Virus record (IMG/VR): IMGVR_UViG_3300043395_000495 | Coordinates: 1-52,252 of that record | Strand: one strand, 5' to 3' | DNA length: 52,252 nucleotides | From: a virus | Shown: positions 1 to 52,252 of the stretch, piece by piece | Layout: every line of letters starts with the position of its first letter | Numbering within the stretch: position 1 is the first letter of the stretch | Translations under genes and position numbers: made by a program | Notes under the pieces: generated by a model | The model's input: only the letters and a program-made list of their open reading frames with translations | Databases searched by the model: none | What the model was told of the DNA's origin: nothing

Positions 1-929
1 TTTGCAGCAGGTGCAGTGTTTGTATAAACAGTAAATTGAGTATTACTGTTGATCCTAGCAACAACCCAAACACCATTTGCATTTGTTTGGCTGCTACCAA
101 CAACCGCAACGGTATTACCAATTGCTAGTCCATGAGGAACTGATGTTGTGATTGGAAGTGCTGTTCCAGAAGTCCATCCATATACTGGTGCAGTTGGAAC
201 AGCATCTTCAATTGCAGCACCTGTATATATTGTACCTGTGTAAAGTGCTGTTTTGTTACTATCAAAAATAGCGTTGAGAGTTCCAGATGGGTTGGTTGCT
301 TTTGCAACATATGTAAAAGTTGTACCAGTAGGAACACTAGTAATAATAAATTGACCGTTTGCAATACTGAGGAATGTATCCTGAACTGAAATTGCAGTAC
401 CTACCGTTAGACCATGATTAGAAGATGTTGTTACTGTAACAACGTTGCTGTTTTGGGGTAAGTTGATACCAGTAATGTTAGGAATAGTTGTTGGGTTTTG
501 GAATACAAATGGTCTGTTGTTGACAAGTCCTAGGTTTTCCCACTTGGTAATCTGTGTGCCATATTCAAAGTCCGTATCAATCAGAGCTTGTGGAGATGAT
601 GTTCTGAATTTATTTACGGGGTCAGTATATGCTTCCGATGGCGTAAATGTTTCGCCTGCTTCGTCATAAGTAAATTGAAGTTTATCAGTGTTGCTCATTG
701 ACGCAGTATTGTAATTCAATACAATCGTCGTGAGGTTTGCGTTAGGAGTACCAGATACTGTATATGACGTTGCTCTGAGGTTAGGATCAGAGAAGTTGTA
801 AATGACTTGGTTAGTCGTTACATTCGTAATGAGGATTAGACGCTCCCTAGGAATTGCTCTAGGAATTGTAACTGTTTTCGCAGATGCATTGAATGTATAT
901 GTAGTTTCTAACAGTACTTTTCTTGCCAT
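1..929 (-). CDS. Virion structural protein, N-terminal 309 residues (cut by window edge)
   Basis: An open frame runs from ATG at 929 to the window edge without a stop. The protein starts MARKVLLETTYTF and is rich in T, N, V and S, with short beta-type repeats such as TSSNHGLTVGTAISV and TTSVPHGLAIGNTVAV. Such repeated 'HGL..G' segments are typical of large fibrous structural proteins in T4-like cyanophages. It starts 4 bases after the stop of the tail-fibre-like gene, so the two are probably one late transcription unit. No enzyme motif is seen. The true length and C-terminus lie outside the window; the role as fibre or tail-associated structural protein is inferred from composition and position. 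Confidence 0.75.
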   Translation of the reverse strand, partial: MARKVLLETTYTFNASAKTVTIPRAIPRERLILITNVTTNQVIYNFSDPNLRATSYTVSGTPNANLTTIVLNYNTASMSNTDKLQFTYDEAGETFTPSEAYTDPVNKFRTSSPQALIDTDFEYGTQITKWENLGLVNNRPFVFQNPTTIPNITGINLPQNSNVVTVTTSSNHGLTVGTAISVQDTFLSIANGQFIITSVPTGTTFTYVAKATNPSGTLNAIFDSNKTALYTGTIYTGAAIEDAVPTAPVYGWTSGTALPITTSVPHGLAIGNTVAVVGSSQTNANGVWVVARINSNTQFTVYTNTAPAA

Positions 930-933
930 GGTG

Positions 934-3900
934 TTATGTGTATCCTAATAGAAGAGCGTCGGGGTTGAAGGGGTAAAGTTTTGATTGCGCTGGAGTAATT
1001 GCTGCCGCCACTACTCTTGCAAAAACCTCAGATCCAAGGGGAATAGATTCAGTAAATTTAATATTACCATCATAATCTATCGTGTAACCATCATTACTTC
1101 CTAAAAAGTGAGATTGATTAACAACGTCTGTGTTATTTATATATGCTGATTGAATAATACCATTCACTGTTATCAATAGACCAAATGGGTTTGTAACTGT
1201 AACTTTTTCATAGTTTAATCTTGGAGTAAATGTATTTTCTATTCCATCAACTGCTGTAGTAATATCATCAAGTTCATACGTTTGAACTTCCGATCCACCA
1301 CCAATTGGAGCCCATCCAATTAGACCATAACCTTCAAATCCTTGCGTGGTTGTATTGAAACGAACCATACCAAGTGCTGGTGTTGCTGGTCTAGCAAAAC
1401 TTGATCCAACAGGCAACTGAACAAATTGAGATGTCGCAAAATCTTGTCCATTTAATCTATAATTTTTTCCAACAGCAAGATTTAAATGTTCAGATACTGT
1501 CCATGCCTGAGTAGAATTCAACCACGTAATAGTCTTATCAGTTGTTCCTTTTAATGTAATTCCACCGCCATCAGCCGTGGTATCAGATGGACCAGCAACA
1601 TTAAATGATGCACTTAAATTACCAGTGGAGGATATATTATTTGAGATAGTTACTTGTCCAGCAACAACTGCAGTTACAGTTGTATTAGCAGGAATAGTTA
1701 CTCCAGAAGTAATGGTGGTAATAACCATTCCAGGAATGATATTCTCTGTCGTTACGCCAGTTCCAAGTGTTATAATATTTGTATTGTTATTAAATGTTCC
1801 TGTAAAACTTCTTCCCTGAACATCACCAATTTCAATATTTTTATCATCAACTCTCAAACGAACGCTATCAATTGTGGTGACAGTTCCATTTACAGTGAGT
1901 GTTCCAGAAATACTTACGTTTCCACCAACACCAAGATCTTTTGGAACAACAACATTAAAAGAACTATCACCACGAACCCATGTTCCAGTTCCAGAACCAA
2001 TTACAAGCTGTCTATCTCCACCAGGAGTTGTTGGAGCAAATGTAGCATCTCCAGAATTTTCATTATCTGCTGGTCCAATCAAAACATTACCGTTGCCAGT
2101 AACACCATTACCAGCAAAATGTCCAATGGCAACATTACTATTGGTAGCAGAAACTTGAGCAAGAGCAGAAACACCAACCGCTACGTTTCTATTTCCAGTA
2201 GAGTTAGTTGATAATGCAGACTTACCCAAAGCAACGTTATTTTGACCACCAAGAATTGCAACACCTGCTTGATGACCCATCAATGTATTAGCAGCACCAG
2301 ATGTAATAACTTTTCCAGCTTCATAACCAACTACAGTATTCTGAGATCCTCCAACAATAGCGGTTAAAGTTGCTTCACCAACTCTAGTATTGGTCTGAAC
2401 ATTATTATTTCCTCTACCAATTCCAATCGATTGAATACTAATATCTCTACCAAATGATGCTGGACCAGTAACACTCACTGTATCTGTGTTTGCATCTCCA
2501 AGAGTTACGTTTCCATTTACCGTTAAATTGTGACGGATAGTGGTGGTTCCTGAAGCAGCAGAACCCATGATAATAGATGTTGCTGCACCGCCAAGATTAA
2601 CTGTTAATGCAGTTGTATTGAATACATCAATGATTGTCTCGCCATCTACCAGTCCAATCGATTGACTAAATTTTGGAGTCTGGTTGAATACCAGAGATCC
2701 CTGACCAGTCTCATCATCAATAACAGTTCTCAAAGTTAGCGATGAAGTTGTGGCAAACTGACCCAATCCATTACCAGTGTATGCAACGGATCCACCAGCA
2801 CCAAATAAAACAGAAATAGGACCACTTCCATCAGCTGCAGTTAAGGAAACATTACTATTAACAGTTAATGTTTTTGAATTTGAAACTGTGAGAGTGCCAC
2901 CGATCGTGCTGGTTATTGTAAGTCCATTAAGTGTTGTTGCAGTTGCAGCGCCAAGTACAGGAGTTGTAAGAGTAGGACTTGTAAGAGTTTTATTTGTTAG
3001 TGTCTGAGTTTCTGTTTCGGTTACAAATCGATTTGCAACACCACCATTATCAAATGATCTCCAATATCCACCACTCTCAAACCATTGTAGTGCTACCCAT
3101 GTCTGAACAACTCCAGTTCCATTAGTAGTTCTATTAACTCTAAGACCAGAGTTGGTTCCAACTAAACTATTACCCTTTCTTAGTTCAATTTCGTTATCAG
3201 CTACGAGAACTGTTGTGCTATCAACAGTTGTTGTAGTTCCAGTTACAGTTAAATTACCACCAATTGTTACAGTTGTTCCGTCATCGGTAATTGTACTATT
3301 TGTAAATTGATTGTTGGTGCTATCCCATTTCTGTATTCTGTTTCCAGTAAAGTTGCCAACGTTTTTAAGAGAAAATGCTGTTGTAGTAAGATTTAAACCG
3401 CCAGTAGAAGATGCAGTATAGGTAGTATCATTATCTGTTGCACTAATATTAATTGTATTTCCAGTGCGAGTAACAGTTGCTGCATTACTAGAAGTAAAAT
3501 TAATAATACCAGTAACAGCACTACCATCAGCCTCAGAATTTGCTTTTACTGAAGTTACAGTATTGGTATCGGTCGAAGCAATTGTAATTGTTGAACCAGA
3601 TTGAGTAACAGTAACATTAGATCCCTGTTCTAGTGTTATGTCACCACTGACCAATGGGTTACTAGTCCTTCCTCGTAATCTAGTAACAGTGTCCTGAGAA
3701 GATATTGTAATGTCTGTAGGAGTACCAACAGATTGATTAATTGTTACATTACTTCCAGCTAAAAGTTGTAAATCACCAGAAGTATAAGTTCCAGTAGCAG
3801 TTCCCCTTAATCTTGTAACTGTATTAACATAGTTTGCAGCAATGGTAATCGTATTTCCAACCTGCGAAATACCAGCAGCATTACCACTAACTGCAAAAGT

Positions 3901-4485
3901 TACATCACCAGAAACTAAGTTACCACCAGATGCTTGTAATCTAGTAACAGTATTTGTATCAACATAACTAGAGTTGATTGTAATAGCATCGCCACTTCTA
4001 GTTAGCGTAACGTTAGTTCCAGCTATAAAACTTATATCATCATCAACTCCAGCACCAGAATTACCACCAGAAGTTAATCTAACAATTTTTGTTGCTGCAT
4101 TTCCACCATCAACAGCAGCAATAGAATATGTTGTATTATTATCTGGCGTGGTTACTGATCCACCAAGAGCAATTGCAGTTCCATTAATTGTAATAGAACT
4201 ATTAACTAATGCTCCGTTTGGGATATTTGTAAATGTATTTGTCGTTCCAGATAAGAATGACGATTCAATAGTTTTATTTGTTAATGTTTGAGTTGCCGTT
4301 AAATATACATCACCAGGAGTGTCCCAAAGAACCGTAGTACCATTAGATTTTAAATACTGCCCCGCAGTTCCAACAGAACCACCAGCATATATCCCGCTTC
4401 CAGTTAAATCTAAATTGTCACTAGCGATCAACTCTTCTATTTTTTTAGAAATAGGATTGACAATTAAAGGAAATCGGTTGGCCAT
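934..4485 (-). CDS. Tail-fibre-like structural protein with trimeric head-type repeats
   Basis: This 1183-residue protein is low in charged residues and very rich in T, N, G, S and V. The N-terminus (MANRFPLIVNPISKKIEEL) resembles the attachment region of cyanophage fibre proteins. LTATQTLTNKTIESS and LTNKTLTSPTLTTPVL are repeats common in phage fibres. Residues about 695-800 hold a run of 'GxxNxAxGxxAL' units (GGQNNVALGKSAL, TGNRNVAVGVSAL), which look like the YadA-type left-handed head repeat and suggest a trimer. The C-terminus (about 1090-1183) has no chaperone motif that I recognise. It follows tRNA-Gly and a TATAAATA-like late promoter. The host receptor is not predictable from sequence. 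Confidence 0.8.
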   Translation of the reverse strand: MANRFPLIVNPISKKIEELIASDNLDLTGSGIYAGGSVGTAGQYLKSNGTTVLWDTPGDVYLTATQTLTNKTIESSFLSGTTNTFTNIPNGALVNSSITINGTAIALGGSVTTPDNNTTYSIAAVDGGNAATKIVRLTSGGNSGAGVDDDISFIAGTNVTLTRSGDAITINSSYVDTNTVTRLQASGGNLVSGDVTFAVSGNAAGISQVGNTITIAANYVNTVTRLRGTATGTYTSGDLQLLAGSNVTINQSVGTPTDITISSQDTVTRLRGRTSNPLVSGDITLEQGSNVTVTQSGSTITIASTDTNTVTSVKANSEADGSAVTGIINFTSSNAATVTRTGNTINISATDNDTTYTASSTGGLNLTTTAFSLKNVGNFTGNRIQKWDSTNNQFTNSTITDDGTTVTIGGNLTVTGTTTTVDSTTVLVADNEIELRKGNSLVGTNSGLRVNRTTNGTGVVQTWVALQWFESGGYWRSFDNGGVANRFVTETETQTLTNKTLTSPTLTTPVLGAATATTLNGLTITSTIGGTLTVSNSKTLTVNSNVSLTAADGSGPISVLFGAGGSVAYTGNGLGQFATTSSLTLRTVIDDETGQGSLVFNQTPKFSQSIGLVDGETIIDVFNTTALTVNLGGAATSIIMGSAASGTTTIRHNLTVNGNVTLGDANTDTVSVTGPASFGRDISIQSIGIGRGNNNVQTNTRVGEATLTAIVGGSQNTVVGYEAGKVITSGAANTLMGHQAGVAILGGQNNVALGKSALSTNSTGNRNVAVGVSALAQVSATNSNVAIGHFAGNGVTGNGNVLIGPADNENSGDATFAPTTPGGDRQLVIGSGTGTWVRGDSSFNVVVPKDLGVGGNVSISGTLTVNGTVTTIDSVRLRVDDKNIEIGDVQGRSFTGTFNNNTNIITLGTGVTTENIIPGMVITTITSGVTIPANTTVTAVVAGQVTISNNISSTGNLSASFNVAGPSDTTADGGGITLKGTTDKTITWLNSTQAWTVSEHLNLAVGKNYRLNGQDFATSQFVQLPVGSSFARPATPALGMVRFNTTTQGFEGYGLIGWAPIGGGSEVQTYELDDITTAVDGIENTFTPRLNYEKVTVTNPFGLLITVNGIIQSAYINNTDVVNQSHFLGSNDGYTIDYDGNIKFTESIPLGSEVFARVVAAAITPAQSKLYPFNPDALLLGYT

Positions 4486-4514
4486 GTAACCAAATAGATA
4501 CTAGTTCTCAGGTT

Positions 4515-4522
4515 TATTTATG
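4515..4522 (-). promoter_or_regulatory. T4-type late promoter (CATAAATA) for the tail-fibre-like gene
   Basis: CATAAATA on the minus strand matches 7 of 8 bases of the T4 late consensus TATAAATA. It lies between the tRNA-Gly gene and the fibre gene, 30 bases before its ATG; the expected start is near 4509. The phage encodes gp55 and gp45, the factors used at such promoters in T4. Confidence 0.6.
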
Positions 4523-4532
4523 GCTGTGAATA

Positions 4533-4604
4533 AGCGGACAATCGGATTCGAACCGACGACATCTAACTTGGAAGGATAGCGTTCTACCACTGAACTATGT
4601 CCGC
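4533..4604 (-). tRNA. tRNA-Gly (UCC)
   Basis: A full cloverleaf can be folded on the minus strand: acceptor GCGGACA/TGTCCGC, D stem GTTC/GAAC, anticodon loop CTTCCAA giving UCC, and T loop TTCGAAT. CCA is not encoded. It is the last stable RNA gene before the structural genes and directly follows a GC-rich structured segment. Confidence 0.93.
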
Positions 4605-4714
4605 AGGGTGGGGGGCGTCACTCCCCCTAGGCTCGCCACTTGCCCTTTGACTGGAGGCAAGAAACCAGGCGGGAGAGAGTCCCATCCGCACCACCAATTC
4701 TTTTAGGAAATTGG
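4605..4714 (-). ncRNA. Candidate structured RNA: four consecutive hairpins before tRNA-Gly
   Basis: This 110-base segment contains no gene and is far richer in G and C than its AT-rich surroundings. Read on the minus strand it forms, in order, hairpins at 4714-4694 (CCAATT/AATTGG), 4689-4669 (GCGG/CCGC with an inner stem), 4661-4639 (CTTGCC/GGCAAG) and 4627-4611 (CCCCC/GGGGG), then runs directly into the tRNA-Gly 5' end. Position between a short gene and a tRNA suggests it is co-transcribed and processed. Structured RNAs such as manA and wcaG are known from cyanophages; I cannot tell from sequence alone whether this is one of them. None of the hairpins is followed by a T-run, so they do not look like terminators. 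Confidence 0.5.
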
Positions 4715-4718
4715 AAAC

Positions 4719-4928
4719 CTACTTCGTCTCGGAAACAAAGTTATTGATGACTTCTGCTTGTTGAAGCACATCTTCCAGAGATGGATATTTTTCAGCAAAA
4801 TTTGCCGAGATCAAACCATCTGGATTTTGTCGTTGTGCTACTTCAAACTCCATAGCGTAGTTATCTTGTAGCATATTGTATGCTTGCTTGAAAATTTCAA
4901 AGCGAAGCTCGTAAGGTGTTTTGGACAT
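4719..4928 (-). CDS. Conserved-type small protein, function unknown (69 aa)
   Basis: The product (MSKTPYELRFEIFKQAYNML...) is soluble, mostly helical and acidic. It has the look of the small conserved proteins found in most T4-like cyanophages, but no domain is recognised. The start is well supported: ATG at 4928 is preceded by AGGAG at a normal distance. The leader, from a host-type promoter at about 5060, is roughly 100 bases long and GC-rich. The structured RNA candidate and tRNA-Gly lie downstream in the same direction, so this may be an early transcription unit. Confidence 0.75.
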   Translation of the reverse strand: MSKTPYELRFEIFKQAYNMLQDNYAMEFEVAQRQNPDGLISANFAEKYPSLEDVLQQAEVINNFVSETK

Positions 4929-5033
4929 TTTGTATCTCCTGTGTGTATGTGTGTGTTATCGAGGGGGTCCCGACCAGGGTTGTTTACGTGTCTCCATCAC
5001 GGGCATTTACGGGGATGACTCCACCAGGATAAG

Positions 5034-5062
5034 TTTATAGTCGTTCCAGGACTTAATATCAA
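5034..5062 (-). promoter_or_regulatory. Host-type promoter (TTGATA-17-TATAAA)
   Basis: TTGATA at 5062-5057 and TATAAA at 5039-5034 are separated by 17 bases on the minus strand. The -35 box overlaps the TGA stop of the upstream gene. Transcription from about 5027 would cover a GC-rich leader, the 69-aa gene, the RNA candidate and tRNA-Gly. Confidence 0.6.
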
Positions 5063-5373
5063 AGTTTTAGAATGTCATCTGACATGCCACCTCTAACTCC
5101 ACCAAAATTAATCACATTATCATATGGTTGTTCATCAAGACCACTAATGGTATAATTTACATAACCATCGGGAAGGTAATCAGAAGTCAGTTTAAATTTA
5201 TAGTCGCTGGTATTATCAGTAAAACGAATGGGATATGCATTCAAAATACTTTTTACTTTACCAAGAGCATCAAACAGTTCAGATAGTTGAGTATCTTGTT
5301 TTTCAGCAAGAGAATTGATCAGTGCTTGACGAAGTGCTTCTTCAGCAGCTTCAATATGAGAACGAACAGTCAT
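5059..5373 (-). CDS. Hypothetical protein, 104 aa
   Basis: The protein (MTVRSHIEAAEEALRQAL...) has a helical N-terminal half and a beta-rich C-terminal half; no family is recognised. I chose ATG at 5373, since the longer frame would use TTG inside the preceding gene. It begins 5 bases after the stop of the 79-aa gene and is the last member of a run of tightly packed small genes downstream of glutaredoxin. Confidence 0.65.
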   Translation of the reverse strand: MTVRSHIEAAEEALRQALINSLAEKQDTQLSELFDALGKVKSILNAYPIRFTDNTSDYKFKLTSDYLPDGYVNYTISGLDEQPYDNVINFGGVRGGMSDDILKL

Positions 5374-5378
5374 AATAA

Positions 5379-5618
5379 TCAATCAAATTTACGATAGGCA
5401 CCCACTTCAGGGTCGGGGTCTAACCACTTGGTATATTCAGGATCCTCTAAGCATACATCAAGTTGCATCTGGTTGTCAAGGAAATACATATCAGTATAAC
5501 GCTTGGTCCATTCATTGAACTTTTGGATACGATAGTCAGGTTTGCCATTGATCTCTAGGAGACCACACTGAACATAGCGATAAGGGGAACGTTCAAGGAT
5601 TACAGTGGGTTTGGTCAT
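5379..5618 (-). CDS. Hypothetical protein, 79 aa, coupled to the Phd-like gene
   Basis: A small protein rich in aromatic and charged residues (MTKPTVILERSPYRYVQCGL...). Its ATG overlaps the TGA of the Phd/YefM-like gene by four bases, the arrangement of many toxin-antitoxin pairs. It does not show motifs of Doc, YoeB or other known partners, so it could equally be an ordinary small phage protein. A possible internal promoter lies 24 bases or more upstream in the Phd-like gene. Confidence 0.7.
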   Translation of the reverse strand: MTKPTVILERSPYRYVQCGLLEINGKPDYRIQKFNEWTKRYTDMYFLDNQMQLDVCLEDPEYTKWLDPDPEVGAYRKFD

Positions 5619-5875
5619 GAAGCATCGTCGTGATCAAAGTAATTATCCCACAGTTCATCGTCGTTGTCAAGGGGTTGTGCTACTTTAGAAACTGTCTTGA
5701 GATCAATTCCAGCTTCTTCAACGAGAGATGCTGGGATCATAGCGACAGCAGACCCATCTTCTCTACGAATGATGAATGTTTCTCCATTCTCCACACGTTC
5801 CATAATCTCATCGAAGTTTTTTTCCAGTTCTAGTTCTGTGATTTCGATTGTTTCTTCAGACATTACAGCAGACAT
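5615..5875 (-). CDS. Phd/YefM-family antitoxin-like protein
   Basis: Residues about 10-55 match the Phd/YefM fold by pattern: an acidic N-terminal strand (EITELELEKNFDEIMERV), NGETFIIRR and GSAVAMIPASLVEE. In that family the N-terminal part binds operator DNA and the C-terminus neutralises a toxin. The tail here is very acidic (DNDDELWDNYFDHDDAS), as expected of an antitoxin. ATG at 5875 overlaps glutaredoxin by 20 bases; an in-frame ATG at 5863 is an alternative. No recognisable toxin is adjacent, so in phage it may work as a repressor or as an antidote to a host toxin. Family call fairly sure, function inferred. Confidence 0.7.
   Translation of the reverse strand: MSAVMSEETIEITELELEKNFDEIMERVENGETFIIRREDGSAVAMIPASLVEEAGIDLKTVSKVAQPLDNDDELWDNYFDHDDAS
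5642..5670 (-). promoter_or_regulatory. Possible internal promoter (TTGACA-17-GATAAT)
   Basis: TTGACA at 5670-5665 and GATAAT at 5647-5642 lie 17 bases apart within the 3' part of the Phd-like gene, directed at the 79-aa gene. It matches 11 of 12 consensus bases but lies in coding sequence, so chance is possible. Confidence 0.35.
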
Positions 5876-6101
5876 CGTTTTCTTGTAAATAATTTATAGT
5901 TTCTCGGCACCCACCAAGTCGAATATCATCTAACATAATTTGTGGAAATGTTGATCCTTCACCAAATTCAGCATAGAATTCATCTCTTGTAAAATCTTTA
6001 TCTAGTTCATAAACAACGTGAGTAAATCCTTCATGTTCCATTACTGCGATACACTTTTGGCAGAATGGACAACCTTGTTTTGAATAGATTGTGAATGACA
6101 T
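5856..6101 (-). CDS. grx: Glutaredoxin
   Basis: An 81-residue thioredoxin-fold protein with active site CPFC in YSKQGCPFCQKC near the N-terminus, the cis-proline segment STFPQIMLDD and the glutathione-binding GGCRE. It reduces disulfides with glutathione and is the likely electron donor for the phage ribonucleotide reductase, whose R1 subunit carries a C-terminal CDSC. ATG at 6101 was chosen over GTG at 6107 because AGGTG stands just upstream of it. It follows tRNA-Pro and precedes the Phd-like gene with a 20-base overlap. Confidence 0.93.
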   Translation of the reverse strand: MSFTIYSKQGCPFCQKCIAVMEHEGFTHVVYELDKDFTRDEFYAEFGEGSTFPQIMLDDIRLGGCRETINYLQENDVCCNV

Positions 6102-6129
6102 CGGCACCTAAAAAATTATATAGTAAAGA

Positions 6130-6203
6130 TCGGAATGACAGGATTCGAACCTGCGACATCTCGCTCCCAAAGCGAGTGCTCTACCAAACTGAGCTACATT
6201 CCG
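6130..6203 (-). tRNA. tRNA-Pro (UGG)
   Basis: Minus-strand cloverleaf with acceptor CGGAATG/CATTCCG, anticodon stem CTCGC/GCGAG, loop TTTGGGA giving UGG, and T loop TTCGAAT. CCA is not encoded. It lies between the oxygenase and glutaredoxin genes. Confidence 0.95.
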
Positions 6204-6204
6204 A

Positions 6205-6864
6205 TTAAATGCTCCACATACGGAGCAGGTTGTTATGTGACTTACAAATCAAATCAAACTCTTCTGTCTTTCCTTGATTTGCTAACAGAGACATTTTAGC
6301 AGAATTCAAATCAAAAAGCAACTCCCTTTGATAGGGATCTTTAACTCTACTTTCAACCCATCCACAACAAACAAGACGAGTTCCAGAAGTAACTTCTGTA
6401 ACTTCATGTAATGTAGAGGAAGGATATAGAATGGCGTCACCAGATTTTAACTTAATGCCATCAAATTCTTCGGATACTAGATACCCACCTTCATATTCGC
6501 TCGGATCATTTAAGAATATAGTGAATGAAAGATCAGTTCTTCGTCCGTTAATAAAAGCATTATCAACATGATCACCATACTTTCCACCTTCAGTTGTCTT
6601 ACTGAAAATAAAAGAATGAATTTTTTTAGGAACAGAAAATGAATTGAATAATAAATTCTTACCAAGAACATGTCCTACAAGTCCAACCAATTTTTCATAT
6701 GAAGAACAGAATTGATTGAGTTGTTTATTCACTTTTACTTGAGAAGCAGCAACACCAGCTGTAGTAGTGCCATCTTCCCACCACTTAGGATCTTCCTCGT
6801 CAATAATTCTGATTGCTTTGTCAAGGTCAGTTTGACTAAGAAGATCCTCAATCGTCAAGTACAT
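6205..6864 (-). CDS. 2OG-Fe(II) oxygenase, PKHD/prolyl hydroxylase type
   Basis: A 219-residue protein with the double-stranded beta-helix signature: H99-x-D101 (GDHVDNAF), H153 (TLHEVTEV) as iron ligands, and R163 (SGTRLVCC) ten residues later to hold 2-oxoglutarate. It should couple decarboxylation of 2-oxoglutarate to hydroxylation of an unknown substrate. 2OG oxygenases are frequent auxiliary genes of marine cyanophages. The start ATG at 6864 is 5 bases after the stop of the exported 127-aa protein and the gene ends one base before tRNA-Pro, so all are likely on one transcript from the promoter at 7600. It has no signal peptide. Confidence 0.88.
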   Translation of the reverse strand: MYLTIEDLLSQTDLDKAIRIIDEEDPKWWEDGTTTAGVAASQVKVNKQLNQFCSSYEKLVGLVGHVLGKNLLFNSFSVPKKIHSFIFSKTTEGGKYGDHVDNAFINGRRTDLSFTIFLNDPSEYEGGYLVSEEFDGIKLKSGDAILYPSSTLHEVTEVTSGTRLVCCGWVESRVKDPYQRELLFDLNSAKMSLLANQGKTEEFDLICKSHNNLLRMWSI

Positions 6865-6868
6865 AATA

Positions 6869-7252
6869 TCAGTATTTCAGAGTGGCAGCACCTTTGTAAC
6901 ATACGTGACGTGGGGCAGGAACACCCTTAAATGCTACATTATCTTTTCCAACTTGTCCCACAATTTGTTCTACCTTAAAACAAGTAAGATAAGCAGGAAC
7001 TGGAATGGTTTTACTAACATTTTCTTCTTCTCCAGTACCTTTGTAGCATACGTGACGAGGAGTAGGAATACCTTTAAATGATACTTTTCCTGCTCCAACT
7101 TTTCCCACAATTTCTTCTACTTTAAAACAAGTAAGATAAGCAGGAACTTCTTTTTTAGTTGTATTGGTGGAAGGTGTTGCTGCATTAGCAACGAGTGGAG
7201 ATGCTAAAGCAATAGCAGCACCTACGATAAAAGGAATGTTAAATTTAGTCAT
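6869..7252 (-). CDS. Exported protein made of two repeated Cys-pair units (127 aa)
   Basis: The N-terminus is a clear signal peptide with cleavage likely after VANA (residue 24). The mature protein is an internal duplication: residues 36-72 and 85-121 share VPAYLTCFKVE.IVG.VG...V.FKG.P.PRHVCYKG. Each unit has two cysteines (C42/C69 and C91/C118), suited to disulfide bonds in the periplasm. I know no family. It is preceded 5 bases upstream by a 46-aa exported or membrane protein and followed by the oxygenase, under a strong host-type promoter. Confidence 0.8.
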   Translation of the reverse strand: MTKFNIPFIVGAAIALASPLVANAATPSTNTTKKEVPAYLTCFKVEEIVGKVGAGKVSFKGIPTPRHVCYKGTGEEENVSKTIPVPAYLTCFKVEQIVGQVGKDNVAFKGVPAPRHVCYKGAATLKY

Positions 7253-7257
7253 GGCTT

Positions 7258-7398
7258 TTACTTTTTATATTCTACGGTTAAAACTGGATCGATGGAAGTT
7301 GCTTGTGGTGCTGCTGTAAGAGCACGAATAGCTACTGGAGATAGTAAAGCAAACGCAATAGCAGCACTAAACATAATAATGATATTAGATTTAGACAT
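7258..7398 (-). CDS. Small signal-peptide or single-helix protein (46 aa)
   Basis: ATG at 7398 opens MSKSNIIIMFSAAIAFALLS..., a hydrophobic segment at residues 5-24 followed by a short polar tail ending VLTVEYKK. It could be a cleaved secreted peptide or a membrane-anchored one. It sits between the 55-aa and 127-aa exported proteins with gaps of only 4 and 5 bases, which is the main support for it being a gene. Confidence 0.65.
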   Translation of the reverse strand: MSKSNIIIMFSAAIAFALLSPVAIRALTAAPQATSIDPVLTVEYKK

Positions 7399-7402
7399 TT
7401 AA

Positions 7403-7570
7403 TTACCTCGCTTGTGGGAGCATCATCTTCACACCTTCACCAAGAAGACCTTCACCTTCATTAGTCAAAGCAGCATTTACAAGACCACCACCAATAGCAA
7501 GACTAGCAGCAGCGGCAATCAAAAGACGTTTTGAGGTCTTTGATTTTTTTGAAATTGTTTGTTCTGTCAT
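7403..7570 (-). CDS. Small single-helix exported or membrane protein (55 aa)
   Basis: ATG at 7570 opens a basic N-terminus (MTEQTISKKSKTSKRLL), a hydrophobic stretch LIAAAASLAIGGGLVNAAL (residues 17-35) and a Glu/Gly-rich tail. This is the first gene behind a perfect consensus promoter, about 16 bases from the expected start. Basic-hydrophobic-polar order fits a signal peptide (cleavage near VNAA) or an N-in membrane anchor. No family is known to me. Confidence 0.7.
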   Translation of the reverse strand: MTEQTISKKSKTSKRLLIAAAASLAIGGGLVNAALTNEGEGLLGEGVKMMLPQAR

Positions 7571-7592
7571 GGTTCCAATTAGGAAGACTTAT

Positions 7593-7621
7593 ATTATATA
7601 GAAAAAAGAGGGGTATGTCAA
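7593..7621 (-). promoter_or_regulatory. Perfect consensus host promoter inside a terminator (TTGACA-17-TATAAT)
   Basis: TTGACA at 7621-7616 and TATAAT at 7598-7593 are exactly 17 bases apart. The -35 box occupies the loop and first paired base of the porin terminator hairpin, and the T-run of the terminator lies in the spacer. It should drive the 55-, 46- and 127-aa exported proteins and genes beyond. Confidence 0.85.
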
Positions 7622-7628
7622 CCCCTCT
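7602..7628 (-). terminator. Rho-independent terminator of the porin gene
   Basis: An 8-bp perfect stem (AGAGGGGT/ACCCCTCT, 7607-7628) with a 6-base loop is followed on the minus strand by a T-run. It lies 48 bases after the porin stop and doubles as the carrier of the next promoter's -35 box. Confidence 0.85.
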
Positions 7629-7675
7629 ATATGCTATATCTTGATTGTATCAAGAATATCGATAAGGTTTAGTTA

Positions 7676-9181
7676 TCAGAAACGGAAAGTTGTCTGAATC
7701 ACACCACCATAGTTGTCCGAAGCATTCTTCAGACCTTGGTTGTTAGAAACATAGAACACAGCAGGAGTGATGCTAATGTTGTCGCTAACCTTGTAACGAT
7801 AGAATGCTTCCCACATGAGAGCCTTTTGACTTTCAGTAAGTGAAGCAGCATTACCAGGAGCACCAATGGCGAAACCAGCGGCGTTACCCTTAGCAAACAC
7901 ATCACTCCACTGAAGACCTGCCATCCAAGTTTGGGAGTTGGTAGCACCAGTAGGAGTGGTACGACCAGCAGCATTCAGGCTAACATCGTTCCAACCATAA
8001 GCACCCGAGATCGAAGGTACGATACCCGACTTCTTAGGTTGCCAGTAAGCGTTGATAGCATAGCTGTTGGAAGTTTGACCTGCAGCAAGGTTGCCAGAAC
8101 CACCGTTGATAGCGTTAAAGGTACGAACACGAGTTCCTTCGGTGCCATAACGATAACCGAAAGCAACACCATACTGAGGAGCACGGTAACCGATCTGTGC
8201 CAGAGTATTCAGAGCACCAGTCTCATCGAACTGACCCTTGGAACTATCCGAACCATTTTGAGCGACATAGTTCAGACCAGCAACAAATCCACCTTTGCCT
8301 TTCTTGGTAGGTTGGACCCACTGAGCGCCGAAACCAGAACCAGTTGCCTTGTTATAAACGCCAGGAGCACCAGCAACTTGGAAGAAGTCAAGAATGTCAG
8401 ACTTATAAGCAGAAGGCACCCATGCCATCTCAGTGTTACGAACCAGAGCACCAGCAGTCAGAGTCATACCCTTGGTAAGACCAGGGAAGCTGTAGTACAG
8501 GCGGTCAAGTTGTACGGCGTTCGCATAAGTTTCTGCCTTATCCAGTTTGAATAAGGAGGAGGAAGAACCAAAAGGTTGCGAGGAGAAGTTACCAGTACGC
8601 AGACGAGTCTTCAGCAAGTCCTTACCAGTGAAAGAAGTATCGAAGCTGAGACGAAGATCGTAGTTGAATGCAGTGTTACCAACATTAGTGTTGTTAGCAA
8701 GACGAGCACCTTCTACACCACCGAGAACAAAGGTTGCTTCACCCTTGAGTTTGGTAGTAGTAGAGAACTGTTGTGCTTGAAGAGCAGTGGTTTGCTTCTC
8801 CAGTTTGGCAACACGACCACGAAGAACTTGAAGTTCATTAGAGAACTCATTAGCAAGACGCTGGAGTTCATCAGTTGCTTCAGTCACGCGATCCAGGCAA
8901 GCATTCAGAAGTGCAGCGGCTTCAAAACGAGTCATGGACTTACCACCAAGATAAGTACCATTCTCATAACCAGCAACACAACCATAACGCTCAACAAGAT
9001 TGCTGAGTGCCTGATATGCCCAATCCGTAGGTTGGACATCAGAAAGTTGTTTGATGCTTGAGACCTGCTCAGAGGAAGTGTATTGATTGACTGCTGCCAT
9101 ATTGAGATCTGCAGCATTCGCAGCAACAGGAGCAACCATTCCCAGAGCAACAGGTGCGAGCATCAGTTGTTTGAGTTTCAT
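7676..9181 (-). CDS. Cyanobacterial-type SLH-domain outer-membrane porin
   Basis: The 501-residue product has a signal peptide (cleavage after ANA, residue 24), an SLH domain at about 45-96 (DVQPTDWAYQALSNLVERYG, TRFEAAALLNACLDRV), a coiled coil at 97-137 (LQRLANEF...LRGRVAKLEKQ), and a beta-barrel to the C-terminal FRF. This is the full architecture of cyanobacterial Som-type/OprB-like porins, in which the SLH domain binds pyruvylated wall polymer and the barrel forms a channel. Length is normal for the family and no truncation is seen. It has its own promoter and terminator, so it is a one-gene unit. It was probably taken from a host; a role in nutrient uptake, receptor masking or superinfection exclusion is inference. 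Confidence 0.92.
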   Translation of the reverse strand: MKLKQLMLAPVALGMVAPVAANAADLNMAAVNQYTSSEQVSSIKQLSDVQPTDWAYQALSNLVERYGCVAGYENGTYLGGKSMTRFEAAALLNACLDRVTEATDELQRLANEFSNELQVLRGRVAKLEKQTTALQAQQFSTTTKLKGEATFVLGGVEGARLANNTNVGNTAFNYDLRLSFDTSFTGKDLLKTRLRTGNFSSQPFGSSSSLFKLDKAETYANAVQLDRLYYSFPGLTKGMTLTAGALVRNTEMAWVPSAYKSDILDFFQVAGAPGVYNKATGSGFGAQWVQPTKKGKGGFVAGLNYVAQNGSDSSKGQFDETGALNTLAQIGYRAPQYGVAFGYRYGTEGTRVRTFNAINGGSGNLAAGQTSNSYAINAYWQPKKSGIVPSISGAYGWNDVSLNAAGRTTPTGATNSQTWMAGLQWSDVFAKGNAAGFAIGAPGNAASLTESQKALMWEAFYRYKVSDNISITPAVFYVSNNQGLKNASDNYGGVIQTTFRF

Positions 9182-9203
9182 AAAAATTTTTACTAAACGA
9201 CAT

Positions 9204-9217
9204 GCCTCAGTTGAGGC
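9204..9217 (-). promoter_or_regulatory. 5'-terminal leader hairpin of the porin mRNA
   Basis: GCCTCA/TGAGGC form a short stem at the expected first transcribed bases (start near 9217). A stem at the very 5' end may protect the mRNA. No good Shine-Dalgarno sequence is seen between it and the ATG. Confidence 0.4.
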
Positions 9218-9223
9218 TCAGGT

Positions 9224-9252
9224 ATTTTAACATTCACTTTAGATTGTGTCAA
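9224..9252 (-). promoter_or_regulatory. Host-type promoter of the porin gene (TTGACA-17-TAAAAT)
   Basis: TTGACA at 9252-9247 and TAAAAT at 9229-9224 with a 17-base spacer lie between tRNA-Ser and the porin gene on the minus strand. Confidence 0.8.
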
Positions 9253-9267
9253 CTAAGAGAAGGTTAA

Positions 9268-9352
9268 CGGAAGGGGTGGGATTCGAACCCACGGATGCTC
9301 TCACATCGCTAGTTTTCAAGACTAGAGCCATCAACCACTCGACCACCCTTCC
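9268..9352 (-). tRNA. tRNA-Ser (UGA)
   Basis: Class II tRNA with acceptor GGAAGGG/CCCTTCC, anticodon stem CTAGT/ACTAG, loop CTTGAAA giving UGA, a long variable arm and T loop TTCGAAT. CCA is not encoded. Its 5' part overlaps the last 22 bases of the 66-aa gene upstream. A promoter within that gene ends 17 bases before the tRNA. Confidence 0.94.
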
Positions 9353-9531
9353 ATGTATTGGAATTGTTCTTGGAGATTATAGAACAACTTATGTCTTTCT
9401 GTCAAGACATAATAACCAGTCAATTCTGAACCATTGTCTGTCCACCCATACCCTATAATTTTTTCATTCACACGTTCATGTATTTTGTCTGTATGAAGAT
9501 AGTGATTGTAGCGTTGGTGAAGATTGATCAT
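9331..9531 (-). CDS. Hypothetical protein, 66 aa
   Basis: A small polar protein (MINLHQRYNHYLHTDKIHER...) with no known motif. Its ATG shares one base with the stop of the zinc-ribbon-like gene (TAATG), which supports translation. The last 22 bases overlap tRNA-Ser, and a strong promoter lies inside its 3' half, so it may end within a compact tRNA control region. It is moderately supported as a gene. Confidence 0.55.
   Translation of the reverse strand: MINLHQRYNHYLHTDKIHERVNEKIIGYGWTDNGSELTGYYVLTERHKLFYNLQEQFQYMEGWSSG
9376..9405 (-). promoter_or_regulatory. Host-type promoter for tRNA-Ser (TTGACA-18-TATAAT)
   Basis: TTGACA at 9405-9400 and TATAAT at 9381-9376, spacer 18, within the 3' part of the 66-aa gene. 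The expected start (about 9369) is 17 bases before tRNA-Ser. Confidence 0.65.
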
Positions 9532-9782
9532 TAACGGACCTCGTAATCAAGTTTTCGGACTTTGCGTTGGCGTCTTTCCTCTTGATATTTTAGGTCAGCA
9601 TTTGACAACATTGGTTGTTTCTTAACATTTTTTTCAGAATTTAGCAACACAACTTCAGACAAATCTAATGCTGAAATTTTGTCGCCTACAATGGATGTCA
9701 TATTAGGACATCCACATGATCTAGTTTTGACTGGGTGAGCCTCTAGCTCCTTGCCACAAAGGCGGCATCTTACAGATAACAT
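9531..9782 (-). CDS. Small zinc-ribbon-like protein (83 aa)
   Basis: The N-terminus has CRLCGKEL and, 14 residues later, SCGCPN, giving a plausible Cys4 metal site (C6, C9, C23, C25) of zinc-ribbon type. The rest is charged with a basic tail (EERRQRKVRKLDYEVR). Such small zinc proteins in phages often bind nucleic acid or host RNA polymerase, but no specific family is recognised. It lies between tRNA-Val and the 66-aa gene. Confidence 0.75.
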   Translation of the reverse strand: MLSVRCRLCGKELEAHPVKTRSCGCPNMTSIVGDKISALDLSEVVLLNSEKNVKKQPMLSNADLKYQEERRQRKVRKLDYEVR

Positions 9783-9810
9783 TGTTTTTCATTTAACCTC
9801 TAGAAGTTAA

Positions 9811-9882
9811 TGGGAAATGTCGGATTCGAACCAACGACTTACTGCTTGTAAGGCAGCCACTCTACCGCTGAGTTAATCTCCC
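9811..9882 (-). tRNA. tRNA-Val (UAC)
   Basis: Minus-strand cloverleaf: acceptor GGGAGAT/ATTTCCC, anticodon loop CTTACAA giving UAC, T loop TTCGAAT. CCA is not encoded. It is third in the Arg-Leu-Val tRNA cluster, three bases after tRNA-Leu. Confidence 0.93.
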
Positions 9883-9885
9883 GTA

Positions 9886-9968
9886 TGTCGGCAAGAGGAC
9901 TTGAACCTCCACGTCATAAAGACACTGGAACCTAAACCCAGCGCGTCTACCAATTCCGCCATGCCGAC
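9886..9968 (-). tRNA. tRNA-Leu (UAG)
   Basis: Class II tRNA with acceptor GTCGGCA/TGCCGAC, anticodon stem CTGGG/TCCAG, loop TTTAGGT giving UAG, long variable arm and T loop TTCAAGT. Its first base directly follows the encoded CCA of tRNA-Arg. Confidence 0.94.
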
Positions 9969-10044
9969 TGGCGACTCAGGTTGGGGTCGAACCAACGACC
10001 GACTGCTTAGAAGGCAGTTGCTCTATCCACTGAGCTACTGAGTC
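9969..10044 (-). tRNA. tRNA-Arg (UCU) with encoded CCA
   Basis: Acceptor GACTCAG/CTGAGTC, discriminator G, then genomic CCA (9971-9969). The anticodon loop CTTCTAA gives UCU, which reads AGA/AGG codons that are common in AT-rich phage genes. It is the only tRNA here with encoded CCA and is first behind the cluster promoter. Confidence 0.94.
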
Positions 10045-10056
10045 ATGTATGAGGAT

Positions 10057-10085
10057 ATTATACTACTGCTTGGGGCAGTCGTCAA
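10057..10085 (-). promoter_or_regulatory. Host-type promoter of the Arg-Leu-Val tRNA cluster (TTGACG-17-TATAAT)
   Basis: TTGACG at 10085-10080 and TATAAT at 10062-10057, 17 bases apart; expected start near 10050, just before tRNA-Arg. The -35 region lies in the 3' end of the 136-aa gene. Confidence 0.75.
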
Positions 10086-10473
10086 GCCATGGAGCACAAA
10101 GTCTCATTTCACCTCCCAATGATTTACAGTCATCAGTATAGCACACCGTAGTGTCTATTGGTTTCTCGGAATATCTTGGAGGTATAATCTCCACAGGTTT
10201 CCATCCTGTCTCTTTCTTATATTTTTCTATAGCATCACCAACTGCTTTTTCAGCACGGCAAGCACGTATCTCTTCAATTTCAAGTTTTACATCTTCCAAT
10301 GTATCAATATTTAGTGTTCTTGTCAATTGATCTATCACACACCACACTTTTTGTTTTGGCAAATTTGTGAATGCTGCTATTCCAGATACTACAAAAAGAA
10401 GCACTCCAGATATTATCATCATATCTTTCATGCTAGTTTTTTTCTTTCCGATTTGGAAATTAAACTGAGGCAT
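10063..10473 (-). CDS. Membrane-anchored protein of unknown function (136 aa)
   Basis: A basic N-terminus (FQIGKKKTSMKD) is followed by a transmembrane helix at about 17-36 (MMIISGVLLFVVSGIAAFT) and an 85-residue polar domain with seven cysteines, several near the C-terminus (CYTDDC, LCAPWLDDC). If the domain faces the periplasm these could form disulfides. It is preceded by a late promoter and a hairpin that ends exactly at the ATG. It lies between the secreted lysozyme and the tRNA cluster; a spanin-like role is possible but not shown. Confidence 0.7.
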   Translation of the reverse strand: MPQFNFQIGKKKTSMKDMMIISGVLLFVVSGIAAFTNLPKQKVWCVIDQLTRTLNIDTLEDVKLEIEEIRACRAEKAVGDAIEKYKKETGWKPVEIIPPRYSEKPIDTTVCYTDDCKSLGGEMRLCAPWLDDCPKQ

Positions 10474-10494
10474 GGGGGTGTGATCAGCACCCCC
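10474..10494 (-). promoter_or_regulatory. Hairpin abutting the ATG of the 136-aa gene
   Basis: A 7-bp stem (GGGGGTG/CACCCCC) with a 7-base loop ends at the base before ATG 10473. The late promoter at 10502-10495 would start transcription near 10489, removing the five G of the 5' arm, so only read-through transcripts could form the full hairpin. Confidence 0.6.
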
Positions 10495-10502
10495 TATTTA
10501 TT
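10495..10502 (-). promoter_or_regulatory. Late promoter (AATAAATA)
   Basis: AATAAATA on the minus strand, one mismatch to TATAAATA, 22 bases before the ATG of the 136-aa membrane protein and directly before its hairpin. Confidence 0.5.
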
Positions 10503-10509
10503 CAGTTTA

Positions 10510-11148
10510 TCAAACCTCTACCGTAATCAGTCGGGACGCATAATCATGAGCATACGAAGTGCGAGCACCATGAATGCCCCAACCAATCCAACTATACGCA
10601 TAGTCCATGTAGCGATTAATTGATTTACCAGGCATCTTCATCCTGTTCTCAATATCTTTCCACTGGACTTCATTTGTTAGATAACGAAGTTGCGTGTGAA
10701 GTGATGATGGCGAACCACCAAACCTCTTAGCAAAATCACCCAATCCATAATAACGGTTGGCAGATGTCCATTGGATCAGTCCATAACCGCCGTAGCAGCT
10801 ATGCCAACTGGTCCTGCTACCACCTTCGCAAATATTAGGCACGAACATAGATTCCTGCTTGATATTGCCCATGATAGTAGCAAGGGCGTTTCTGTCTTTA
10901 ATTCCAGCGTCCTGGAAATAATTGAGAGCAATGTTCTCGTTGTCAGAACACCCCTTACAAATTAGCCTTTTCTCTTTTGGTTTTTCGGGAGCAACCGCTT
11001 TGGTCGCTGTCGTTGTTTCAAACTCCTTGACAATAGCAAATGGGGGAGGACCCTGGACAGGAGGAGGTGGAAACAGTGGCAGTGTTGCCGAGGTGGTTGT
11101 AACCGATGCCAGAAGGGGCAGGGCTACAAGTGTAAAAGTGTTTGGCAT
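10510..11148 (-). CDS. Secreted tail-lysozyme-like muralytic enzyme
   Basis: The N-terminus (MPNTFTLVALPLLASVTTTSA) looks like a signal peptide, followed by a proline-rich stretch (about 24-60) and a C-terminal domain at about 68-205 of the phage tail lysozyme type: GIKDRNALATIMGNIKQES with the likely catalytic E99, then GGYGLIQWTS. It should cut peptidoglycan. The signal peptide and a host-type promoter, rather than a late promoter, argue against a tail protein and for export to the periplasm during infection. Possible roles are lysis or wall loosening; both are inferred. Confidence 0.82.
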   Translation of the reverse strand: MPNTFTLVALPLLASVTTTSATLPLFPPPPVQGPPPFAIVKEFETTTATKAVAPEKPKEKRLICKGCSDNENIALNYFQDAGIKDRNALATIMGNIKQESMFVPNICEGGSRTSWHSCYGGYGLIQWTSANRYYGLGDFAKRFGGSPSSLHTQLRYLTNEVQWKDIENRMKMPGKSINRYMDYAYSWIGWGIHGARTSYAHDYASRLITVEV

Positions 11149-11252
11149 TAATAGTTATTGAACTCTACATCCCAATAGAGAAAGCGCACATCCCCTTTCT
11201 CAAGGGGCGATCTCCTGGGCACAAATTGTCACATCACCTTCTCATAATGTGA

Positions 11253-11275
11253 GACCCACCTTTATGGGGTGGGTC
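11253..11275 (-). promoter_or_regulatory. 5'-terminal hairpin in the lysozyme leader
   Basis: An 8-bp stem (GACCCACC/GGTGGGTC) with a 7-base loop falls at the expected first bases of the transcript (start about 11275). It has no T-run, so it is more likely an mRNA 5' structure than a terminator. A second stem (CCCCTT/AAGGGG) lies nearer the gene. The rest of the 165-base gap shows no ORF. Confidence 0.5.
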
Positions 11276-11280
11276 AAATC

Positions 11281-11309
11281 ATGATATCAGATATTTAGGC
11301 TGGTGTCAA
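11281..11309 (-). promoter_or_regulatory. Host-type promoter of the secreted lysozyme (TTGACA-17-TATCAT)
   Basis: TTGACA at 11309-11304 and TATCAT at 11286-11281 with 17-base spacing, five bases after the stop of the 682-aa gene. Confidence 0.65.
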
Positions 11310-11313
11310 GCGG

Positions 11314-13362
11314 TCAGAATCTGAACTTGACCTTAGCAGCAACAGAGTTTGTTGTCAATCCAGCAGCAACAGCATGGGTTCCCTCTAGATATAGTACCTC
11401 TTTTACATCAATGGAAGCAGTGGCACTATATGAGTTGTCGGTAGCATAGGCACCCTCAACACTCACACCGATCACATCTTTCTTCTTACCACCAAAACGA
11501 GTTTCAAGTTTCAAACCAGCTTCACCAACATGTGTGGTCTGGTTGAATGCCTCAACACTTCTTGCTGATTGTGGAGAACCAGTTTCAGTATAAGCATTTC
11601 TTGATATATTTGAGACAGTATAACCTACGAATGGTTTGAACCATCCAGAATTATTCACATATAATCTATTGCTAATCCACCACTGCTGTCCTTCAACGTT
11701 CGCCCAGTTACCAAACACATATTCAACTGTTCTGGCAACGTTATATTTGTCTCTGGAAGCGCCAGCATTTGTAATCAATGCTACATCTCTACCATGGAAG
11801 CTGTTGAATACTCCAATATGTTGTCTTTTTAGATGTGAGATGCTATCTACACCAATCATTTCCGAGTAGATATCATTATACTGTGCGCCAATCGTCCATC
11901 CTTTTGTGAGTGCTAGTTCTACACCACCACCAAATACTGTTGATTGTGCTTCATATCCATCAGCATTATAAGAATGTGCGAAACGGTTGGTTTCAAACAC
12001 TCTAAACTTTTTCTTCTCATTTACAAGTGGTTCGTGATTGAGTGTGCCATTGAGAGCACCACTGATGCCATCAAGAGCTTCTAATTGATCTACACGACCA
12101 TAGAAATCTCTGTAGTTATGGAACTCTTCGTATGTTGTAGAAGCAACGTAAGTATCAACTGGTGTTCCATTTGTTACAGTATCATTTCCATTCGCATCAG
12201 TTGTGGTTGTGACTGGAGTTAGTGTAACAGTTGTGAGTAATGGAGTTGTGACGCCAGTTGTTACATGAACATTGACTTTTTGTTTGCCATTATTCTCTGT
12301 TGCTGTAAAAGCAGGTGTATTAACAATCGTAGGAGCACCAGACACTACAGTATTATAAGCATATGATGGTCTAGTGACTGCTGTTGATTGCAAAGCAGAA
12401 GCAGTTACAGCAGATGTTCCAGTTCCATCCGATGATGAAGTGGTAACAACGGGAGTTCCATTTGATGTGGTTGTAGAACCATCAGAATATGTGGTGGTTG
12501 TAACTGGTGTTGTAGTTGTGGTTGTGGTAGTAACTGGGATTGTGGTAACTACCGTGTCTGTGTAGGTTCTAACAACAGGATTACCGTCAGCGTCAGTAGA
12601 AGTGTCAGTTCTAGTAACATAAGATGTCTCCGTTCTAGTAGAAGATGACGAAGAAGTTGTCACTTGGTTTGTTGTTGATGTTCCTGTGACTGTTGGAGTT
12701 GGATTACCAGCAGCAGCACCTTGAGCTGGTGTTGCTAGTGTAGTAAATCCATAACTAGATGGAATGGTGCATTGTGCTGGAGCAAGTGTTGTATCTTGAC
12801 AAAGACCAGCATAAGTTCCTAACTGAATGCTGCTTGTGTTAGCAGTATTATTACCAGATACATCAAATGAAATTGTGTATTGTGTTCCAGAAGTAAGATT
12901 AACACCTTGATAGATACCATCAAAGGTTCCTACAGCACCATCATACCACAATCCGTTGGTCCATGTTCCAGCCGCAGCAGGATAGGTTCCGTTCTGATAC
13001 CAGACACCCCAGTTTGTCGGTGCTTGAATTGTTGATGGTCCGTTGTTTGTAGTAATGCTAAATGAACCACCGTTGGTAAAGTCTCCGTTGGTGAGAAGAT
13101 TGACCGTAGATCCTGGAGCATATAATCTTACATTATCAAACGACCAGAATGCTGGGTCTTGGCGAAAAGCAAAACCTACAAAGTTAGCACCACTAGTAGA
13201 GGGAGTGTAAGTGTAGGTATATGTTTGCCAGGTGTTTGGGGTATTACCAGTAACTGTTCCAATATATCCTGGTGGTAATACTCCTGGTTGAGCAAATGCT
13301 GCGGTTGGCACTCCAAGGAAGAGCGCAGACGCTGCAGCGAGCGTCTTTTGCGTGTAAGACAT
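11314..13362 (-). CDS. Large exported protein with Thr-rich linker and outer-membrane beta-barrel end
   Basis: The 682-residue product has a signal peptide (cleavage near AFA-Q, residue 24), an N-terminal domain at about 30-210 with a carbohydrate-binding or jelly-roll look (SFDNVRLYAPGS, NLLTNGDFTNGG, GIYQGVNLTSGTQYTISFDV), a Thr/Ser/Val-rich linker at about 225-400, and a C-terminal half of alternating beta strands ending VAAKVKFRF. The final Phe is the usual outer-membrane barrel signal, so the layout resembles an autotransporter: passenger, linker, barrel. It could display the passenger on the infected cell. A late promoter overlaps the upstream lysozyme stop and a long stem-loop lies just before the ATG. 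I know no family for it in phages. Confidence 0.8.
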   Translation of the reverse strand: MSYTQKTLAAASALFLGVPTAAFAQPGVLPPGYIGTVTGNTPNTWQTYTYTYTPSTSGANFVGFAFRQDPAFWSFDNVRLYAPGSTVNLLTNGDFTNGGSFSITTNNGPSTIQAPTNWGVWYQNGTYPAAAGTWTNGLWYDGAVGTFDGIYQGVNLTSGTQYTISFDVSGNNTANTSSIQLGTYAGLCQDTTLAPAQCTIPSSYGFTTLATPAQGAAAGNPTPTVTGTSTTNQVTTSSSSSTRTETSYVTRTDTSTDADGNPVVRTYTDTVVTTIPVTTTTTTTTPVTTTTYSDGSTTTSNGTPVVTTSSSDGTGTSAVTASALQSTAVTRPSYAYNTVVSGAPTIVNTPAFTATENNGKQKVNVHVTTGVTTPLLTTVTLTPVTTTTDANGNDTVTNGTPVDTYVASTTYEEFHNYRDFYGRVDQLEALDGISGALNGTLNHEPLVNEKKKFRVFETNRFAHSYNADGYEAQSTVFGGGVELALTKGWTIGAQYNDIYSEMIGVDSISHLKRQHIGVFNSFHGRDVALITNAGASRDKYNVARTVEYVFGNWANVEGQQWWISNRLYVNNSGWFKPFVGYTVSNISRNAYTETGSPQSARSVEAFNQTTHVGEAGLKLETRFGGKKKDVIGVSVEGAYATDNSYSATASIDVKEVLYLEGTHAVAAGLTTNSVAAKVKFRF

Positions 13363-13369
13363 AGAAAAT

Positions 13370-13440
13370 CCGTGACTAAGTGAGGACTAACAAAACAAAC
13401 CGAAGTATGTTTTAGAAGTAAAATACTCACCTAGTCACGG
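13370..13440 (-). promoter_or_regulatory. Long stem-loop directly before the 682-aa gene
   Basis: Two 15-base arms (13440-13426 and 13384-13370) pair fully with one G-U pair and enclose a 41-base loop. The 3' arm ends 7 bases before the ATG, so the structure would occupy the ribosome landing site. It is in the 5' leader whichever promoter is used. No T-run follows. A role in translational control or mRNA protection is inferred. Confidence 0.7.
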
Positions 13441-13493
13441 AGACTGGAGATATAATTTCAGACCAGTGAAGCAAAATCAGTTGCGATTGTAAC

Positions 13494-13501
13494 TATTTAT
13501 C
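13494..13501 (-). promoter_or_regulatory. Late promoter (GATAAATA) over the lysozyme stop codon
   Basis: GATAAATA overlaps the TAA of the upstream lysozyme gene and points to the 682-aa gene, giving a leader of about 126 bases that includes the long stem-loop. Confidence 0.5.
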
Positions 13502-14171
13502 CCTTCTTCCAGGCTTCACCTTCTGCTTTTCTTCTACGAGCAAGTCCTGCTTCTACATTAGATCCAGGATTTCTGTAGAGATAGAGAGCATCGGGCACTA
13601 GGTCCCACTCTTTATTCTTCAGGCGTTTAGTAATAGTATTAAAGTTATCGCCACCGTAGAAACCAGCACCGAGATTATAAGCAAAGCTGAGAAGAGCGCC
13701 TCTTTTTCCATCTGACATTTCATTCCAATGTGGGATCTTACGAAGGGCAGGAAGAAACTGGTTCTTACACTGACTGATTAGCAGATCATCTGCTTCTTGC
13801 TGACTAATTTGATCGCCAAGTTTGAATGCCGAACCATCTTTCTTACGGGTAGATCCCCAACCAATAGTGATTGGCAGACCACCTGTAAGGGGGTCAGGAT
13901 ATGCCTTCAGATGGCATCCTTCGAACTCTTTGATCAACTTAATGCCCATCATTGGGACATCATCACCACCCGCTACAGGAGCAGAAGCAGCTGGAGCAGC
14001 AGGGGCTGATCCAGCACTAGTCTTTTTTCCTCTATAAATCTCCGCCCAATCAACATTATCTTCTAGATACTTGACTGGTAGGTTATCTTCCAACCACTGA
14101 ACTGCCTTGACGTGGTTAGGGTTCTTCTCGTCGTAAAACTTGAAGAAGTTGTGTAAATCTATTCTAGCCAT
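13497..14171 (-). CDS. GH24 lysozyme (endolysin) with shared N-terminal domain
   Basis: Residues about 1-48 are a small domain (LHNFFKFYDEKNPNHVKAV) also found on the next-door cysteine peptidase. An Ala/Pro/Ser linker at 52-70 follows, then a GH24 lysozyme domain from about 74: catalytic E84 in KEFEGCHLKAYPD, D93, and T102 in ITIGWGST. It should hydrolyse the glycan of peptidoglycan and is a good candidate for the phage endolysin. ATG at 14171 is preceded by AAGGAG, a strong ribosome site. No signal peptide is present, so release would need a holin. Confidence 0.9.
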   Translation of the reverse strand: MARIDLHNFFKFYDEKNPNHVKAVQWLEDNLPVKYLEDNVDWAEIYRGKKTSAGSAPAAPAASAPVAGGDDVPMMGIKLIKEFEGCHLKAYPDPLTGGLPITIGWGSTRKKDGSAFKLGDQISQQEADDLLISQCKNQFLPALRKIPHWNEMSDGKRGALLSFAYNLGAGFYGGDNFNTITKRLKNKEWDLVPDALYLYRNPGSNVEAGLARRRKAEGEAWKKG

Positions 14172-14189
14172 TGTTGTTCTCCTTTGTTA

Positions 14190-14861
14190 TCAGTCAAAAA
14201 TACGACCCCAACCATCGTTGCCACCTGGGCACCAGCGATGCTTGAGAACTGCTTTGGTGTAAATGGTCTTCTTACCATTCGTAACTGGACCAGTATAGTT
14301 ATCGTTTAGAGAACCATATGGATCGTTGATGTAATATCCTTTGCCATCTGGTGTCTTACCGATGACTACACACATGTGCCCACCAGTAGGAGCAGATAAA
14401 GAACCCCTATGGAGAATACCAATAACAACGGGTTTGCCTCTATCAAGGCTCTTATCAATGTCAGCGAAAGAAAGATTATAGCTAAAGTGTGACTTAATTC
14501 CATAACCTGCGAGAACTTTCGTCTGTACCGCATGGTCAGTAGTGTCACCAATCGCAAATACTTTCTTGACATACTCATCGTCGCCCTTGATGCTACCAGG
14601 CTTGAGGAAAGCAAGGCACATAGCGCACGATGAACTGTTACAAGTTCTGTGGGCATCTCTGTAGTTATCTACTTGGTTGAAGTATGGAACATCAAGCACC
14701 GCTGGTGTGGGTGGTTTGGTTCTAAACATACCAATCCAATCTGTCTCAGCGTCATCTAGGAATTGTTCTGGTAGGTTATCTTCTAACCATTGAACCGCTG
14801 CTACATGGTTTGAATTGTTCTCATCATAAAATTTGAAAAAGTTATGAAGATCTAAAGTCAT
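14190..14861 (-). CDS. C39-like cysteine peptidase with shared N-terminal domain
   Basis: The first 48 residues (LDLHNFFKFYDENNSNHVAA) nearly repeat the N-terminal domain of the adjacent lysozyme. Residues about 55-223 form a papain-fold C39-like domain: DVPYFNQVDNYRD, Cys74 in TCNSSSCAMCLAF, His162 in GGHMCVVIG and Asp180 in YYINDPYG. Such domains cleave peptides, and in phages often the peptidoglycan stem or cross-bridge. Together the two genes look like a split endolysin, one for glycan and one for peptide. It overlaps the nuclease gene by 4 bases (ATGA). Confidence 0.82.
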   Translation of the reverse strand: MTLDLHNFFKFYDENNSNHVAAVQWLEDNLPEQFLDDAETDWIGMFRTKPPTPAVLDVPYFNQVDNYRDAHRTCNSSSCAMCLAFLKPGSIKGDDEYVKKVFAIGDTTDHAVQTKVLAGYGIKSHFSYNLSFADIDKSLDRGKPVVIGILHRGSLSAPTGGHMCVVIGKTPDGKGYYINDPYGSLNDNYTGPVTNGKKTIYTKAVLKHRWCPGGNDGWGRIFD

Positions 14862-15196
14862 TTTCTGTCTCCGAATAAACTAATGAAATACTCTGCGTCT
14901 ATAACTGCTAATGGTTTTTTGCCATTCTTTTTAATAACGACGAGAGGTTCATAGTCACCGCAGTTAGCGGATGCTTGTTCATAGGCATCCCAGATATTTA
15001 GTTTCTCAACATTTTTACATTCAATACTATGTGGAAACTTTGATCTGGCAGCACGAGCCATGATGAGATCCTCACCACCAGCACCCATAGATCTACTCTC
15101 AATGTCTTCAGGATGAACCTCAAGCATCTCAATTAATTTTTCTCTTACCCACTGCTGAAGACGACGACCCTTTGCTTTAGCTGATTGCGGACGCAT
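14858..15196 (-). CDS. Putative PD-(D/E)XK-type nuclease (112 aa)
   Basis: A basic N-terminus (RPQSAKAKGRRLQQWVREKL) precedes GAGGEDLIM and, about 14 residues on, HSIECKNVEKL. The order E-D ... E-C-K is the core of PD-(D/E)XK nucleases, in which the acidic residues and Lys hold the metal. Length fits small resolvase-like phage nucleases. It follows nrdB and a 49-aa gene; host DNA breakdown or DNA processing is possible. Its ribosome site GGAGG is within a hairpin under late-promoter control. Confidence 0.7.
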   Translation of the reverse strand: MRPQSAKAKGRRLQQWVREKLIEMLEVHPEDIESRSMGAGGEDLIMARAARSKFPHSIECKNVEKLNIWDAYEQASANCGDYEPLVVIKKNGKKPLAVIDAEYFISLFGDRK

Positions 15197-15199
15197 AAT

Positions 15200-15221
15200 A
15201 AAAAACCTCCTTCACGGAGGT
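15200..15221 (-). terminator. Terminator-like hairpin that also holds the nuclease ribosome site
   Basis: Stem ACCTCC/GGAGGT with a 5-base loop, then a T-run, is a terminator for nrdB read-through RNA. The 3' arm GGAGG is also the ribosome site 10 bases before ATG 15196. Late transcripts starting near 15215 would lack the 5' arm. Confidence 0.75.
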
Positions 15222-15228
15222 ATTTATC
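15221..15228 (-). promoter_or_regulatory. Late promoter (GATAAATA) before the nuclease and lysin genes
   Basis: GATAAATA overlaps the TAG stop of the 49-aa gene. With the T4 late geometry the first transcribed base is the first loop base of the hairpin. Confidence 0.65.
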
Positions 15229-15377
15229 TATTCAGCTGAACCAGGGATCTGGTATTTTCTTTTCATTGCTGCCAGAAACCATGCTTCCGACAGAGCTTTC
15301 GGACCCTCCCGTAGTATTCGTTTGCCGTTCTCTGTTAGTTTCTCGTGCTTTAGTGCTTCTTCTCTCCAGTATTCCAT
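15228..15377 (-). CDS. Small basic protein after nrdB (49 aa)
   Basis: ATG at 15377 shares a base with the nrdB stop (TAATG) and opens MEYWREEALKHEKLTENGKR..., a helical, basic 49-residue protein. A competing frame of similar length in the same place is less likely, because it starts well inside nrdB. Translational coupling to nrdB suggests it is made with the reductase, but no function is recognised. Confidence 0.7.
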   Translation of the reverse strand: MEYWREEALKHEKLTENGKRILREGPKALSEAWFLAAMKRKYQIPGSAE

Positions 15378-16522
15378 TACAATTTAAAACCAGCGAAAGT
15401 ATCTTTTTTAACATCCTGTTTAATGCTCCCGATAAGGTATGATTCTACTTCTGTTTCCTGTGGAGCAACTTGCATACCTTTAGAAGATAACCAGTGCTCT
15501 GTCCATGGCAGAGGATTGTTGGTGATAGGAGTGTCAAAGATTGCTTTGAGACCAATGGACTTTAGACGACGATTGGCAGTCCATTCAACATACTTTGCCA
15601 GTAGTTTATCATTCAAACCGATGATAGATCCATCCTTGAACAGATATTCTGCCCAAAGCTTCTCTTCTTCAACACAGTCACGGAACATCTGATAGACATT
15701 CTCTTCCTCTTCTTTGGCAATCTCTACCATGTCGGGGTCATCACCTTCTCTCCATTTGTTTAGAATGTTCTGAGTGATTGTCATGTGTTGGGATTCATCC
15801 CTTGCGATGAGTCCGATGATTTTTGCGGATCCTTCGAGGAGTTTAAGTTCGCCAAAAGCGAAAGAGCAGGCAAACGATACGTAGAACCGAATTCCTTCGA
15901 GGATATATACGTTAGCAACTGCGCGATATAGTTTTCTTTTGAGGTCATACAATGTTTCTTTTGCTGCTGGTGTTCCTTCCAATTCATGCTGCCACTGGTT
16001 TCCTGCTCCCCATTCTGTTGCTGCTTGCAGGAATTCATCATACGAACGAGTTACCGAACGAGCCCTTTGAAGGATCTTGTCATCCTCAAGGATTGTATCA
16101 AACACCTCAGACGGATCAGCATACACATTTTTTATGATGTGTGTATAAGAACGACTATGGACCATCTCCATCGTCTGCCAGATGTTCATGGCACCCTCTA
16201 GTTCTGGAAGAGAACAGTAGGGCATGAATGCCATGCCAGGACCACGACCTTGGACACTATCAAGTAGGATCTGATACTTCAAATTGGAAGTAAAGATATG
16301 CTTTTGTGCTGCGTTTAGAGTTTGGTAATCAGCACGATCTTTCTGGAGAGATACCTCTTCAGGTCTCCAGAAGTATCCAAGCTGCTGCTGCGTCAGTTTA
16401 TCGAACACAGGATACTTGAACTTATCGTAACGTTGGACCCCAAGAGGGGGTCCAAAGAACATCTTCTGTTTTGTATTATCTACTTTGTTAGTATTGAATA
16501 CTGTCATTCCTTCTACGCTCAT
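15377..16522 (-). CDS. nrdB: Ribonucleotide reductase class Ia, beta subunit
   Basis: A ferritin-like R2 protein. The radical tyrosine lies in VHSRSYTHI, which matches the E. coli Y122 site, and iron ligands are seen in MEMVH and RDESQHMTIT. It makes the tyrosyl radical used by NrdA to reduce ribonucleotides for phage DNA synthesis. The C-terminus (TFAGFKL) fits the R1-docking tail. The start is uncertain: ATG at 16522 or 16507 are both possible, and the GTG further up would lie inside nrdA. I used 16522 (381 aa). It follows nrdA with a 16-base gap. Confidence 0.95.
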   Translation of the reverse strand: MSVEGMTVFNTNKVDNTKQKMFFGPPLGVQRYDKFKYPVFDKLTQQQLGYFWRPEEVSLQKDRADYQTLNAAQKHIFTSNLKYQILLDSVQGRGPGMAFMPYCSLPELEGAMNIWQTMEMVHSRSYTHIIKNVYADPSEVFDTILEDDKILQRARSVTRSYDEFLQAATEWGAGNQWQHELEGTPAAKETLYDLKRKLYRAVANVYILEGIRFYVSFACSFAFGELKLLEGSAKIIGLIARDESQHMTITQNILNKWREGDDPDMVEIAKEEEENVYQMFRDCVEEEKLWAEYLFKDGSIIGLNDKLLAKYVEWTANRRLKSIGLKAIFDTPITNNPLPWTEHWLSSKGMQVAPQETEVESYLIGSIKQDVKKDTFAGFKL

Positions 16523-16538
16523 GCAATCACCAGTGGTT

Positions 16539-18851
16539 CTAAATCTTGCAACTGTCACAGTCTTCTTCCTCCGTGCTGAAAATGTCGTTGAGTAAATCTT
16601 CTATGCTTTTCTTTTGTTCTTGGGTGATTGGTTCGTCTTGTTTGATATCGTATGTATTCTGATAGTAAGAGGTCTTCCATCCGTACTTGTAAGTATTCAG
16701 GAAGTCTTGAGCCATCACCGACACAGGAACTTCATTATCGGCATAATTTTCTGGATTATACGACCAGTTTCCAGATATCGCTTGATCAAAGAACTTCTGC
16801 ATAACAGCAACAATATTGATATAACCAGTATTGTCAGGCATATCCCAGAGCAACGTATAATTGTTCTTGAGAGATTGATACTGTGGAACAACTTGCTTGA
16901 GAGGACCCTTCTTTGATTTCTTAACGGACAGGTAATCTCTAGGTGGCTCGATTCCGTTGGTTGCGTTTGACACAACGGAACTGCTTTCCGATGGCATTTG
17001 TGCGGACAACGTTGAATGTCGTAGTCCAGATGCTTGTATCTCGGAACGTAGAGTTTCCCAATCATATTTCAACGTGGGGTCACAGAGTTCATCAACATCA
17101 CGCTTGTAAGTGTCGATTGGCAGGATACCTTGAGAATACTTGGTTCGATTGAAGTATCCACATGCTCCCTTTTCCTTGGCGATTGCGTTGGAAGACTTGA
17201 GGAGATAGTACTGGAAAGCTTCAGTAAGGTCATGGACGAGTTGCCAGGCTCGTGGATCATTGTAGTGTTCTCCTTGCTTTGCGAGATAGTGTGCTAGACC
17301 AATATAACCGATACCCAAAGAACGACGATTAAGAGTTGATTGTCTTGCTGCCTTGACTGGATACTGCTGATAATCAATCAACTCTTCCAATCCACGAACA
17401 GCAAGATCACAAAGTTCTTCGAGGTCATCCAGTTTATGTATCTTACCCACGTTGATGGCAGAAAGAATACACAGGGCAATCTCACCTTCGCCATCAATAT
17501 GCTGGATAGGATCTGTAGGAAGTGTGATTTCCTGACAGAGGTTTGACATATTCACTTTGTCAAGGAAGGAAGAGTGAGAGTTACAGTGGTCAATGTTCAT
17601 GATATAAACACGACCAGTCTCCGCTCTCTCCTTCAGGAGGTCCAGAATGAGTTCTTGAGCTCCAATAGTTTTTCGTGGAACAGTTGTATCTCGTTCGTAA
17701 TCCACATACAGATCGTCAAATCTATCAGTCCCAAAAGCATCATACAGACCAGGAACGTCGTTGGGAGAGAAGAGTGAGATTTCTGCGTCTTGGATGAAAC
17801 GTTCATAGAACAGTTTGCTGATTTGAATAGAGTAGTCTAACTTACGAACACGGTTATCTTCAGTTCCTTTATTATTTTTTAGTACTAAAATATCTTCTAT
17901 TTCTTTGTGCCAGATAGGAAAGTGGACCGTAGCAGATCCACCTCGTATGCCGTTTTGAGTGCAGCATCTGACAGTTGCTTCAAACTTTTTGAGAAAAGGT
18001 ACAACCCCTGTATGCTGTACTTCTCCACCTCGGATTTTACTGTTGATACCCCTGATACGACCCGCGTTGATGCCGATCCCCGCACGTTGAGCAACATATC
18101 TACCAATAGCCATGTCACTGCTAAAGATGCTATCGAGGGTGTCATCAACATCAACCAGAACGCAACTAGCGAACTGTCGAAGTGGTGTTCTAACTCCCGC
18201 CATGATGGGGGTTGGAATGTTGATTTTGTGTTTGGAGATTGCGTTGTAGTATCTTCTGACATATTCTAGACGATCCTTTGTGTAGTTTTGGAACAACGTC
18301 GCAGCAATCATCATGTACATATACTGTGGCGTTTCATATACTTCGCCACTGCTTCTATCTTGCACGAGGTACTTATCAACGATTTGACGTAGACCTGCAT
18401 AAGTGAATAAAAAGTCACGGTCATGATCAATAAAACTATCAATCTTTGCCCATTCTTCCTGATTGTATTTACCAAGAACTTCTTTATCATAGACACCTTT
18501 CGTAGCACACTTGAAAGCATGATCAAGAACAGTGGGGTGGCCATTCACCCAATCAGATCCAAACACCTGCTTGCGAAGTCCGAACAGCAGCAGGCGAGCA
18601 GCGACGAATTGATAGTTGGGGTTCTCCAAGCTGATGAGGTCGCTGGCAGAGCGCACCAGGATCTCCTGAATGTCCTTTGTCTCGATGCCGTCGAAGAACT
18701 GGAGACCCGAGTTCATTTCGACCTGAGAGGCGCTCACACCGCTCCCTAGACCCTCGCAAGCCTCCTCTACCATCTTGTGGATCTTATCGAGGTTGAGGGG
18801 TTCCACAGACCCGTTGCGCTTGCGAACTTTGATATTTTGTCCGTTTGTCAT
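16539..18851 (-). CDS. nrdA: Ribonucleotide reductase class Ia, alpha subunit
   Basis: The 770-residue R1 protein has an N-terminal ATP-cone (VRKRNGSVEPLNLDKIHK), the catalytic cysteines in FASCVLV and ALCILSAIN, the N-x-C-x-E site in MSNLCQEI, and the redox pair CDSC at the C-terminus. With NrdB it makes deoxynucleotides in the host cytoplasm. ATG at 18851 overlaps the primase stop by four bases and has GGAAG upstream; a longer TTG form is not needed. The intact ATP-cone suggests normal dATP control. Confidence 0.96.
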   Translation of the reverse strand: MTNGQNIKVRKRNGSVEPLNLDKIHKMVEEACEGLGSGVSASQVEMNSGLQFFDGIETKDIQEILVRSASDLISLENPNYQFVAARLLLFGLRKQVFGSDWVNGHPTVLDHAFKCATKGVYDKEVLGKYNQEEWAKIDSFIDHDRDFLFTYAGLRQIVDKYLVQDRSSGEVYETPQYMYMMIAATLFQNYTKDRLEYVRRYYNAISKHKINIPTPIMAGVRTPLRQFASCVLVDVDDTLDSIFSSDMAIGRYVAQRAGIGINAGRIRGINSKIRGGEVQHTGVVPFLKKFEATVRCCTQNGIRGGSATVHFPIWHKEIEDILVLKNNKGTEDNRVRKLDYSIQISKLFYERFIQDAEISLFSPNDVPGLYDAFGTDRFDDLYVDYERDTTVPRKTIGAQELILDLLKERAETGRVYIMNIDHCNSHSSFLDKVNMSNLCQEITLPTDPIQHIDGEGEIALCILSAINVGKIHKLDDLEELCDLAVRGLEELIDYQQYPVKAARQSTLNRRSLGIGYIGLAHYLAKQGEHYNDPRAWQLVHDLTEAFQYYLLKSSNAIAKEKGACGYFNRTKYSQGILPIDTYKRDVDELCDPTLKYDWETLRSEIQASGLRHSTLSAQMPSESSSVVSNATNGIEPPRDYLSVKKSKKGPLKQVVPQYQSLKNNYTLLWDMPDNTGYINIVAVMQKFFDQAISGNWSYNPENYADNEVPVSVMAQDFLNTYKYGWKTSYYQNTYDIKQDEPITQEQKKSIEDLLNDIFSTEEEDCDSCKI

Positions 18852-19846
18852 ACTTTCTTCCAATCGTTGAGTTTGAGGGTTGCTTCTAATCCACTGTAGA
18901 TATTACATTCTACTATATTTTGAACATCTCGTCCAGCCAGGGACATTTCGTTCAAGTCTTTTTCTTTGACACCACTGGGATAAATCACCACAGAGTATCC
19001 TGCTTTGATTACTTTTTCATATTTTCCTACGATTTCTCTGTTACGTGGTTCATTATCAAATACAAATACAGTGTTCTTTGAAAATTGAGACAGCGAAACA
19101 TCAGAACCTGCCATCGCTAATGCGTTCTTTATGAACAGACTATCAAATGGTCCTTCAGTTACAAATAATCTTTCGTCGTAATTTACTCTATCCTGTCCGA
19201 AAATCTTGGGTTGTTCCTCGTCCAGCATGATCGTGATATATCTAAGTTTTGCTTTGGGAGCTAGCGATCTGCCTTGGTATCCAAAAAGGTTGCCTTCTTT
19301 GTCTCGGAAAGGAATGATAATCCTGGGACTATCTTGTTTGAGATTGTCAAAGATCTTCTTTTGTTTGTTTGTCCATTCTTTGAACTTTGGACAATAGTAA
19401 AAGTAATCTAGATCTTTGATACCTCGTTGCTCAAGATATTCTCTCGCTGGGTGAGAAATATTTAGGTCTGAAATTTTGTCGAGGTCAATACAATTTTCAG
19501 ATTTCGACAAAAACTTTGGTTCCTGAAAATTGAAGACAGGGTTTGGAACTGTGGTCCCCTTGCCAGTCTTACCATCCTTGAATTTCTCCATGACATATTG
19601 ATCATGAAGGAAAGTATCTTGATCCTTGATGAAGTTTGCCAGGGTTCTACCCATGCCACAGTTGTGACACTTGAACACAAAATCGTTCTTTACTTTGAAT
19701 AGATATCCTCGTGCTTTGTTTCTGCGCTTCTGACTATCTCCGCAGTATGGACATCGGAAGTTATACAGATCTGCCTTCTTGCGGGCAAAGAGAACTAGGC
19801 GAGAGGACACTAGTTGGATATATTTTACATCAATAAAAGAACTCAC
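18848..19846 (-). CDS. 61: DNA primase gp61
   Basis: A T4 gp61/DnaG-type primase of 332 aa (T4 342). It has an N-terminal zinc site (FRCPYCGDS ... FKCHNCGMG), a primase core with GYQGRSL, and a TOPRIM domain (VTEGPFDSLFI, VFVFDNEPRN). It lays RNA primers for lagging-strand synthesis with the helicase gp41. The start is GTG at 19846, overlapping the upstream stop by 4 bases (GTGA); no in-frame ATG is nearby. It heads the primase-nrdA-nrdB run. Confidence 0.93.
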   Translation of the reverse strand: MSSFIDVKYIQLVSSRLVLFARKKADLYNFRCPYCGDSQKRRNKARGYLFKVKNDFVFKCHNCGMGRTLANFIKDQDTFLHDQYVMEKFKDGKTGKGTTVPNPVFNFQEPKFLSKSENCIDLDKISDLNISHPAREYLEQRGIKDLDYFYYCPKFKEWTNKQKKIFDNLKQDSPRIIIPFRDKEGNLFGYQGRSLAPKAKLRYITIMLDEEQPKIFGQDRVNYDERLFVTEGPFDSLFIKNALAMAGSDVSLSQFSKNTVFVFDNEPRNREIVGKYEKVIKAGYSVVIYPSGVKEKDLNEMSLAGRDVQNIVECNIYSGLEATLKLNDWKKV

Positions 19847-20238
19847 TTAGTCTGTGCTGGCGTACCTCCACCCATGGTAGCACCGTTGTTTCCGACTGTC
19901 AAGAGGTTGCCAAAGAAACTAGCAGATCCGATAACCACCACAGCTGCTGTAGCAATGCCAACAGATATCCATCTGAAAGTTGCTAATTCATTTACTCTGT
20001 TTTCTACTTTCTCAATACGATCTTTGACATCTCTGATGAGTTCCATAATCACACCATCATTTCTGTCATTCTGTTCTAGTCTATTTTCGTGACGCTCTAA
20101 GATGAGAGCAACGTTTTGGTTGCTCTCACTAATTTTATCAACTGCTCTTTCAAGTTTGTCAAGCATCTCTTTGGAGAGATCTTCGTATATTTGAAACTTC
20201 GCTTCTAATACTTCTAGGTCTCTGCCAAATCCAAACAT
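19843..20238 (-). CDS. Coiled-coil membrane protein (131 aa)
   Basis: Residues 1-88 form a long charged helix or coiled coil (LEAKFQIYEDLSKEMLDKLE, VKDRIEKVENRVNELA), then a membrane helix (WISVGIATAAVVVIGSASFF) and a Gly-rich tail. This resembles small membrane coiled-coil proteins found in many phages near replication or lysis genes. It is translationally coupled to the primase. No function is assigned; an anti-holin or membrane tether are possible. Confidence 0.7.
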   Translation of the reverse strand: MFGFGRDLEVLEAKFQIYEDLSKEMLDKLERAVDKISESNQNVALILERHENRLEQNDRNDGVIMELIRDVKDRIEKVENRVNELATFRWISVGIATAAVVVIGSASFFGNLLTVGNNGATMGGGTPAQTK

Positions 20239-20249
20239 GTCTCCCCTTA

Positions 20250-20963
20250 TCAGACGTTGCGAACTGCGAAGTTCAGTGCTGCCTGATAAGATGACGCATC
20301 TTTGTTTAGCATATACTGGAACTGTTGCTTGTGCTCATCATCAAGTTGAGCATAACAAGCAGCGATGCGCTTTGCTGAGAAGTTGTCTAGGTTCTGAACA
20401 CCACCGTCAGCAAATTGGATTCTTGCGAATGATGCTTCGCCGCTGGGGTTGAGTTCGGATGTTGCTACATCGAGAGCAACTTGAATTACATCTTGAGATT
20501 CCATCATAACATTACCTTCAAATTCAACTGAGTTTTTTTGAACTTTTTTCTGCTGCTCCGATGCCTTCTTTTTGAAGTCAGAGAGACGAGCTTTCATAAG
20601 AGTGTCCATCTCTTTTGTTTTATTCATCAACTTCTGTTTCGCTTCTTGACGCTTCGCTTGAAGATCCTTCTGGCGATTAAGTTTTTTCTGTTGAGTGATT
20701 TGCTTTTGTGCCCTCTCTGTGTCAGACACAATCGCTTCATCAATTTGTAGTTCTACTTGTTCTTTCATTTTTCTGCGTTGGATACGATTAAAGAGAGCAC
20801 GGGCGCCTTTACTGCGACCATCAACTTTATCTTGATTTGCCTTCTTGTACTTACGATTTTGTCTGGGATTGACTAAAACAAAAGCAGGAGGTAATGCTAG
20901 ACCTTCGCCAGATCCAGCAACATTCATCATTTCATTTAAATTAGGTTCAAACTTTTCAGACAT
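20250..20963 (-). CDS. Basic coiled-coil protein of unknown function (237 aa)
   Basis: After a neutral N-terminus, residues about 30-145 are very rich in K, R, Q and E and likely helical (RRKMKEQVELQIDEAIV, KKLNRQKDLQAKRQEAKQKL). The C-terminal 80 residues look globular (NPSGEASFARIQFADGG...). A scaffold or nucleic-acid-binding virion component is possible. It overlaps the upstream 118-aa gene by 28 bases. Confidence 0.7.
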   Translation of the reverse strand: MSEKFEPNLNEMMNVAGSGEGLALPPAFVLVNPRQNRKYKKANQDKVDGRSKGARALFNRIQRRKMKEQVELQIDEAIVSDTERAQKQITQQKKLNRQKDLQAKRQEAKQKLMNKTKEMDTLMKARLSDFKKKASEQQKKVQKNSVEFEGNVMMESQDVIQVALDVATSELNPSGEASFARIQFADGGVQNLDNFSAKRIAACYAQLDDEHKQQFQYMLNKDASSYQAALNFAVRNV

Positions 20964-21292
20964 TCCTGATCAAAATCCTTAGTAAGAGAAGGTGGTAATC
21001 TATTTAGAAACAACATAAACGCTTTGATTTGAGGCCAATACGTTGCTTCAGTTTTATAAAAGAGCAGCGGGGTTGCTGCGTCATCAAACACATTATACAA
21101 TACAATCACATGATTTAGAATAAGATGAGTTTTCAATTCACCCGTCGTTTCGTATCTCTTGAGTAATCTTTTGATGTATTTGAAGCGTTTGAGGTCTTCT
21201 TCAAAATCACTATAAGTTACTGACGACGGGTTATTGTAGTTTTGAATGGCAAAGAACAACCAATTCTCATGGTTCAATTCACTGATGTTCAT
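20936..21292 (-). CDS. Conserved-type hypothetical protein (118 aa)
   Basis: A soluble protein rich in aromatic residues (MNISELNHENWLFFAIQNYN...) with helices such as RFKYIKRLLKRYETTGEL. The segment 'LILNHVIVLYNVF' followed by 'DDAATPLLFYK' is familiar from small proteins in T4-like cyanophages, but no function is known to me. It starts 5 bases after the Hoc-like gene stop. Confidence 0.72.
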   Translation of the reverse strand: MNISELNHENWLFFAIQNYNNPSSVTYSDFEEDLKRFKYIKRLLKRYETTGELKTHLILNHVIVLYNVFDDAATPLLFYKTEATYWPQIKAFMLFLNRLPPSLTKDFDQECLKSLNLI

Positions 21293-21297
21293 TTAGA

Positions 21298-22245
21298 TCA
21301 TGCTGCGGTAACAGTTAAAGTTGCTGCGTTAGAAATAACTTCTTCGGCGCCAGCAGATGTTGTAAGTTTGACACGATACTCATAACTATCAGATGCTGTG
21401 GTAAGTCCAGTGAGAGCAAGTGAAGAACTTGTAGCACCAGAAATATTTGACCAACGACCACCAGTGGTTGTTCTACGCTGCCACTGATAAACAAGTGATC
21501 CAGTTGTAGCAGAAGCAGTAACCGAGAATGTAGCAGCGGCGGTAGCAACAGTAGCAACCGTAATCGTGAGATCATTGGTTGTATCAACACCACCAAGAGT
21601 GCTTCCCTTGACAAGGATTGTATCGGTAGCAGCAAATCCAGAACCACCAGTTACAACAGTAACAGTATAGGTTCCACCCGAACGAGAAACTGTAAATTCA
21701 TATCCGTTAGCAGCAGGAGCAGCACCACCAGAAACGTTGGTTACTACAATACCAGCAGTAGAACTATTGATGGTGTATGTTCCTGTTCCAGTAGCAGCAG
21801 TTCCAGCTCTGGTTACTGTGAGAATAGCGCCAGCAGGAGTTCTGGTTGATTGGTTAGATGGTTGAGAAGAAATGCTAATAGCAGATGCTACGTCAGCAGC
21901 AACAGCATCGTCAAGGTCAGCAGCATTTACAGGAGCATCTTTGAATGCTACTAGGTGCTGTGCCTTGTGGCGGGTCTTGCCATCAGCATCAGTGTAGGTC
22001 ATATACTCCCACCAACCAGGAGCGGTCAAACCACGCTCTCTGTTTTCAGCAAGAGTTGCTTCTACATCATCAATAAAGATTGTCTTGCGAGCAGCAGTAG
22101 CATAACCCTGTGCTCCAGCAACTGTGGTGTCGCCATCAACAATCAGGGTATCATCCCAGTCATACTTATCTACAGAGTTCTTCTCTGTAGTGTTTAAAAC
22201 TTTCAAGCTTTGTGCGTTTGTTTCAGCGCGACTGTACAGGGTCAT
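21298..22245 (-). CDS. Hoc-like virion surface protein with Ig-like domain
   Basis: The N-terminal half (MTLYSRAETNAQSLKVLN..., LTAPGWWEYMTYTDADGKTR) forms a distinct domain probably bound to the capsid. After a Ser/Thr-rich beta repeat region (about 145-225), residues about 228-315 form an Ig-like domain with the typical core FSVTASATTGSLVYQWQRR ... YEYRVKLTT. T4 Hoc also carries Ig-like domains and decorates the head. An exact TATAAATA late promoter and a GGAG ribosome site precede it, which suggests an abundant late product. Confidence 0.75.
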   Translation of the reverse strand: MTLYSRAETNAQSLKVLNTTEKNSVDKYDWDDTLIVDGDTTVAGAQGYATAARKTIFIDDVEATLAENRERGLTAPGWWEYMTYTDADGKTRHKAQHLVAFKDAPVNAADLDDAVAADVASAISISSQPSNQSTRTPAGAILTVTRAGTAATGTGTYTINSSTAGIVVTNVSGGAAPAANGYEFTVSRSGGTYTVTVVTGGSGFAATDTILVKGSTLGGVDTTNDLTITVATVATAAATFSVTASATTGSLVYQWQRRTTTGGRWSNISGATSSSLALTGLTTASDSYEYRVKLTTSAGAEEVISNAATLTVTAA

Positions 22246-22280
22246 GGATACACTCCAAATATTTACCGATTTCTAAATTT

Positions 22281-22288
22281 TATTTATA
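22281..22288 (-). promoter_or_regulatory. Exact T4 late promoter (TATAAATA)
   Basis: Perfect TATAAATA 36 bases before the ATG of the Hoc-like gene, joined to the T-run of the preceding terminator. Confidence 0.85.
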
Positions 22289-22310
22289 AAAAAAGGGGGC
22301 TTGCGCCCCC
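22288..22310 (-). terminator. Strong rho-independent terminator
   Basis: Six G-C pairs (GGGGGC/GCCCCC) with a 4-base loop and seven T follow the 59-aa gene on the minus strand. The T-run leads straight into the TATAAATA late promoter, a compact end-and-restart unit. Confidence 0.95.
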
Positions 22311-22317
22311 ACAATCA

Positions 22318-22497
22318 TCAAGGTGTTAGATCTGTAGCACCTTTCTTTTTCAATACTGCTTGAGCTTGAAGAAGAATGAGTGAAAGAATACCGTTTGATT
22401 TTACCTTTGGGTTTGCTCCAAGTGCTTCAGAAACAGCAAACAAAACGGTTGCGATCAAAGCCTGGTTAGCAAGACACCATGCGACGAGTGCTGACAT
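22318..22497 (-). CDS. Small hydrophobic protein, holin candidate (59 aa)
   Basis: ATG at 22497 opens MSALVAWCLANQALIATVLF, a hydrophobic helix at about 4-24, a second amphipathic helix (ILSLILLQAQAVL) and a basic end. It is bracketed by its own late promoter (22532-22525) and a strong terminator, which makes a real gene likely. One or two short helices, a charged C-terminus and late expression suit a class II or III holin, but the gene is far from the lysins and no family is recognised. It could also be a small structural protein. Confidence 0.7.
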   Translation of the reverse strand: MSALVAWCLANQALIATVLFAVSEALGANPKVKSNGILSLILLQAQAVLKKKGATDLTP

Positions 22498-22524
22498 GGG
22501 TATATTCCGAGAGGGGACAAAAAT

Positions 22525-22532
22525 TATTTATC
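22525..22532 (-). promoter_or_regulatory. Late promoter (GATAAATA) for the 59-aa gene
   Basis: GATAAATA overlaps the end of the upstream gene, with an expected start about 22 bases before ATG 22497. Confidence 0.65.
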
Positions 22533-22923
22533 CTTTCCTGCTCTTTACATAGTCGCTGGATGTCATAATGTAATCTGCCGCAAGGGTTATCTTAGATTGT
22601 ACCCACTCTGGCAAATTCTCATCTGGTTTTAGAATGTCATGAAGTTCTTGAGCATTACGAATAATTCCTCTCAGTTGAGTTTTCGTCATGTCTCCTTCAT
22701 AATCATACTCACCCTTATCATAATTTTCTTTCTTGATATCTGGGTGAGGAGCATAGAGTGGTCCTTTATAGTTACCAGCAAAGTTTTCGTTAGTAACTTT
22801 TGTGGTCATACCCTTGACACCATCTTTGACAGTTGGCATCACTTCAACAGTTGCTTTCTTTTTACCTTTGCGTTCTTTCTTTTCGCAACCGCACTCTTCG
22901 CAGAACTGTCTAAAGGACTTCAT
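22528..22923 (-). CDS. Conserved-type hypothetical protein (131 aa)
   Basis: It starts MKSFRQFCEECGCEKKERKGKKK, a Cys- and Lys-rich N-terminus, then an acidic or neutral domain with GDMTKTQLRGIIRNAQELHD and VQSKITLAADYIMTSSDY. The last part (helix-turn-helix-like) is common in small virion-associated proteins of cyanophages. Overlaps the upstream gene by 4 bases. The three N-terminal Cys could bind metal. Function unknown. Confidence 0.72.
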   Translation of the reverse strand: MKSFRQFCEECGCEKKERKGKKKATVEVMPTVKDGVKGMTTKVTNENFAGNYKGPLYAPHPDIKKENYDKGEYDYEGDMTKTQLRGIIRNAQELHDILKPDENLPEWVQSKITLAADYIMTSSDYVKSRKG

Positions 22924-23729
22924 GACTTCTTCTTCATTGCCATGATTTTGCCGATCTTCTTACGGCGAGCAGCAAGGTACTTATCTGACTTATCCTTATC
23001 ACCGTCGTTATCAATATCACCGTCTTCCTTACCGACAGGATCCATACCTTCCTTCTTCATCTCCATCTTGCCATGCTTCTTCTTAGAAGACTTACCCATC
23101 TTCTCTTCTTTATCATCCTCACACTCATACTCTTCTTTCTTCATCTTGTTCTTATGCTTCCAAGCAGTAGCATAAGCAATTGACTTTTCTTTATCGGTTA
23201 GCTCACCATCTTTAGAATATGACTTCTTGATGTGCTTTACCATGCGCTCTGCTTTAGCGCCAGGAGGGGCAACCTCAGCAAGGTCTTCCTCACCTTCATA
23301 CTCAACACCAGCCTTGACACAGTTATTGACTTCTTTGTCACCCTTTACCTTGGTGCCTTGCTTCTTGTATCCCTTCCAGCAAGTTTTGAAACCATTGTCA
23401 TCTTTGCCATCCATCTTGACTTTCTCAAGAACATAGATGACACCATCAATTTCATACTCTTCAGTTTCTAGAACTTCGTACTCTTCCTTGGTTGCCAACT
23501 GTGCCTTTGGGCTTTCCTTCTTGGCAGTCTTCTTCTTGGTAGTTGTATGCTCAATCTCTGCGCCATGTGACTGAGGATCCATACCATCAAATGCTTCAAC
23601 AAGGTGAAGATCTACTGGTTGAGTATTCTGGAAGCAATCACCTCCCATCCACCTGCCGTATGCTTCCATCAAATTAGATGAAAACTCGTCGCTGTTTTGA
23701 ATTGAATTAATTGGTTTCTGGTACTTCAT
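22920..23729 (-). CDS. Highly charged late protein of unknown function (269 aa)
   Basis: K, E and D make up a large part of the protein, with blocks such as KKKTAKKESPK, EETEYEIDG and KKEEYECEDDKEEK. A DxDxDG-like segment (GDIDNDGDKDKSD) resembles a calcium-binding loop. An exact TATAAATA promoter lies just upstream, so it is made late and probably ends in the virion. It shares a 23-base overlap with the 83-aa gene upstream. A head-packaged or scaffold role is inferred from charge and timing only. Confidence 0.72.
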   Translation of the reverse strand: MKYQKPINSIQNSDEFSSNLMEAYGRWMGGDCFQNTQPVDLHLVEAFDGMDPQSHGAEIEHTTTKKKTAKKESPKAQLATKEEYEVLETEEYEIDGVIYVLEKVKMDGKDDNGFKTCWKGYKKQGTKVKGDKEVNNCVKAGVEYEGEEDLAEVAPPGAKAERMVKHIKKSYSKDGELTDKEKSIAYATAWKHKNKMKKEEYECEDDKEEKMGKSSKKKHGKMEMKKEGMDPVGKEDGDIDNDGDKDKSDKYLAARRKKIGKIMAMKKKS

Positions 23730-23958
23730 CGTTATGTAAAGTTCTTCTCGTATTATTTATAGTCCTGATATTCTTGATCCATTCACGGAACATCTCACCA
23801 TCTTCAGTAATTACAATCGCATAGTTTCCGCCAACACGATGAATGGTTCCCTTCTCACCATTACGTGAAGACATTACAATATCACCCTCCTTGAAAACTT
23901 CCTGCTGCCTTTGCTGTTGGCGCAGTGCTTCTTCTCGTAGTTTCTTAAAGTCTTTCAT
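23707..23958 (-). CDS. Small KOW/SH3-like protein (83 aa)
   Basis: A helical N-terminus (KLREEALRQQQRQQEVF) is followed by FKEGDIVMSSRNGEKGTIHRVG..YAIVITEDG, a pattern of short strands like a KOW or SH3-like barrel. Such barrels bind RNA, DNA or proteins. It overlaps the nucleotidyltransferase gene by 4 bases. Function unknown. Confidence 0.72.
   Translation of the reverse strand: MKDFKKLREEALRQQQRQQEVFKEGDIVMSSRNGEKGTIHRVGGNYAIVITEDGEMFREWIKNIRTINNTRRTLHNDEVPETN
23754..23761 (-). promoter_or_regulatory. Exact T4 late promoter (TATAAATA)
   Basis: Perfect consensus within the 3' end of the 83-aa gene; expected start about 19 bases before ATG 23729. Confidence 0.75.
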
Positions 23959-24515
23959 TTAAATGTTTTCGGTAACCTACTCTTTATTTCGTTCATCAAA
24001 TTCATACATTCTTTATCATTCAAAGCTCTAGGAATACCAGAACGGAATGTTTTGAAGTCTCCAGCAAATGCTGCCCTTCTCATTTTTGTTCCCGAGATGG
24101 CGAATGTATCACCGTCAGCATCTCTGCTTCCAGAAGATTTAATCTCAATGTTTCTGAAAGAGAACTCTGTTCCGTTGTATTTATGGAGGAACTGCATGGC
24201 GCTGACCCGATCAGACCCCACAAGAAATACCACTTCATCATATCCCGCTAGCATTAGGTCTTGTAAAATTTCTACTGGTTGTTTAGGACCAGAATATATT
24301 TTACCTTTATGTTCTGGAAACATCTTGTTCATGTAACTAAGCTTCACATCTGGAGGTAAAGGATTGCTTCCCTTCTTATCTTCAGTTTGTGAAATATAAA
24401 TGCGATAGTCATGCGATCCAGCTGCTTGCTTTACACCGTCAAAGTTCTCTTTGTGTCCAGTAGTTGGTGGTTGAAACCTACCAAACGTAAAGTAGCAAGT
24501 CTTTCCTAGCGCCAT
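23955..24515 (-). CDS. Nucleotidyltransferase (cytidylyltransferase/NMNAT fold)
   Basis: The N-terminal FGRFQPPTTGHKEN contains the GRFxPxxxGH signature that binds the nucleotide triphosphate. Near the C-terminus ISGTKMRRAA is the second conserved motif (ISxTxxR). Together they define the nucleotidyl-transferring Rossmann family that includes NMN and pantetheine-phosphate adenylyltransferases. Its substrate is not clear; NAD or a cofactor-like molecule is possible. It overlaps by 10 bases the next gene upstream, which has a ligase-like KxDG motif, and the pair may act on one substrate. Confidence 0.82.
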   Translation of the reverse strand: MALGKTCYFTFGRFQPPTTGHKENFDGVKQAAGSHDYRIYISQTEDKKGSNPLPPDVKLSYMNKMFPEHKGKIYSGPKQPVEILQDLMLAGYDEVVFLVGSDRVSAMQFLHKYNGTEFSFRNIEIKSSGSRDADGDTFAISGTKMRRAAFAGDFKTFRSGIPRALNDKECMNLMNEIKSRLPKTFK

Positions 24516-25711
24516 TGCTTTTGTAGAGTGAAGTTGTTGTAAGCAAACTCCAGACGATTGACAAACTTGATCATGCTACCGTCTTTGTGAAGAACGTATC
24601 CTTCGGGAGTTGTGACCTTATATCCTTTCTCGGTCTGAACAAAAGTTCTAAACTCTTCAAGATGGTCTAACTTATCTATAACCATTTGCTTGACTGCTTG
24701 TAGTTCTTTGTATAGAGCAATCATGGTCTTGAACTTATAGACATTATCAAGAAGATAGTTCTCACTCTTATAAACAAGATTGCGTTTCTTTGTCAAGTTA
24801 TCAACCGTCTTGATCTTAGCAAGTTCTGTTGTCATCTTGGAGTGATAGAAATTTATCATTTCATTGATAGTTTCATCAACGTTACTAACACTACGAGCGT
24901 TCTTAATCTCACTGTTAAAGAACTGCTTTAAATAGGACGAGATATGAAACTTAGCGTCACCCGTGGTTCCAAAATTACCAACAAGATCATCTAAGAAGTC
25001 TCCACATAACTGAGACATACGTTCTATCTTAGCAATGTATCTGTCAAATGTTGCCATCTCAGTTTTAGAAAATCCAACACGTTCCATCGGCGTGTCATTT
25101 TCCACAACGAGAACCTCTGATATCTTAGCATAAGATCTAACTGGAGCACCTGCCATTGCTTGCATAGTTGGCAAGTCATTACCAACATAATGAGTATGAA
25201 ATACTACTCCAATTTTTGCTCTGCCAGCTTTTTTACCAATATCGTGGTCAGTAGGGATGCCATAAGTAATAGTGTTTGGTCGAAATGTGTAGAGTTGTTC
25301 TCCATTGATTGTTTCTCTTTTTATAGTGTCATCTGTAAATAAAAGATCCCCCTGGATCACACCATTGATGCCAAGCATTGAAAAATACTTCAAAGCATAC
25401 TTAAGTTTTCTAGCAAGATCTCCCTCGTACCATTCATCAATTTGATCATCAACAAAACAAAGTTTTGGTTGTGTCTTAGCAAATACAGATTTAGTTCCAA
25501 CAAAAAACATTCCACTAGCAGGATCAGTTCCACAGATAACAGATGGAGCACCATCCCACTTTGTTTGCATGAAACCAGTGCTTTCTTGATGACCCAGCAT
25601 CTTACGCAATTCTTTCAAAAAAGACACTGCAGCATCACAACCTTCAACTCCATAGTTGAGCATTTCATCTTCAAGATGTTCTAGATGTTTAAGTTGAGTT
25701 ACGTTTGCCAT
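24506..25711 (-). CDS. Ligase-like protein with a KxDG nucleotidyl motif (401 aa)
   Basis: Residues about 51-57 read KWDGAPS, the motif I of nucleotidyltransferases such as ATP-dependent ligases and capping enzymes, where Lys carries AMP or GMP. Later GVIQGDLLF and IGVVFHTHYV could be motifs III and IV. The C-terminal 150 residues are helical and charged. No typical DNA-binding OB domain is visible. It could be an RNA or DNA ligase, or a nucleotidylating enzyme. It is tightly coupled to the nucleotidyltransferase and, by TAATG, to the 478-aa gene. Confidence 0.6.
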   Translation of the reverse strand: MANVTQLKHLEHLEDEMLNYGVEGCDAAVSFLKELRKMLGHQESTGFMQTKWDGAPSVICGTDPASGMFFVGTKSVFAKTQPKLCFVDDQIDEWYEGDLARKLKYALKYFSMLGINGVIQGDLLFTDDTIKRETINGEQLYTFRPNTITYGIPTDHDIGKKAGRAKIGVVFHTHYVGNDLPTMQAMAGAPVRSYAKISEVLVVENDTPMERVGFSKTEMATFDRYIAKIERMSQLCGDFLDDLVGNFGTTGDAKFHISSYLKQFFNSEIKNARSVSNVDETINEMINFYHSKMTTELAKIKTVDNLTKKRNLVYKSENYLLDNVYKFKTMIALYKELQAVKQMVIDKLDHLEEFRTFVQTEKGYKVTTPEGYVLHKDGSMIKFVNRLEFAYNNFTLQKQWR

Positions 25712-27147
25712 TATGATACTTTGATAAATGGTGCGGAATCATCGGAAGCTGATGTTGCGTAAAGATAAATTTTTGTTGCCAATTCATCTCTTTGTTTTTT
25801 ATTTCCACTCATGAGAACATCACATAACATCAATCCCATATATTTCGAAAATTTCCATTGTGTTCTCATACCTTTAATTAAATTTAAATCGACAACTTCA
25901 CCTGTACCCAATACATATTCAGAATTTCTAATGGCAAGGTCAAATATTTTTTTATCTAAAGCACCAGTTCTGGCAGCACTAGATACTTGAGAAACATTAT
26001 CATACTCTTGAAATAATCCGATACCTTCTCCATAAACAGCTTCTAAATTGTAATTCATTACACCACCACCTATCTTACCATGCTTGGCAGTCCTGCCAAT
26101 CATCTCTCCTTGCCATGTCTTTCCTTCAGCATCAGTTGCTCTGAATTGGATGCTGTATCCTTCACCTTTAAAGTAAATATCCATGGAGTTGTAAAGACTT
26201 TTAGATCCAATACTCTCAAACTTTTTGCGGTTTGATAATTCACTAGAATGTCTAACAAAATTATATGCTCGTATAAAAGCTTCCCCTTCGACTTTCTTTA
26301 AAGAAACTCCAATCAATTTTTTTTGTTTTAAAAGATCCAAGAGAACTTTATTAATTCCTCCCTGAAAAGTCATTTCATTTGTGATGATACTATTATCAAA
26401 TGATCCATCTTCATACATCCAAATATCAGCAGGTGTCCATTTATTGATATTAGCAAATGGTCTGCCAGCAGCGGCATTTACTTTCTTGAAATGATTTTCA
26501 ACAACATTAACAATTTCAGTTCCACGATAGAACTTAAAATTGTCATTCACATAATCACTGTAAAATGTTATTTTATTTGCTGTTTTGATACTCGATCTCA
26601 TCCATATAGGGTTATCCACTAAGAACTGGTGTATATCCTCCATGGATTTATCAGTAGATACTTTAGATTTTACCTTCTCAAAATCTTCCAAAGTAATTTG
26701 ATAATCAACATCAATTGCTTTATTCAAAGAATATCTAAAAGCAATCACCCAGCAAGCTGCTCCTTCAAATAAAGCAGTAGCATCTGCTCCTCCGCCAGAT
26801 CCTTTGTTACTTCCAAATGCTTCTGTCTTTTTAATTTTTGTCAAGGCAATATCATTCATTATATTTTTCTTGCCTTGTTTTTTAATTTCTTTCAATACTT
26901 TTTTGCCACTATACTTTCCAGCAAAATTATTTCTATCTGTTTTATTTGGAGAATCAAACGCCATCTTGCCTTCGATTACTTTTTTCATATCTTCCAAAAC
27001 ATCAGCAGATGTTTGAATAAGTGCTTTGCCGCCACTCTCAACATCAATTAACTCTCTATTCACTATAGCATCATACAAGACACGCAAACGGATACCGCTG
27101 CCCGAAGGAGCAGGTTTGCCGTAGTCTCCCATTGTCATTGCTGCCAT
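25711..27147 (-). CDS. Large conserved-type protein of unknown function (478 aa)
   Basis: A mixed alpha/beta protein without a motif I recognise. The N-terminus (GDYGKPAPSGSGIRLRVLYD) is followed by a lysine-rich part, a GSNKGSGGGADATALFEGAA loop near residue 115 and a C-terminal beta-rich portion (YFKGEGYSIQFRATDAEGKTW). The end of its gene overlaps the start of the ligase-like gene by one base, so the three genes 27.1-24.0 kb form one unit. A late-type hairpin precedes it. It may be part of a nucleic-acid repair or modification set, but this is inference. Confidence 0.72.
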   Translation of the reverse strand: MAAMTMGDYGKPAPSGSGIRLRVLYDAIVNRELIDVESGGKALIQTSADVLEDMKKVIEGKMAFDSPNKTDRNNFAGKYSGKKVLKEIKKQGKKNIMNDIALTKIKKTEAFGSNKGSGGGADATALFEGAACWVIAFRYSLNKAIDVDYQITLEDFEKVKSKVSTDKSMEDIHQFLVDNPIWMRSSIKTANKITFYSDYVNDNFKFYRGTEIVNVVENHFKKVNAAAGRPFANINKWTPADIWMYEDGSFDNSIITNEMTFQGGINKVLLDLLKQKKLIGVSLKKVEGEAFIRAYNFVRHSSELSNRKKFESIGSKSLYNSMDIYFKGEGYSIQFRATDAEGKTWQGEMIGRTAKHGKIGGGVMNYNLEAVYGEGIGLFQEYDNVSQVSSAARTGALDKKIFDLAIRNSEYVLGTGEVVDLNLIKGMRTQWKFSKYMGLMLCDVLMSGNKKQRDELATKIYLYATSASDDSAPFIKVS

Positions 27148-27149
27148 AA

Positions 27150-27183
27150 GAAAAAACCTCCCTGCTAGTATTTAGAGGGAGGT
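27150..27183 (-). terminator. Terminator-like hairpin holding the ribosome site of the 478-aa gene
   Basis: An 8-bp stem (ACCTCCCT/AGGGAGGT) with a 12-base loop and a T-run closes the mazG transcript. The 3' arm GGGAGG is also the ribosome site 9 bases before ATG 27147. Confidence 0.8.
27169..27176 (-). promoter_or_regulatory. Late promoter in the hairpin loop (TCTAAATA)
   Basis: TCTAAATA differs by one base from TATAAATA. By T4 geometry transcription starts at 27163, exactly the first base of the 3' arm, so late RNA cannot form the hairpin and exposes GGGAGG. Confidence 0.6.
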
Positions 27184-27189
27184 TTATAA

Positions 27190-27594
27190 TTACAGATCGT
27201 CGTCTGCTCGGTTTTCACTGTAGTAGATATCAAACTGACCACCAGGATATCGCTTCTCCAGCTTCTTCACATTTCGTTCAAGCACTTCTTCAAATGTAAT
27301 TTCAAGTGCCAGACATGCCTGAGCAACATACCACATCAGATCACCAAGTTCAATAATCATATGCTCTCGGTTATCTTCGTTGAAAGGTTTGCCCTGGAAA
27401 ATCATTTTTTTAATGATCTCAAGAAACTCACCACCTTCAGCATTAATACCGACGCCAGCAGTAAGCAGTCGTTCAATATTGGCACCCTTACGATCCAGTT
27501 CAACAAGGCGATCAGAAAGGGCAACAAAGTCTGTAGAAGCGTCTGAAGTAACAGCATCCACAAACTTTTCATAACGGGAAAAATCAATGTTCAT
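27190..27594 (-). CDS. mazG: MazG-type nucleoside triphosphate pyrophosphohydrolase
   Basis: A 134-residue helical protein with the all-alpha NTP-PPase motifs EGGEFLEIIKK and MIIELGDLMWYV (the E..E and ELGD metal-binding acidic residues). MazG enzymes hydrolyse nucleoside triphosphates; in cyanophages they were proposed to act on ppGpp or to recycle host nucleotides. I chose ATG at 27594, which overlaps the helicase stop by 4 bases; a longer GTG form is possible. It is the last gene of the polymerase-UvsX-helicase operon. Confidence 0.9.
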   Translation of the reverse strand: MNIDFSRYEKFVDAVTSDASTDFVALSDRLVELDRKGANIERLLTAGVGINAEGGEFLEIIKKMIFQGKPFNEDNREHMIIELGDLMWYVAQACLALEITFEEVLERNVKKLEKRYPGGQFDIYYSENRADDDL

Positions 27595-28979
27595 ACATTC
27601 CACTCAGCAAATTTAGATAAACGGTTTTGGGTTTGGGCAAATTGGGCGAACTCTTCGCCAGGGTCTTCACTATCGATGCTGATAGCGGAAGCATCATCTG
27701 CTACATCATACAGCTTCATCTTCGCTCTGTCAATTCCCACCATGAATTTTCGTGAGGCAGTTGGGTCGTTGTATCGGTTTTTAAGTTGTTTGACCATGAT
27801 GCGACCTTGTTGTTCAAGTTCCTCAGTAGAGATAAGGGCAAACATAAAGTCAGCAGTGGCAGGAAGACCAAAAGACTCAGAAGTATCGGTAAGGTCAGGG
27901 TCAGAATTACCGTAACCACTACGAGTAGTTTGAGTAGCAGAGACAATTGGTACATTATGTTCCACAGCAAGACCACGCAGCTCTTCAGCAATCGCTTTGA
28001 CATACGTGTAAGAATTAACAATCGCACCTTTATACCTCGCACTCGCACAGATGTTTAGATAATCCACAAAAATTATATCAGGTTTGAAATCTTTTTTCAA
28101 GGAAAGATCTGAGAGTAATGCCTTGAAATGTCCGACGTGGGCACTTGCTGTTGGATACTCTTTGATGATAAGTTTGCCTCTGGTTTTCCTAGCAATCTCT
28201 TGGACCTTAGAAGTAAAAAGAACTTCTGGTAATTCAGCAATATCTTTGACATTGACATTTAGTAGGTTTGCGTCAATTCGCTCAGCAATTTTCTCCTCTG
28301 CCATTTCACATGTAATGTAGAGAACGTTGTAGTTCTGAGTGAGGGCGGCAGCAGCAACATGGCACATGAATAGAGACTTGCCGACGCCCGTACCAGCAAG
28401 AGCGATGTTGAGAGTTTTGTTAGGGAGACCACCTTTCGTAATGAAGTTAAATTTATCAAGGTCAAACGGGATCTTTTCTTCTTTGCGGTGGTAGAAATCA
28501 TATCGGTCTTCTGCTTGTTCAATATAGTCGTGTCCTATGTGTTCGTCAAACGATACTGCCAGGGCCTCTTGTAAGATACTGGGGATCGCATCCTTTGATA
28601 GTTTTTTATCACCTCCATCTGCGATCTTGATGGACCGCATGAGAGCGAGATAGATTGCTCGGTCTTGGCACCACTTCTCTGTGGCATCAAGGAGCCAGTT
28701 GAAATCAACCCACTCGTCTCCAAGGGACTTGAGGGTAGATAACGAACTCTGGAATGTGTCTTCTGTAAGATCGTTTCTAGACTGGAGGTTGATTGAGAGA
28801 ACTTCTTGAGTAGGTACTTTGTCATACTTACTGGCGAAGTCAGCAACCTCTTCAAATAGGATGCGTTCATGGTATTCGTTGAAATAGTCTGCTTTTAGAA
28901 ATGGTACTACCTTGCGGTAATACTCCTCGTTGAAGAGAAGATTACGCAAGATAGTTTCTTCAATACGTTCAATTGCCAT
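27591..28979 (-). CDS. 41: Replicative DNA helicase gp41 (DnaB family)
   Basis: A DnaB-like helicase of 462 aa (T4 475). An N-terminal helical domain is followed by a RecA-type core with Walker [10 protein letters not shown] and Walker [10 protein letters not shown]. The segment [13 protein letters not shown] is the conserved H3-type motif. It unwinds DNA at the phage fork as a hexamer with gp61. ATG at 28979 ([15 protein letters not shown]) was preferred over TTG upstream. It overlaps uvsX by 11 bases. Confidence 0.95.
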
Positions 28980-29982
28980 AGGAGAATTCTTTACGTGCTG
29001 CTTCTTCAAGTTGTGCCATTACTTCTTCGGTAAAGTACTTCTCGGGATCAGCAAGAATAACGGAAGGATAAACAGAGGATTCACCAACAACGATACGATT
29101 GCCCTTGCGGGTGAATACTCCGTGTTCCTCACCCAGTTCCAGTAGTCCATAATAGCGGTCCAATCCACGTTCATCAAAATAGAGTCTTGTAGCAACTTTG
29201 CTTCCCTCCTTAGTTAGTCGTGACTTTTTAGCTTCACATTTGATGATGTTACCAACCACCTCTGTGCCATCCTTCTCTTTTGATTTAGACAAGTAGATAA
29301 TAGTTGATGCTGCGTACTTCAGTCCAGTACCACCACCCATTTCTTTTTGCGGCACATACGATCCGATCACATCATAAGTATGGTTCGTCACGATCATAGG
29401 AACCTGTGCTTGACCCAACTTTAAGGTAAGCACTCGGAAGGCACCCTTGATCAGTTGCGATTTTGTCATGTCACGAACTTGCTTATCGTTGGCAACGTCT
29501 TCCATCTCCTTATTAGTAGAAAGCATACCAAGACTATCAAGAACGAACAGCATAGGCACACGCTCATCTTTTGGTTCTTTCAAATACTTGTCCAAGATAC
29601 GACAAGCTTGGGTACGGAACTCTTCAATAGTTCCAACAGGAAAAATAATCATACGCTTGCTATCAATCCCACGACTTTCAATCATATCCCGAGAAATAGC
29701 CGACTCGCTTTCAAAGTAAATGACACCACCAGTGGGGTTAGCATCAAGGAAAGAACGAACAACAGAAAGTGCGAAGAAAGTTTTTCCCGTACTGGTTTCT
29801 CCTGCCAATGCTGTGACTTTGTTACTAGGGATTCCACCAAACAAAGATCCACTAACGACAGCATTAAAAATATAGCTGCCTGTATCAACAAAAGTAGTAA
29901 TGTCGCCAGCAGCAACGCCATCGCTAACCAGAGCAGCATATTCATTACCGCTTTCTTTAATAATAGTATCTAGGAATCCCAT
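28969..29982 (-). CDS. uvsX: UvsX recombinase (RecA family)
   Basis: The protein has Walker [11 protein letters not shown], Walker [12 protein letters not shown] and the RecA-core loop [14 protein letters not shown]. It forms filaments on single-stranded DNA and catalyses strand exchange for recombination-dependent replication. At 337 aa it is shorter than T4 UvsX (about 390), mainly at the C-terminus, as is usual in cyanophages. It needs UvsY, which lies at 50.4-50.8 kb here. Confidence 0.95.
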
Positions 29983-30140
29983 TGTTTTACCTCATCTTCA
30001 TACATGTTTACATACGAGTAATTGTTACTCATCAGTTTAGCAAATGCTCTGGCGGTCTCATACTCGTCAAAACATTTGATGTTATCTGGACCAATCTGCC
30101 CTACAACATGATTAGTCCAACTCACAACCCAGACATTCAT
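29970..30140 (-). CDS. Small protein between gene 43 and uvsX (56 aa)
   Basis: ATG at 30140 overlaps the polymerase stop (ATGA) and opens [20 protein letters not shown]..., ending in the first bases of uvsX with a 13-base overlap. The pattern of a short beta strand, then helix [13 protein letters not shown], resembles small conserved phage proteins. Both overlaps suit translational coupling and support a real gene. Confidence 0.72.
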
Positions 30141-32626
30141 TCAAAGAAACTCCCGATAGAAATTTTTTTCTCGTGTGTCCATCCAATACATTGTAGCACA
30201 TTTTTGAGCGGTTCGAGAAACGACTTTTCAAATTGTGTCTGATAATCTACATACTTCTCCAGTCCAAATTCATGTGGCAGATCGCCAAAGAAACTAATAC
30301 AGTTCTCATGAATTGGATTGGGTGTCTTGAGATACATGAATTTGATTTTCTCACCCTCTTGAATGAGAGGGTGTTTGTTCTCAATCTTATATTTCTTGAT
30401 GTAATGATTGTAGAGTAAAGCACCTCTTACGTGAATGGGGGTTCCTTTCTGGTAGATCTCGTTGGGGTGGCGATACTTTGCCAGATTATTGACGCCTCTA
30501 GGGAAAGCAACTTCGTTGTAGGGTCGCTTTCTGGTTTCATTGCGGACATCATTGATGAAACTGATGAGTTCATCATTTGTTTTGCCGATAATGATTTTGA
30601 AGGCTTCATATAATTTGTCTCGGAAATATGCTGGTGTGGAAGATCTAGCAGTTTCAAGACCCATAATTTTCATTTTGGGTTCTTTGTATCTAACTCCTTC
30701 GCTGTCCCATACGTTGAGAATGTATCGCTTCTTCGCAGTCCAGATGCCACGGTCAGCGATGTTCTCTCGCTTCATCTGCATCTTCTGATCATAAGCATTT
30801 ACATAGTTTGCCAGTTCTTGGTAAGAACTTTCAATATAAGGTTCAAGTTCCATTTGACAGATCTTGTCAAGGAACCCAACAACTTTCTCACTAATTTTCT
30901 CTCGTCCCTCGTATATCTTTTCAACCAAAGGACCCATATTGAGATAAATGCTATCGGTATCAGAAGCAATAACATAATCAATATCACCAGTCTTCAACAC
31001 CTTATTTAGATACTGGTTCATTTTGTTCTCAATCCAACGGATAGAGAGCTGACCAGACAAGGTGATTGCTTCAGCATTTGCCAACTTGTAATAACGGAAG
31101 TGCTCGTTACCGATAGCGCCATAAGCAGAGTTCAGAGAAATCTTCTTTGCCATCTGAATATTATTACAGCGGGCAATCTCTTTCATGAGTTCGACAGTGG
31201 GTGTCTTCTCATACTGCTGCTTGGCAGCAAGCATTTTCTTCTTGTAGATGACACGACCATCATACATCTTCTGCATCATTTGAGGCAGGAAACCATGAAT
31301 GTCTTTGCGATACTGTGCGCCATTAGCAGCAACACAATACTCTGTATGCAATTCAATCTCTTTGTTTAGGAACCCTTCAACAGATGCGCTGGGATGCCTA
31401 ACATCCTGGAGGGTTTCTGGTGAGATGTTGTATTGCATAATAAGATGGGGATACAGGCTATTGAGATCAAAACTGACCACCCAATTATAAAACCCAGGTA
31501 TCGGTTCTTTGACATATGCCCCCGCATATTTTGCATCTTTGATTGCTTCTTTTTTAGGAGGAATAGCGACCTTACGTTTCAACAGCTCCACATATATGTA
31601 ATTATCCCACATCCGAACTTGACTAAACACATCTTCATAATTCACCTTGGCGTCGTATGCCATGGTGAATGCAAGTTCAAGCAACTTCATCTTGTCGTCT
31701 AGTTGATCTACCAGGCGAACGTCATGAATGTTGTACTCAATAAACTTCTGCCAGTCGTTCTCATAGAATTCTTTGAAGGTATCAAACTCACTGTGATCCA
31801 GTTTCTTTGCACCAAGTTCTACATTACAGATATGATCCAGACGGTAACTCTCTTGATTGGTGTAAGTGAATTTCTTATATAACTCAAGATAGTCTAGCGT
31901 AGAGATGCCAAGAGTATCAATCGCAAACTGCTTGCGACCCTTGATAAAGATTTCACGCTTTGATACCAATTTCCATGGTGAAAGAACCTTGGTAAATTTC
32001 TCACCTAAGATGCGATCAATTCGATTGTGAATGTATGGCATGTCGAACAGTTGAACGTTCCAACCAGTAATCACATCTGGAAAGTTTGCTTGCCAGAATT
32101 CAAGGAATGCTCCCAACATGCTTTCTTCATGGCGGAAATGCATGTAATCCACCATGGGGTCTTTGTTATTGAATGGTCGTGCCCCGAACACAGTAATTCG
32201 ACCAGTGAAGCTGTCTTTGATAGAGATGGCAAGGATCTCCTGATCGGCAGTTTCAATGTCAGGGAAACCGTTTTCGGCAGCGGTTTCAATATCAATTGTA
32301 AATACACGGATCTTACTGCTGTCGAACTTGACTTCTTCTTCTGGGTGTTCTTCAGCAATGTATTGATAAAGAAATCTAGTATTGCCATAGATCTCAAAGT
32401 CTTCTACTTCTTTGTATTGCTTTACAAAATCTCGTGCCTCAGTAATAGAACCAAACTTATGTGGTTCCACACAGTCACCTTCAAGAGTGCGCCATTCAGA
32501 ATAGTTCTTTGTAGGCAAATACAGCGTGGGGTTGAAAGGAACCTTCACGCTGTAGCGATTGCCATTTTCATAACCACGGACCAGCAAACGATTGCCAGCT
32601 TGTTCAACGTTTGTGTAAAACTTCAT
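30137..32626 (-). CDS. 43: Family B DNA polymerase gp43
   Basis: An 829-residue polymerase. The N-terminal exonuclease domain has FTIDIETA and, further on, the second and third exonuclease motifs. The polymerase domain has motif A SFDLNSLYPHLIM, motif B KISLNSAYGAIGN and motif C SDTDSIY. The C-terminal end (FEKSFLEPLKNVLQCI) should carry the clamp-binding peptide. It copies the phage genome with gp45. It is followed by a small coupled gene and uvsX and preceded by a 4-base overlap with a 90-aa gene. Confidence 0.97.
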   Translation of the reverse strand: MKFYTNVEQAGNRLLVRGYENGNRYSVKVPFNPTLYLPTKNYSEWRTLEGDCVEPHKFGSITEARDFVKQYKEVEDFEIYGNTRFLYQYIAEEHPEEEVKFDSSKIRVFTIDIETAAENGFPDIETADQEILAISIKDSFTGRITVFGARPFNNKDPMVDYMHFRHEESMLGAFLEFWQANFPDVITGWNVQLFDMPYIHNRIDRILGEKFTKVLSPWKLVSKREIFIKGRKQFAIDTLGISTLDYLELYKKFTYTNQESYRLDHICNVELGAKKLDHSEFDTFKEFYENDWQKFIEYNIHDVRLVDQLDDKMKLLELAFTMAYDAKVNYEDVFSQVRMWDNYIYVELLKRKVAIPPKKEAIKDAKYAGAYVKEPIPGFYNWVVSFDLNSLYPHLIMQYNISPETLQDVRHPSASVEGFLNKEIELHTEYCVAANGAQYRKDIHGFLPQMMQKMYDGRVIYKKKMLAAKQQYEKTPTVELMKEIARCNNIQMAKKISLNSAYGAIGNEHFRYYKLANAEAITLSGQLSIRWIENKMNQYLNKVLKTGDIDYVIASDTDSIYLNMGPLVEKIYEGREKISEKVVGFLDKICQMELEPYIESSYQELANYVNAYDQKMQMKRENIADRGIWTAKKRYILNVWDSEGVRYKEPKMKIMGLETARSSTPAYFRDKLYEAFKIIIGKTNDELISFINDVRNETRKRPYNEVAFPRGVNNLAKYRHPNEIYQKGTPIHVRGALLYNHYIKKYKIENKHPLIQEGEKIKFMYLKTPNPIHENCISFFGDLPHEFGLEKYVDYQTQFEKSFLEPLKNVLQCIGWTHEKKISIGSFFE

Positions 32627-32895
32627 TCAGACTTTGGCGGATCAATTTTGGTAAGATATAAGGCAAGCAGTTTAGTGCTCGGATTGACAAGTGTGGTAAC
32701 GTCAGAAGACCTGACAATCACTTCACGATCATTTGAATGGGGAGGCCATGGGGCGATATCTCCATTACATTCTACCACGTAGGGATCGCGCAGGACGCAA
32801 TCGGGGTCACCTATCGAAGTGGCACCCTCAATCTCTTCGACCTGCGCGATGATCCACTCATTCGCCAGCTTCAATAGGTTCGCTGCTATTTCCAT
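32623..32895 (-). CDS. Hypothetical protein (90 aa)
   Basis: ATG at 32895 (MEIAANLLKLANEWIIAQVE) is preceded by AGGA; the longer TTG form is not needed. The protein has helical N-terminus, then a loop GDPDCVLRDPYVVECNGDI and a C-terminal strand-rich part. No family is recognised. Coupled to gene 43 by a 4-base overlap and overlapping the Sm-like gene upstream by 38 bases. Confidence 0.68.
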   Translation of the reverse strand: MEIAANLLKLANEWIIAQVEEIEGATSIGDPDCVLRDPYVVECNGDIAPWPPHSNDREVIVRSSDVTTLVNPSTKLLALYLTKIDPPKSE

Positions 32896-33235
32896 TAGTT
32901 TCCTCAAAGAAAATATTAGTTTTATCTACACCAAGTTCAATAAGTCTATTAGTGTAATTTTCAAGAACTCCATTGTCAGGAAACACAACACTTATGATAT
33001 GCGATCCACTAATTCTATGTTCTTCTACTGGGCTGTATGGACAGAATCTAGTATAGTTAATGGCAATATCACCATTTTCATTCTTTTCACCAAGAGTTAA
33101 AACATATGGATAAACCAATCTGTATCCAACTACTTGCTCTTCATCGTCTTTAACATCACCAAATAGGCACAATACATTATCACCTGTGACTAGTTTAACA
33201 ATTCTAACGAAGTGGTTTTGCTTCAATTCAGTCAT
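32858..33235 (-). CDS. Sm-like beta-barrel protein, paralogue 1 (125 aa)
   Basis: A small beta-rich protein: VRIVKLVTGDNVLCLFGDV, then YRLVYPYVLTLG, then TRFCPYSPVEEHRISGSHIISVV. This strand order, with a G-D/E turn and a 'PYS' segment, recurs in the 111-aa gene next to it and in the 132-aa gene at 48.5 kb. The shape suggests an Sm/LSm-type barrel that might bind RNA, but no enzyme motif is present. It overlaps both neighbours. Confidence 0.68.
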   Translation of the reverse strand: MTELKQNHFVRIVKLVTGDNVLCLFGDVKDDEEQVVGYRLVYPYVLTLGEKNENGDIAINYTRFCPYSPVEEHRISGSHIISVVFPDNGVLENYTNRLIELGVDKTNIFFEETNGNSSEPIEAGE

Positions 33236-33563
33236 TGGATTCTATCTCCTTTTTTTGTTCAATTTTTTTCTCGTATGCTTCTTGTAATCCTGGTTCTGGA
33301 TTACTAATTGTCATAACACAATCATATGGAATCTTAAACATAGTATCTGTAGAATACGGATTCCACTTACTAAATCGAACTTGGTATTCCATACCATGTT
33401 GTTCTGTAAGATATTGAGGAGTACCACCATCCAAATTTAAAATGTATGGTTCGTCCATAATAAGACAAATTCCTTTTTTGTCATCACCTTCACCATCGAA
33501 GGCTTCTTTTAGATCTGTGATAATTCTATCACCAGTCTTCAATGTAATAATTGATACTGCCAT
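33228..33563 (-). CDS. Sm-like beta-barrel protein, paralogue 2 (111 aa)
   Basis: Shares with its downstream neighbour the order ITLKTGDRIITDLKEAF, MDEPYILNL, FSKWNPYSTDTMFKI. This is the first gene after the promoter that sits in the hsp20 terminator, so it begins the DNA polymerase operon. Function unknown; a small RNA-binding or regulatory role is a guess. Confidence 0.7.
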   Translation of the reverse strand: MAVSIITLKTGDRIITDLKEAFDGEGDDKKGICLIMDEPYILNLDGGTPQYLTEQHGMEYQVRFSKWNPYSTDTMFKIPYDCVMTISNPEPGLQEAYEKKIEQKKEIESND

Positions 33564-33585
33564 AGTTTATTATTATTGTGATATT

Positions 33586-33614
33586 AGTTTAGCATCAAAA
33601 AGGGGCACCGTCAA
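33586..33614 (-). promoter_or_regulatory. Host-type promoter inside the hsp20 terminator (TTGACG-17-TAAACT)
   Basis: TTGACG at 33614-33609 is the terminator loop; TAAACT at 33591-33586 follows with a 17-base spacer that holds the 3' arm and T-run. It should start the 43-uvsX-41-mazG operon. Confidence 0.65.
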
Positions 33615-33621
33615 GTGCCCC
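33597..33621 (-). terminator. Terminator of hsp20
   Basis: A 7-bp G-C-rich stem (GGGGCAC/GTGCCCC) with 6-base loop TTGACG and five T, just after the hsp20 stop on the minus strand. Confidence 0.9.
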
Positions 33622-33627
33622 GAATAT

Positions 33628-34029
33628 TTAGAACCATTTTCTTTTCTTCTGTTTCTCTGGCAACTCTTTGACCAATGTAACTGTCAGTAACCCATTGTGA
33701 TACTTTACATCTTCAACTTCCACATTATCAGCTAGTTGCCAGTTTCTTGAGAATGATTTATTAGAAATACCTTTGTGGGCATATCTGACTTCTTTATCGT
33801 CCAATCGTTTTCCTTTGATTGTCAGAACATTTCGTTCAGTTTCGACTTCAAGATCTTCATCTGAAAATCCTGCCACAGCGACTTCAAGTATGGTCTTGCC
33901 ATCATCTCCGTTAATGACATTGTAAGGAGGGTAGTTTGATCCACCGCCTGCAATAGCTTCCAATCTACTGAATGCTTCATCGAATCCAATTCCGTAAGGT
34001 GTATATGTTTCCCAATTAAATGTTACCAT
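33628..34029 (-). CDS. hsp20: Small heat-shock protein, Hsp20 family
   Basis: A 133-residue sHsp with an alpha-crystallin domain from about 35 to 120: NVINGDDGKTILEVAVAGF, DLEVETERNVLTIKG and a C-terminal KYHNGLLTVTLVKELPE. The L-x-G... and GLL motifs at the end are typical. sHsps hold unfolding proteins and are nearly universal in T4-like cyanophages. It stands alone between two terminators, so it has its own transcript. A TATAAGTA late-like box near 34077 is a possible promoter. AGGA precedes the ATG. Confidence 0.95.
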   Translation of the reverse strand: MVTFNWETYTPYGIGFDEAFSRLEAIAGGGSNYPPYNVINGDDGKTILEVAVAGFSDEDLEVETERNVLTIKGKRLDDKEVRYAHKGISNKSFSRNWQLADNVEVEDVKYHNGLLTVTLVKELPEKQKKRKWF

Positions 34030-34095
34030 TGTCCTAAAAAGCGACGTTTACATGTGACCCATTCGGCATCACACTAATACTTATACGCTTTGCAT

Positions 34096-34123
34096 AAAAA
34101 ATGGGGGTGAAGAAAACCCCCAT
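34096..34123 (-). terminator. Terminator of the regA-oxygenase operon
   Basis: An 8-bp stem (ATGGGGGT/ACCCCCAT) with 7-base loop and T-run lies 13 bases after the oxygenase stop on the minus strand and closes the 8-kb operon that starts at 42.4 kb. Confidence 0.9.
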
Positions 34124-34135
34124 GAATACTACGGT

Positions 34136-34822
34136 TTATACTAATTTAATAGATTTTAATATACATTCTTGTTGTTCATTTCCAATAATTCGATTTTTCG
34201 AAATATATTCAAGTGTATGATACGAAAATAAATCAAATCCTAAAGATACTCGGTAATGATCTGTTGGAAGAACTCTATGTGGAACCCAAGAAGGAAACAT
34301 AGTTATTCTAGCAGATTTATTTTCACATTTCCAAGGACCATAATAATCACTAAGATGTGGTATAAAATAATCAGTTGTTGTATCATTATCAGATAGCATC
34401 ACATTACCACTAAGAAAGGTGTTTTCGTGATATGAATGACAGTGCATTGGAACCATTTCATCTGGTTTTAAAACTACTGCCCAACCTCTAATCCATATAT
34501 CATCTATTCTTTCTTTTTCAAATTCTAAAGAATTAACATAATCACTATAAACTCTAGTTATAGATGCTTGCAAAAATTTAATTGCTGGATTATCCCATGT
34601 AAAAATATTGTATGTTCTCCAAGTGTCTTTATAAGAACCTGGGTTATCCTCTTCGATTTTTTTTATTAATTCTTTAACAAAAAAATTATTAAGATCTTCT
34701 ACCCAAATTGGAACATCAAAAATTGGAGCAAATGGGGTATTTGGTTCCCAACTTTTCCAACGATGTAAATTTGCGTGTGTATTTTTTAATTTACAATTAG
34801 CTTGGTCAAGAGTATTATTCAC
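34136..34822 (-). CDS. 2OG-Fe(II) oxygenase-like protein (228 aa)
   Basis: The region MVPMHCHSYHENTFLSGNV contains H127, H129 and H132; ITMFPSWVPHRVLP and HYRVSLGFDLF supply H182 and R191. This fits the cupin-type fold of a 2OG-Fe(II) oxygenase family frequent in cyanophages, where the His and Asp/His residues bind iron and Arg binds the acid group of 2OG. The substrate is unknown. The start is GTG at 34822, since no in-frame ATG exists nearby; it overlaps regA by 8 bases. It is the last gene of its operon. Confidence 0.75.
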   Translation of the reverse strand: MNNTLDQANCKLKNTHANLHRWKSWEPNTPFAPIFDVPIWVEDLNNFFVKELIKKIEEDNPGSYKDTWRTYNIFTWDNPAIKFLQASITRVYSDYVNSLEFEKERIDDIWIRGWAVVLKPDEMVPMHCHSYHENTFLSGNVMLSDNDTTTDYFIPHLSDYYGPWKCENKSARITMFPSWVPHRVLPTDHYRVSLGFDLFSYHTLEYISKNRIIGNEQQECILKSIKLV

Positions 34823-35237
34823 TTACCTTTTTACGACCAATATTATATTTGCTTTCTAAAGTCCATTCATCCTTTTCTTTGAAAGCAAGCACTTTGATTT
34901 GATTGAGTGGAGCAAGATCAGCAATCTTGTCTGGAGTTACAATTGTAATCAATCCCCAATCACTCAAGAGTTGAATGATACGATTGCGACGCTGAACGTC
35001 ATTCAGTGAAAGGTTAGTGTTCTTCCCATCAAGAGCAAACAGTTCTTTGAAATGAACAATATAATACTTACCCTGCTTATGCAGAATATGACAGGACTGA
35101 TAGATCTTCTTTTCTTTACGAGAAGCTACACCAATTCTTGTCAGGGTTTCCCTCACCTTTAAGAAATCATCTGGTTCATTCAGAATGACTTCCACCATAT
35201 CAGCTTGCTTCCACTGGATTTCAGTTTCAACACTCAT
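34815..35237 (-). CDS. regA: RegA translational repressor
   Basis: A 140-residue protein (T4 122) matching RegA in pattern: VEVILNEPDDFLKVRETLTRIG, KKIYQSCHILHKQGKYYIVHFKELFALDG. RegA binds the start regions of early mRNAs, including those of clamp-loader genes, and blocks translation. Position after gene 62 is the same as in T4. The extra 18 residues are mostly at the C-terminus (ESKYNIGRKKVSE). It is coupled to gp62 by a 4-base overlap. Confidence 0.93.
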   Translation of the reverse strand: MSVETEIQWKQADMVEVILNEPDDFLKVRETLTRIGVASRKEKKIYQSCHILHKQGKYYIVHFKELFALDGKNTNLSLNDVQRRNRIIQLLSDWGLITIVTPDKIADLAPLNQIKVLAFKEKDEWTLESKYNIGRKKVSE

Positions 35238-35620
35238 TTTCTTCCACCTTTATTCAGTACCTTTGTAATATGATCTAACTGATCCTTGGTGAGAATCCTA
35301 AGTGCCTGGAGTGCTTTATCGTCATTATAACCATAATACTCTTTGACTACTTCAAGATAATCAATAGAATCTTTTTTCGCCCAAGGAGAAAATCTCTTCC
35401 TTGGTTTGATACTATTTAGAAGAAAATCATATTGAAGTTTCTTGGGGAGGTGAGAATTCTTATTCATCTCATTGACAAACAAGATAGTATCTGTAAAAGA
35501 ACTTAGGCAGCGATTAATAATATATGGTGGGTATGCTTTTTCAGCATCAGCATCATTCTCAAGAATGTTTTTCTTGGATTGATTGATGCTGTATAGGTAA
35601 TCTTTCAGTTGGTATGTCAT
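35234..35620 (-). CDS. 62: Clamp loader small subunit gp62
   Basis: A 128-residue helical protein placed between gene 44 and regA as in T4. Segments such as YPPYIINRCLSSFTDTILFVNEMN and KRFSPWAKKDSIDYLEVVKEYYG are typical of gp62 in cyanophages. It works with gp44 to load the gp45 clamp. It is much shorter than T4 gp62 (187 aa), as usual in this phage group. It overlaps the small membrane-protein gene upstream by 62 bases. Confidence 0.92.
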   Translation of the reverse strand: MTYQLKDYLYSINQSKKNILENDADAEKAYPPYIINRCLSSFTDTILFVNEMNKNSHLPKKLQYDFLLNSIKPRKRFSPWAKKDSIDYLEVVKEYYGYNDDKALQALRILTKDQLDHITKVLNKGGRK

Positions 35621-35771
35621 TCCAGTGTCTCACGACCCCCGCGATAATGAATAAATTAGTAATGAAATAAGTAATGAATATAATAGTCCGTATACCAGCA
35701 ACGTAATCTGCTTCTCTGTCATTGTCAAGTGCCTTCTTTCCTAGAGCTTTACACCACAGTCGCCAAATCAT
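35559..35771 (-). CDS. Small membrane protein (70 aa)
   Basis: ATG at 35771, overlapping the next small gene upstream by ATGA. The product has a helical basic N-terminus and one membrane helix (IRTIIFITYFITNLFIIAGVV), then a polar tail. Its 3' part overlaps gene 62 by 62 bases. Small one-helix proteins are common in this part of T4-like cyanophages, but the role is unknown. Confidence 0.65.
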   Translation of the reverse strand: MIWRLWCKALGKKALDNDREADYVAGIRTIIFITYFITNLFIIAGVVRHWNDIPTERLPIQHQSIQEKHS

Positions 35772-35911
35772 TTGAATACAGCAGTAACAGAAACAACTTT
35801 AGCTTTAGGATTGCGAGCAAGAGCAGTCTGGCGAGCATCCTGATAATTAACTGCTTCAACGATCTCATCAAAAACACGACCGCCGACATAGAGTTGAACT
35901 TTAATTTTCAT
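35768..35911 (-). CDS. Small protein (47 aa)
   Basis: MKIKVQLYVGGRVFDEIVEAVNYQDARQTALARNPKAKVVSV: an opening strand pair, helix and closing strand, a pattern seen in small phage proteins that modify or bind host factors. It is coupled at both ends (4-base overlap below, 11 bases with dam above), which supports it as a gene. No known function. Confidence 0.7.
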   Translation of the reverse strand: MKIKVQLYVGGRVFDEIVEAVNYQDARQTALARNPKAKVVSVTAVFK

Positions 35912-36785
35912 AGTTGTAAAGGACGAGTTCCTTGCGTTCTGCTTGATCTATTGTATAGGATCCCACGCTCCTCATGGTGTAGGTGTGTGCAAATTCTCCA
36001 ACTGTCCATCCCTGGAACCGCTCCTTGACTAGGTTGGAATTGTTGTACGAAACCAGTTGAGGGCAAATATGACGATCACAATCAGCAGCAAACTTATCGT
36101 GATCAAATCTTTTGTGCATTGATCCTTTGTTCCCATAGAGGTTGTCCTTAATGTCATAAGGAGGATCAAGATAAACAAATACATTTTTCTGATCAGTCAG
36201 CATATCTTCGTATGACCAGTTAGTGATGTACCAGTCTTTAATTAACTTACCATACTCTGGGATCTTCTCAATACCATTCATAGAGAAGTTGCTAACACTT
36301 GCTTGTCCAGAAAAAGAAGAACTTTCGGTCAGACCAGAGAAGCTACACTTATTGATAATGTAGAAAGCAACTGCGCGGTAGAAGTCTTCTGCTTCTGGGT
36401 GATTGAGTTGAACTTTCATTTCATTAAAAAGTTCTCTACCTTTTTCATAGTATGCTTCTAGTTCTGCCGCAGTAGCATCGCTTTTATCTGGAACATCTCC
36501 AAGATCTTCTTTGTATCTTTTCAGACACTCATAAAGTTCTTGTGGTTCATCACGAAGGATAGACCAGAAAGTGTATAGAGGATTGTACAGATCATTCACC
36601 CAGATTTGAATGCCAGGATAACGCTTGGTAACTTCAAGTGCTACAGATCCACCACCAATAAAAGGTTCCCGAAACTCATGAAAGTTCTTCAGGTCAGGCA
36701 TGTATTGAAAGATCTTGGGAAGTGCTCTACTCTTCCCGCCAGGATATCGTAAAGGTGTTTTAAGAGATTTCAAAGTCTGGGGCAT
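35901..36785 (-). CDS. dam: DNA adenine methylase (Dam-like)
   Basis: The N-terminus has LRYPGGKSRALPKIF, the S-adenosylmethionine loop of Dam-type enzymes, then EPFIGGGSVALE; the catalytic motif is DPPY in VYLDPPYDI. Length (294 aa) is normal for D12-class adenine methylases such as T4 Dam (GATC). It would methylate adenine in phage DNA, perhaps against host restriction or to mark DNA for packaging. No matching endonuclease is seen nearby. It overlaps a 55-aa gene upstream by 26 bases. Confidence 0.92.
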   Translation of the reverse strand: MPQTLKSLKTPLRYPGGKSRALPKIFQYMPDLKNFHEFREPFIGGGSVALEVTKRYPGIQIWVNDLYNPLYTFWSILRDEPQELYECLKRYKEDLGDVPDKSDATAAELEAYYEKGRELFNEMKVQLNHPEAEDFYRAVAFYIINKCSFSGLTESSSFSGQASVSNFSMNGIEKIPEYGKLIKDWYITNWSYEDMLTDQKNVFVYLDPPYDIKDNLYGNKGSMHKRFDHDKFAADCDRHICPQLVSYNNSNLVKERFQGWTVGEFAHTYTMRSVGSYTIDQAERKELVLYNYEN

Positions 36786-36927
36786 GGTATTTTAAATATT
36801 CACGAAAAGTTAGTTTCATTTCCTTCTGCGTCATACCACAATGGGCAGATGCAGCAGGTAGGTTCATTGTAGCACGAAACAATGCTTCATTTGCTTCTGC
36901 CACAGTTTTTGGTGTTGTTTTATTCAT
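36760..36927 (-). CDS. Small protein (55 aa)
   Basis: ATG at 36927 overlaps the rimK-like stop (ATGA). The product, MNKTTPKTVAEANEALFRAT..., is helical, with a second helix MTQKEMKLTFREYLKYHA. It extends 26 bases into dam. The double coupling supports translation. No domain is recognised. Confidence 0.68.
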   Translation of the reverse strand: MNKTTPKTVAEANEALFRATMNLPAASAHCGMTQKEMKLTFREYLKYHAPDFEIS

Positions 36928-37814
36928 TCTCTACAACGCATTTTAGCATATTCAAATATTTTTCCTGGGATGTTTATACCCAAAGCGTTCTCGAAACCGT
37001 AAAATCCTGGTGAGGAGTTTGCTTCGCAGATCCTGTATCCATCTTCATGGAAAAGCAAATCAATCCCAGCAATATCAAGATCGAGAACTTTTGCCGTTTG
37101 TATGGCAAGGAGTTCCATTTTTTCATCAACATCATAACCTAATCCTTTACCTCCACGGGATATGTTTGCTTTGAATGATCCATCGGTAGCTTGGCGAAGC
37201 ATAGCACCAACGACCCTACCACCAATAACGATAACACGAAGATCACGTCCCTCTGAAAATTGTACATATTCTTGGACGATCATACTGTTCTTGAAGTCTA
37301 ACGCAGAAATTAATTCTGACAAGTCGGCAAATTGTTTCTTATTCTCACAGAGATAAACACCAGCTCCATGTGATCCAGTAATAACTTTTACCACACAAGG
37401 AAATCCTACTTGCTTTTCAACTAAATCAGGATTACTTGGAAAACGAGTAAGCATCGTTTTGGGTATAGGAAGTCCTGCCTGTGCCAAAATCTGATTAGCA
37501 TACATCTTATCTTTTGCTGCGATGATCGCATCAGAGTTTGGCAGAGTAGGAACATTCAGTCTTTCAAACTGACGCAAGACGGACAAGTTATAGTTACCAG
37601 TAGCAGAACCTGTCCTAGCGAGTAAAACATCTGGGAGGCTAACAATCTCATTCTGGTAGCGGATTGATTTTCTGTCATCACGAGAAACAATAAGGTCAAT
37701 TTCATCAGCATAAACAATCTTGAAATCGATTCCAAGTTGTTCTGCTTCTTCTAAAAATCTATCTCTTTCGTAAAGTTCTCTAGTCTTACGATTTGCTAGC
37801 ATCCAGGTTTTCAT
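36924..37814 (-). CDS. rimK: RimK-family ATP-grasp ligase
   Basis: An ATP-grasp protein of 296 aa with RimK features: LPNSDAIIAAKDKMYANQILAQ, FPCVVKVITGSHGAGVYL (glycine loop), SMIVQEYVQ, GRDLRVIVIGGRVVGAM and the metal-binding ICEANSSPGFYG. In bacteria RimK adds glutamates to the C-terminus of ribosomal protein S6; relatives make other amide bonds. A phage copy could modify host ribosomes or another protein. It is coupled to gene 44 (ATGA). Substrate not predictable from sequence. Confidence 0.87.
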   Translation of the reverse strand: MKTWMLANRKTRELYERDRFLEEAEQLGIDFKIVYADEIDLIVSRDDRKSIRYQNEIVSLPDVLLARTGSATGNYNLSVLRQFERLNVPTLPNSDAIIAAKDKMYANQILAQAGLPIPKTMLTRFPSNPDLVEKQVGFPCVVKVITGSHGAGVYLCENKKQFADLSELISALDFKNSMIVQEYVQFSEGRDLRVIVIGGRVVGAMLRQATDGSFKANISRGGKGLGYDVDEKMELLAIQTAKVLDLDIAGIDLLFHEDGYRICEANSSPGFYGFENALGINIPGKIFEYAKMRCRE

Positions 37815-38755
37815 TTGAATTCACAACTCATCATCAGTTCAGTCAGACATGCTAGCATATTTACTTCTTGATCGGGGACAATTGTAATGTCACGCATATA
37901 TTTTGCGATGATCAATACTGCCTCGGGAATAGAAGCTGGTTTCAGAACATCATACAGACTGTCATAAACCTTACGCATCATCATACTGGGATCATTATCA
38001 AGATGCTGAACCACCCAGTTCTTTACAGTAGTAAATTCTTTCTTCTTCAGCGAAGTGAGTAGAGCGTCCAAATTGACATCAGCGACATCAACAAGAATAG
38101 CGGAACCGATAGCGCCAGTTGCAGCATAACGCTGACATTCGTTGATAAGACGGCGCCAGTCTGGGTAGTATCTCTTGACAAGTTTGGCGAGGACTTTATC
38201 TTCATATTCTACACACTCATGAGTAAGAATAGTTTTCAGGCGAGTAAAGAACTCTCCTTGGAGTTGAACTGCCTGGTCTGGTTTGATACGAAAATCAACA
38301 ACAGTACAACGAGAATGAAGAGGTTCAATAATCTTGTTGATGAAGTTGCAAGTGAAGATGAAGCGGCAGTTGCCATGGAACTCCTCCACGGCGGTCCTCA
38401 AGGACAGTTGCACGTCGTTGGTGGTGTTGTCTGCCTCGTCGATGATGACGACCTTGTGGGACGCCCCAGAGGTCAGAGAGATGGTTGTGGCGAACTGCCT
38501 GACACGGTTGCGGACCGTATCGAGGAAGCGCCCCTCGTCCGAACCGTTAATGACAATATAGGACGCCCCGATCTCATGACATAACGCTTTGGCAATTGTG
38601 GTCTTTCCGACACCAGCAGTGCCAGTAAGTAGAAGGTTAGGGATCTCTTCTTGTGCGACAAATCCTTTGAATACTTCTTTGATGTTTTCTGGAAGGATAC
38701 AATCTTCCACAATGGAAGGACGGTACTTTTCAACCCATAAAAACTCTTTACTCAT
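37811..38755 (-). CDS. 44: Clamp loader ATPase gp44
   Basis: A AAA+ protein of 314 aa (T4 319): Walker A LLTGTAGVGKTTIAK, Walker B VVIIDEADN, arginine-finger site PLHSRCTVVDF. With gp62 it opens and loads the gp45 clamp. It is coupled to speD by ATGA. A short part near 38.4-38.6 kb is noticeably richer in G and C than its neighbours. Confidence 0.95.
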   Translation of the reverse strand: MSKEFLWVEKYRPSIVEDCILPENIKEVFKGFVAQEEIPNLLLTGTAGVGKTTIAKALCHEIGASYIVINGSDEGRFLDTVRNRVRQFATTISLTSGASHKVVIIDEADNTTNDVQLSLRTAVEEFHGNCRFIFTCNFINKIIEPLHSRCTVVDFRIKPDQAVQLQGEFFTRLKTILTHECVEYEDKVLAKLVKRYYPDWRRLINECQRYAATGAIGSAILVDVADVNLDALLTSLKKKEFTTVKNWVVQHLDNDPSMMMRKVYDSLYDVLKPASIPEAVLIIAKYMRDITIVPDQEVNMLACLTELMMSCEFK

Positions 38756-39087
38756 TCTAACTCTCTCAAAATAGTTTGTGACACAATATTAGTGGCATTC
38801 AGTTCTGCCCGCATGTATTCTACACCATCCTCTGGTCTAGTGTGATCTCCACAAGTAAAGATGTCACAAACTGCTGTGCCATTCTCTGGCCAAGTGTGAA
38901 TGCTGATATGACTTTCAGCAAGCAGAGCAACAGCTGTGACACCTTGCGGTTCAAACTTATGCGATTTCAAACTCAGTAAAGTAGATTTACACCAGATTGC
39001 TGCTTGATATAGAACATCTCTGATAAAACCTTCATCATCTAGATCATCAGCGGCACACCCCTTCAGGGTAAAAAGAATGTGTTTCAA
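38752..39087 (-). CDS. speD: S-adenosylmethionine decarboxylase
   Basis: A 111-residue bacterial-type SpeD. LAESHISIHTWPE contains the self-cleavage serine S59, which becomes the pyruvoyl group, and H64; FTCG supplies C79, at the same spacing as in the Thermotoga enzyme. It makes decarboxylated SAM for polyamine synthesis, a common cyanophage auxiliary gene. No ATG is available; the start is TTG at 39087, three bases after the gp45 stop and in the same frame. Confidence 0.92.
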   Translation of the reverse strand: MKHILFTLKGCAADDLDDEGFIRDVLYQAAIWCKSTLLSLKSHKFEPQGVTAVALLAESHISIHTWPENGTAVCDIFTCGDHTRPEDGVEYMRAELNATNIVSQTILRELE

Positions 39088-39090
39088 TAG

Positions 39091-39762
39091 TCACGGCTCC
39101 AATGCGATGTAATATTTAAGGTCAAGATTTTGATTAGTCCATTCGGAAATCAAATGTTTGGATACCTTAACAACATAGTCACCAGGGAACAGACGGATGT
39201 TTTCAATCTTAACATCCAGTGAATAATCGCCAGTACAATCACCAGAAATGGATTGCTCGTAAGTATTGCTGGTATCATTCTCTTTGTCACGAAGGATGAG
39301 TTTGATTTCTTTAGAACCTTCCTCAGATTGGAAAGTCAGATCGGGCAGACTATAAACGGCAGATGCTTTCTGAAGTGCCACAAGATCTTCACCAGTCAGA
39401 TTGAATTGAAGATCAGCACCAGGAAACTTTACATTCTTTTCGGGTGCCGACTTCAGCGTAATCTCTGGATCTGAAAAATAGTAACGAGCAGACTTACCAC
39501 CGCCACGGATGCTGACAAAATCGCTAGAGGAGAAGTCAAGTTCAGGACTGTCAAACAAAGTGATGCCAGAAAGAAACTGACTGAGATCATAAATTGCGAA
39601 GTCCATCGGGAATACTTCTTCACTAGAGAACGCTGCCAGTATGTTCTCCGCATTGCTAATAGTGCGTACTGTGCTTCCCTTTCGGAATACGATGGAGGAA
39701 TTGATACTGGAGAAGTTTTTGAGGACATCAAAAGTTTTTTTGGATAGGGTTACTTTACTCAT
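39091..39762 (-). CDS. 45: Sliding clamp gp45
   Basis: The 223-residue protein (T4 228) has the two-domain beta pattern of gp45 with SIVFRKGSTVRTISNAENILA near its N-terminus and a PCNA-like C-terminal half. It is the processivity factor for gp43 and in T4 also the mobile activator of late transcription. It overlaps the DUF3310-like gene by 4 bases and lies just before speD and gene 44. Confidence 0.93.
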   Translation of the reverse strand: MSKVTLSKKTFDVLKNFSSINSSIVFRKGSTVRTISNAENILAAFSSEEVFPMDFAIYDLSQFLSGITLFDSPELDFSSSDFVSIRGGGKSARYYFSDPEITLKSAPEKNVKFPGADLQFNLTGEDLVALQKASAVYSLPDLTFQSEEGSKEIKLILRDKENDTSNTYEQSISGDCTGDYSLDVKIENIRLFPGDYVVKVSKHLISEWTNQNLDLKYYIALEP

Positions 39763-40046
39763 CGGGTGTAATCTTCACGAACAGCGTTTTTATCATTGAA
39801 GTTCAAAAGCAGAACTGCGTAGTGTAGAACTTTCATAATGTCCATCCTAGCAGATCCTTTCCTGTCATAACGAGAAGCATACTTGAGGATGTTGCTGCGA
39901 CAGAAAGCTTCTCCATCGCCACATGCTTCAATCAAATCCAGAGTTTGGATTTTGTCGTCACCAGCAGAGTAATGCTGTTTGTAAGTATTCATAATGTATT
40001 CACGCAGTTCCTCCAGGATTGCGTCTTCATTGTATTTGAAATTCAT
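39759..40046 (-). CDS. DUF3310-like protein (95 aa)
   Basis: A helical protein with ACGDGEAFCRSNILKYASRYDRKG, close to the DUF3310 pattern 'NAIKYIxRYxxKG' present in many phages. The function of the family is unknown, but it often lies with nucleotide or DNA metabolism genes. Coupled to gene 45 by a 4-base overlap. Confidence 0.8.
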   Translation of the reverse strand: MNFKYNEDAILEELREYIMNTYKQHYSAGDDKIQTLDLIEACGDGEAFCRSNILKYASRYDRKGSARMDIMKVLHYAVLLLNFNDKNAVREDYTR

Positions 40047-40047
40047 T

Positions 40048-40224
40048 TCACTTGTTCCAGATCATTTGGATATTACTATGGTAGCATTCTTGAACGTTAC
40101 CGTCAAGGTCTTTGACAAATAACTTCAGACCCTCGCCACCTAGGATCTTTACGGTCTTGCCGTCGTCAAGGACGGCAAGATGATTTACATACCCGTGGAA
40201 TGTATCAGAACGGGTCGCTGACAT
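40048..40224 (-). CDS. Small beta-rich protein (58 aa)
   Basis: ATG at 40224 has GAGGAAGAGA directly upstream, an excellent ribosome site, and lies within the last 20 bases of cobS. It encodes MSATRSDTFHGYVNHLAVLD... with strands KTVKILGG, LKLFVKDLDG and ending NIQMIWNK. It ends one base before the DUF3310-like ATG. No family is recognised, but the ribosome site and tight packing make it likely real. Confidence 0.75.
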   Translation of the reverse strand: MSATRSDTFHGYVNHLAVLDDGKTVKILGGEGLKLFVKDLDGNVQECYHSNIQMIWNK

Positions 40225-41320
40225 TCTCTTCCTCCTTGGTTTCTACCTTAGCATCAATCTTATCATACAGTTCGATGAAAGATTGCTTGGTCTCATCATC
40301 AAAACGATTGACACAGACCTTGATAGCTTTGATACGATCCTGCCAGATAGCGTAGGCACGGATGATATGGACCAGGCGGCGGGTGGAGATCACCTCATCA
40401 ATACCACCATCCTTGAAAGTTTTACGGATAATGTCTGCCCAGTTGGCAAGGTTCTCGCAGAACTCTTCATCAACAGCATTCAGAGCAGCAGATGCTTTCT
40501 TGAGAATGGTGGTCTCTACAGTAACCGTAGGATAATCTTGCTCAAAGGTGAGAGCAAAACGCTCAAGGAATGCTTCGTTCAGAACGTTGGTGCCGATGAA
40601 ACGTCCATCTTCAGAACCCTTGCCCTTGGTATTGGCAGTAGCGAAGATGTTGAAACCAGCAGCAGGTTGGATGAACTTGCCAATCTTCTTCAGGAAGACA
40701 CCCTTGCCTTCAAGAATAGATTGAAGACACAGGATCTTGTTGGATGCCAAATCAACCTCATCCAGCAGCAGGATAGCACCCCGCTCAAGAGCTTCGATCA
40801 CGGGACCGTTGTGCCACACAGTCTCACCATTCACCAGACGGAAACCACCAATCAGGTCATCCTCGTCGGTCTCGATAGTGATATTCACACGGATCAGTTC
40901 TCGCTTGAGTTGGGCACATGCTTGCTCAACAGAGAAAGTCTTACCGTTACCAGACAGACCAGTAATGAAAGTAGGGTAAAACAGACCAGATTGAATGATC
41001 TTCTTTACGTCAGAGAAATTCCCGAACGGGACATAATTGCCATCACGGTCAGGAATAAGGTTTTGTTTTTCCCGAACGGTAACACTAACAGCAGCAGGTG
41101 CTTTGTATGCTTGCTCAAGCTTTTCTTGAACAGTCAGGTTCCAAGTACTACGTTTCACATAGAAATCACGCAGTCGCTTGGTAGCAGTAGCATAAGTAAT
41201 ACCAAAGACACCACAAGCATCTCGCACTTGAGCAGCGTTAATATCGTTGCCGAAGTTGCTGGACAGGTAAGAAGTCAGTTGCTCGGTAGTAACGTCAGAT
41301 TTGGCAGGCATTTGGGTCAT
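40205..41320 (-). CDS. cobS: CobS-like AAA+ ATPase (cobaltochelatase/MoxR type)
   Basis: A 371-residue protein with Walker A TGLSGNGKT and Walker B ILLLDEVDLAS, then FIFATANT-like NIFATANTKGKGSEDGR and ERFALTF, as in CobS and MoxR AAA+ proteins. In the aerobic B12 path CobS pairs with CobT to insert cobalt through CobN; cobS is a well-known cyanophage auxiliary gene. No CobN is seen here. The start is uncertain: ATG at 41320 (MTQMPAKSD) was chosen because the longer form overlaps the upstream gene by about 100 bases. A partner VWA protein lies two genes upstream. Confidence 0.9.
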   Translation of the reverse strand: MTQMPAKSDVTTEQLTSYLSSNFGNDINAAQVRDACGVFGITYATATKRLRDFYVKRSTWNLTVQEKLEQAYKAPAAVSVTVREKQNLIPDRDGNYVPFGNFSDVKKIIQSGLFYPTFITGLSGNGKTFSVEQACAQLKRELIRVNITIETDEDDLIGGFRLVNGETVWHNGPVIEALERGAILLLDEVDLASNKILCLQSILEGKGVFLKKIGKFIQPAAGFNIFATANTKGKGSEDGRFIGTNVLNEAFLERFALTFEQDYPTVTVETTILKKASAALNAVDEEFCENLANWADIIRKTFKDGGIDEVISTRRLVHIIRAYAIWQDRIKAIKVCVNRFDDETKQSFIELYDKIDAKVETKEEENVSDPF

Positions 41321-41363
41321 TTCGTTGATGAACTTATTATAGGGCAGGTAGGGTGGTTTGGCG

Positions 41364-41873
41364 TCAGACCCAGGACGGTTTGCGAAGTGGCATACGCAGG
41401 TAGTTAGATGCCACCCATGGTTTGCTGGCAATATACATTTTGTATGCCGTGAAGGTGTCAATACTCGTGTCTAATTTATACTCATCTGGCATAGCTCTGG
41501 CAAATGGTGTCACTTCTGTGATCTTACCTTTGGGGAAAAGATAATATGCTTCCAGCAAAGTATTGTAGCAAGAATGAAACTTACCATAGCGAACAGAGTA
41601 TTCATCGCATAAATTCATACCCCATTTGATCAACCAGTAGGCATTATCAATAGTTTCAGCTGCCCATTTGGTGCAGGGATGATTACGAAAAGCACCTTTC
41701 TCTGTGCGATATGCTACGCCATCTGTCTTGTGCAGATCCCCATACGAATGATACCACTTGGACGCTACGATGGATAACATCTGGCAGCATTCAAGTGGCA
41801 TCTTAACAATATGTTTATCTGGCAAACAAATGGCACTCTCGGCAGGAAATGGCGATGTGACAAAAATGTTCAT
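41364..41873 (-). CDS. Conserved-type phage protein (169 aa)
   Basis: Contains LPDKHIVKMPLECCQMLSIV and GAFRNHPCTKWAAETIDNAYW, segments I have seen in hypothetical proteins of T4-like phages. The opening 'D-x-H ... E' has a weak likeness to pyrimidine dimer glycosylase folds, too weak for a function call. It is rich in aromatic residues and Cys. It starts one base before the end of the 158-aa gene's spacer and precedes cobS by 43 bases. Confidence 0.72.
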   Translation of the reverse strand: MNIFVTSPFPAESAICLPDKHIVKMPLECCQMLSIVASKWYHSYGDLHKTDGVAYRTEKGAFRNHPCTKWAAETIDNAYWLIKWGMNLCDEYSVRYGKFHSCYNTLLEAYYLFPKGKITEVTPFARAMPDEYKLDTSIDTFTAYKMYIASKPWVASNYLRMPLRKPSWV

Positions 41874-41874
41874 A

Positions 41875-42351
41875 TCAGAATTGATATTCAGTATTACCTA
41901 TACGCACTATTTTAACACCAGCGCGTCTTGCTGATTCCAACTGTGTGTAGATGTTTTCATCATAATTTACAGTTGATACTGGTTGCACTGGATCAATATT
42001 AAATTTTTGATACAAACTAGTGAAAGAATTTGGACGATCAACTTGCTTTGTAACTGACTTAACGTATGCATTCAAAGATGATAAGAAATCTTTTCTAACA
42101 GTTATCATGTTATAAGATTTATTTTTTCCAGTTGCTCTTTGTTGCCAATTAGCAATAGGAAAATGTGTTTTTATTTTGGGATAATTTGTTTGTAAAAGTT
42201 TTTCTACTAGTTGTGCCGAACCACGATTGGTTTTCATTTTAGAAACTTCACTAATACAAAGTTCATAAAACTTATCTAGTTGTGCTTCTGTTTGATCGTA
42301 TTGTGTTCGTAGAACATAGTTGATAGGATTGTCTTTAAAATTTTTTCGCAT
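41875..42351 (-). CDS. Hypothetical protein (158 aa), first gene of the cobS-45-44 operon
   Basis: A soluble basic protein (MRKNFKDNPINYVLRTQYDQ...) with helical N-terminus and a short beta C-terminus (RRAGVKIVRIGNTEYQF). No domain is recognised. It is the first gene after a perfect host-type promoter, 30 bases from the -10 box, so it should be made early and strongly. Confidence 0.72.
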   Translation of the reverse strand: MRKNFKDNPINYVLRTQYDQTEAQLDKFYELCISEVSKMKTNRGSAQLVEKLLQTNYPKIKTHFPIANWQQRATGKNKSYNMITVRKDFLSSLNAYVKSVTKQVDRPNSFTSLYQKFNIDPVQPVSTVNYDENIYTQLESARRAGVKIVRIGNTEYQF

Positions 42352-42380
42352 GATTAGGGCATCATTTATTCAATAGGGAT

Positions 42381-42409
42381 ATTATATAGGAAAAAAACAG
42401 GACTGTCAA
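42381..42409 (-). promoter_or_regulatory. Perfect consensus promoter over a stop codon (TTGACA-17-TATAAT)
   Basis: TTGACA at 42409-42404 contains the TGA stop of the VWA gene; TATAAT is at 42386-42381 with a 17-base spacer including seven T. It should drive the 8-kb operon down to the terminator at 34.1 kb. Confidence 0.87.
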
Positions 42410-44565
42410 GCAACATAGGCAACAAATGAGTTCAGAAGTTTTTTGTTGGTGGTCTTAGAGTTCAGCATCTTTTTGAATGCCTTGGTAATATCACCTTTCT
42501 TGGCACCACTCTCTACATCAAATACTGCACTCTCTTCCAAGGAACTGTTACTAATCGCATAGAGAGCGGTGAATGCTTTGGGGTGAGGGATGATGGCAGA
42601 CTTCTCTTTCTTCCACTGCTTCTGAACTTCACCATAGTGGGCAACGTCAGCATAGGAACAAACGAAATTGGAGAGTTGGGAACCAGAAAGAATACGGAAA
42701 CCCAACACATTCACACCAGGGTTACGATCACGTAGCTGCTGAATAAAAATATTGGTGTTACCATCCCAACCTTCAAAAGGTTTATAAACACGACCAGTCT
42801 GACGATCACGCAAACAGGTGCTGTTGTCTAGACGGCGAGGACGAACATAAGAATGATCACGGTATTCGTCATACAGTTTTCGACCGTAAGAAGTCTGACA
42901 AGCTTCACCATCAGAGAGAATACAGACATTCACTTTCTGTAGATCGTTCTGTTTCTTAAACTGAGGAATGATGTAGTTGAGCATCACAATACCCTCATTC
43001 AGAGGAGTGCCTGACAAACCAAGACCAGTAGTAGCAGAGTAATAGGTGTGATAGGTATAGGTGTATGCCTCTCGGAAAAGATTGCGGCACATACGCTCAT
43101 AGTCTTTACCGTTGGAACGAGAAGAAACAAAATTCACCAGATGGAACATACCTTTCTGGAGATACACTTTGCCTTCGTGACAACCATTAGCGGCAAAGTA
43201 TTCATCGTTAGAAACATATTCTGATTTACCTTCCTTGATACGGCGAACAGGGAAGTAATCGTTCGTGAAAGCATACACCTCAAACGGGATCTGAACTTTC
43301 TTACAGAAGGCAGTAAGGTTCAGAAGCTGTTTGACAGTAGCAAAGATCTCACGCTGCATCGAACCAGACCAGTCCAGAAGAAACAGCAGACCATGGTTCT
43401 TACCGTCAGGAAGGATCGTAACTTTCTTGAAGATATCTTCGTTGTAAAGATACGTGTGAAGTTTGGTCGTGTCAAGCACACCAGTCTTGGATTGACCAGC
43501 GCGAGCATAAGCATCGGCAGACTTGCGGCACTCAAACTCTTTGACAAGGTAATTTACTTCTTTCTGTGATTGCTTACGGAAAGATTGATAGTCAGCATCA
43601 ACACCGTCGTAAGCAGTCTCAAGCAGAATATCATTAAGACCTTCACGCTGCTCATCAATCCAGTCATGAACTTCAGTCCAGTCAGCAACATAGTCCTCAA
43701 GAACCACACTATCTGGGATCTCAACATAGTAAGTATTACCACCAGAGAAAGTGTTAGTCAGACGTTCAGCAGCACGATCAAATGCGTCTTGAGTTTTAGA
43801 ACTCTCATCGTCACCATCATCACCAGCAGCATCAGCATCCTCACCTTTCGGTTGAGTAGCACCACCAGTCTGCTGACCTTGTTGATCAGAATTGCTGGAA
43901 GGTTGGTCTTCGTCAGCATCACCTTCTTCGGGCTCATCATCACCCCCAAATTGAGTGGAACCACCCCCACCTTGAGTGGTCTGGTCAATATCAACATTAG
44001 CATCAACTTGCTCCATCTCCTTCTCTTGCTTGCTGAATTCATACACATCTATAGCAATCTGAAGCACTTGATCAAAGGTCTCTGCTTCATCAGTGCGAGT
44101 GACAAACACTTGTTCATCAGCAGCAAAAGGAATGAAAGCACTAGCACCAACCTTGAAGTGAAGATTGATACGGTCAATCAGACTGTAAGTATTCAGATCA
44201 TCATTAGCAATACCAAAGAAATCTTGGGCATTCAGTTCTTGATACCCACCAGCAAAAGACTTACGCAGACCAGGATACTTACGCTTCATCAGCTTCTCGA
44301 TACGTGCATCCTCAATCACGTTGATAAAATCTTTAGGACATTCTGCCTTGGCAGTCCAATCTTCGTTAGGAGTGAAGAGAGCGTGTCCCACTTCATGACC
44401 CACCAGCATATCATAAACGACGCTAGAAGCACGGTCCCAGTTAGGAAGGGTAAGCACACGGGTCTCAACGTTGAAGCACGCTGTAGGGCAGTTACGGTGC
44501 TCTACAACGAGGTTCTCGGTTGCTAGCAGTCGGGCAAGGTTGCCTTTGATTTCTTGGCGGGTCAT
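42406..44565 (-). CDS. CobT-like VWA protein with HExxH motif and acidic linker
   Basis: The 719-residue product (from ATG 44565) has H57-E-V-G-H61 in VGHEVGHALFT, an acidic, Gln- and Gly-rich linker at about 186-271, and a C-terminal von Willebrand A domain starting near 390 with the MIDAS motif LLDWSGSM. CobT of cobaltochelatase has the same linker and VWA order and works with the AAA+ protein CobS, which is encoded 1 kb away. The N-terminal HExxH is also found in metallopeptidases. So it is either a CobT-type chelatase partner or a MoxR-VWA chaperone system. A terminator precedes it, and no promoter was seen. Confidence 0.8.
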   Translation of the reverse strand: MTRQEIKGNLARLLATENLVVEHRNCPTACFNVETRVLTLPNWDRASSVVYDMLVGHEVGHALFTPNEDWTAKAECPKDFINVIEDARIEKLMKRKYPGLRKSFAGGYQELNAQDFFGIANDDLNTYSLIDRINLHFKVGASAFIPFAADEQVFVTRTDEAETFDQVLQIAIDVYEFSKQEKEMEQVDANVDIDQTTQGGGGSTQFGGDDEPEEGDADEDQPSSNSDQQGQQTGGATQPKGEDADAAGDDGDDESSKTQDAFDRAAERLTNTFSGGNTYYVEIPDSVVLEDYVADWTEVHDWIDEQREGLNDILLETAYDGVDADYQSFRKQSQKEVNYLVKEFECRKSADAYARAGQSKTGVLDTTKLHTYLYNEDIFKKVTILPDGKNHGLLFLLDWSGSMQREIFATVKQLLNLTAFCKKVQIPFEVYAFTNDYFPVRRIKEGKSEYVSNDEYFAANGCHEGKVYLQKGMFHLVNFVSSRSNGKDYERMCRNLFREAYTYTYHTYYSATTGLGLSGTPLNEGIVMLNYIIPQFKKQNDLQKVNVCILSDGEACQTSYGRKLYDEYRDHSYVRPRRLDNSTCLRDRQTGRVYKPFEGWDGNTNIFIQQLRDRNPGVNVLGFRILSGSQLSNFVCSYADVAHYGEVQKQWKKEKSAIIPHPKAFTALYAISNSSLEESAVFDVESGAKKGDITKAFKKMLNSKTTNKKLLNSFVAYVA

Positions 44566-44596
44566 GGGTCTCTTTTGCTGATGTGGTAAGCATAGC

Positions 44597-44624
44597 AAAA
44601 GGGGCACCCCCTTGGAGGCACCCC
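44597..44624 (-). terminator. Terminator of gene 46
   Basis: An 8-bp stem on the minus strand (GGGGTGCC/GGTGCCCC, with two G-U pairs) and TTTT lie directly after the gene 46 stop. Confidence 0.75.
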
Positions 44625-46354
44625 TAGTCCAGTTCCGAAACTGTCTGCTGGATGACGGAGAAGTTCTTTTCCTTCACCGCTGTAATTGTTCTATCAAACT
44701 TTCCTTCTAGTTGTTCTCGATGACTGATGACATATACATTTGTATTATCATCAAAGTTTCGTAGGATCCAACCAAGATCACTACCACCTTGCTGATCCAA
44801 GGAACTGTCGAAGATCTCATCTAGAATAAGGAGGTTAGTATCCACGCTATTCTTGAGCTTAGCAATAGCTCTCCAAGTAAGCAACAAAGCAATATCAATC
44901 CTAGCTTTCTCTCCTTCGCTGAAACTATCATAAGAAAACACATCACGATATCTGGATTTGATGATCTCTTCAAAGTTCTCATTCAGCGTGAAATTCACAT
45001 AGAAGTCCATACGTTGAAGATATTGATTGATCAGTTGGTTCATCGCTGGGAGATAGGTTTTGATAATCCTGGTCTTGATCCCGTTGTCTTTCAACAACTG
45101 CGATGCCACTAACAGTGTATCACGTTCTTTCTTGTAGTCAGCAAAGGTCTTGCCCAAATCTTTTTTATTCGTAACAAGTCCTTCAAGTTTGACGAACTCT
45201 GCTTTCTTGTCTGGGTTAGTTTCTTCCAGTTCTTTGATCTCGGTTTCTATATCACCGATTGTTTTTCGTATGGAAGTAATCTGATAATTCGCTTGAGTAA
45301 TAGAAGAGTTGAAGCCAAGTATAATTTTTGATAGTCTTGCGAATTCATTTTCTCGCTCCTCTTCTTTTGCAATGGCATCTAACAGATCTTCAATACCAGT
45401 CTGAAGATGATTTAGTTCTCCTTCCCCCTCAGCAATCTTACTCTGTCTAAAATCTTCACTCAGATCTTGAGTACAGGTAGGGCACACATGGTTCTCTGCA
45501 AAGAACGCATGTTCTTTTTGACAAGATGAAAGTTTTGATTGAATTTTGAAGAGAAAAGTGTTCAACTTCTTCAACTTAGAGGAAGAATTTGATAGTGCTT
45601 CCATTTCTTTAGAATGTTTTTCGACTTCAGAAGTCAGACGCTCAATTTCATGATGCTGTGTGTTTTCATCTGCTAACAATACAGCAATCTTATTTTGCTT
45701 ACGGTCAATCTCTTCCTTGGTCTTCTTCTCCAGTTCAAGCATATACTTTTTCTGAAGATCAATCTTCTCTTCAAGAAGGTGAAGTTCGTAATCAAGGTTC
45801 TTGATCTCTTCGTTATTCTCTCGGACTTTATCTTTGAGAAGAATATTCATCGTAGAGAATACTTGAATGTCAAGGATATCTTCGATGATCTCCCTACGTT
45901 GTGCCAGAGGCAAACGCATGAAAGGAACAAACGTTGAGGAACCAAGCACCACAATTTGGGTGAATGATTTGTAGTTCAGTTTGAGAACGTTTTGTTCAAA
46001 GTTCTTTTGCTGATCTACAACCGTACTCTCTTGGTTCCACAACTGATCGTTACAGTAGATCTCAAATTTGTTTGGTTTGATCCCACGAACCACTTTGTAA
46101 TCATTCTTGCCGATGCTAAATTCAATTTCGGTAAGACAGTCTTTTTCGTTGATACTATTAACCAGCAGTGGCTTGTTGATCTTACGAAATGGTTTTCCAA
46201 ACAAAGAGAAAGTAAGAGCATCCAGAATGGTGCTCTTGCCAGCTCCGTTGGAACCGATGATTAAATTTGTTTTTGCTGCCTGCAAATCCACTTCACTAAA
46301 AACATTTCCCGTAGAGAGAAAGTTTTTCCATCGGATCTTTTTGAAAATAATCAT
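44624..46354 (-). CDS. 46: Recombination exonuclease subunit gp46 (SbcC/Rad50-like)
   Basis: A 576-residue ABC-type ATPase with Walker A IIGSNGAGKSTILDAL, a long coiled coil interrupted by a zinc-hook CPTC, and C-terminal signature SFSEGEKARIDIALLL and Walker B LLILDEIFDSSLD. With gp47 it processes DNA ends for recombination-driven replication and host DNA breakdown. It is close to the T4 length (560 aa) and overlaps the DUF3110-like gene by 4 bases. Confidence 0.95.
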   Translation of the reverse strand: MIIFKKIRWKNFLSTGNVFSEVDLQAAKTNLIIGSNGAGKSTILDALTFSLFGKPFRKINKPLLVNSINEKDCLTEIEFSIGKNDYKVVRGIKPNKFEIYCNDQLWNQESTVVDQQKNFEQNVLKLNYKSFTQIVVLGSSTFVPFMRLPLAQRREIIEDILDIQVFSTMNILLKDKVRENNEEIKNLDYELHLLEEKIDLQKKYMLELEKKTKEEIDRKQNKIAVLLADENTQHHEIERLTSEVEKHSKEMEALSNSSSKLKKLNTFLFKIQSKLSSCQKEHAFFAENHVCPTCTQDLSEDFRQSKIAEGEGELNHLQTGIEDLLDAIAKEEERENEFARLSKIILGFNSSITQANYQITSIRKTIGDIETEIKELEETNPDKKAEFVKLEGLVTNKKDLGKTFADYKKERDTLLVASQLLKDNGIKTRIIKTYLPAMNQLINQYLQRMDFYVNFTLNENFEEIIKSRYRDVFSYDSFSEGEKARIDIALLLTWRAIAKLKNSVDTNLLILDEIFDSSLDQQGGSDLGWILRNFDDNTNVYVISHREQLEGKFDRTITAVKEKNFSVIQQTVSELD

Positions 46355-46614
46355 TCTAAATCATCGGGTGGGATCAAAAGGTCATCAGGAGTTATGATGG
46401 AGAATCTGTGTCCTCTCTCTTGACATGCTCCTATTATAACATGGTCGTCAACTTCCACAATCTGCATTGGCGGATAATCAACATCTTCTTGCAACATCAT
46501 CAAATATCTGTCAGCATCGTCTTCTTCTTGAAAGATAGGAATAACTCTGTCTTCGTGTTCGTCAAAGACAGAATATACACCATCTGGTTGATCTTCCAAA
46601 GTTACGATGAACAT
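46351..46614 (-). CDS. DUF3110-family protein (87 aa)
   Basis: ATG at 46614 (MFIVTLEDQPDGVYSVFDEH) starts 1 base after the gp47 stop. The pattern of a strand, EHEDRVIPIFQEEDDADRYLMML and PPMQIVEVDD is that of DUF3110, a family mostly of cyanobacteria. In cyanophages it stands between genes 47 and 46, as here. Function unknown; a host origin is likely. A longer TTG form is possible but overlaps gp47. Confidence 0.82.
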   Translation of the reverse strand: MFIVTLEDQPDGVYSVFDEHEDRVIPIFQEEDDADRYLMMLQEDVDYPPMQIVEVDDHVIIGACQERGHRFSIITPDDLLIPPDDLE

Positions 46615-46615
46615 T

Positions 46616-47656
46616 TTAGGAAACGTTGCAACTCTCAATATATAGAGATCTCATAAGTGTCTTGAGATCGGACTTGCTTACGGACATTTCTACTTCATCA
46701 ATATACTCATTCAGAAGTGTCAATGTATCTTTTGCGGAGATATCAATGTCGGTTTTGCTGTCTTCGCTGACAAGATTTTCAACAATCTTGACATCATGAA
46801 CGCCTACGTTGTAAAGACGATCAACCAGTGTTTCGAACATTTGGTAGTCTCTCTTTTCATCAACGACGATCTTGATGTATTTGTCTTTATAATCAGACAC
46901 ATCTTGTTTGTTGTAATCTGCTTTTGTGTCATCGTAGATGATCTTGTCGAAGATTTCAAACGGGTTTGGGATATACTCAAGTTTATCACTTTGAGTATCG
47001 TAAATATGAAATCCACGGGTGTCCTTGTAATCATTCCAATACATCTGATAGGGATTGCCAAGATACTGAACGTTTCCTTTCTTTGAGCGATGGTGGAAAT
47101 GTCCAGACCACACACGGTTGAAACGATGAAACAGTTTTGGATCCATGCCATGATCCATCGTCATTCCAGGTGTAACTTCAAATCCATTCAATTCTAAATG
47201 ACCACAGCAAATATCAGCATCGGAAGTTTCAAGTAGCTTCAAGACATCATCACGGTTCTCTGCGTTGATCCAAGGCAACATCAAGAACTTCTTACTACCT
47301 ATTGTAAGATGCTTTGGTGAAGCATAAATGCTGATGTTTGAATAGTTCTCCAGTAAGAGTTCAGGTGAATTGATACGGTTGGTATTCTTATAATAAGTAC
47401 AATGATTACCAAGAAGCATATGAACTTTGTAACCTTGCAGTTTGTCAAAGTAATGCTCCTTTACACGATGGAATGTATTGAAGTCCATTGACTTGCGATT
47501 GTCAAAGGTATCTCCAAGGTCAATAATATGAGTAACTTTTTTCTTCTCTAGTGTAGGAAAGAATACCTCATCATAGAACTTCTGAAAGAAATTCCAAAAC
47601 GCCAGAGATCCTTTGCGTCCATCAAGGTGCTGGTCAGTGATCAGTGCGATCTTCAT
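46616..47656 (-). CDS. 47: Recombination nuclease subunit gp47 (SbcD/Mre11-like)
   Basis: A calcineurin-type phosphoesterase of 346 aa (T4 339) with metal-binding motifs TDQHLD, IIDLGDTFDNR, LLGNHCTY, CCGHLELNG and SGHFHHRSKK. It forms the nuclease with gp46. The start overlaps the upstream 70-aa gene by ATGA. Confidence 0.95.
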   Translation of the reverse strand: MKIALITDQHLDGRKGSLAFWNFFQKFYDEVFFPTLEKKKVTHIIDLGDTFDNRKSMDFNTFHRVKEHYFDKLQGYKVHMLLGNHCTYYKNTNRINSPELLLENYSNISIYASPKHLTIGSKKFLMLPWINAENRDDVLKLLETSDADICCGHLELNGFEVTPGMTMDHGMDPKLFHRFNRVWSGHFHHRSKKGNVQYLGNPYQMYWNDYKDTRGFHIYDTQSDKLEYIPNPFEIFDKIIYDDTKADYNKQDVSDYKDKYIKIVVDEKRDYQMFETLVDRLYNVGVHDVKIVENLVSEDSKTDIDISAKDTLTLLNEYIDEVEMSVSKSDLKTLMRSLYIESCNVS

Positions 47657-47865
47657 AGTTTGCCTCCAACAGTTCCATCGTATTGAATAGTTGGGTCAGG
47701 GAACCCTTCTTGTTTTGCTCGTAGATACCAACGGGTCGCAGAGATAAGGTGTTCCTTACTGAGTGTGGTGAGGATGCCCTGACCTTCTTTATCGTAGCTA
47801 GACCAAGTTCCAAAGCGTTTCTGTTCGACACGGAAACATTTATCAATCCATTCATAATCACTCAT
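47653..47865 (-). CDS. Conserved-type small protein between 55 and 47 (70 aa)
   Basis: MSDYEWIDKCFRVEQKRFGTW... a helical protein with KEHLISATRWYLRAKQEG. Both ends couple by ATGA overlaps, to gp55 upstream and gp47 downstream, which fixes the frame; the overlapping 75-aa frame is rejected. Its fixed place in the 55-47-46 run suggests a role linked to recombination or late transcription, but none is known. Confidence 0.8.
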   Translation of the reverse strand: MSDYEWIDKCFRVEQKRFGTWSSYDKEGQGILTTLSKEHLISATRWYLRAKQEGFPDPTIQYDGTVGGKL

Positions 47866-48356
47866 CGGTTCATTCGGTTCTCAATACTTTCTTTGATAGT
47901 TCCCATGTCAGAATAGGAAGCGTTCATACCAGACATTGTACCATCAAATGTGTCAGTGTGCATTACTTCGTCATATCCTGAACGCTCAAGGATCTTTCCT
48001 TTGATCTCAAGCTGTTTCTTTTCTTTCTGAATGCGACGAAGAAATGCGTAATAGATAATTTGTGTGAAATAAGCAAACGGATTGGTTGATTTTTCTGGAT
48101 CAAAGTTATCAATATACTGTAAGCAGTTTTCAATCCCATCACAAATCATGTCCTCACGGAACATGTAATTGACAAAGTTTGGTTTATAGGATAGGTGCGT
48201 GGCAATCTTCAAGAAACACTCACCCAAATAATTGGTTACTCGTGGTCGAGGTTTTCCCGCTTCCTTCGCAGCAATGACCTTAGATCGGTACTCACTGATC
48301 GCAGCAAGAAACTCTTTGTTATTGACGTAATTTTCTGTCTGTTTTTTTCTTGTCAT
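47862..48356 (-). CDS. 55: Late sigma factor gp55
   Basis: A 164-residue sigma-like protein (T4 185). FVNYMFREDMICDGIENCLQYIDNFDPEKSTNPFAYFTQIIYYAFLRRIQKEKK matches sigma region 2, which binds the -10-like TATAAATA element in T4 late promoters. It recruits host RNA polymerase with gp45. Late boxes before several structural and lysis genes in this window are its likely targets. ATG at 48356 was chosen over GTG at 48371. It follows a host-type promoter 40 bases upstream. Confidence 0.93.
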   Translation of the reverse strand: MTRKKQTENYVNNKEFLAAISEYRSKVIAAKEAGKPRPRVTNYLGECFLKIATHLSYKPNFVNYMFREDMICDGIENCLQYIDNFDPEKSTNPFAYFTQIIYYAFLRRIQKEKKQLEIKGKILERSGYDEVMHTDTFDGTMSGMNASYSDMGTIKESIENRMNR

Positions 48357-48395
48357 TACTGCGAATGTCACGGTTGTCTCACATGATTTGTATCA

Positions 48396-48424
48396 AGTAT
48401 AGCATCGTATCGTTCAATTGTAAA
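48396..48424 (-). promoter_or_regulatory. Host-type promoter of the 55-47-46 operon (TTTACA-17-TATACT)
   Basis: TTTACA at 48424-48419 and TATACT at 48401-48396, spacer 17. It is the only clear promoter before gene 55 and should be used by unmodified host polymerase. Confidence 0.75.
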
Positions 48425-48430
48425 GGGGGC

Positions 48431-48459
48431 TTGACACGACCTCAGAAACCCAGTACAAT
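48431..48459 (+). promoter_or_regulatory. Plus-strand promoter facing the 132-aa gene (TTGACA-17-TACAAT)
   Basis: TTGACA at 48431-48436 and TACAAT at 48454-48459, 17 bases apart, point against all annotated genes. Transcription from about 48466 would run antisense to the end of the Sm-like gene. It lies back to back with the gene 55 promoter. Confidence 0.45.
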
Positions 48460-48492
48460 AACTCTGTCAAGGGTTCAAGGGAAATAAAGCTT

Positions 48493-48891
48493 TTAACTTT
48501 TCTTATAGATATCTTCTAAAGATTTTTTCACTTCCTTGATAGATCCAAGATATCCAGATCTACGAGGGAGTTTGGATCCTTTGCCAACAAGCGTTTTGGC
48601 GCTCTCTAATTTTTTGAGGGTTTTGATATAAAACTCTTCAATTGTTTCATCTAGTTCAGTCATCGTGAGAATGTGATCTCGTTTGATAATAAACATATCA
48701 TCAAATGTAGCAGAGATCCATTCTTTTAGAGAAAAACCTGTGACTTCCAATTGACCTTTTTTTTGTTTAGCTATTTCAACTGCCAGTGGTCTGTCCAACA
48801 TAACTTTATCTTCATCTGGAAGGTAGCAAACTTTAGCTACTACTTCTTCACCTGATACTAATTTGAGTGTCGCATAAAATTCTTCTTCCAT
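48493..48891 (-). CDS. Sm-like beta-barrel protein, paralogue 3 (132 aa)
   Basis: FYATLKLVSGEEVVAKVCYL, VMLDRPLAVEI and SLKEWISATFDDMFIIKRDHILTM follow the same strand order as the two Sm-like proteins before gene 43. Its C-terminal 55 residues (EEFYIKTLKKLES... ) are helical and basic. It is the last gene after uvsW, with a 1-base gap. No function is known. Confidence 0.72.
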   Translation of the reverse strand: MEEEFYATLKLVSGEEVVAKVCYLPDEDKVMLDRPLAVEIAKQKKGQLEVTGFSLKEWISATFDDMFIIKRDHILTMTELDETIEEFYIKTLKKLESAKTLVGKGSKLPRRSGYLGSIKEVKKSLEDIYKKS

Positions 48892-48892
48892 A

Positions 48893-50362
48893 TTAACTTG
48901 CTCGTAAATTTACTCTTATAACCTCATACTTAAAGTTTTCTTCATTGTAAATATTAACTCTTTCATTTAGATGCTTGAGAGTATAATTTTGTCCTCCTAT
49001 GTCATCAGCAATGTCGTATAAAGTTGCGATGTCTTTTCCTTCACCTTTACGCAATACACGTCCAATAGATTGTAAATTTCTGATGCGCGATTTACTTGGT
49101 GAAGCGAATATAATATTGTGTAGCCTTTTGATATTGATACCTGTTGAGAACGTACCGTATGAAGCAATGATCACAGCATTGTTTTCACTTTCGGTAATCT
49201 GACGGACTTGTTCTCTATCTTCAACATCAGTCCCACCATGAACAAAAAATATTTTTCGTGTGGGGTCTATTGTGCTATTTATCAAATCAAAAAGTGGTTC
49301 CCCGTGCTTCTCCACATAATTGAATAACACAAGTGTATTACCATCAATATCTTTGACGAGATTTTTGATCAGATTATTTCTACCACGATGTTGTATTAGA
49401 TACTCAATTTCATCATGATAGCTTTCAAAGTATTGCGGAGCATGTTTACAAAGTAGTACTTTGATCCTAAATTTAGATAGGTGCCCTTCACGTATCAAAT
49501 CATCTGTTTTTGTTACACGCTCACAATCTCCAAATAAACCTTCTAATACCCACTTATGTGTTTTACTACCGTCAAGGGTGCCAGTAAATCCAAATCTATA
49601 TTTTGCATTATGAAGTTTTGTCATAATACCTGTAAGTGACTTAGACTTGAATAGATGTGCTTCATCACCAATTACACAATCAAAATCATCGAAGTATCTT
49701 TTAGGAAACTTATAGATTGATTGCCAAGTAGAAATAATAATTGGTTTATCAGTATTCTTATCTTTACCAGAGTAAATCTTATGAACATGATCATCAGCAT
49801 TCCACCCATAATCTTTAAAGTCATTGACCATTTGTTCTACGAGGGACGTAGTAGGGACGATGATGAGCGTTTGCTTGTTGGTAGCAGTATAGTATCTGAC
49901 GAGGGAATAGATCATCAAAGACTTTCCAGATCCAGTAGGAGAAAGAAGTAGTTTGCGATTATTCTTTATTGCTTCATAGACAGCATTGTATTGATACTCT
50001 CTTGGAGTAATTCCTTCTCTGGTGATCTTGTCCATAAAGGTTTTGATACCAGCAAGAGAAACAAAGTCATTGGTTTCTTCAACATCGCCATACCAATCAT
50101 TCTTTTCGTACTGTATAGTATATTGACGCTCCTCTGCCCACACCTGAAGGTGTTTCATCAAACCACCATATAGTTCTCCAGTTCCAGGAGAATACAAACG
50201 AATAGTTCCATCCCAGTATTTGTAACGGGGATTTTTCTTCAGGAACTTTGCTTCTGGAACTTCAAAAGTAAAATAGTCCGAAAGCTCCATATGAACATGG
50301 GGCTCTGCGGACTGAATGGTTACATATACTTCGTTCTTCTTCTTAACAGAAAGGAGTGTCAT
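48893..50362 (-). CDS. uvsW: UvsW helicase (SF2)
   Basis: A 489-residue SF2 helicase: Q-motif-like PREYQYNAVYEAIKNN, Walker A LSPTGSGKSLMIYSL, DEAH box VIGDEAHLFK, motif III FTGTLDG, motif VI QSIGRVLRKGEG. It rewinds or migrates R-loops and branched DNA and switches replication from origin to recombination modes. ATG at 50362 overlaps the uvsY stop by one base (TAATG). The pairing with uvsY is as in T4. Confidence 0.95.
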   Translation of the reverse strand: MTLLSVKKKNEVYVTIQSAEPHVHMELSDYFTFEVPEAKFLKKNPRYKYWDGTIRLYSPGTGELYGGLMKHLQVWAEERQYTIQYEKNDWYGDVEETNDFVSLAGIKTFMDKITREGITPREYQYNAVYEAIKNNRKLLLSPTGSGKSLMIYSLVRYYTATNKQTLIIVPTTSLVEQMVNDFKDYGWNADDHVHKIYSGKDKNTDKPIIISTWQSIYKFPKRYFDDFDCVIGDEAHLFKSKSLTGIMTKLHNAKYRFGFTGTLDGSKTHKWVLEGLFGDCERVTKTDDLIREGHLSKFRIKVLLCKHAPQYFESYHDEIEYLIQHRGRNNLIKNLVKDIDGNTLVLFNYVEKHGEPLFDLINSTIDPTRKIFFVHGGTDVEDREQVRQITESENNAVIIASYGTFSTGINIKRLHNIIFASPSKSRIRNLQSIGRVLRKGEGKDIATLYDIADDIGGQNYTLKHLNERVNIYNEENFKYEVIRVNLRAS

Positions 50363-50835
50363 TATTGTCCATTGATAAATTTCTCCCACTCAATGGCACT
50401 CTTGATCTGAAATCCTCTGTTTGTAATTTGCTTCATGACCTGATCCAACCAGTACAACATCTGGTCCAGATACTTGATCTTTGCCTCAATATTGATGATA
50501 TCATCATCGCTCTCAAGGTATGTTTTCATTTTTTCGGAAGTTTGAATTCTTCCACCAAATGGTTTTTCTGCATAAACACGAGCATCAGCTTCTCCTGAAT
50601 AGTACTCGCGTTTTTCTTTTACAAGCTTTCTGATTTCAAACTCCAGAGAAGTTTTGATCTGTGAGATGTCAGTGTAGTGGTGTAAGTATTTATTATGTTG
50701 GAAAGGGATGTCTAAAGCAAGTTGTCCAAGATCTGTGCTATACTGTTTGTTCTTGAACTGAAAATCTACTGCGCTATCCTCTGCCCATTCTTCTCTGAGT
50801 TTTTCAAATTTATTACGAAGAGTTTCAAAATTCAT
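50362..50835 (-). CDS. uvsY: UvsY recombination mediator
   Basis: A 157-residue helical protein (T4 UvsY 137) with two helix-rich halves: NFETLRNKFEKLREEWAEDS and KTSLEFEIRKLVKEKREYY, ending DQVMKQITNRGFQIKSAIEWEKF. UvsY loads UvsX on single-stranded DNA coated by gp32. The identity rests on the pattern and on the neighbour uvsW. It overlaps the tail-tube-like gene by 4 bases. Confidence 0.9.
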   Translation of the reverse strand: MNFETLRNKFEKLREEWAEDSAVDFQFKNKQYSTDLGQLALDIPFQHNKYLHHYTDISQIKTSLEFEIRKLVKEKREYYSGEADARVYAEKPFGGRIQTSEKMKTYLESDDDIINIEAKIKYLDQMLYWLDQVMKQITNRGFQIKSAIEWEKFINGQ

Positions 50836-51350
50836 AGGATCTTAAAGTTTTTATCACGTATAAAGAACTGTTGATGTTTAAAAGTTACATCTGCAGTGAG
50901 ATACTCAACATCTGTCATTCTAGCATCAAATGATAGTCCAGATAGTTGAATTGGGAATACATTTTGAAAATCCACAACAAAATGTGGATTAAATGCCGAG
51001 GTTACAATATGCAGTTGAGCGTTTGAATATTGATCTTCTGTTGGTGTATTGGATCCACTATCTGCTCTTCCATTTCTACGAATCCAATTGTGAATAGAAA
51101 TATAATTTTCTAAATCCTCATCAACAATAAAAGTTAAATTTAAATCACCAAAAGAAACTCCTCCACTAGGAATCATGGGAAGATTTCTGAATGGAGAAGG
51201 TATCTCTGTTGTTGGCATAGAAATATCTGGAACATTTGCTGATTGACAGAAAAAATCAGTTCCAGGAAAAATATCCAACTTTAAAATAAAACCAACAGGA
51301 TTTAAAAAATTCCTATTTTTCGGTTGCTCATTATACCATTCAGCAGACAT
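50832..51350 (-). CDS. Tail-tube or baseplate-like virion protein
   Basis: A 172-residue beta-rich protein. GFILKLDIFPGTDFFCQSANVPDISMPTTEIPSPF and GDLNLTFIVDEDLENYISIHNWIRRNG are the pattern of the T4-like tail tube (gp19) and baseplate hub tube-like family in cyanophages. It has a late promoter right upstream, in keeping with a structural role. It stands next to uvsY as T4 places baseplate gene 25. The exact T4 counterpart is not certain. Confidence 0.78.
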   Translation of the reverse strand: MSAEWYNEQPKNRNFLNPVGFILKLDIFPGTDFFCQSANVPDISMPTTEIPSPFRNLPMIPSGGVSFGDLNLTFIVDEDLENYISIHNWIRRNGRADSGSNTPTEDQYSNAQLHIVTSAFNPHFVVDFQNVFPIQLSGLSFDARMTDVEYLTADVTFKHQQFFIRDKNFKIL

Positions 51351-51370
51351 ATCAACTTCCCAAGCTACTG

Positions 51371-51550
51371 TTATTTATCCTTGAGCAATTCCTCTATTCT
51401 GTGACGCATATTGGTACTTTCTTGCTTCATGTAATCTCTTAGAGAATAACCACGTTTTCCTTTGAGGATACATGTTCCTTGGTAGAACATGGTAGCAGCA
51501 AATACTAGTAAGAAAACTATTCCTATTATTTCAGGGTAATGTTGAGCCAT
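51371..51550 (-). CDS. Small membrane protein (59 aa)
   Basis: ATG at 51550 opens MAQHYPEIIGIVFLLVFAATMFY, an N-terminal membrane helix at about 6-25, then a basic segment and acidic helix HRIEELLKDK. Its 3' end carries the late promoter of the tail-tube-like gene. It overlaps the 80-aa gene by 25 bases. No family is recognised. Confidence 0.72.
   Translation of the reverse strand: MAQHYPEIIGIVFLLVFAATMFYQGTCILKGKRGYSLRDYMKQESTNMRHRIEELLKDK
51372..51379 (-). promoter_or_regulatory. Late promoter (GATAAATA) for the tail-tube-like gene
   Basis: GATAAATA overlaps the stop of the 59-aa gene; expected start about 16 bases before ATG 51350. Confidence 0.65.
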
Positions 51551-51768
51551 GGTAGTAGTGGGGGAATGACGCCAATAAGTCTTAGAAGTCCTTCAGCAAA
51601 TAGAGCAAGAACCACCCAACCAACGCACATAGAAATAACGGAAGCATTCCTATTGTGCCTTCGTATAGCAGCATCAATCATCTCCTGACATTCTTTGTGT
51701 GTTACTAATTTCTCTGGTGATATTTCTTTCATACGATGTGCCATAATTGTTTTCCCATTCTGGTTCAT
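51526..51768 (-). CDS. Small membrane protein (80 aa)
   Basis: The product has a charged N-terminus (TIMAHRMKEISPEKLVTHKE) and one or two membrane helices in VISMCVGWVVLALFAEGLLRLIGVIPPLLP. The start is uncertain: ATG at 51768, 51744 or 51732 are in frame and none has a strong ribosome site. It overlaps a 56-aa frame upstream by 95 bases. No family is recognised. Confidence 0.6.
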   Translation of the reverse strand: MNQNGKTIMAHRMKEISPEKLVTHKECQEMIDAAIRRHNRNASVISMCVGWVVLALFAEGLLRLIGVIPPLLPWLNITLK

Positions 51769-51844
51769 ACAATGGGCATGGTTCTTCCATTAAAACATTC
51801 ATTTTTGCCCGAGCTACTCTTTGATAAAGATCATCTAAGACCAT
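51674..51844 (-). CDS. Small acidic protein, overlapping frame (56 aa)
   Basis: ATG at 51844 lies inside the end of the 61-aa gene and opens MVLDDLYQRVARAKMNVLME..., which is composed like a real helical protein. It ends within the 80-aa gene in another frame. The coupling to the 61-aa gene supports it; the long overlap downstream is the main doubt. Confidence 0.5.
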   Translation of the reverse strand: MVLDDLYQRVARAKMNVLMEEPCPLYEPEWENNYGTSYERNITREISNTQRMSGDD

Positions 51845-52020
51845 TCATCTTCCTCCTCTTCATCCCATACAATATAAGGACCATGCTGCATACGTTCTAA
51901 CTCTTTAGTTTTTGCCGCAAAAGAAGCAGTCTCTCCTACCCATAGTGCCATCTTCATCACGATAAAAATTACCGCAAGAGGAGACAAACACAATAATAAG
52001 ATAAGAGAAGATTGGTTCAT
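51835..52020 (-). CDS. Small membrane protein with acidic tail (61 aa)
   Basis: MNQSSLILLLCLSPLAVIFIVMKMALWV is an N-terminal membrane helix (about 5-28), followed by a charged tail ending EEEEDEWS. ATG at 52020 overlaps the stop of the 49-aa gene by 4 bases. No family is recognised. Confidence 0.7.
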   Translation of the reverse strand: MNQSSLILLLCLSPLAVIFIVMKMALWVGETASFAAKTKELERMQHGPYIVWDEEEEDEWS

Positions 52021-52166
52021 GAGTGATATTCGTTCAGAATGTCTAGTATTCTATCCAGAGTATAATTAGCACCATCATTCCAGTCTTTACCTTTGTTGAT
52101 AAAAATTCCGTCATGCAGTGCCGTCTTCATTTTATATACTCTTGCGAGCATGTCAACTCTACTCAT
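52017..52166 (-). CDS. Conserved-type small protein (49 aa)
   Basis: ATG at 52166 has GAGGAAAG just upstream, a good ribosome site. The product, MSRVDMLARVYKMKTALHDG..., ends TLDRILDILNEYHS and is a compact helical protein. An in-frame ATG at 52181 would add five residues. It is the first gene of the run of small genes before the tail-tube-like gene. Confidence 0.75.
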   Translation of the reverse strand: MSRVDMLARVYKMKTALHDGIFINKGKDWNDGANYTLDRILDILNEYHS

Positions 52167-52211
52167 CTTTCCTCGTGGCATAACTTAACAATAACGCATT
52201 TTACTATTTAC

Positions 52212-52238
52212 AAAAAAAGGGACCCTTTTGGGGTCCCT
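52212..52238 (-). terminator. Terminator of a gene outside the window
   Basis: An 8-bp stem (AGGGACCC/GGGTCCCT) with 5-base loop and seven T on the minus strand. It ends transcription coming from beyond the right edge, so the small-gene run begins a new unit. Confidence 0.9.
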
Positions 52239-52252
52239 GTGTGTTGAATTGT

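Follow-up and report, generated by a model that had tools for sequence, protein, structure and literature searches.

A probable gene e-type late-start switch, possibly fused to an intrinsic terminator, in front of a cyanophage nuclease gene

The window, by which we mean the whole analysed stretch of 52,252 nucleotides, is that of a T4-like cyanophage encoding gp55, and its relatives in GenBank are marine T4-like cyanophages. On the minus strand, an element of 33 bases stands in front of a phage nuclease gene (Table 1). Residues D43, E59 and K61 of the nuclease are invariant among 30 relatives; its AlphaFold model is of low confidence (pLDDT 55), and a sequence search of the PDB returned no solved relative. 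Upstream of the element lie gp61, nrdA, nrdB and a small ORF. These genes, the nuclease gene and the lysin genes behind it are co-oriented, so that replication genes run directly into lysis genes.

Table 1. Features of the nuclease leader, its neighbouring genes and further box-plus-hairpin loci of the window
Feature	Position	Strand	Evidence
T4-type late promoter box GATAAATA, -13 to -6	15221..15228	-	sequence; T4 box position; relatives
5' arm CCTCC, predicted to be absent from late RNA	15216..15220	-	compensatory pair changes with 3' arm
Predicted late transcription start (+1)	15215	-	T4 spacing
Loop GTGAA	15211..15215	-	differs in length and sequence from relative to relative
3' arm GGAGG, the Shine-Dalgarno sequence	15206..15210	-	purine-rich in all strong leaders
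U-run (TTTTTT) of terminator-like hairpin	15200..15205	-	d = +22.2; followed by ATT and ATG 15196
Client gene: 112-aa nuclease, RusA-like Holliday junction resolvase family phrog_244	14858..15196	-	profile E 2.7e-21
Downstream: C39-like peptidase / endolysin part	14190..14861	-	Pfam Peptidase_C39_2 2.2e-14
Downstream: phage lysozyme	13497..14171	-	Pfam Phage_lysozyme 2.5e-21
Upstream: nrdB	15377..16558	-	Ribonuc_red_sm 2.9e-54
Small ORF between nrdB and switch	15232..15414	-	stop ~11 nt before hairpin
Late sigma factor gp55, expected to recognise the box	47862..48371	-	phrog_234 E 9e-70
Putative second switch of the same design, ACCTCCCT-CTAAATA-CTAGC-AGGGAGGT-TTTTTCTT-ATG, late box in loop	27147..27187	-	opening prediction; conserved cassette
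Third box-plus-hairpin ATAAATAGGGGGTGCTGATCACACCCCCATG, G-rich 5' arm, 3' arm without Shine-Dalgarno	10473..10506	-	S-PM2 homologue

Read along the minus strand, the element consists of TAG, GATAAATA, CCTCC, GTGAA, GGAGG, TTTTTTATT and ATG, with the G of the box common to the preceding stop region. The earlier note had described box, CCTCC, predicted start, GGAGG, T-run and ATG in this order, and the arrangement is indeed present on the minus strand between 15228 and 15196. GGAGG and a T-run do precede the ATG, yet the distance of 10 bases given there has to be corrected, since 9 bases separate GGAGG from the ATG. The three loci among which this one was counted are probably the three window matches of the nested-box scan, at 27185, 15228 and 10506. 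The box is of the TATAAATA-like kind with a variable first base that marks T4-type late promoters, where it occupies positions -13 to -6 (PMC1524935). Related boxes are known from S-PM2 and cyanophages (NATAAATA; PMC2984593) and from phage Aeh1 (CTAAATA; PMC1524935). As T4 late boxes are found at -13 to -6, the RNA would start at 15215, exactly past CCTCC. Removal of the 5' arm by a late start would thus follow from geometry, with +1 placed by T4 spacing, and a late start at 15215 is plausible.

Predicted folding offers a view of what such a start would do to the ribosome site. The cost of opening the Shine-Dalgarno sequence drops from 11.2 kcal/mol in read-through RNA to 4.9 kcal/mol in late RNA, and the stem covaries, which upholds the earlier claim that GGAGG is hidden in the former and exposed once CCTCC is gone. 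Pairing of the Shine-Dalgarno sequence within a hairpin of the longer RNA is hence indicated by prediction and covariation alike, and the folding prediction is robust to shifts of the start by -3 to +5 (15218 to 15210). Predicted opening costs decrease from 12.2 to 3.4 kcal/mol for the nuclease leader of S-PM2, from 14.3 to 4.3 kcal/mol for T4 gene e and, as a median over 38 leaders, from 11.0 to 3.0 kcal/mol. For the 14 late-box genes of the window and S-PM2, the median change amounts to 0.6; ranking these genes by the change places the S-PM2 nuclease first, S-PM2 128361 second and the window nuclease third. The late-box leader at S-PM2 128361 belongs to a virion protein gene, with a predicted opening cost of 9.9 falling to 2.1 kcal/mol. 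Little or no switch is predicted for the leaders of L121, L143 and L148.

The same hairpin displays the anatomy of an intrinsic terminator, a G+C-rich stem directly followed by a U-run. Its d score, calculated with the d'Aubenton-Carafa formula, is +22, next to a second score of +20; ordinary terminators here span -20 to +54, which takes in both values. In contrast, T4 gene e, which has a 12-base loop and no U-run, scores -67 to -78. Scores are lower, reaching -20, where the tail reads TATTTTT, and several relatives lie near or below zero. As the stem is short (5-6 G-C-rich pairs), termination at the hairpin and U-run, plausible in itself, may be partial.

These features can be best explained by a T4 gene e-type late-start switch that is fused to an intrinsic terminator, with early RNA blocked and late RNA translated, and we regard this reading as probable. 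We hypothesize that polymerase coming from the early and middle replication genes through nrdB would make a CCUCC-GUGAA-GGAGG hairpin with a flanking A/U extension. This hairpin would bury the Shine-Dalgarno sequence and, together with the U-run, would release a fraction of the polymerases. Late in infection, RNA polymerase carrying gp55 would start at around 15215; the resulting RNA would lack the CCUCC arm, so that it would neither terminate at the U-run nor hide GGAGG, and the nuclease, followed by the C39 peptidase and the lysozyme, would be translated. The position of the element, where replication genes meet nuclease and lysin genes, speaks for such a timing device. Against it counts that cyanobacteria rely less on Shine-Dalgarno pairing than E. 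coli.

The T-run bears on whether a terminator is involved at all. The element might be a gene e-type translational switch only, with the T-run acting as an unstructured spacer and termination absent, much as the T4 precedent works without a terminator; the shortness of the stem and the scores below zero of some relatives point in the same direction. However, the T-run is kept directly after the stem in all strong nuclease leaders, where it stretches the gap between Shine-Dalgarno and ATG to 9, and such a spacer stands at no other Shine-Dalgarno start except the second switch. A survey of 28 strong-Shine-Dalgarno starts drawn from the window, S-PM2 and part of Syn1 yields a TTTTT spacer in only three, those of the two nucleases and of the 27147 gene. 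This pattern would be expected if the T-run is kept for termination, without amounting to proof. Furthermore, the nuclease leader of S-H34 (L333; ATAAATAGAGGGGATAACACCCCTCTTTTTTTATG) retains box, hairpin and T-run despite a C-rich 3' arm devoid of a Shine-Dalgarno sequence, which leads us to consider a purely translational switch unlikely. The nuclease gene of S-H34 is followed by an annotated endolysin.

The orientation of the hairpin, in turn, distinguishes the leader from its neighbours. In the ordinary terminators of these phages, G predominates in the 5' arm and C in the 3' arm. Among those of S-PM2, eight have a 3' arm rich in C and one has an equal one, and the only G-rich 3' arm is that of the nuclease leader. 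Good terminator anatomy directly after the upstream ORF would also suit a plain terminator of the nrdB unit with an adjoining late promoter, the hidden Shine-Dalgarno sequence being incidental. Such a terminator would hardly be flipped relative to the others, with a purine 3' arm always at Shine-Dalgarno distance, and the leader moreover follows the nuclease where the upstream gene differs (L124, L138, L159), making this explanation very improbable.

Whether the box could have arisen by chance depends on its setting. ATAAATA is neither rarer nor commoner in the window than chance would have it (12 found, 11.0 expected), so that the box alone proves nothing. Box and stem together are unusual: a perfect stem of at least 5 pairs, at least 4 of them G-C, lies within 3 nt of the box in 0.38% of random flanks. 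Among 335 terminator-like hairpins from the window, S-PM2 and part of Syn1, ATAAATA adopts the escaping geometry five times, compared with 0-2 times for each of 20 other arrangements of the same letters. The box would be no promoter at all if it were an AT-rich stretch that by chance supplied the A side of a terminator, as the chance-level count in the window and 38 of 101 CTAAATACC...GGTATTT hairpins in other phages with no gene start behind them might suggest. We find this hardly credible, as it is the box, and not other A/T arrangements, that is enriched in the nested position, as CTAAATA occurs upstream of gp23 in S-PM2 and Syn1 and of gp3 in Syn1, and as the in-loop box of the second locus cannot be an A-tract.

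Comparative conservation is the strongest evidence that the putative switch is real and not a product of chance. The orthologous nuclease of S-PM2 is preceded by the same leader, and so are most of the nucleases at 80 metagenomic loci picked by protein similarity. In these, the box reads ATAAATA or CTAAATA, the stem shows compensatory changes, the loop varies, and a 3' arm rich in purines is followed by a T-run and the ATG. This comparison, together with folding, supports the interpretation of the earlier note in part. A TAAATA box is found in 47 of 62 distinct nuclease leaders. Within a set of 32 distinct leaders, mostly from protein-selected loci with a few from the pattern search, 94.6% of the stem cells are paired, against at most 57% when the stem is slid, a percentage that is partly built in because these leaders were chosen for having a stem. 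The compensatory changes are therefore the informative part: the stem contains eight double-change cells, a number matched in 0 of 500 shuffles, and three pairs are altered on both sides. Any leader is missing from 22 of the 80 loci and also from Syn1, S-CAM1 and S-RIM32.

The relatives also shed light on the small ORF, which is often present in them. With its stop codon about 11 nt before the stem, it could be its translation that controls the nuclease, a stopping ribosome opening the stem to give translational coupling and not early silence. However, a ribosome stopped at this codon would extend no further than the stem base, the leader is still there where the small ORF has been replaced (L124, L138), and why the late box stands exactly where it does would be left unexplained; we consider control by the small ORF extremely unlikely. 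Within the preferred reading of a late-start switch, a ribosome stopping at this distance could nonetheless disturb the hairpin.

The putative second switch of the window repeats the design with unrelated sequence. A T-run and an ATG accompany its hairpin arms AAACCTCCCT/AGGGAGGTTT. The first bases of late RNA would be AGGGAGG, and the predicted cost of opening the Shine-Dalgarno sequence falls from 16.6 to 5.1 kcal/mol. A protein search for relatives of the 27147 gene retrieved only the same contig, and the leader pattern was therefore used to find relatives of this locus. It is present in at least 118 stretches, at least 96 of them with a start codon behind; the CCTC/GAGG core is built into loci found in this way, whereas this does not apply to the bases of the inner stem or to the fixed location. 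Among the matches listed, most leaders sit after gp41/MazG and before a phrog_455 gene, and the leader precedes at least eight protein clusters that are not alike at E 1e-4. The one locus between MazG and the phrog_455 gene is a variable gene slot behind a fixed, predicted late-start leader. This candidate second, independent instance at 27185, with its cassette, speaks for a late-start switch fused to a terminator. A nearly constant leader, ACCTCCCTCTAAATAGTTAGACGGGAGGTTTTTT-ATG, is shared by window positions 27187-27147 and loci L336-L452.

Tentatively, and with somewhat less than even confidence, we extend this reading to a general class of three-in-one leaders in T4-like cyanophages, in which a terminator hairpin would harbor a gp55 promoter and offer its 3' arm as ribosome site, the cassette standing before exchangeable genes at a variable slot behind gp41/MazG. 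If this holds true, the choice of start site alone would turn termination and a translation block into expression. The recurrence of the cassette before unrelated genes would provide a sequence handle for finding late-timed genes.

Two further arrangements of promoter and hairpin resemble the switch in part. At 22310-22281 of the window, a terminator combined with ATAAATA likewise insulates a late gene. There the promoter follows the T-run, whereas at the switch it lies before or inside the hairpin, so that only the latter start skips the 5' arm. Upstream of gp13, the loop of a strong terminator-like hairpin consists of GATAAATA (Syn1 position 104708, L325; S-PM2 66785); the late promoter is nested as at the switch, but the 3' arm carries no Shine-Dalgarno sequence near the start codon.

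The core mechanism is not new. That a late start frees a hidden ribosome site has been established for T4 e, soc, 49 and I-TevI, early-RNA repression of T4 lysozyme being ~100-fold (PMC3014915), and for several homing endonucleases (PMC2988022). The gene e leader shares with ours a TATAAATA-CCTTC...GGAGG-ATG layout, in which the late start lies within the hairpin and leaves the RNA without its 5' arm, and a similar change in predicted opening cost; our pattern search also retrieved the gene e leaders of T4-like enterobacterial phages. Unlike the leader described here, whose first gene is a nuclease, the T4 e switch serves lysozyme directly. In T4 49 and soc, I-TevI/II/III, segB and Aeh1 mobE, early RNA hides the ribosome site, which is freed by a late promoter lying within the hairpin or next to it (PMC3014915, PMC2988022). 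Gene 49 encodes a Holliday junction resolvase, which is also the annotation of the window nuclease. These examples differ in coming from other phages and unrelated proteins, and the passages on them in both sources make no mention of a terminator function. A 2010 review has S-PM2, syn9, P-SSM2 and P-SSM4 without an apparent gene e (PMC3014915). The literature searched, consisting largely of open-access papers, contained no cyanophage leaders of such a layout and no such fusion with a terminator, and the occurrence in cyanophages is apparently undescribed. Given the established T4 cases, the element would represent a cyanophage variant of the known T4 switch, extending the classic control of T4 lysozyme to abundant cyanophages. 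With a possible terminator on the same bases, it would form a very small two-level timer whose only protein regulator is the late sigma factor.

The earlier note had further claimed that the switch holds the nuclease and the two lysins silent until late infection, of which the lysin part is weak. Each of the 34 loci in which lysin genes follow directly, S-PM2 among them, has a late box, and such lysins are absent from all 17 testable box-less loci. However, the box is also found in 23 of 40 testable loci without a recognised lysin downstream, and L138 and L159 have a box-less lysin gene on the upstream side, the leader having stayed with the nuclease. On the nuclease tree, changes in the leader and lysin traits are too few to support an association, which lacks phylogenetic independence. 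This non-independence, together with L138 and L159, undoes the hypothesis of a lysin guard, and the claim that the switch mainly guards the lysins is weak. The nuclease seems to be the main client, and the lysins may profit from the switch.

The third box-plus-hairpin of the window is strong and ends at or near the ATG, and late RNA would retain no Shine-Dalgarno sequence. At S-PM2 117800, a homologous gene with 40% protein identity to that of the 10506 locus is likewise preceded by box and hairpin. In other phages, CTAAATACC...GGTATTTT hairpins stand directly before starts, for instance in L207, L219, L254, L265, L283 and L320, and their clients include a connector (phrog_211), the terminase large subunit and a homing endonuclease. 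At ~5210-5236 of L106, a symmetric ATAAATACCTCC...GGAGGTATTTAT element can be read as box plus hairpin on either strand; it precedes a GIY-YIG homing endonuclease.
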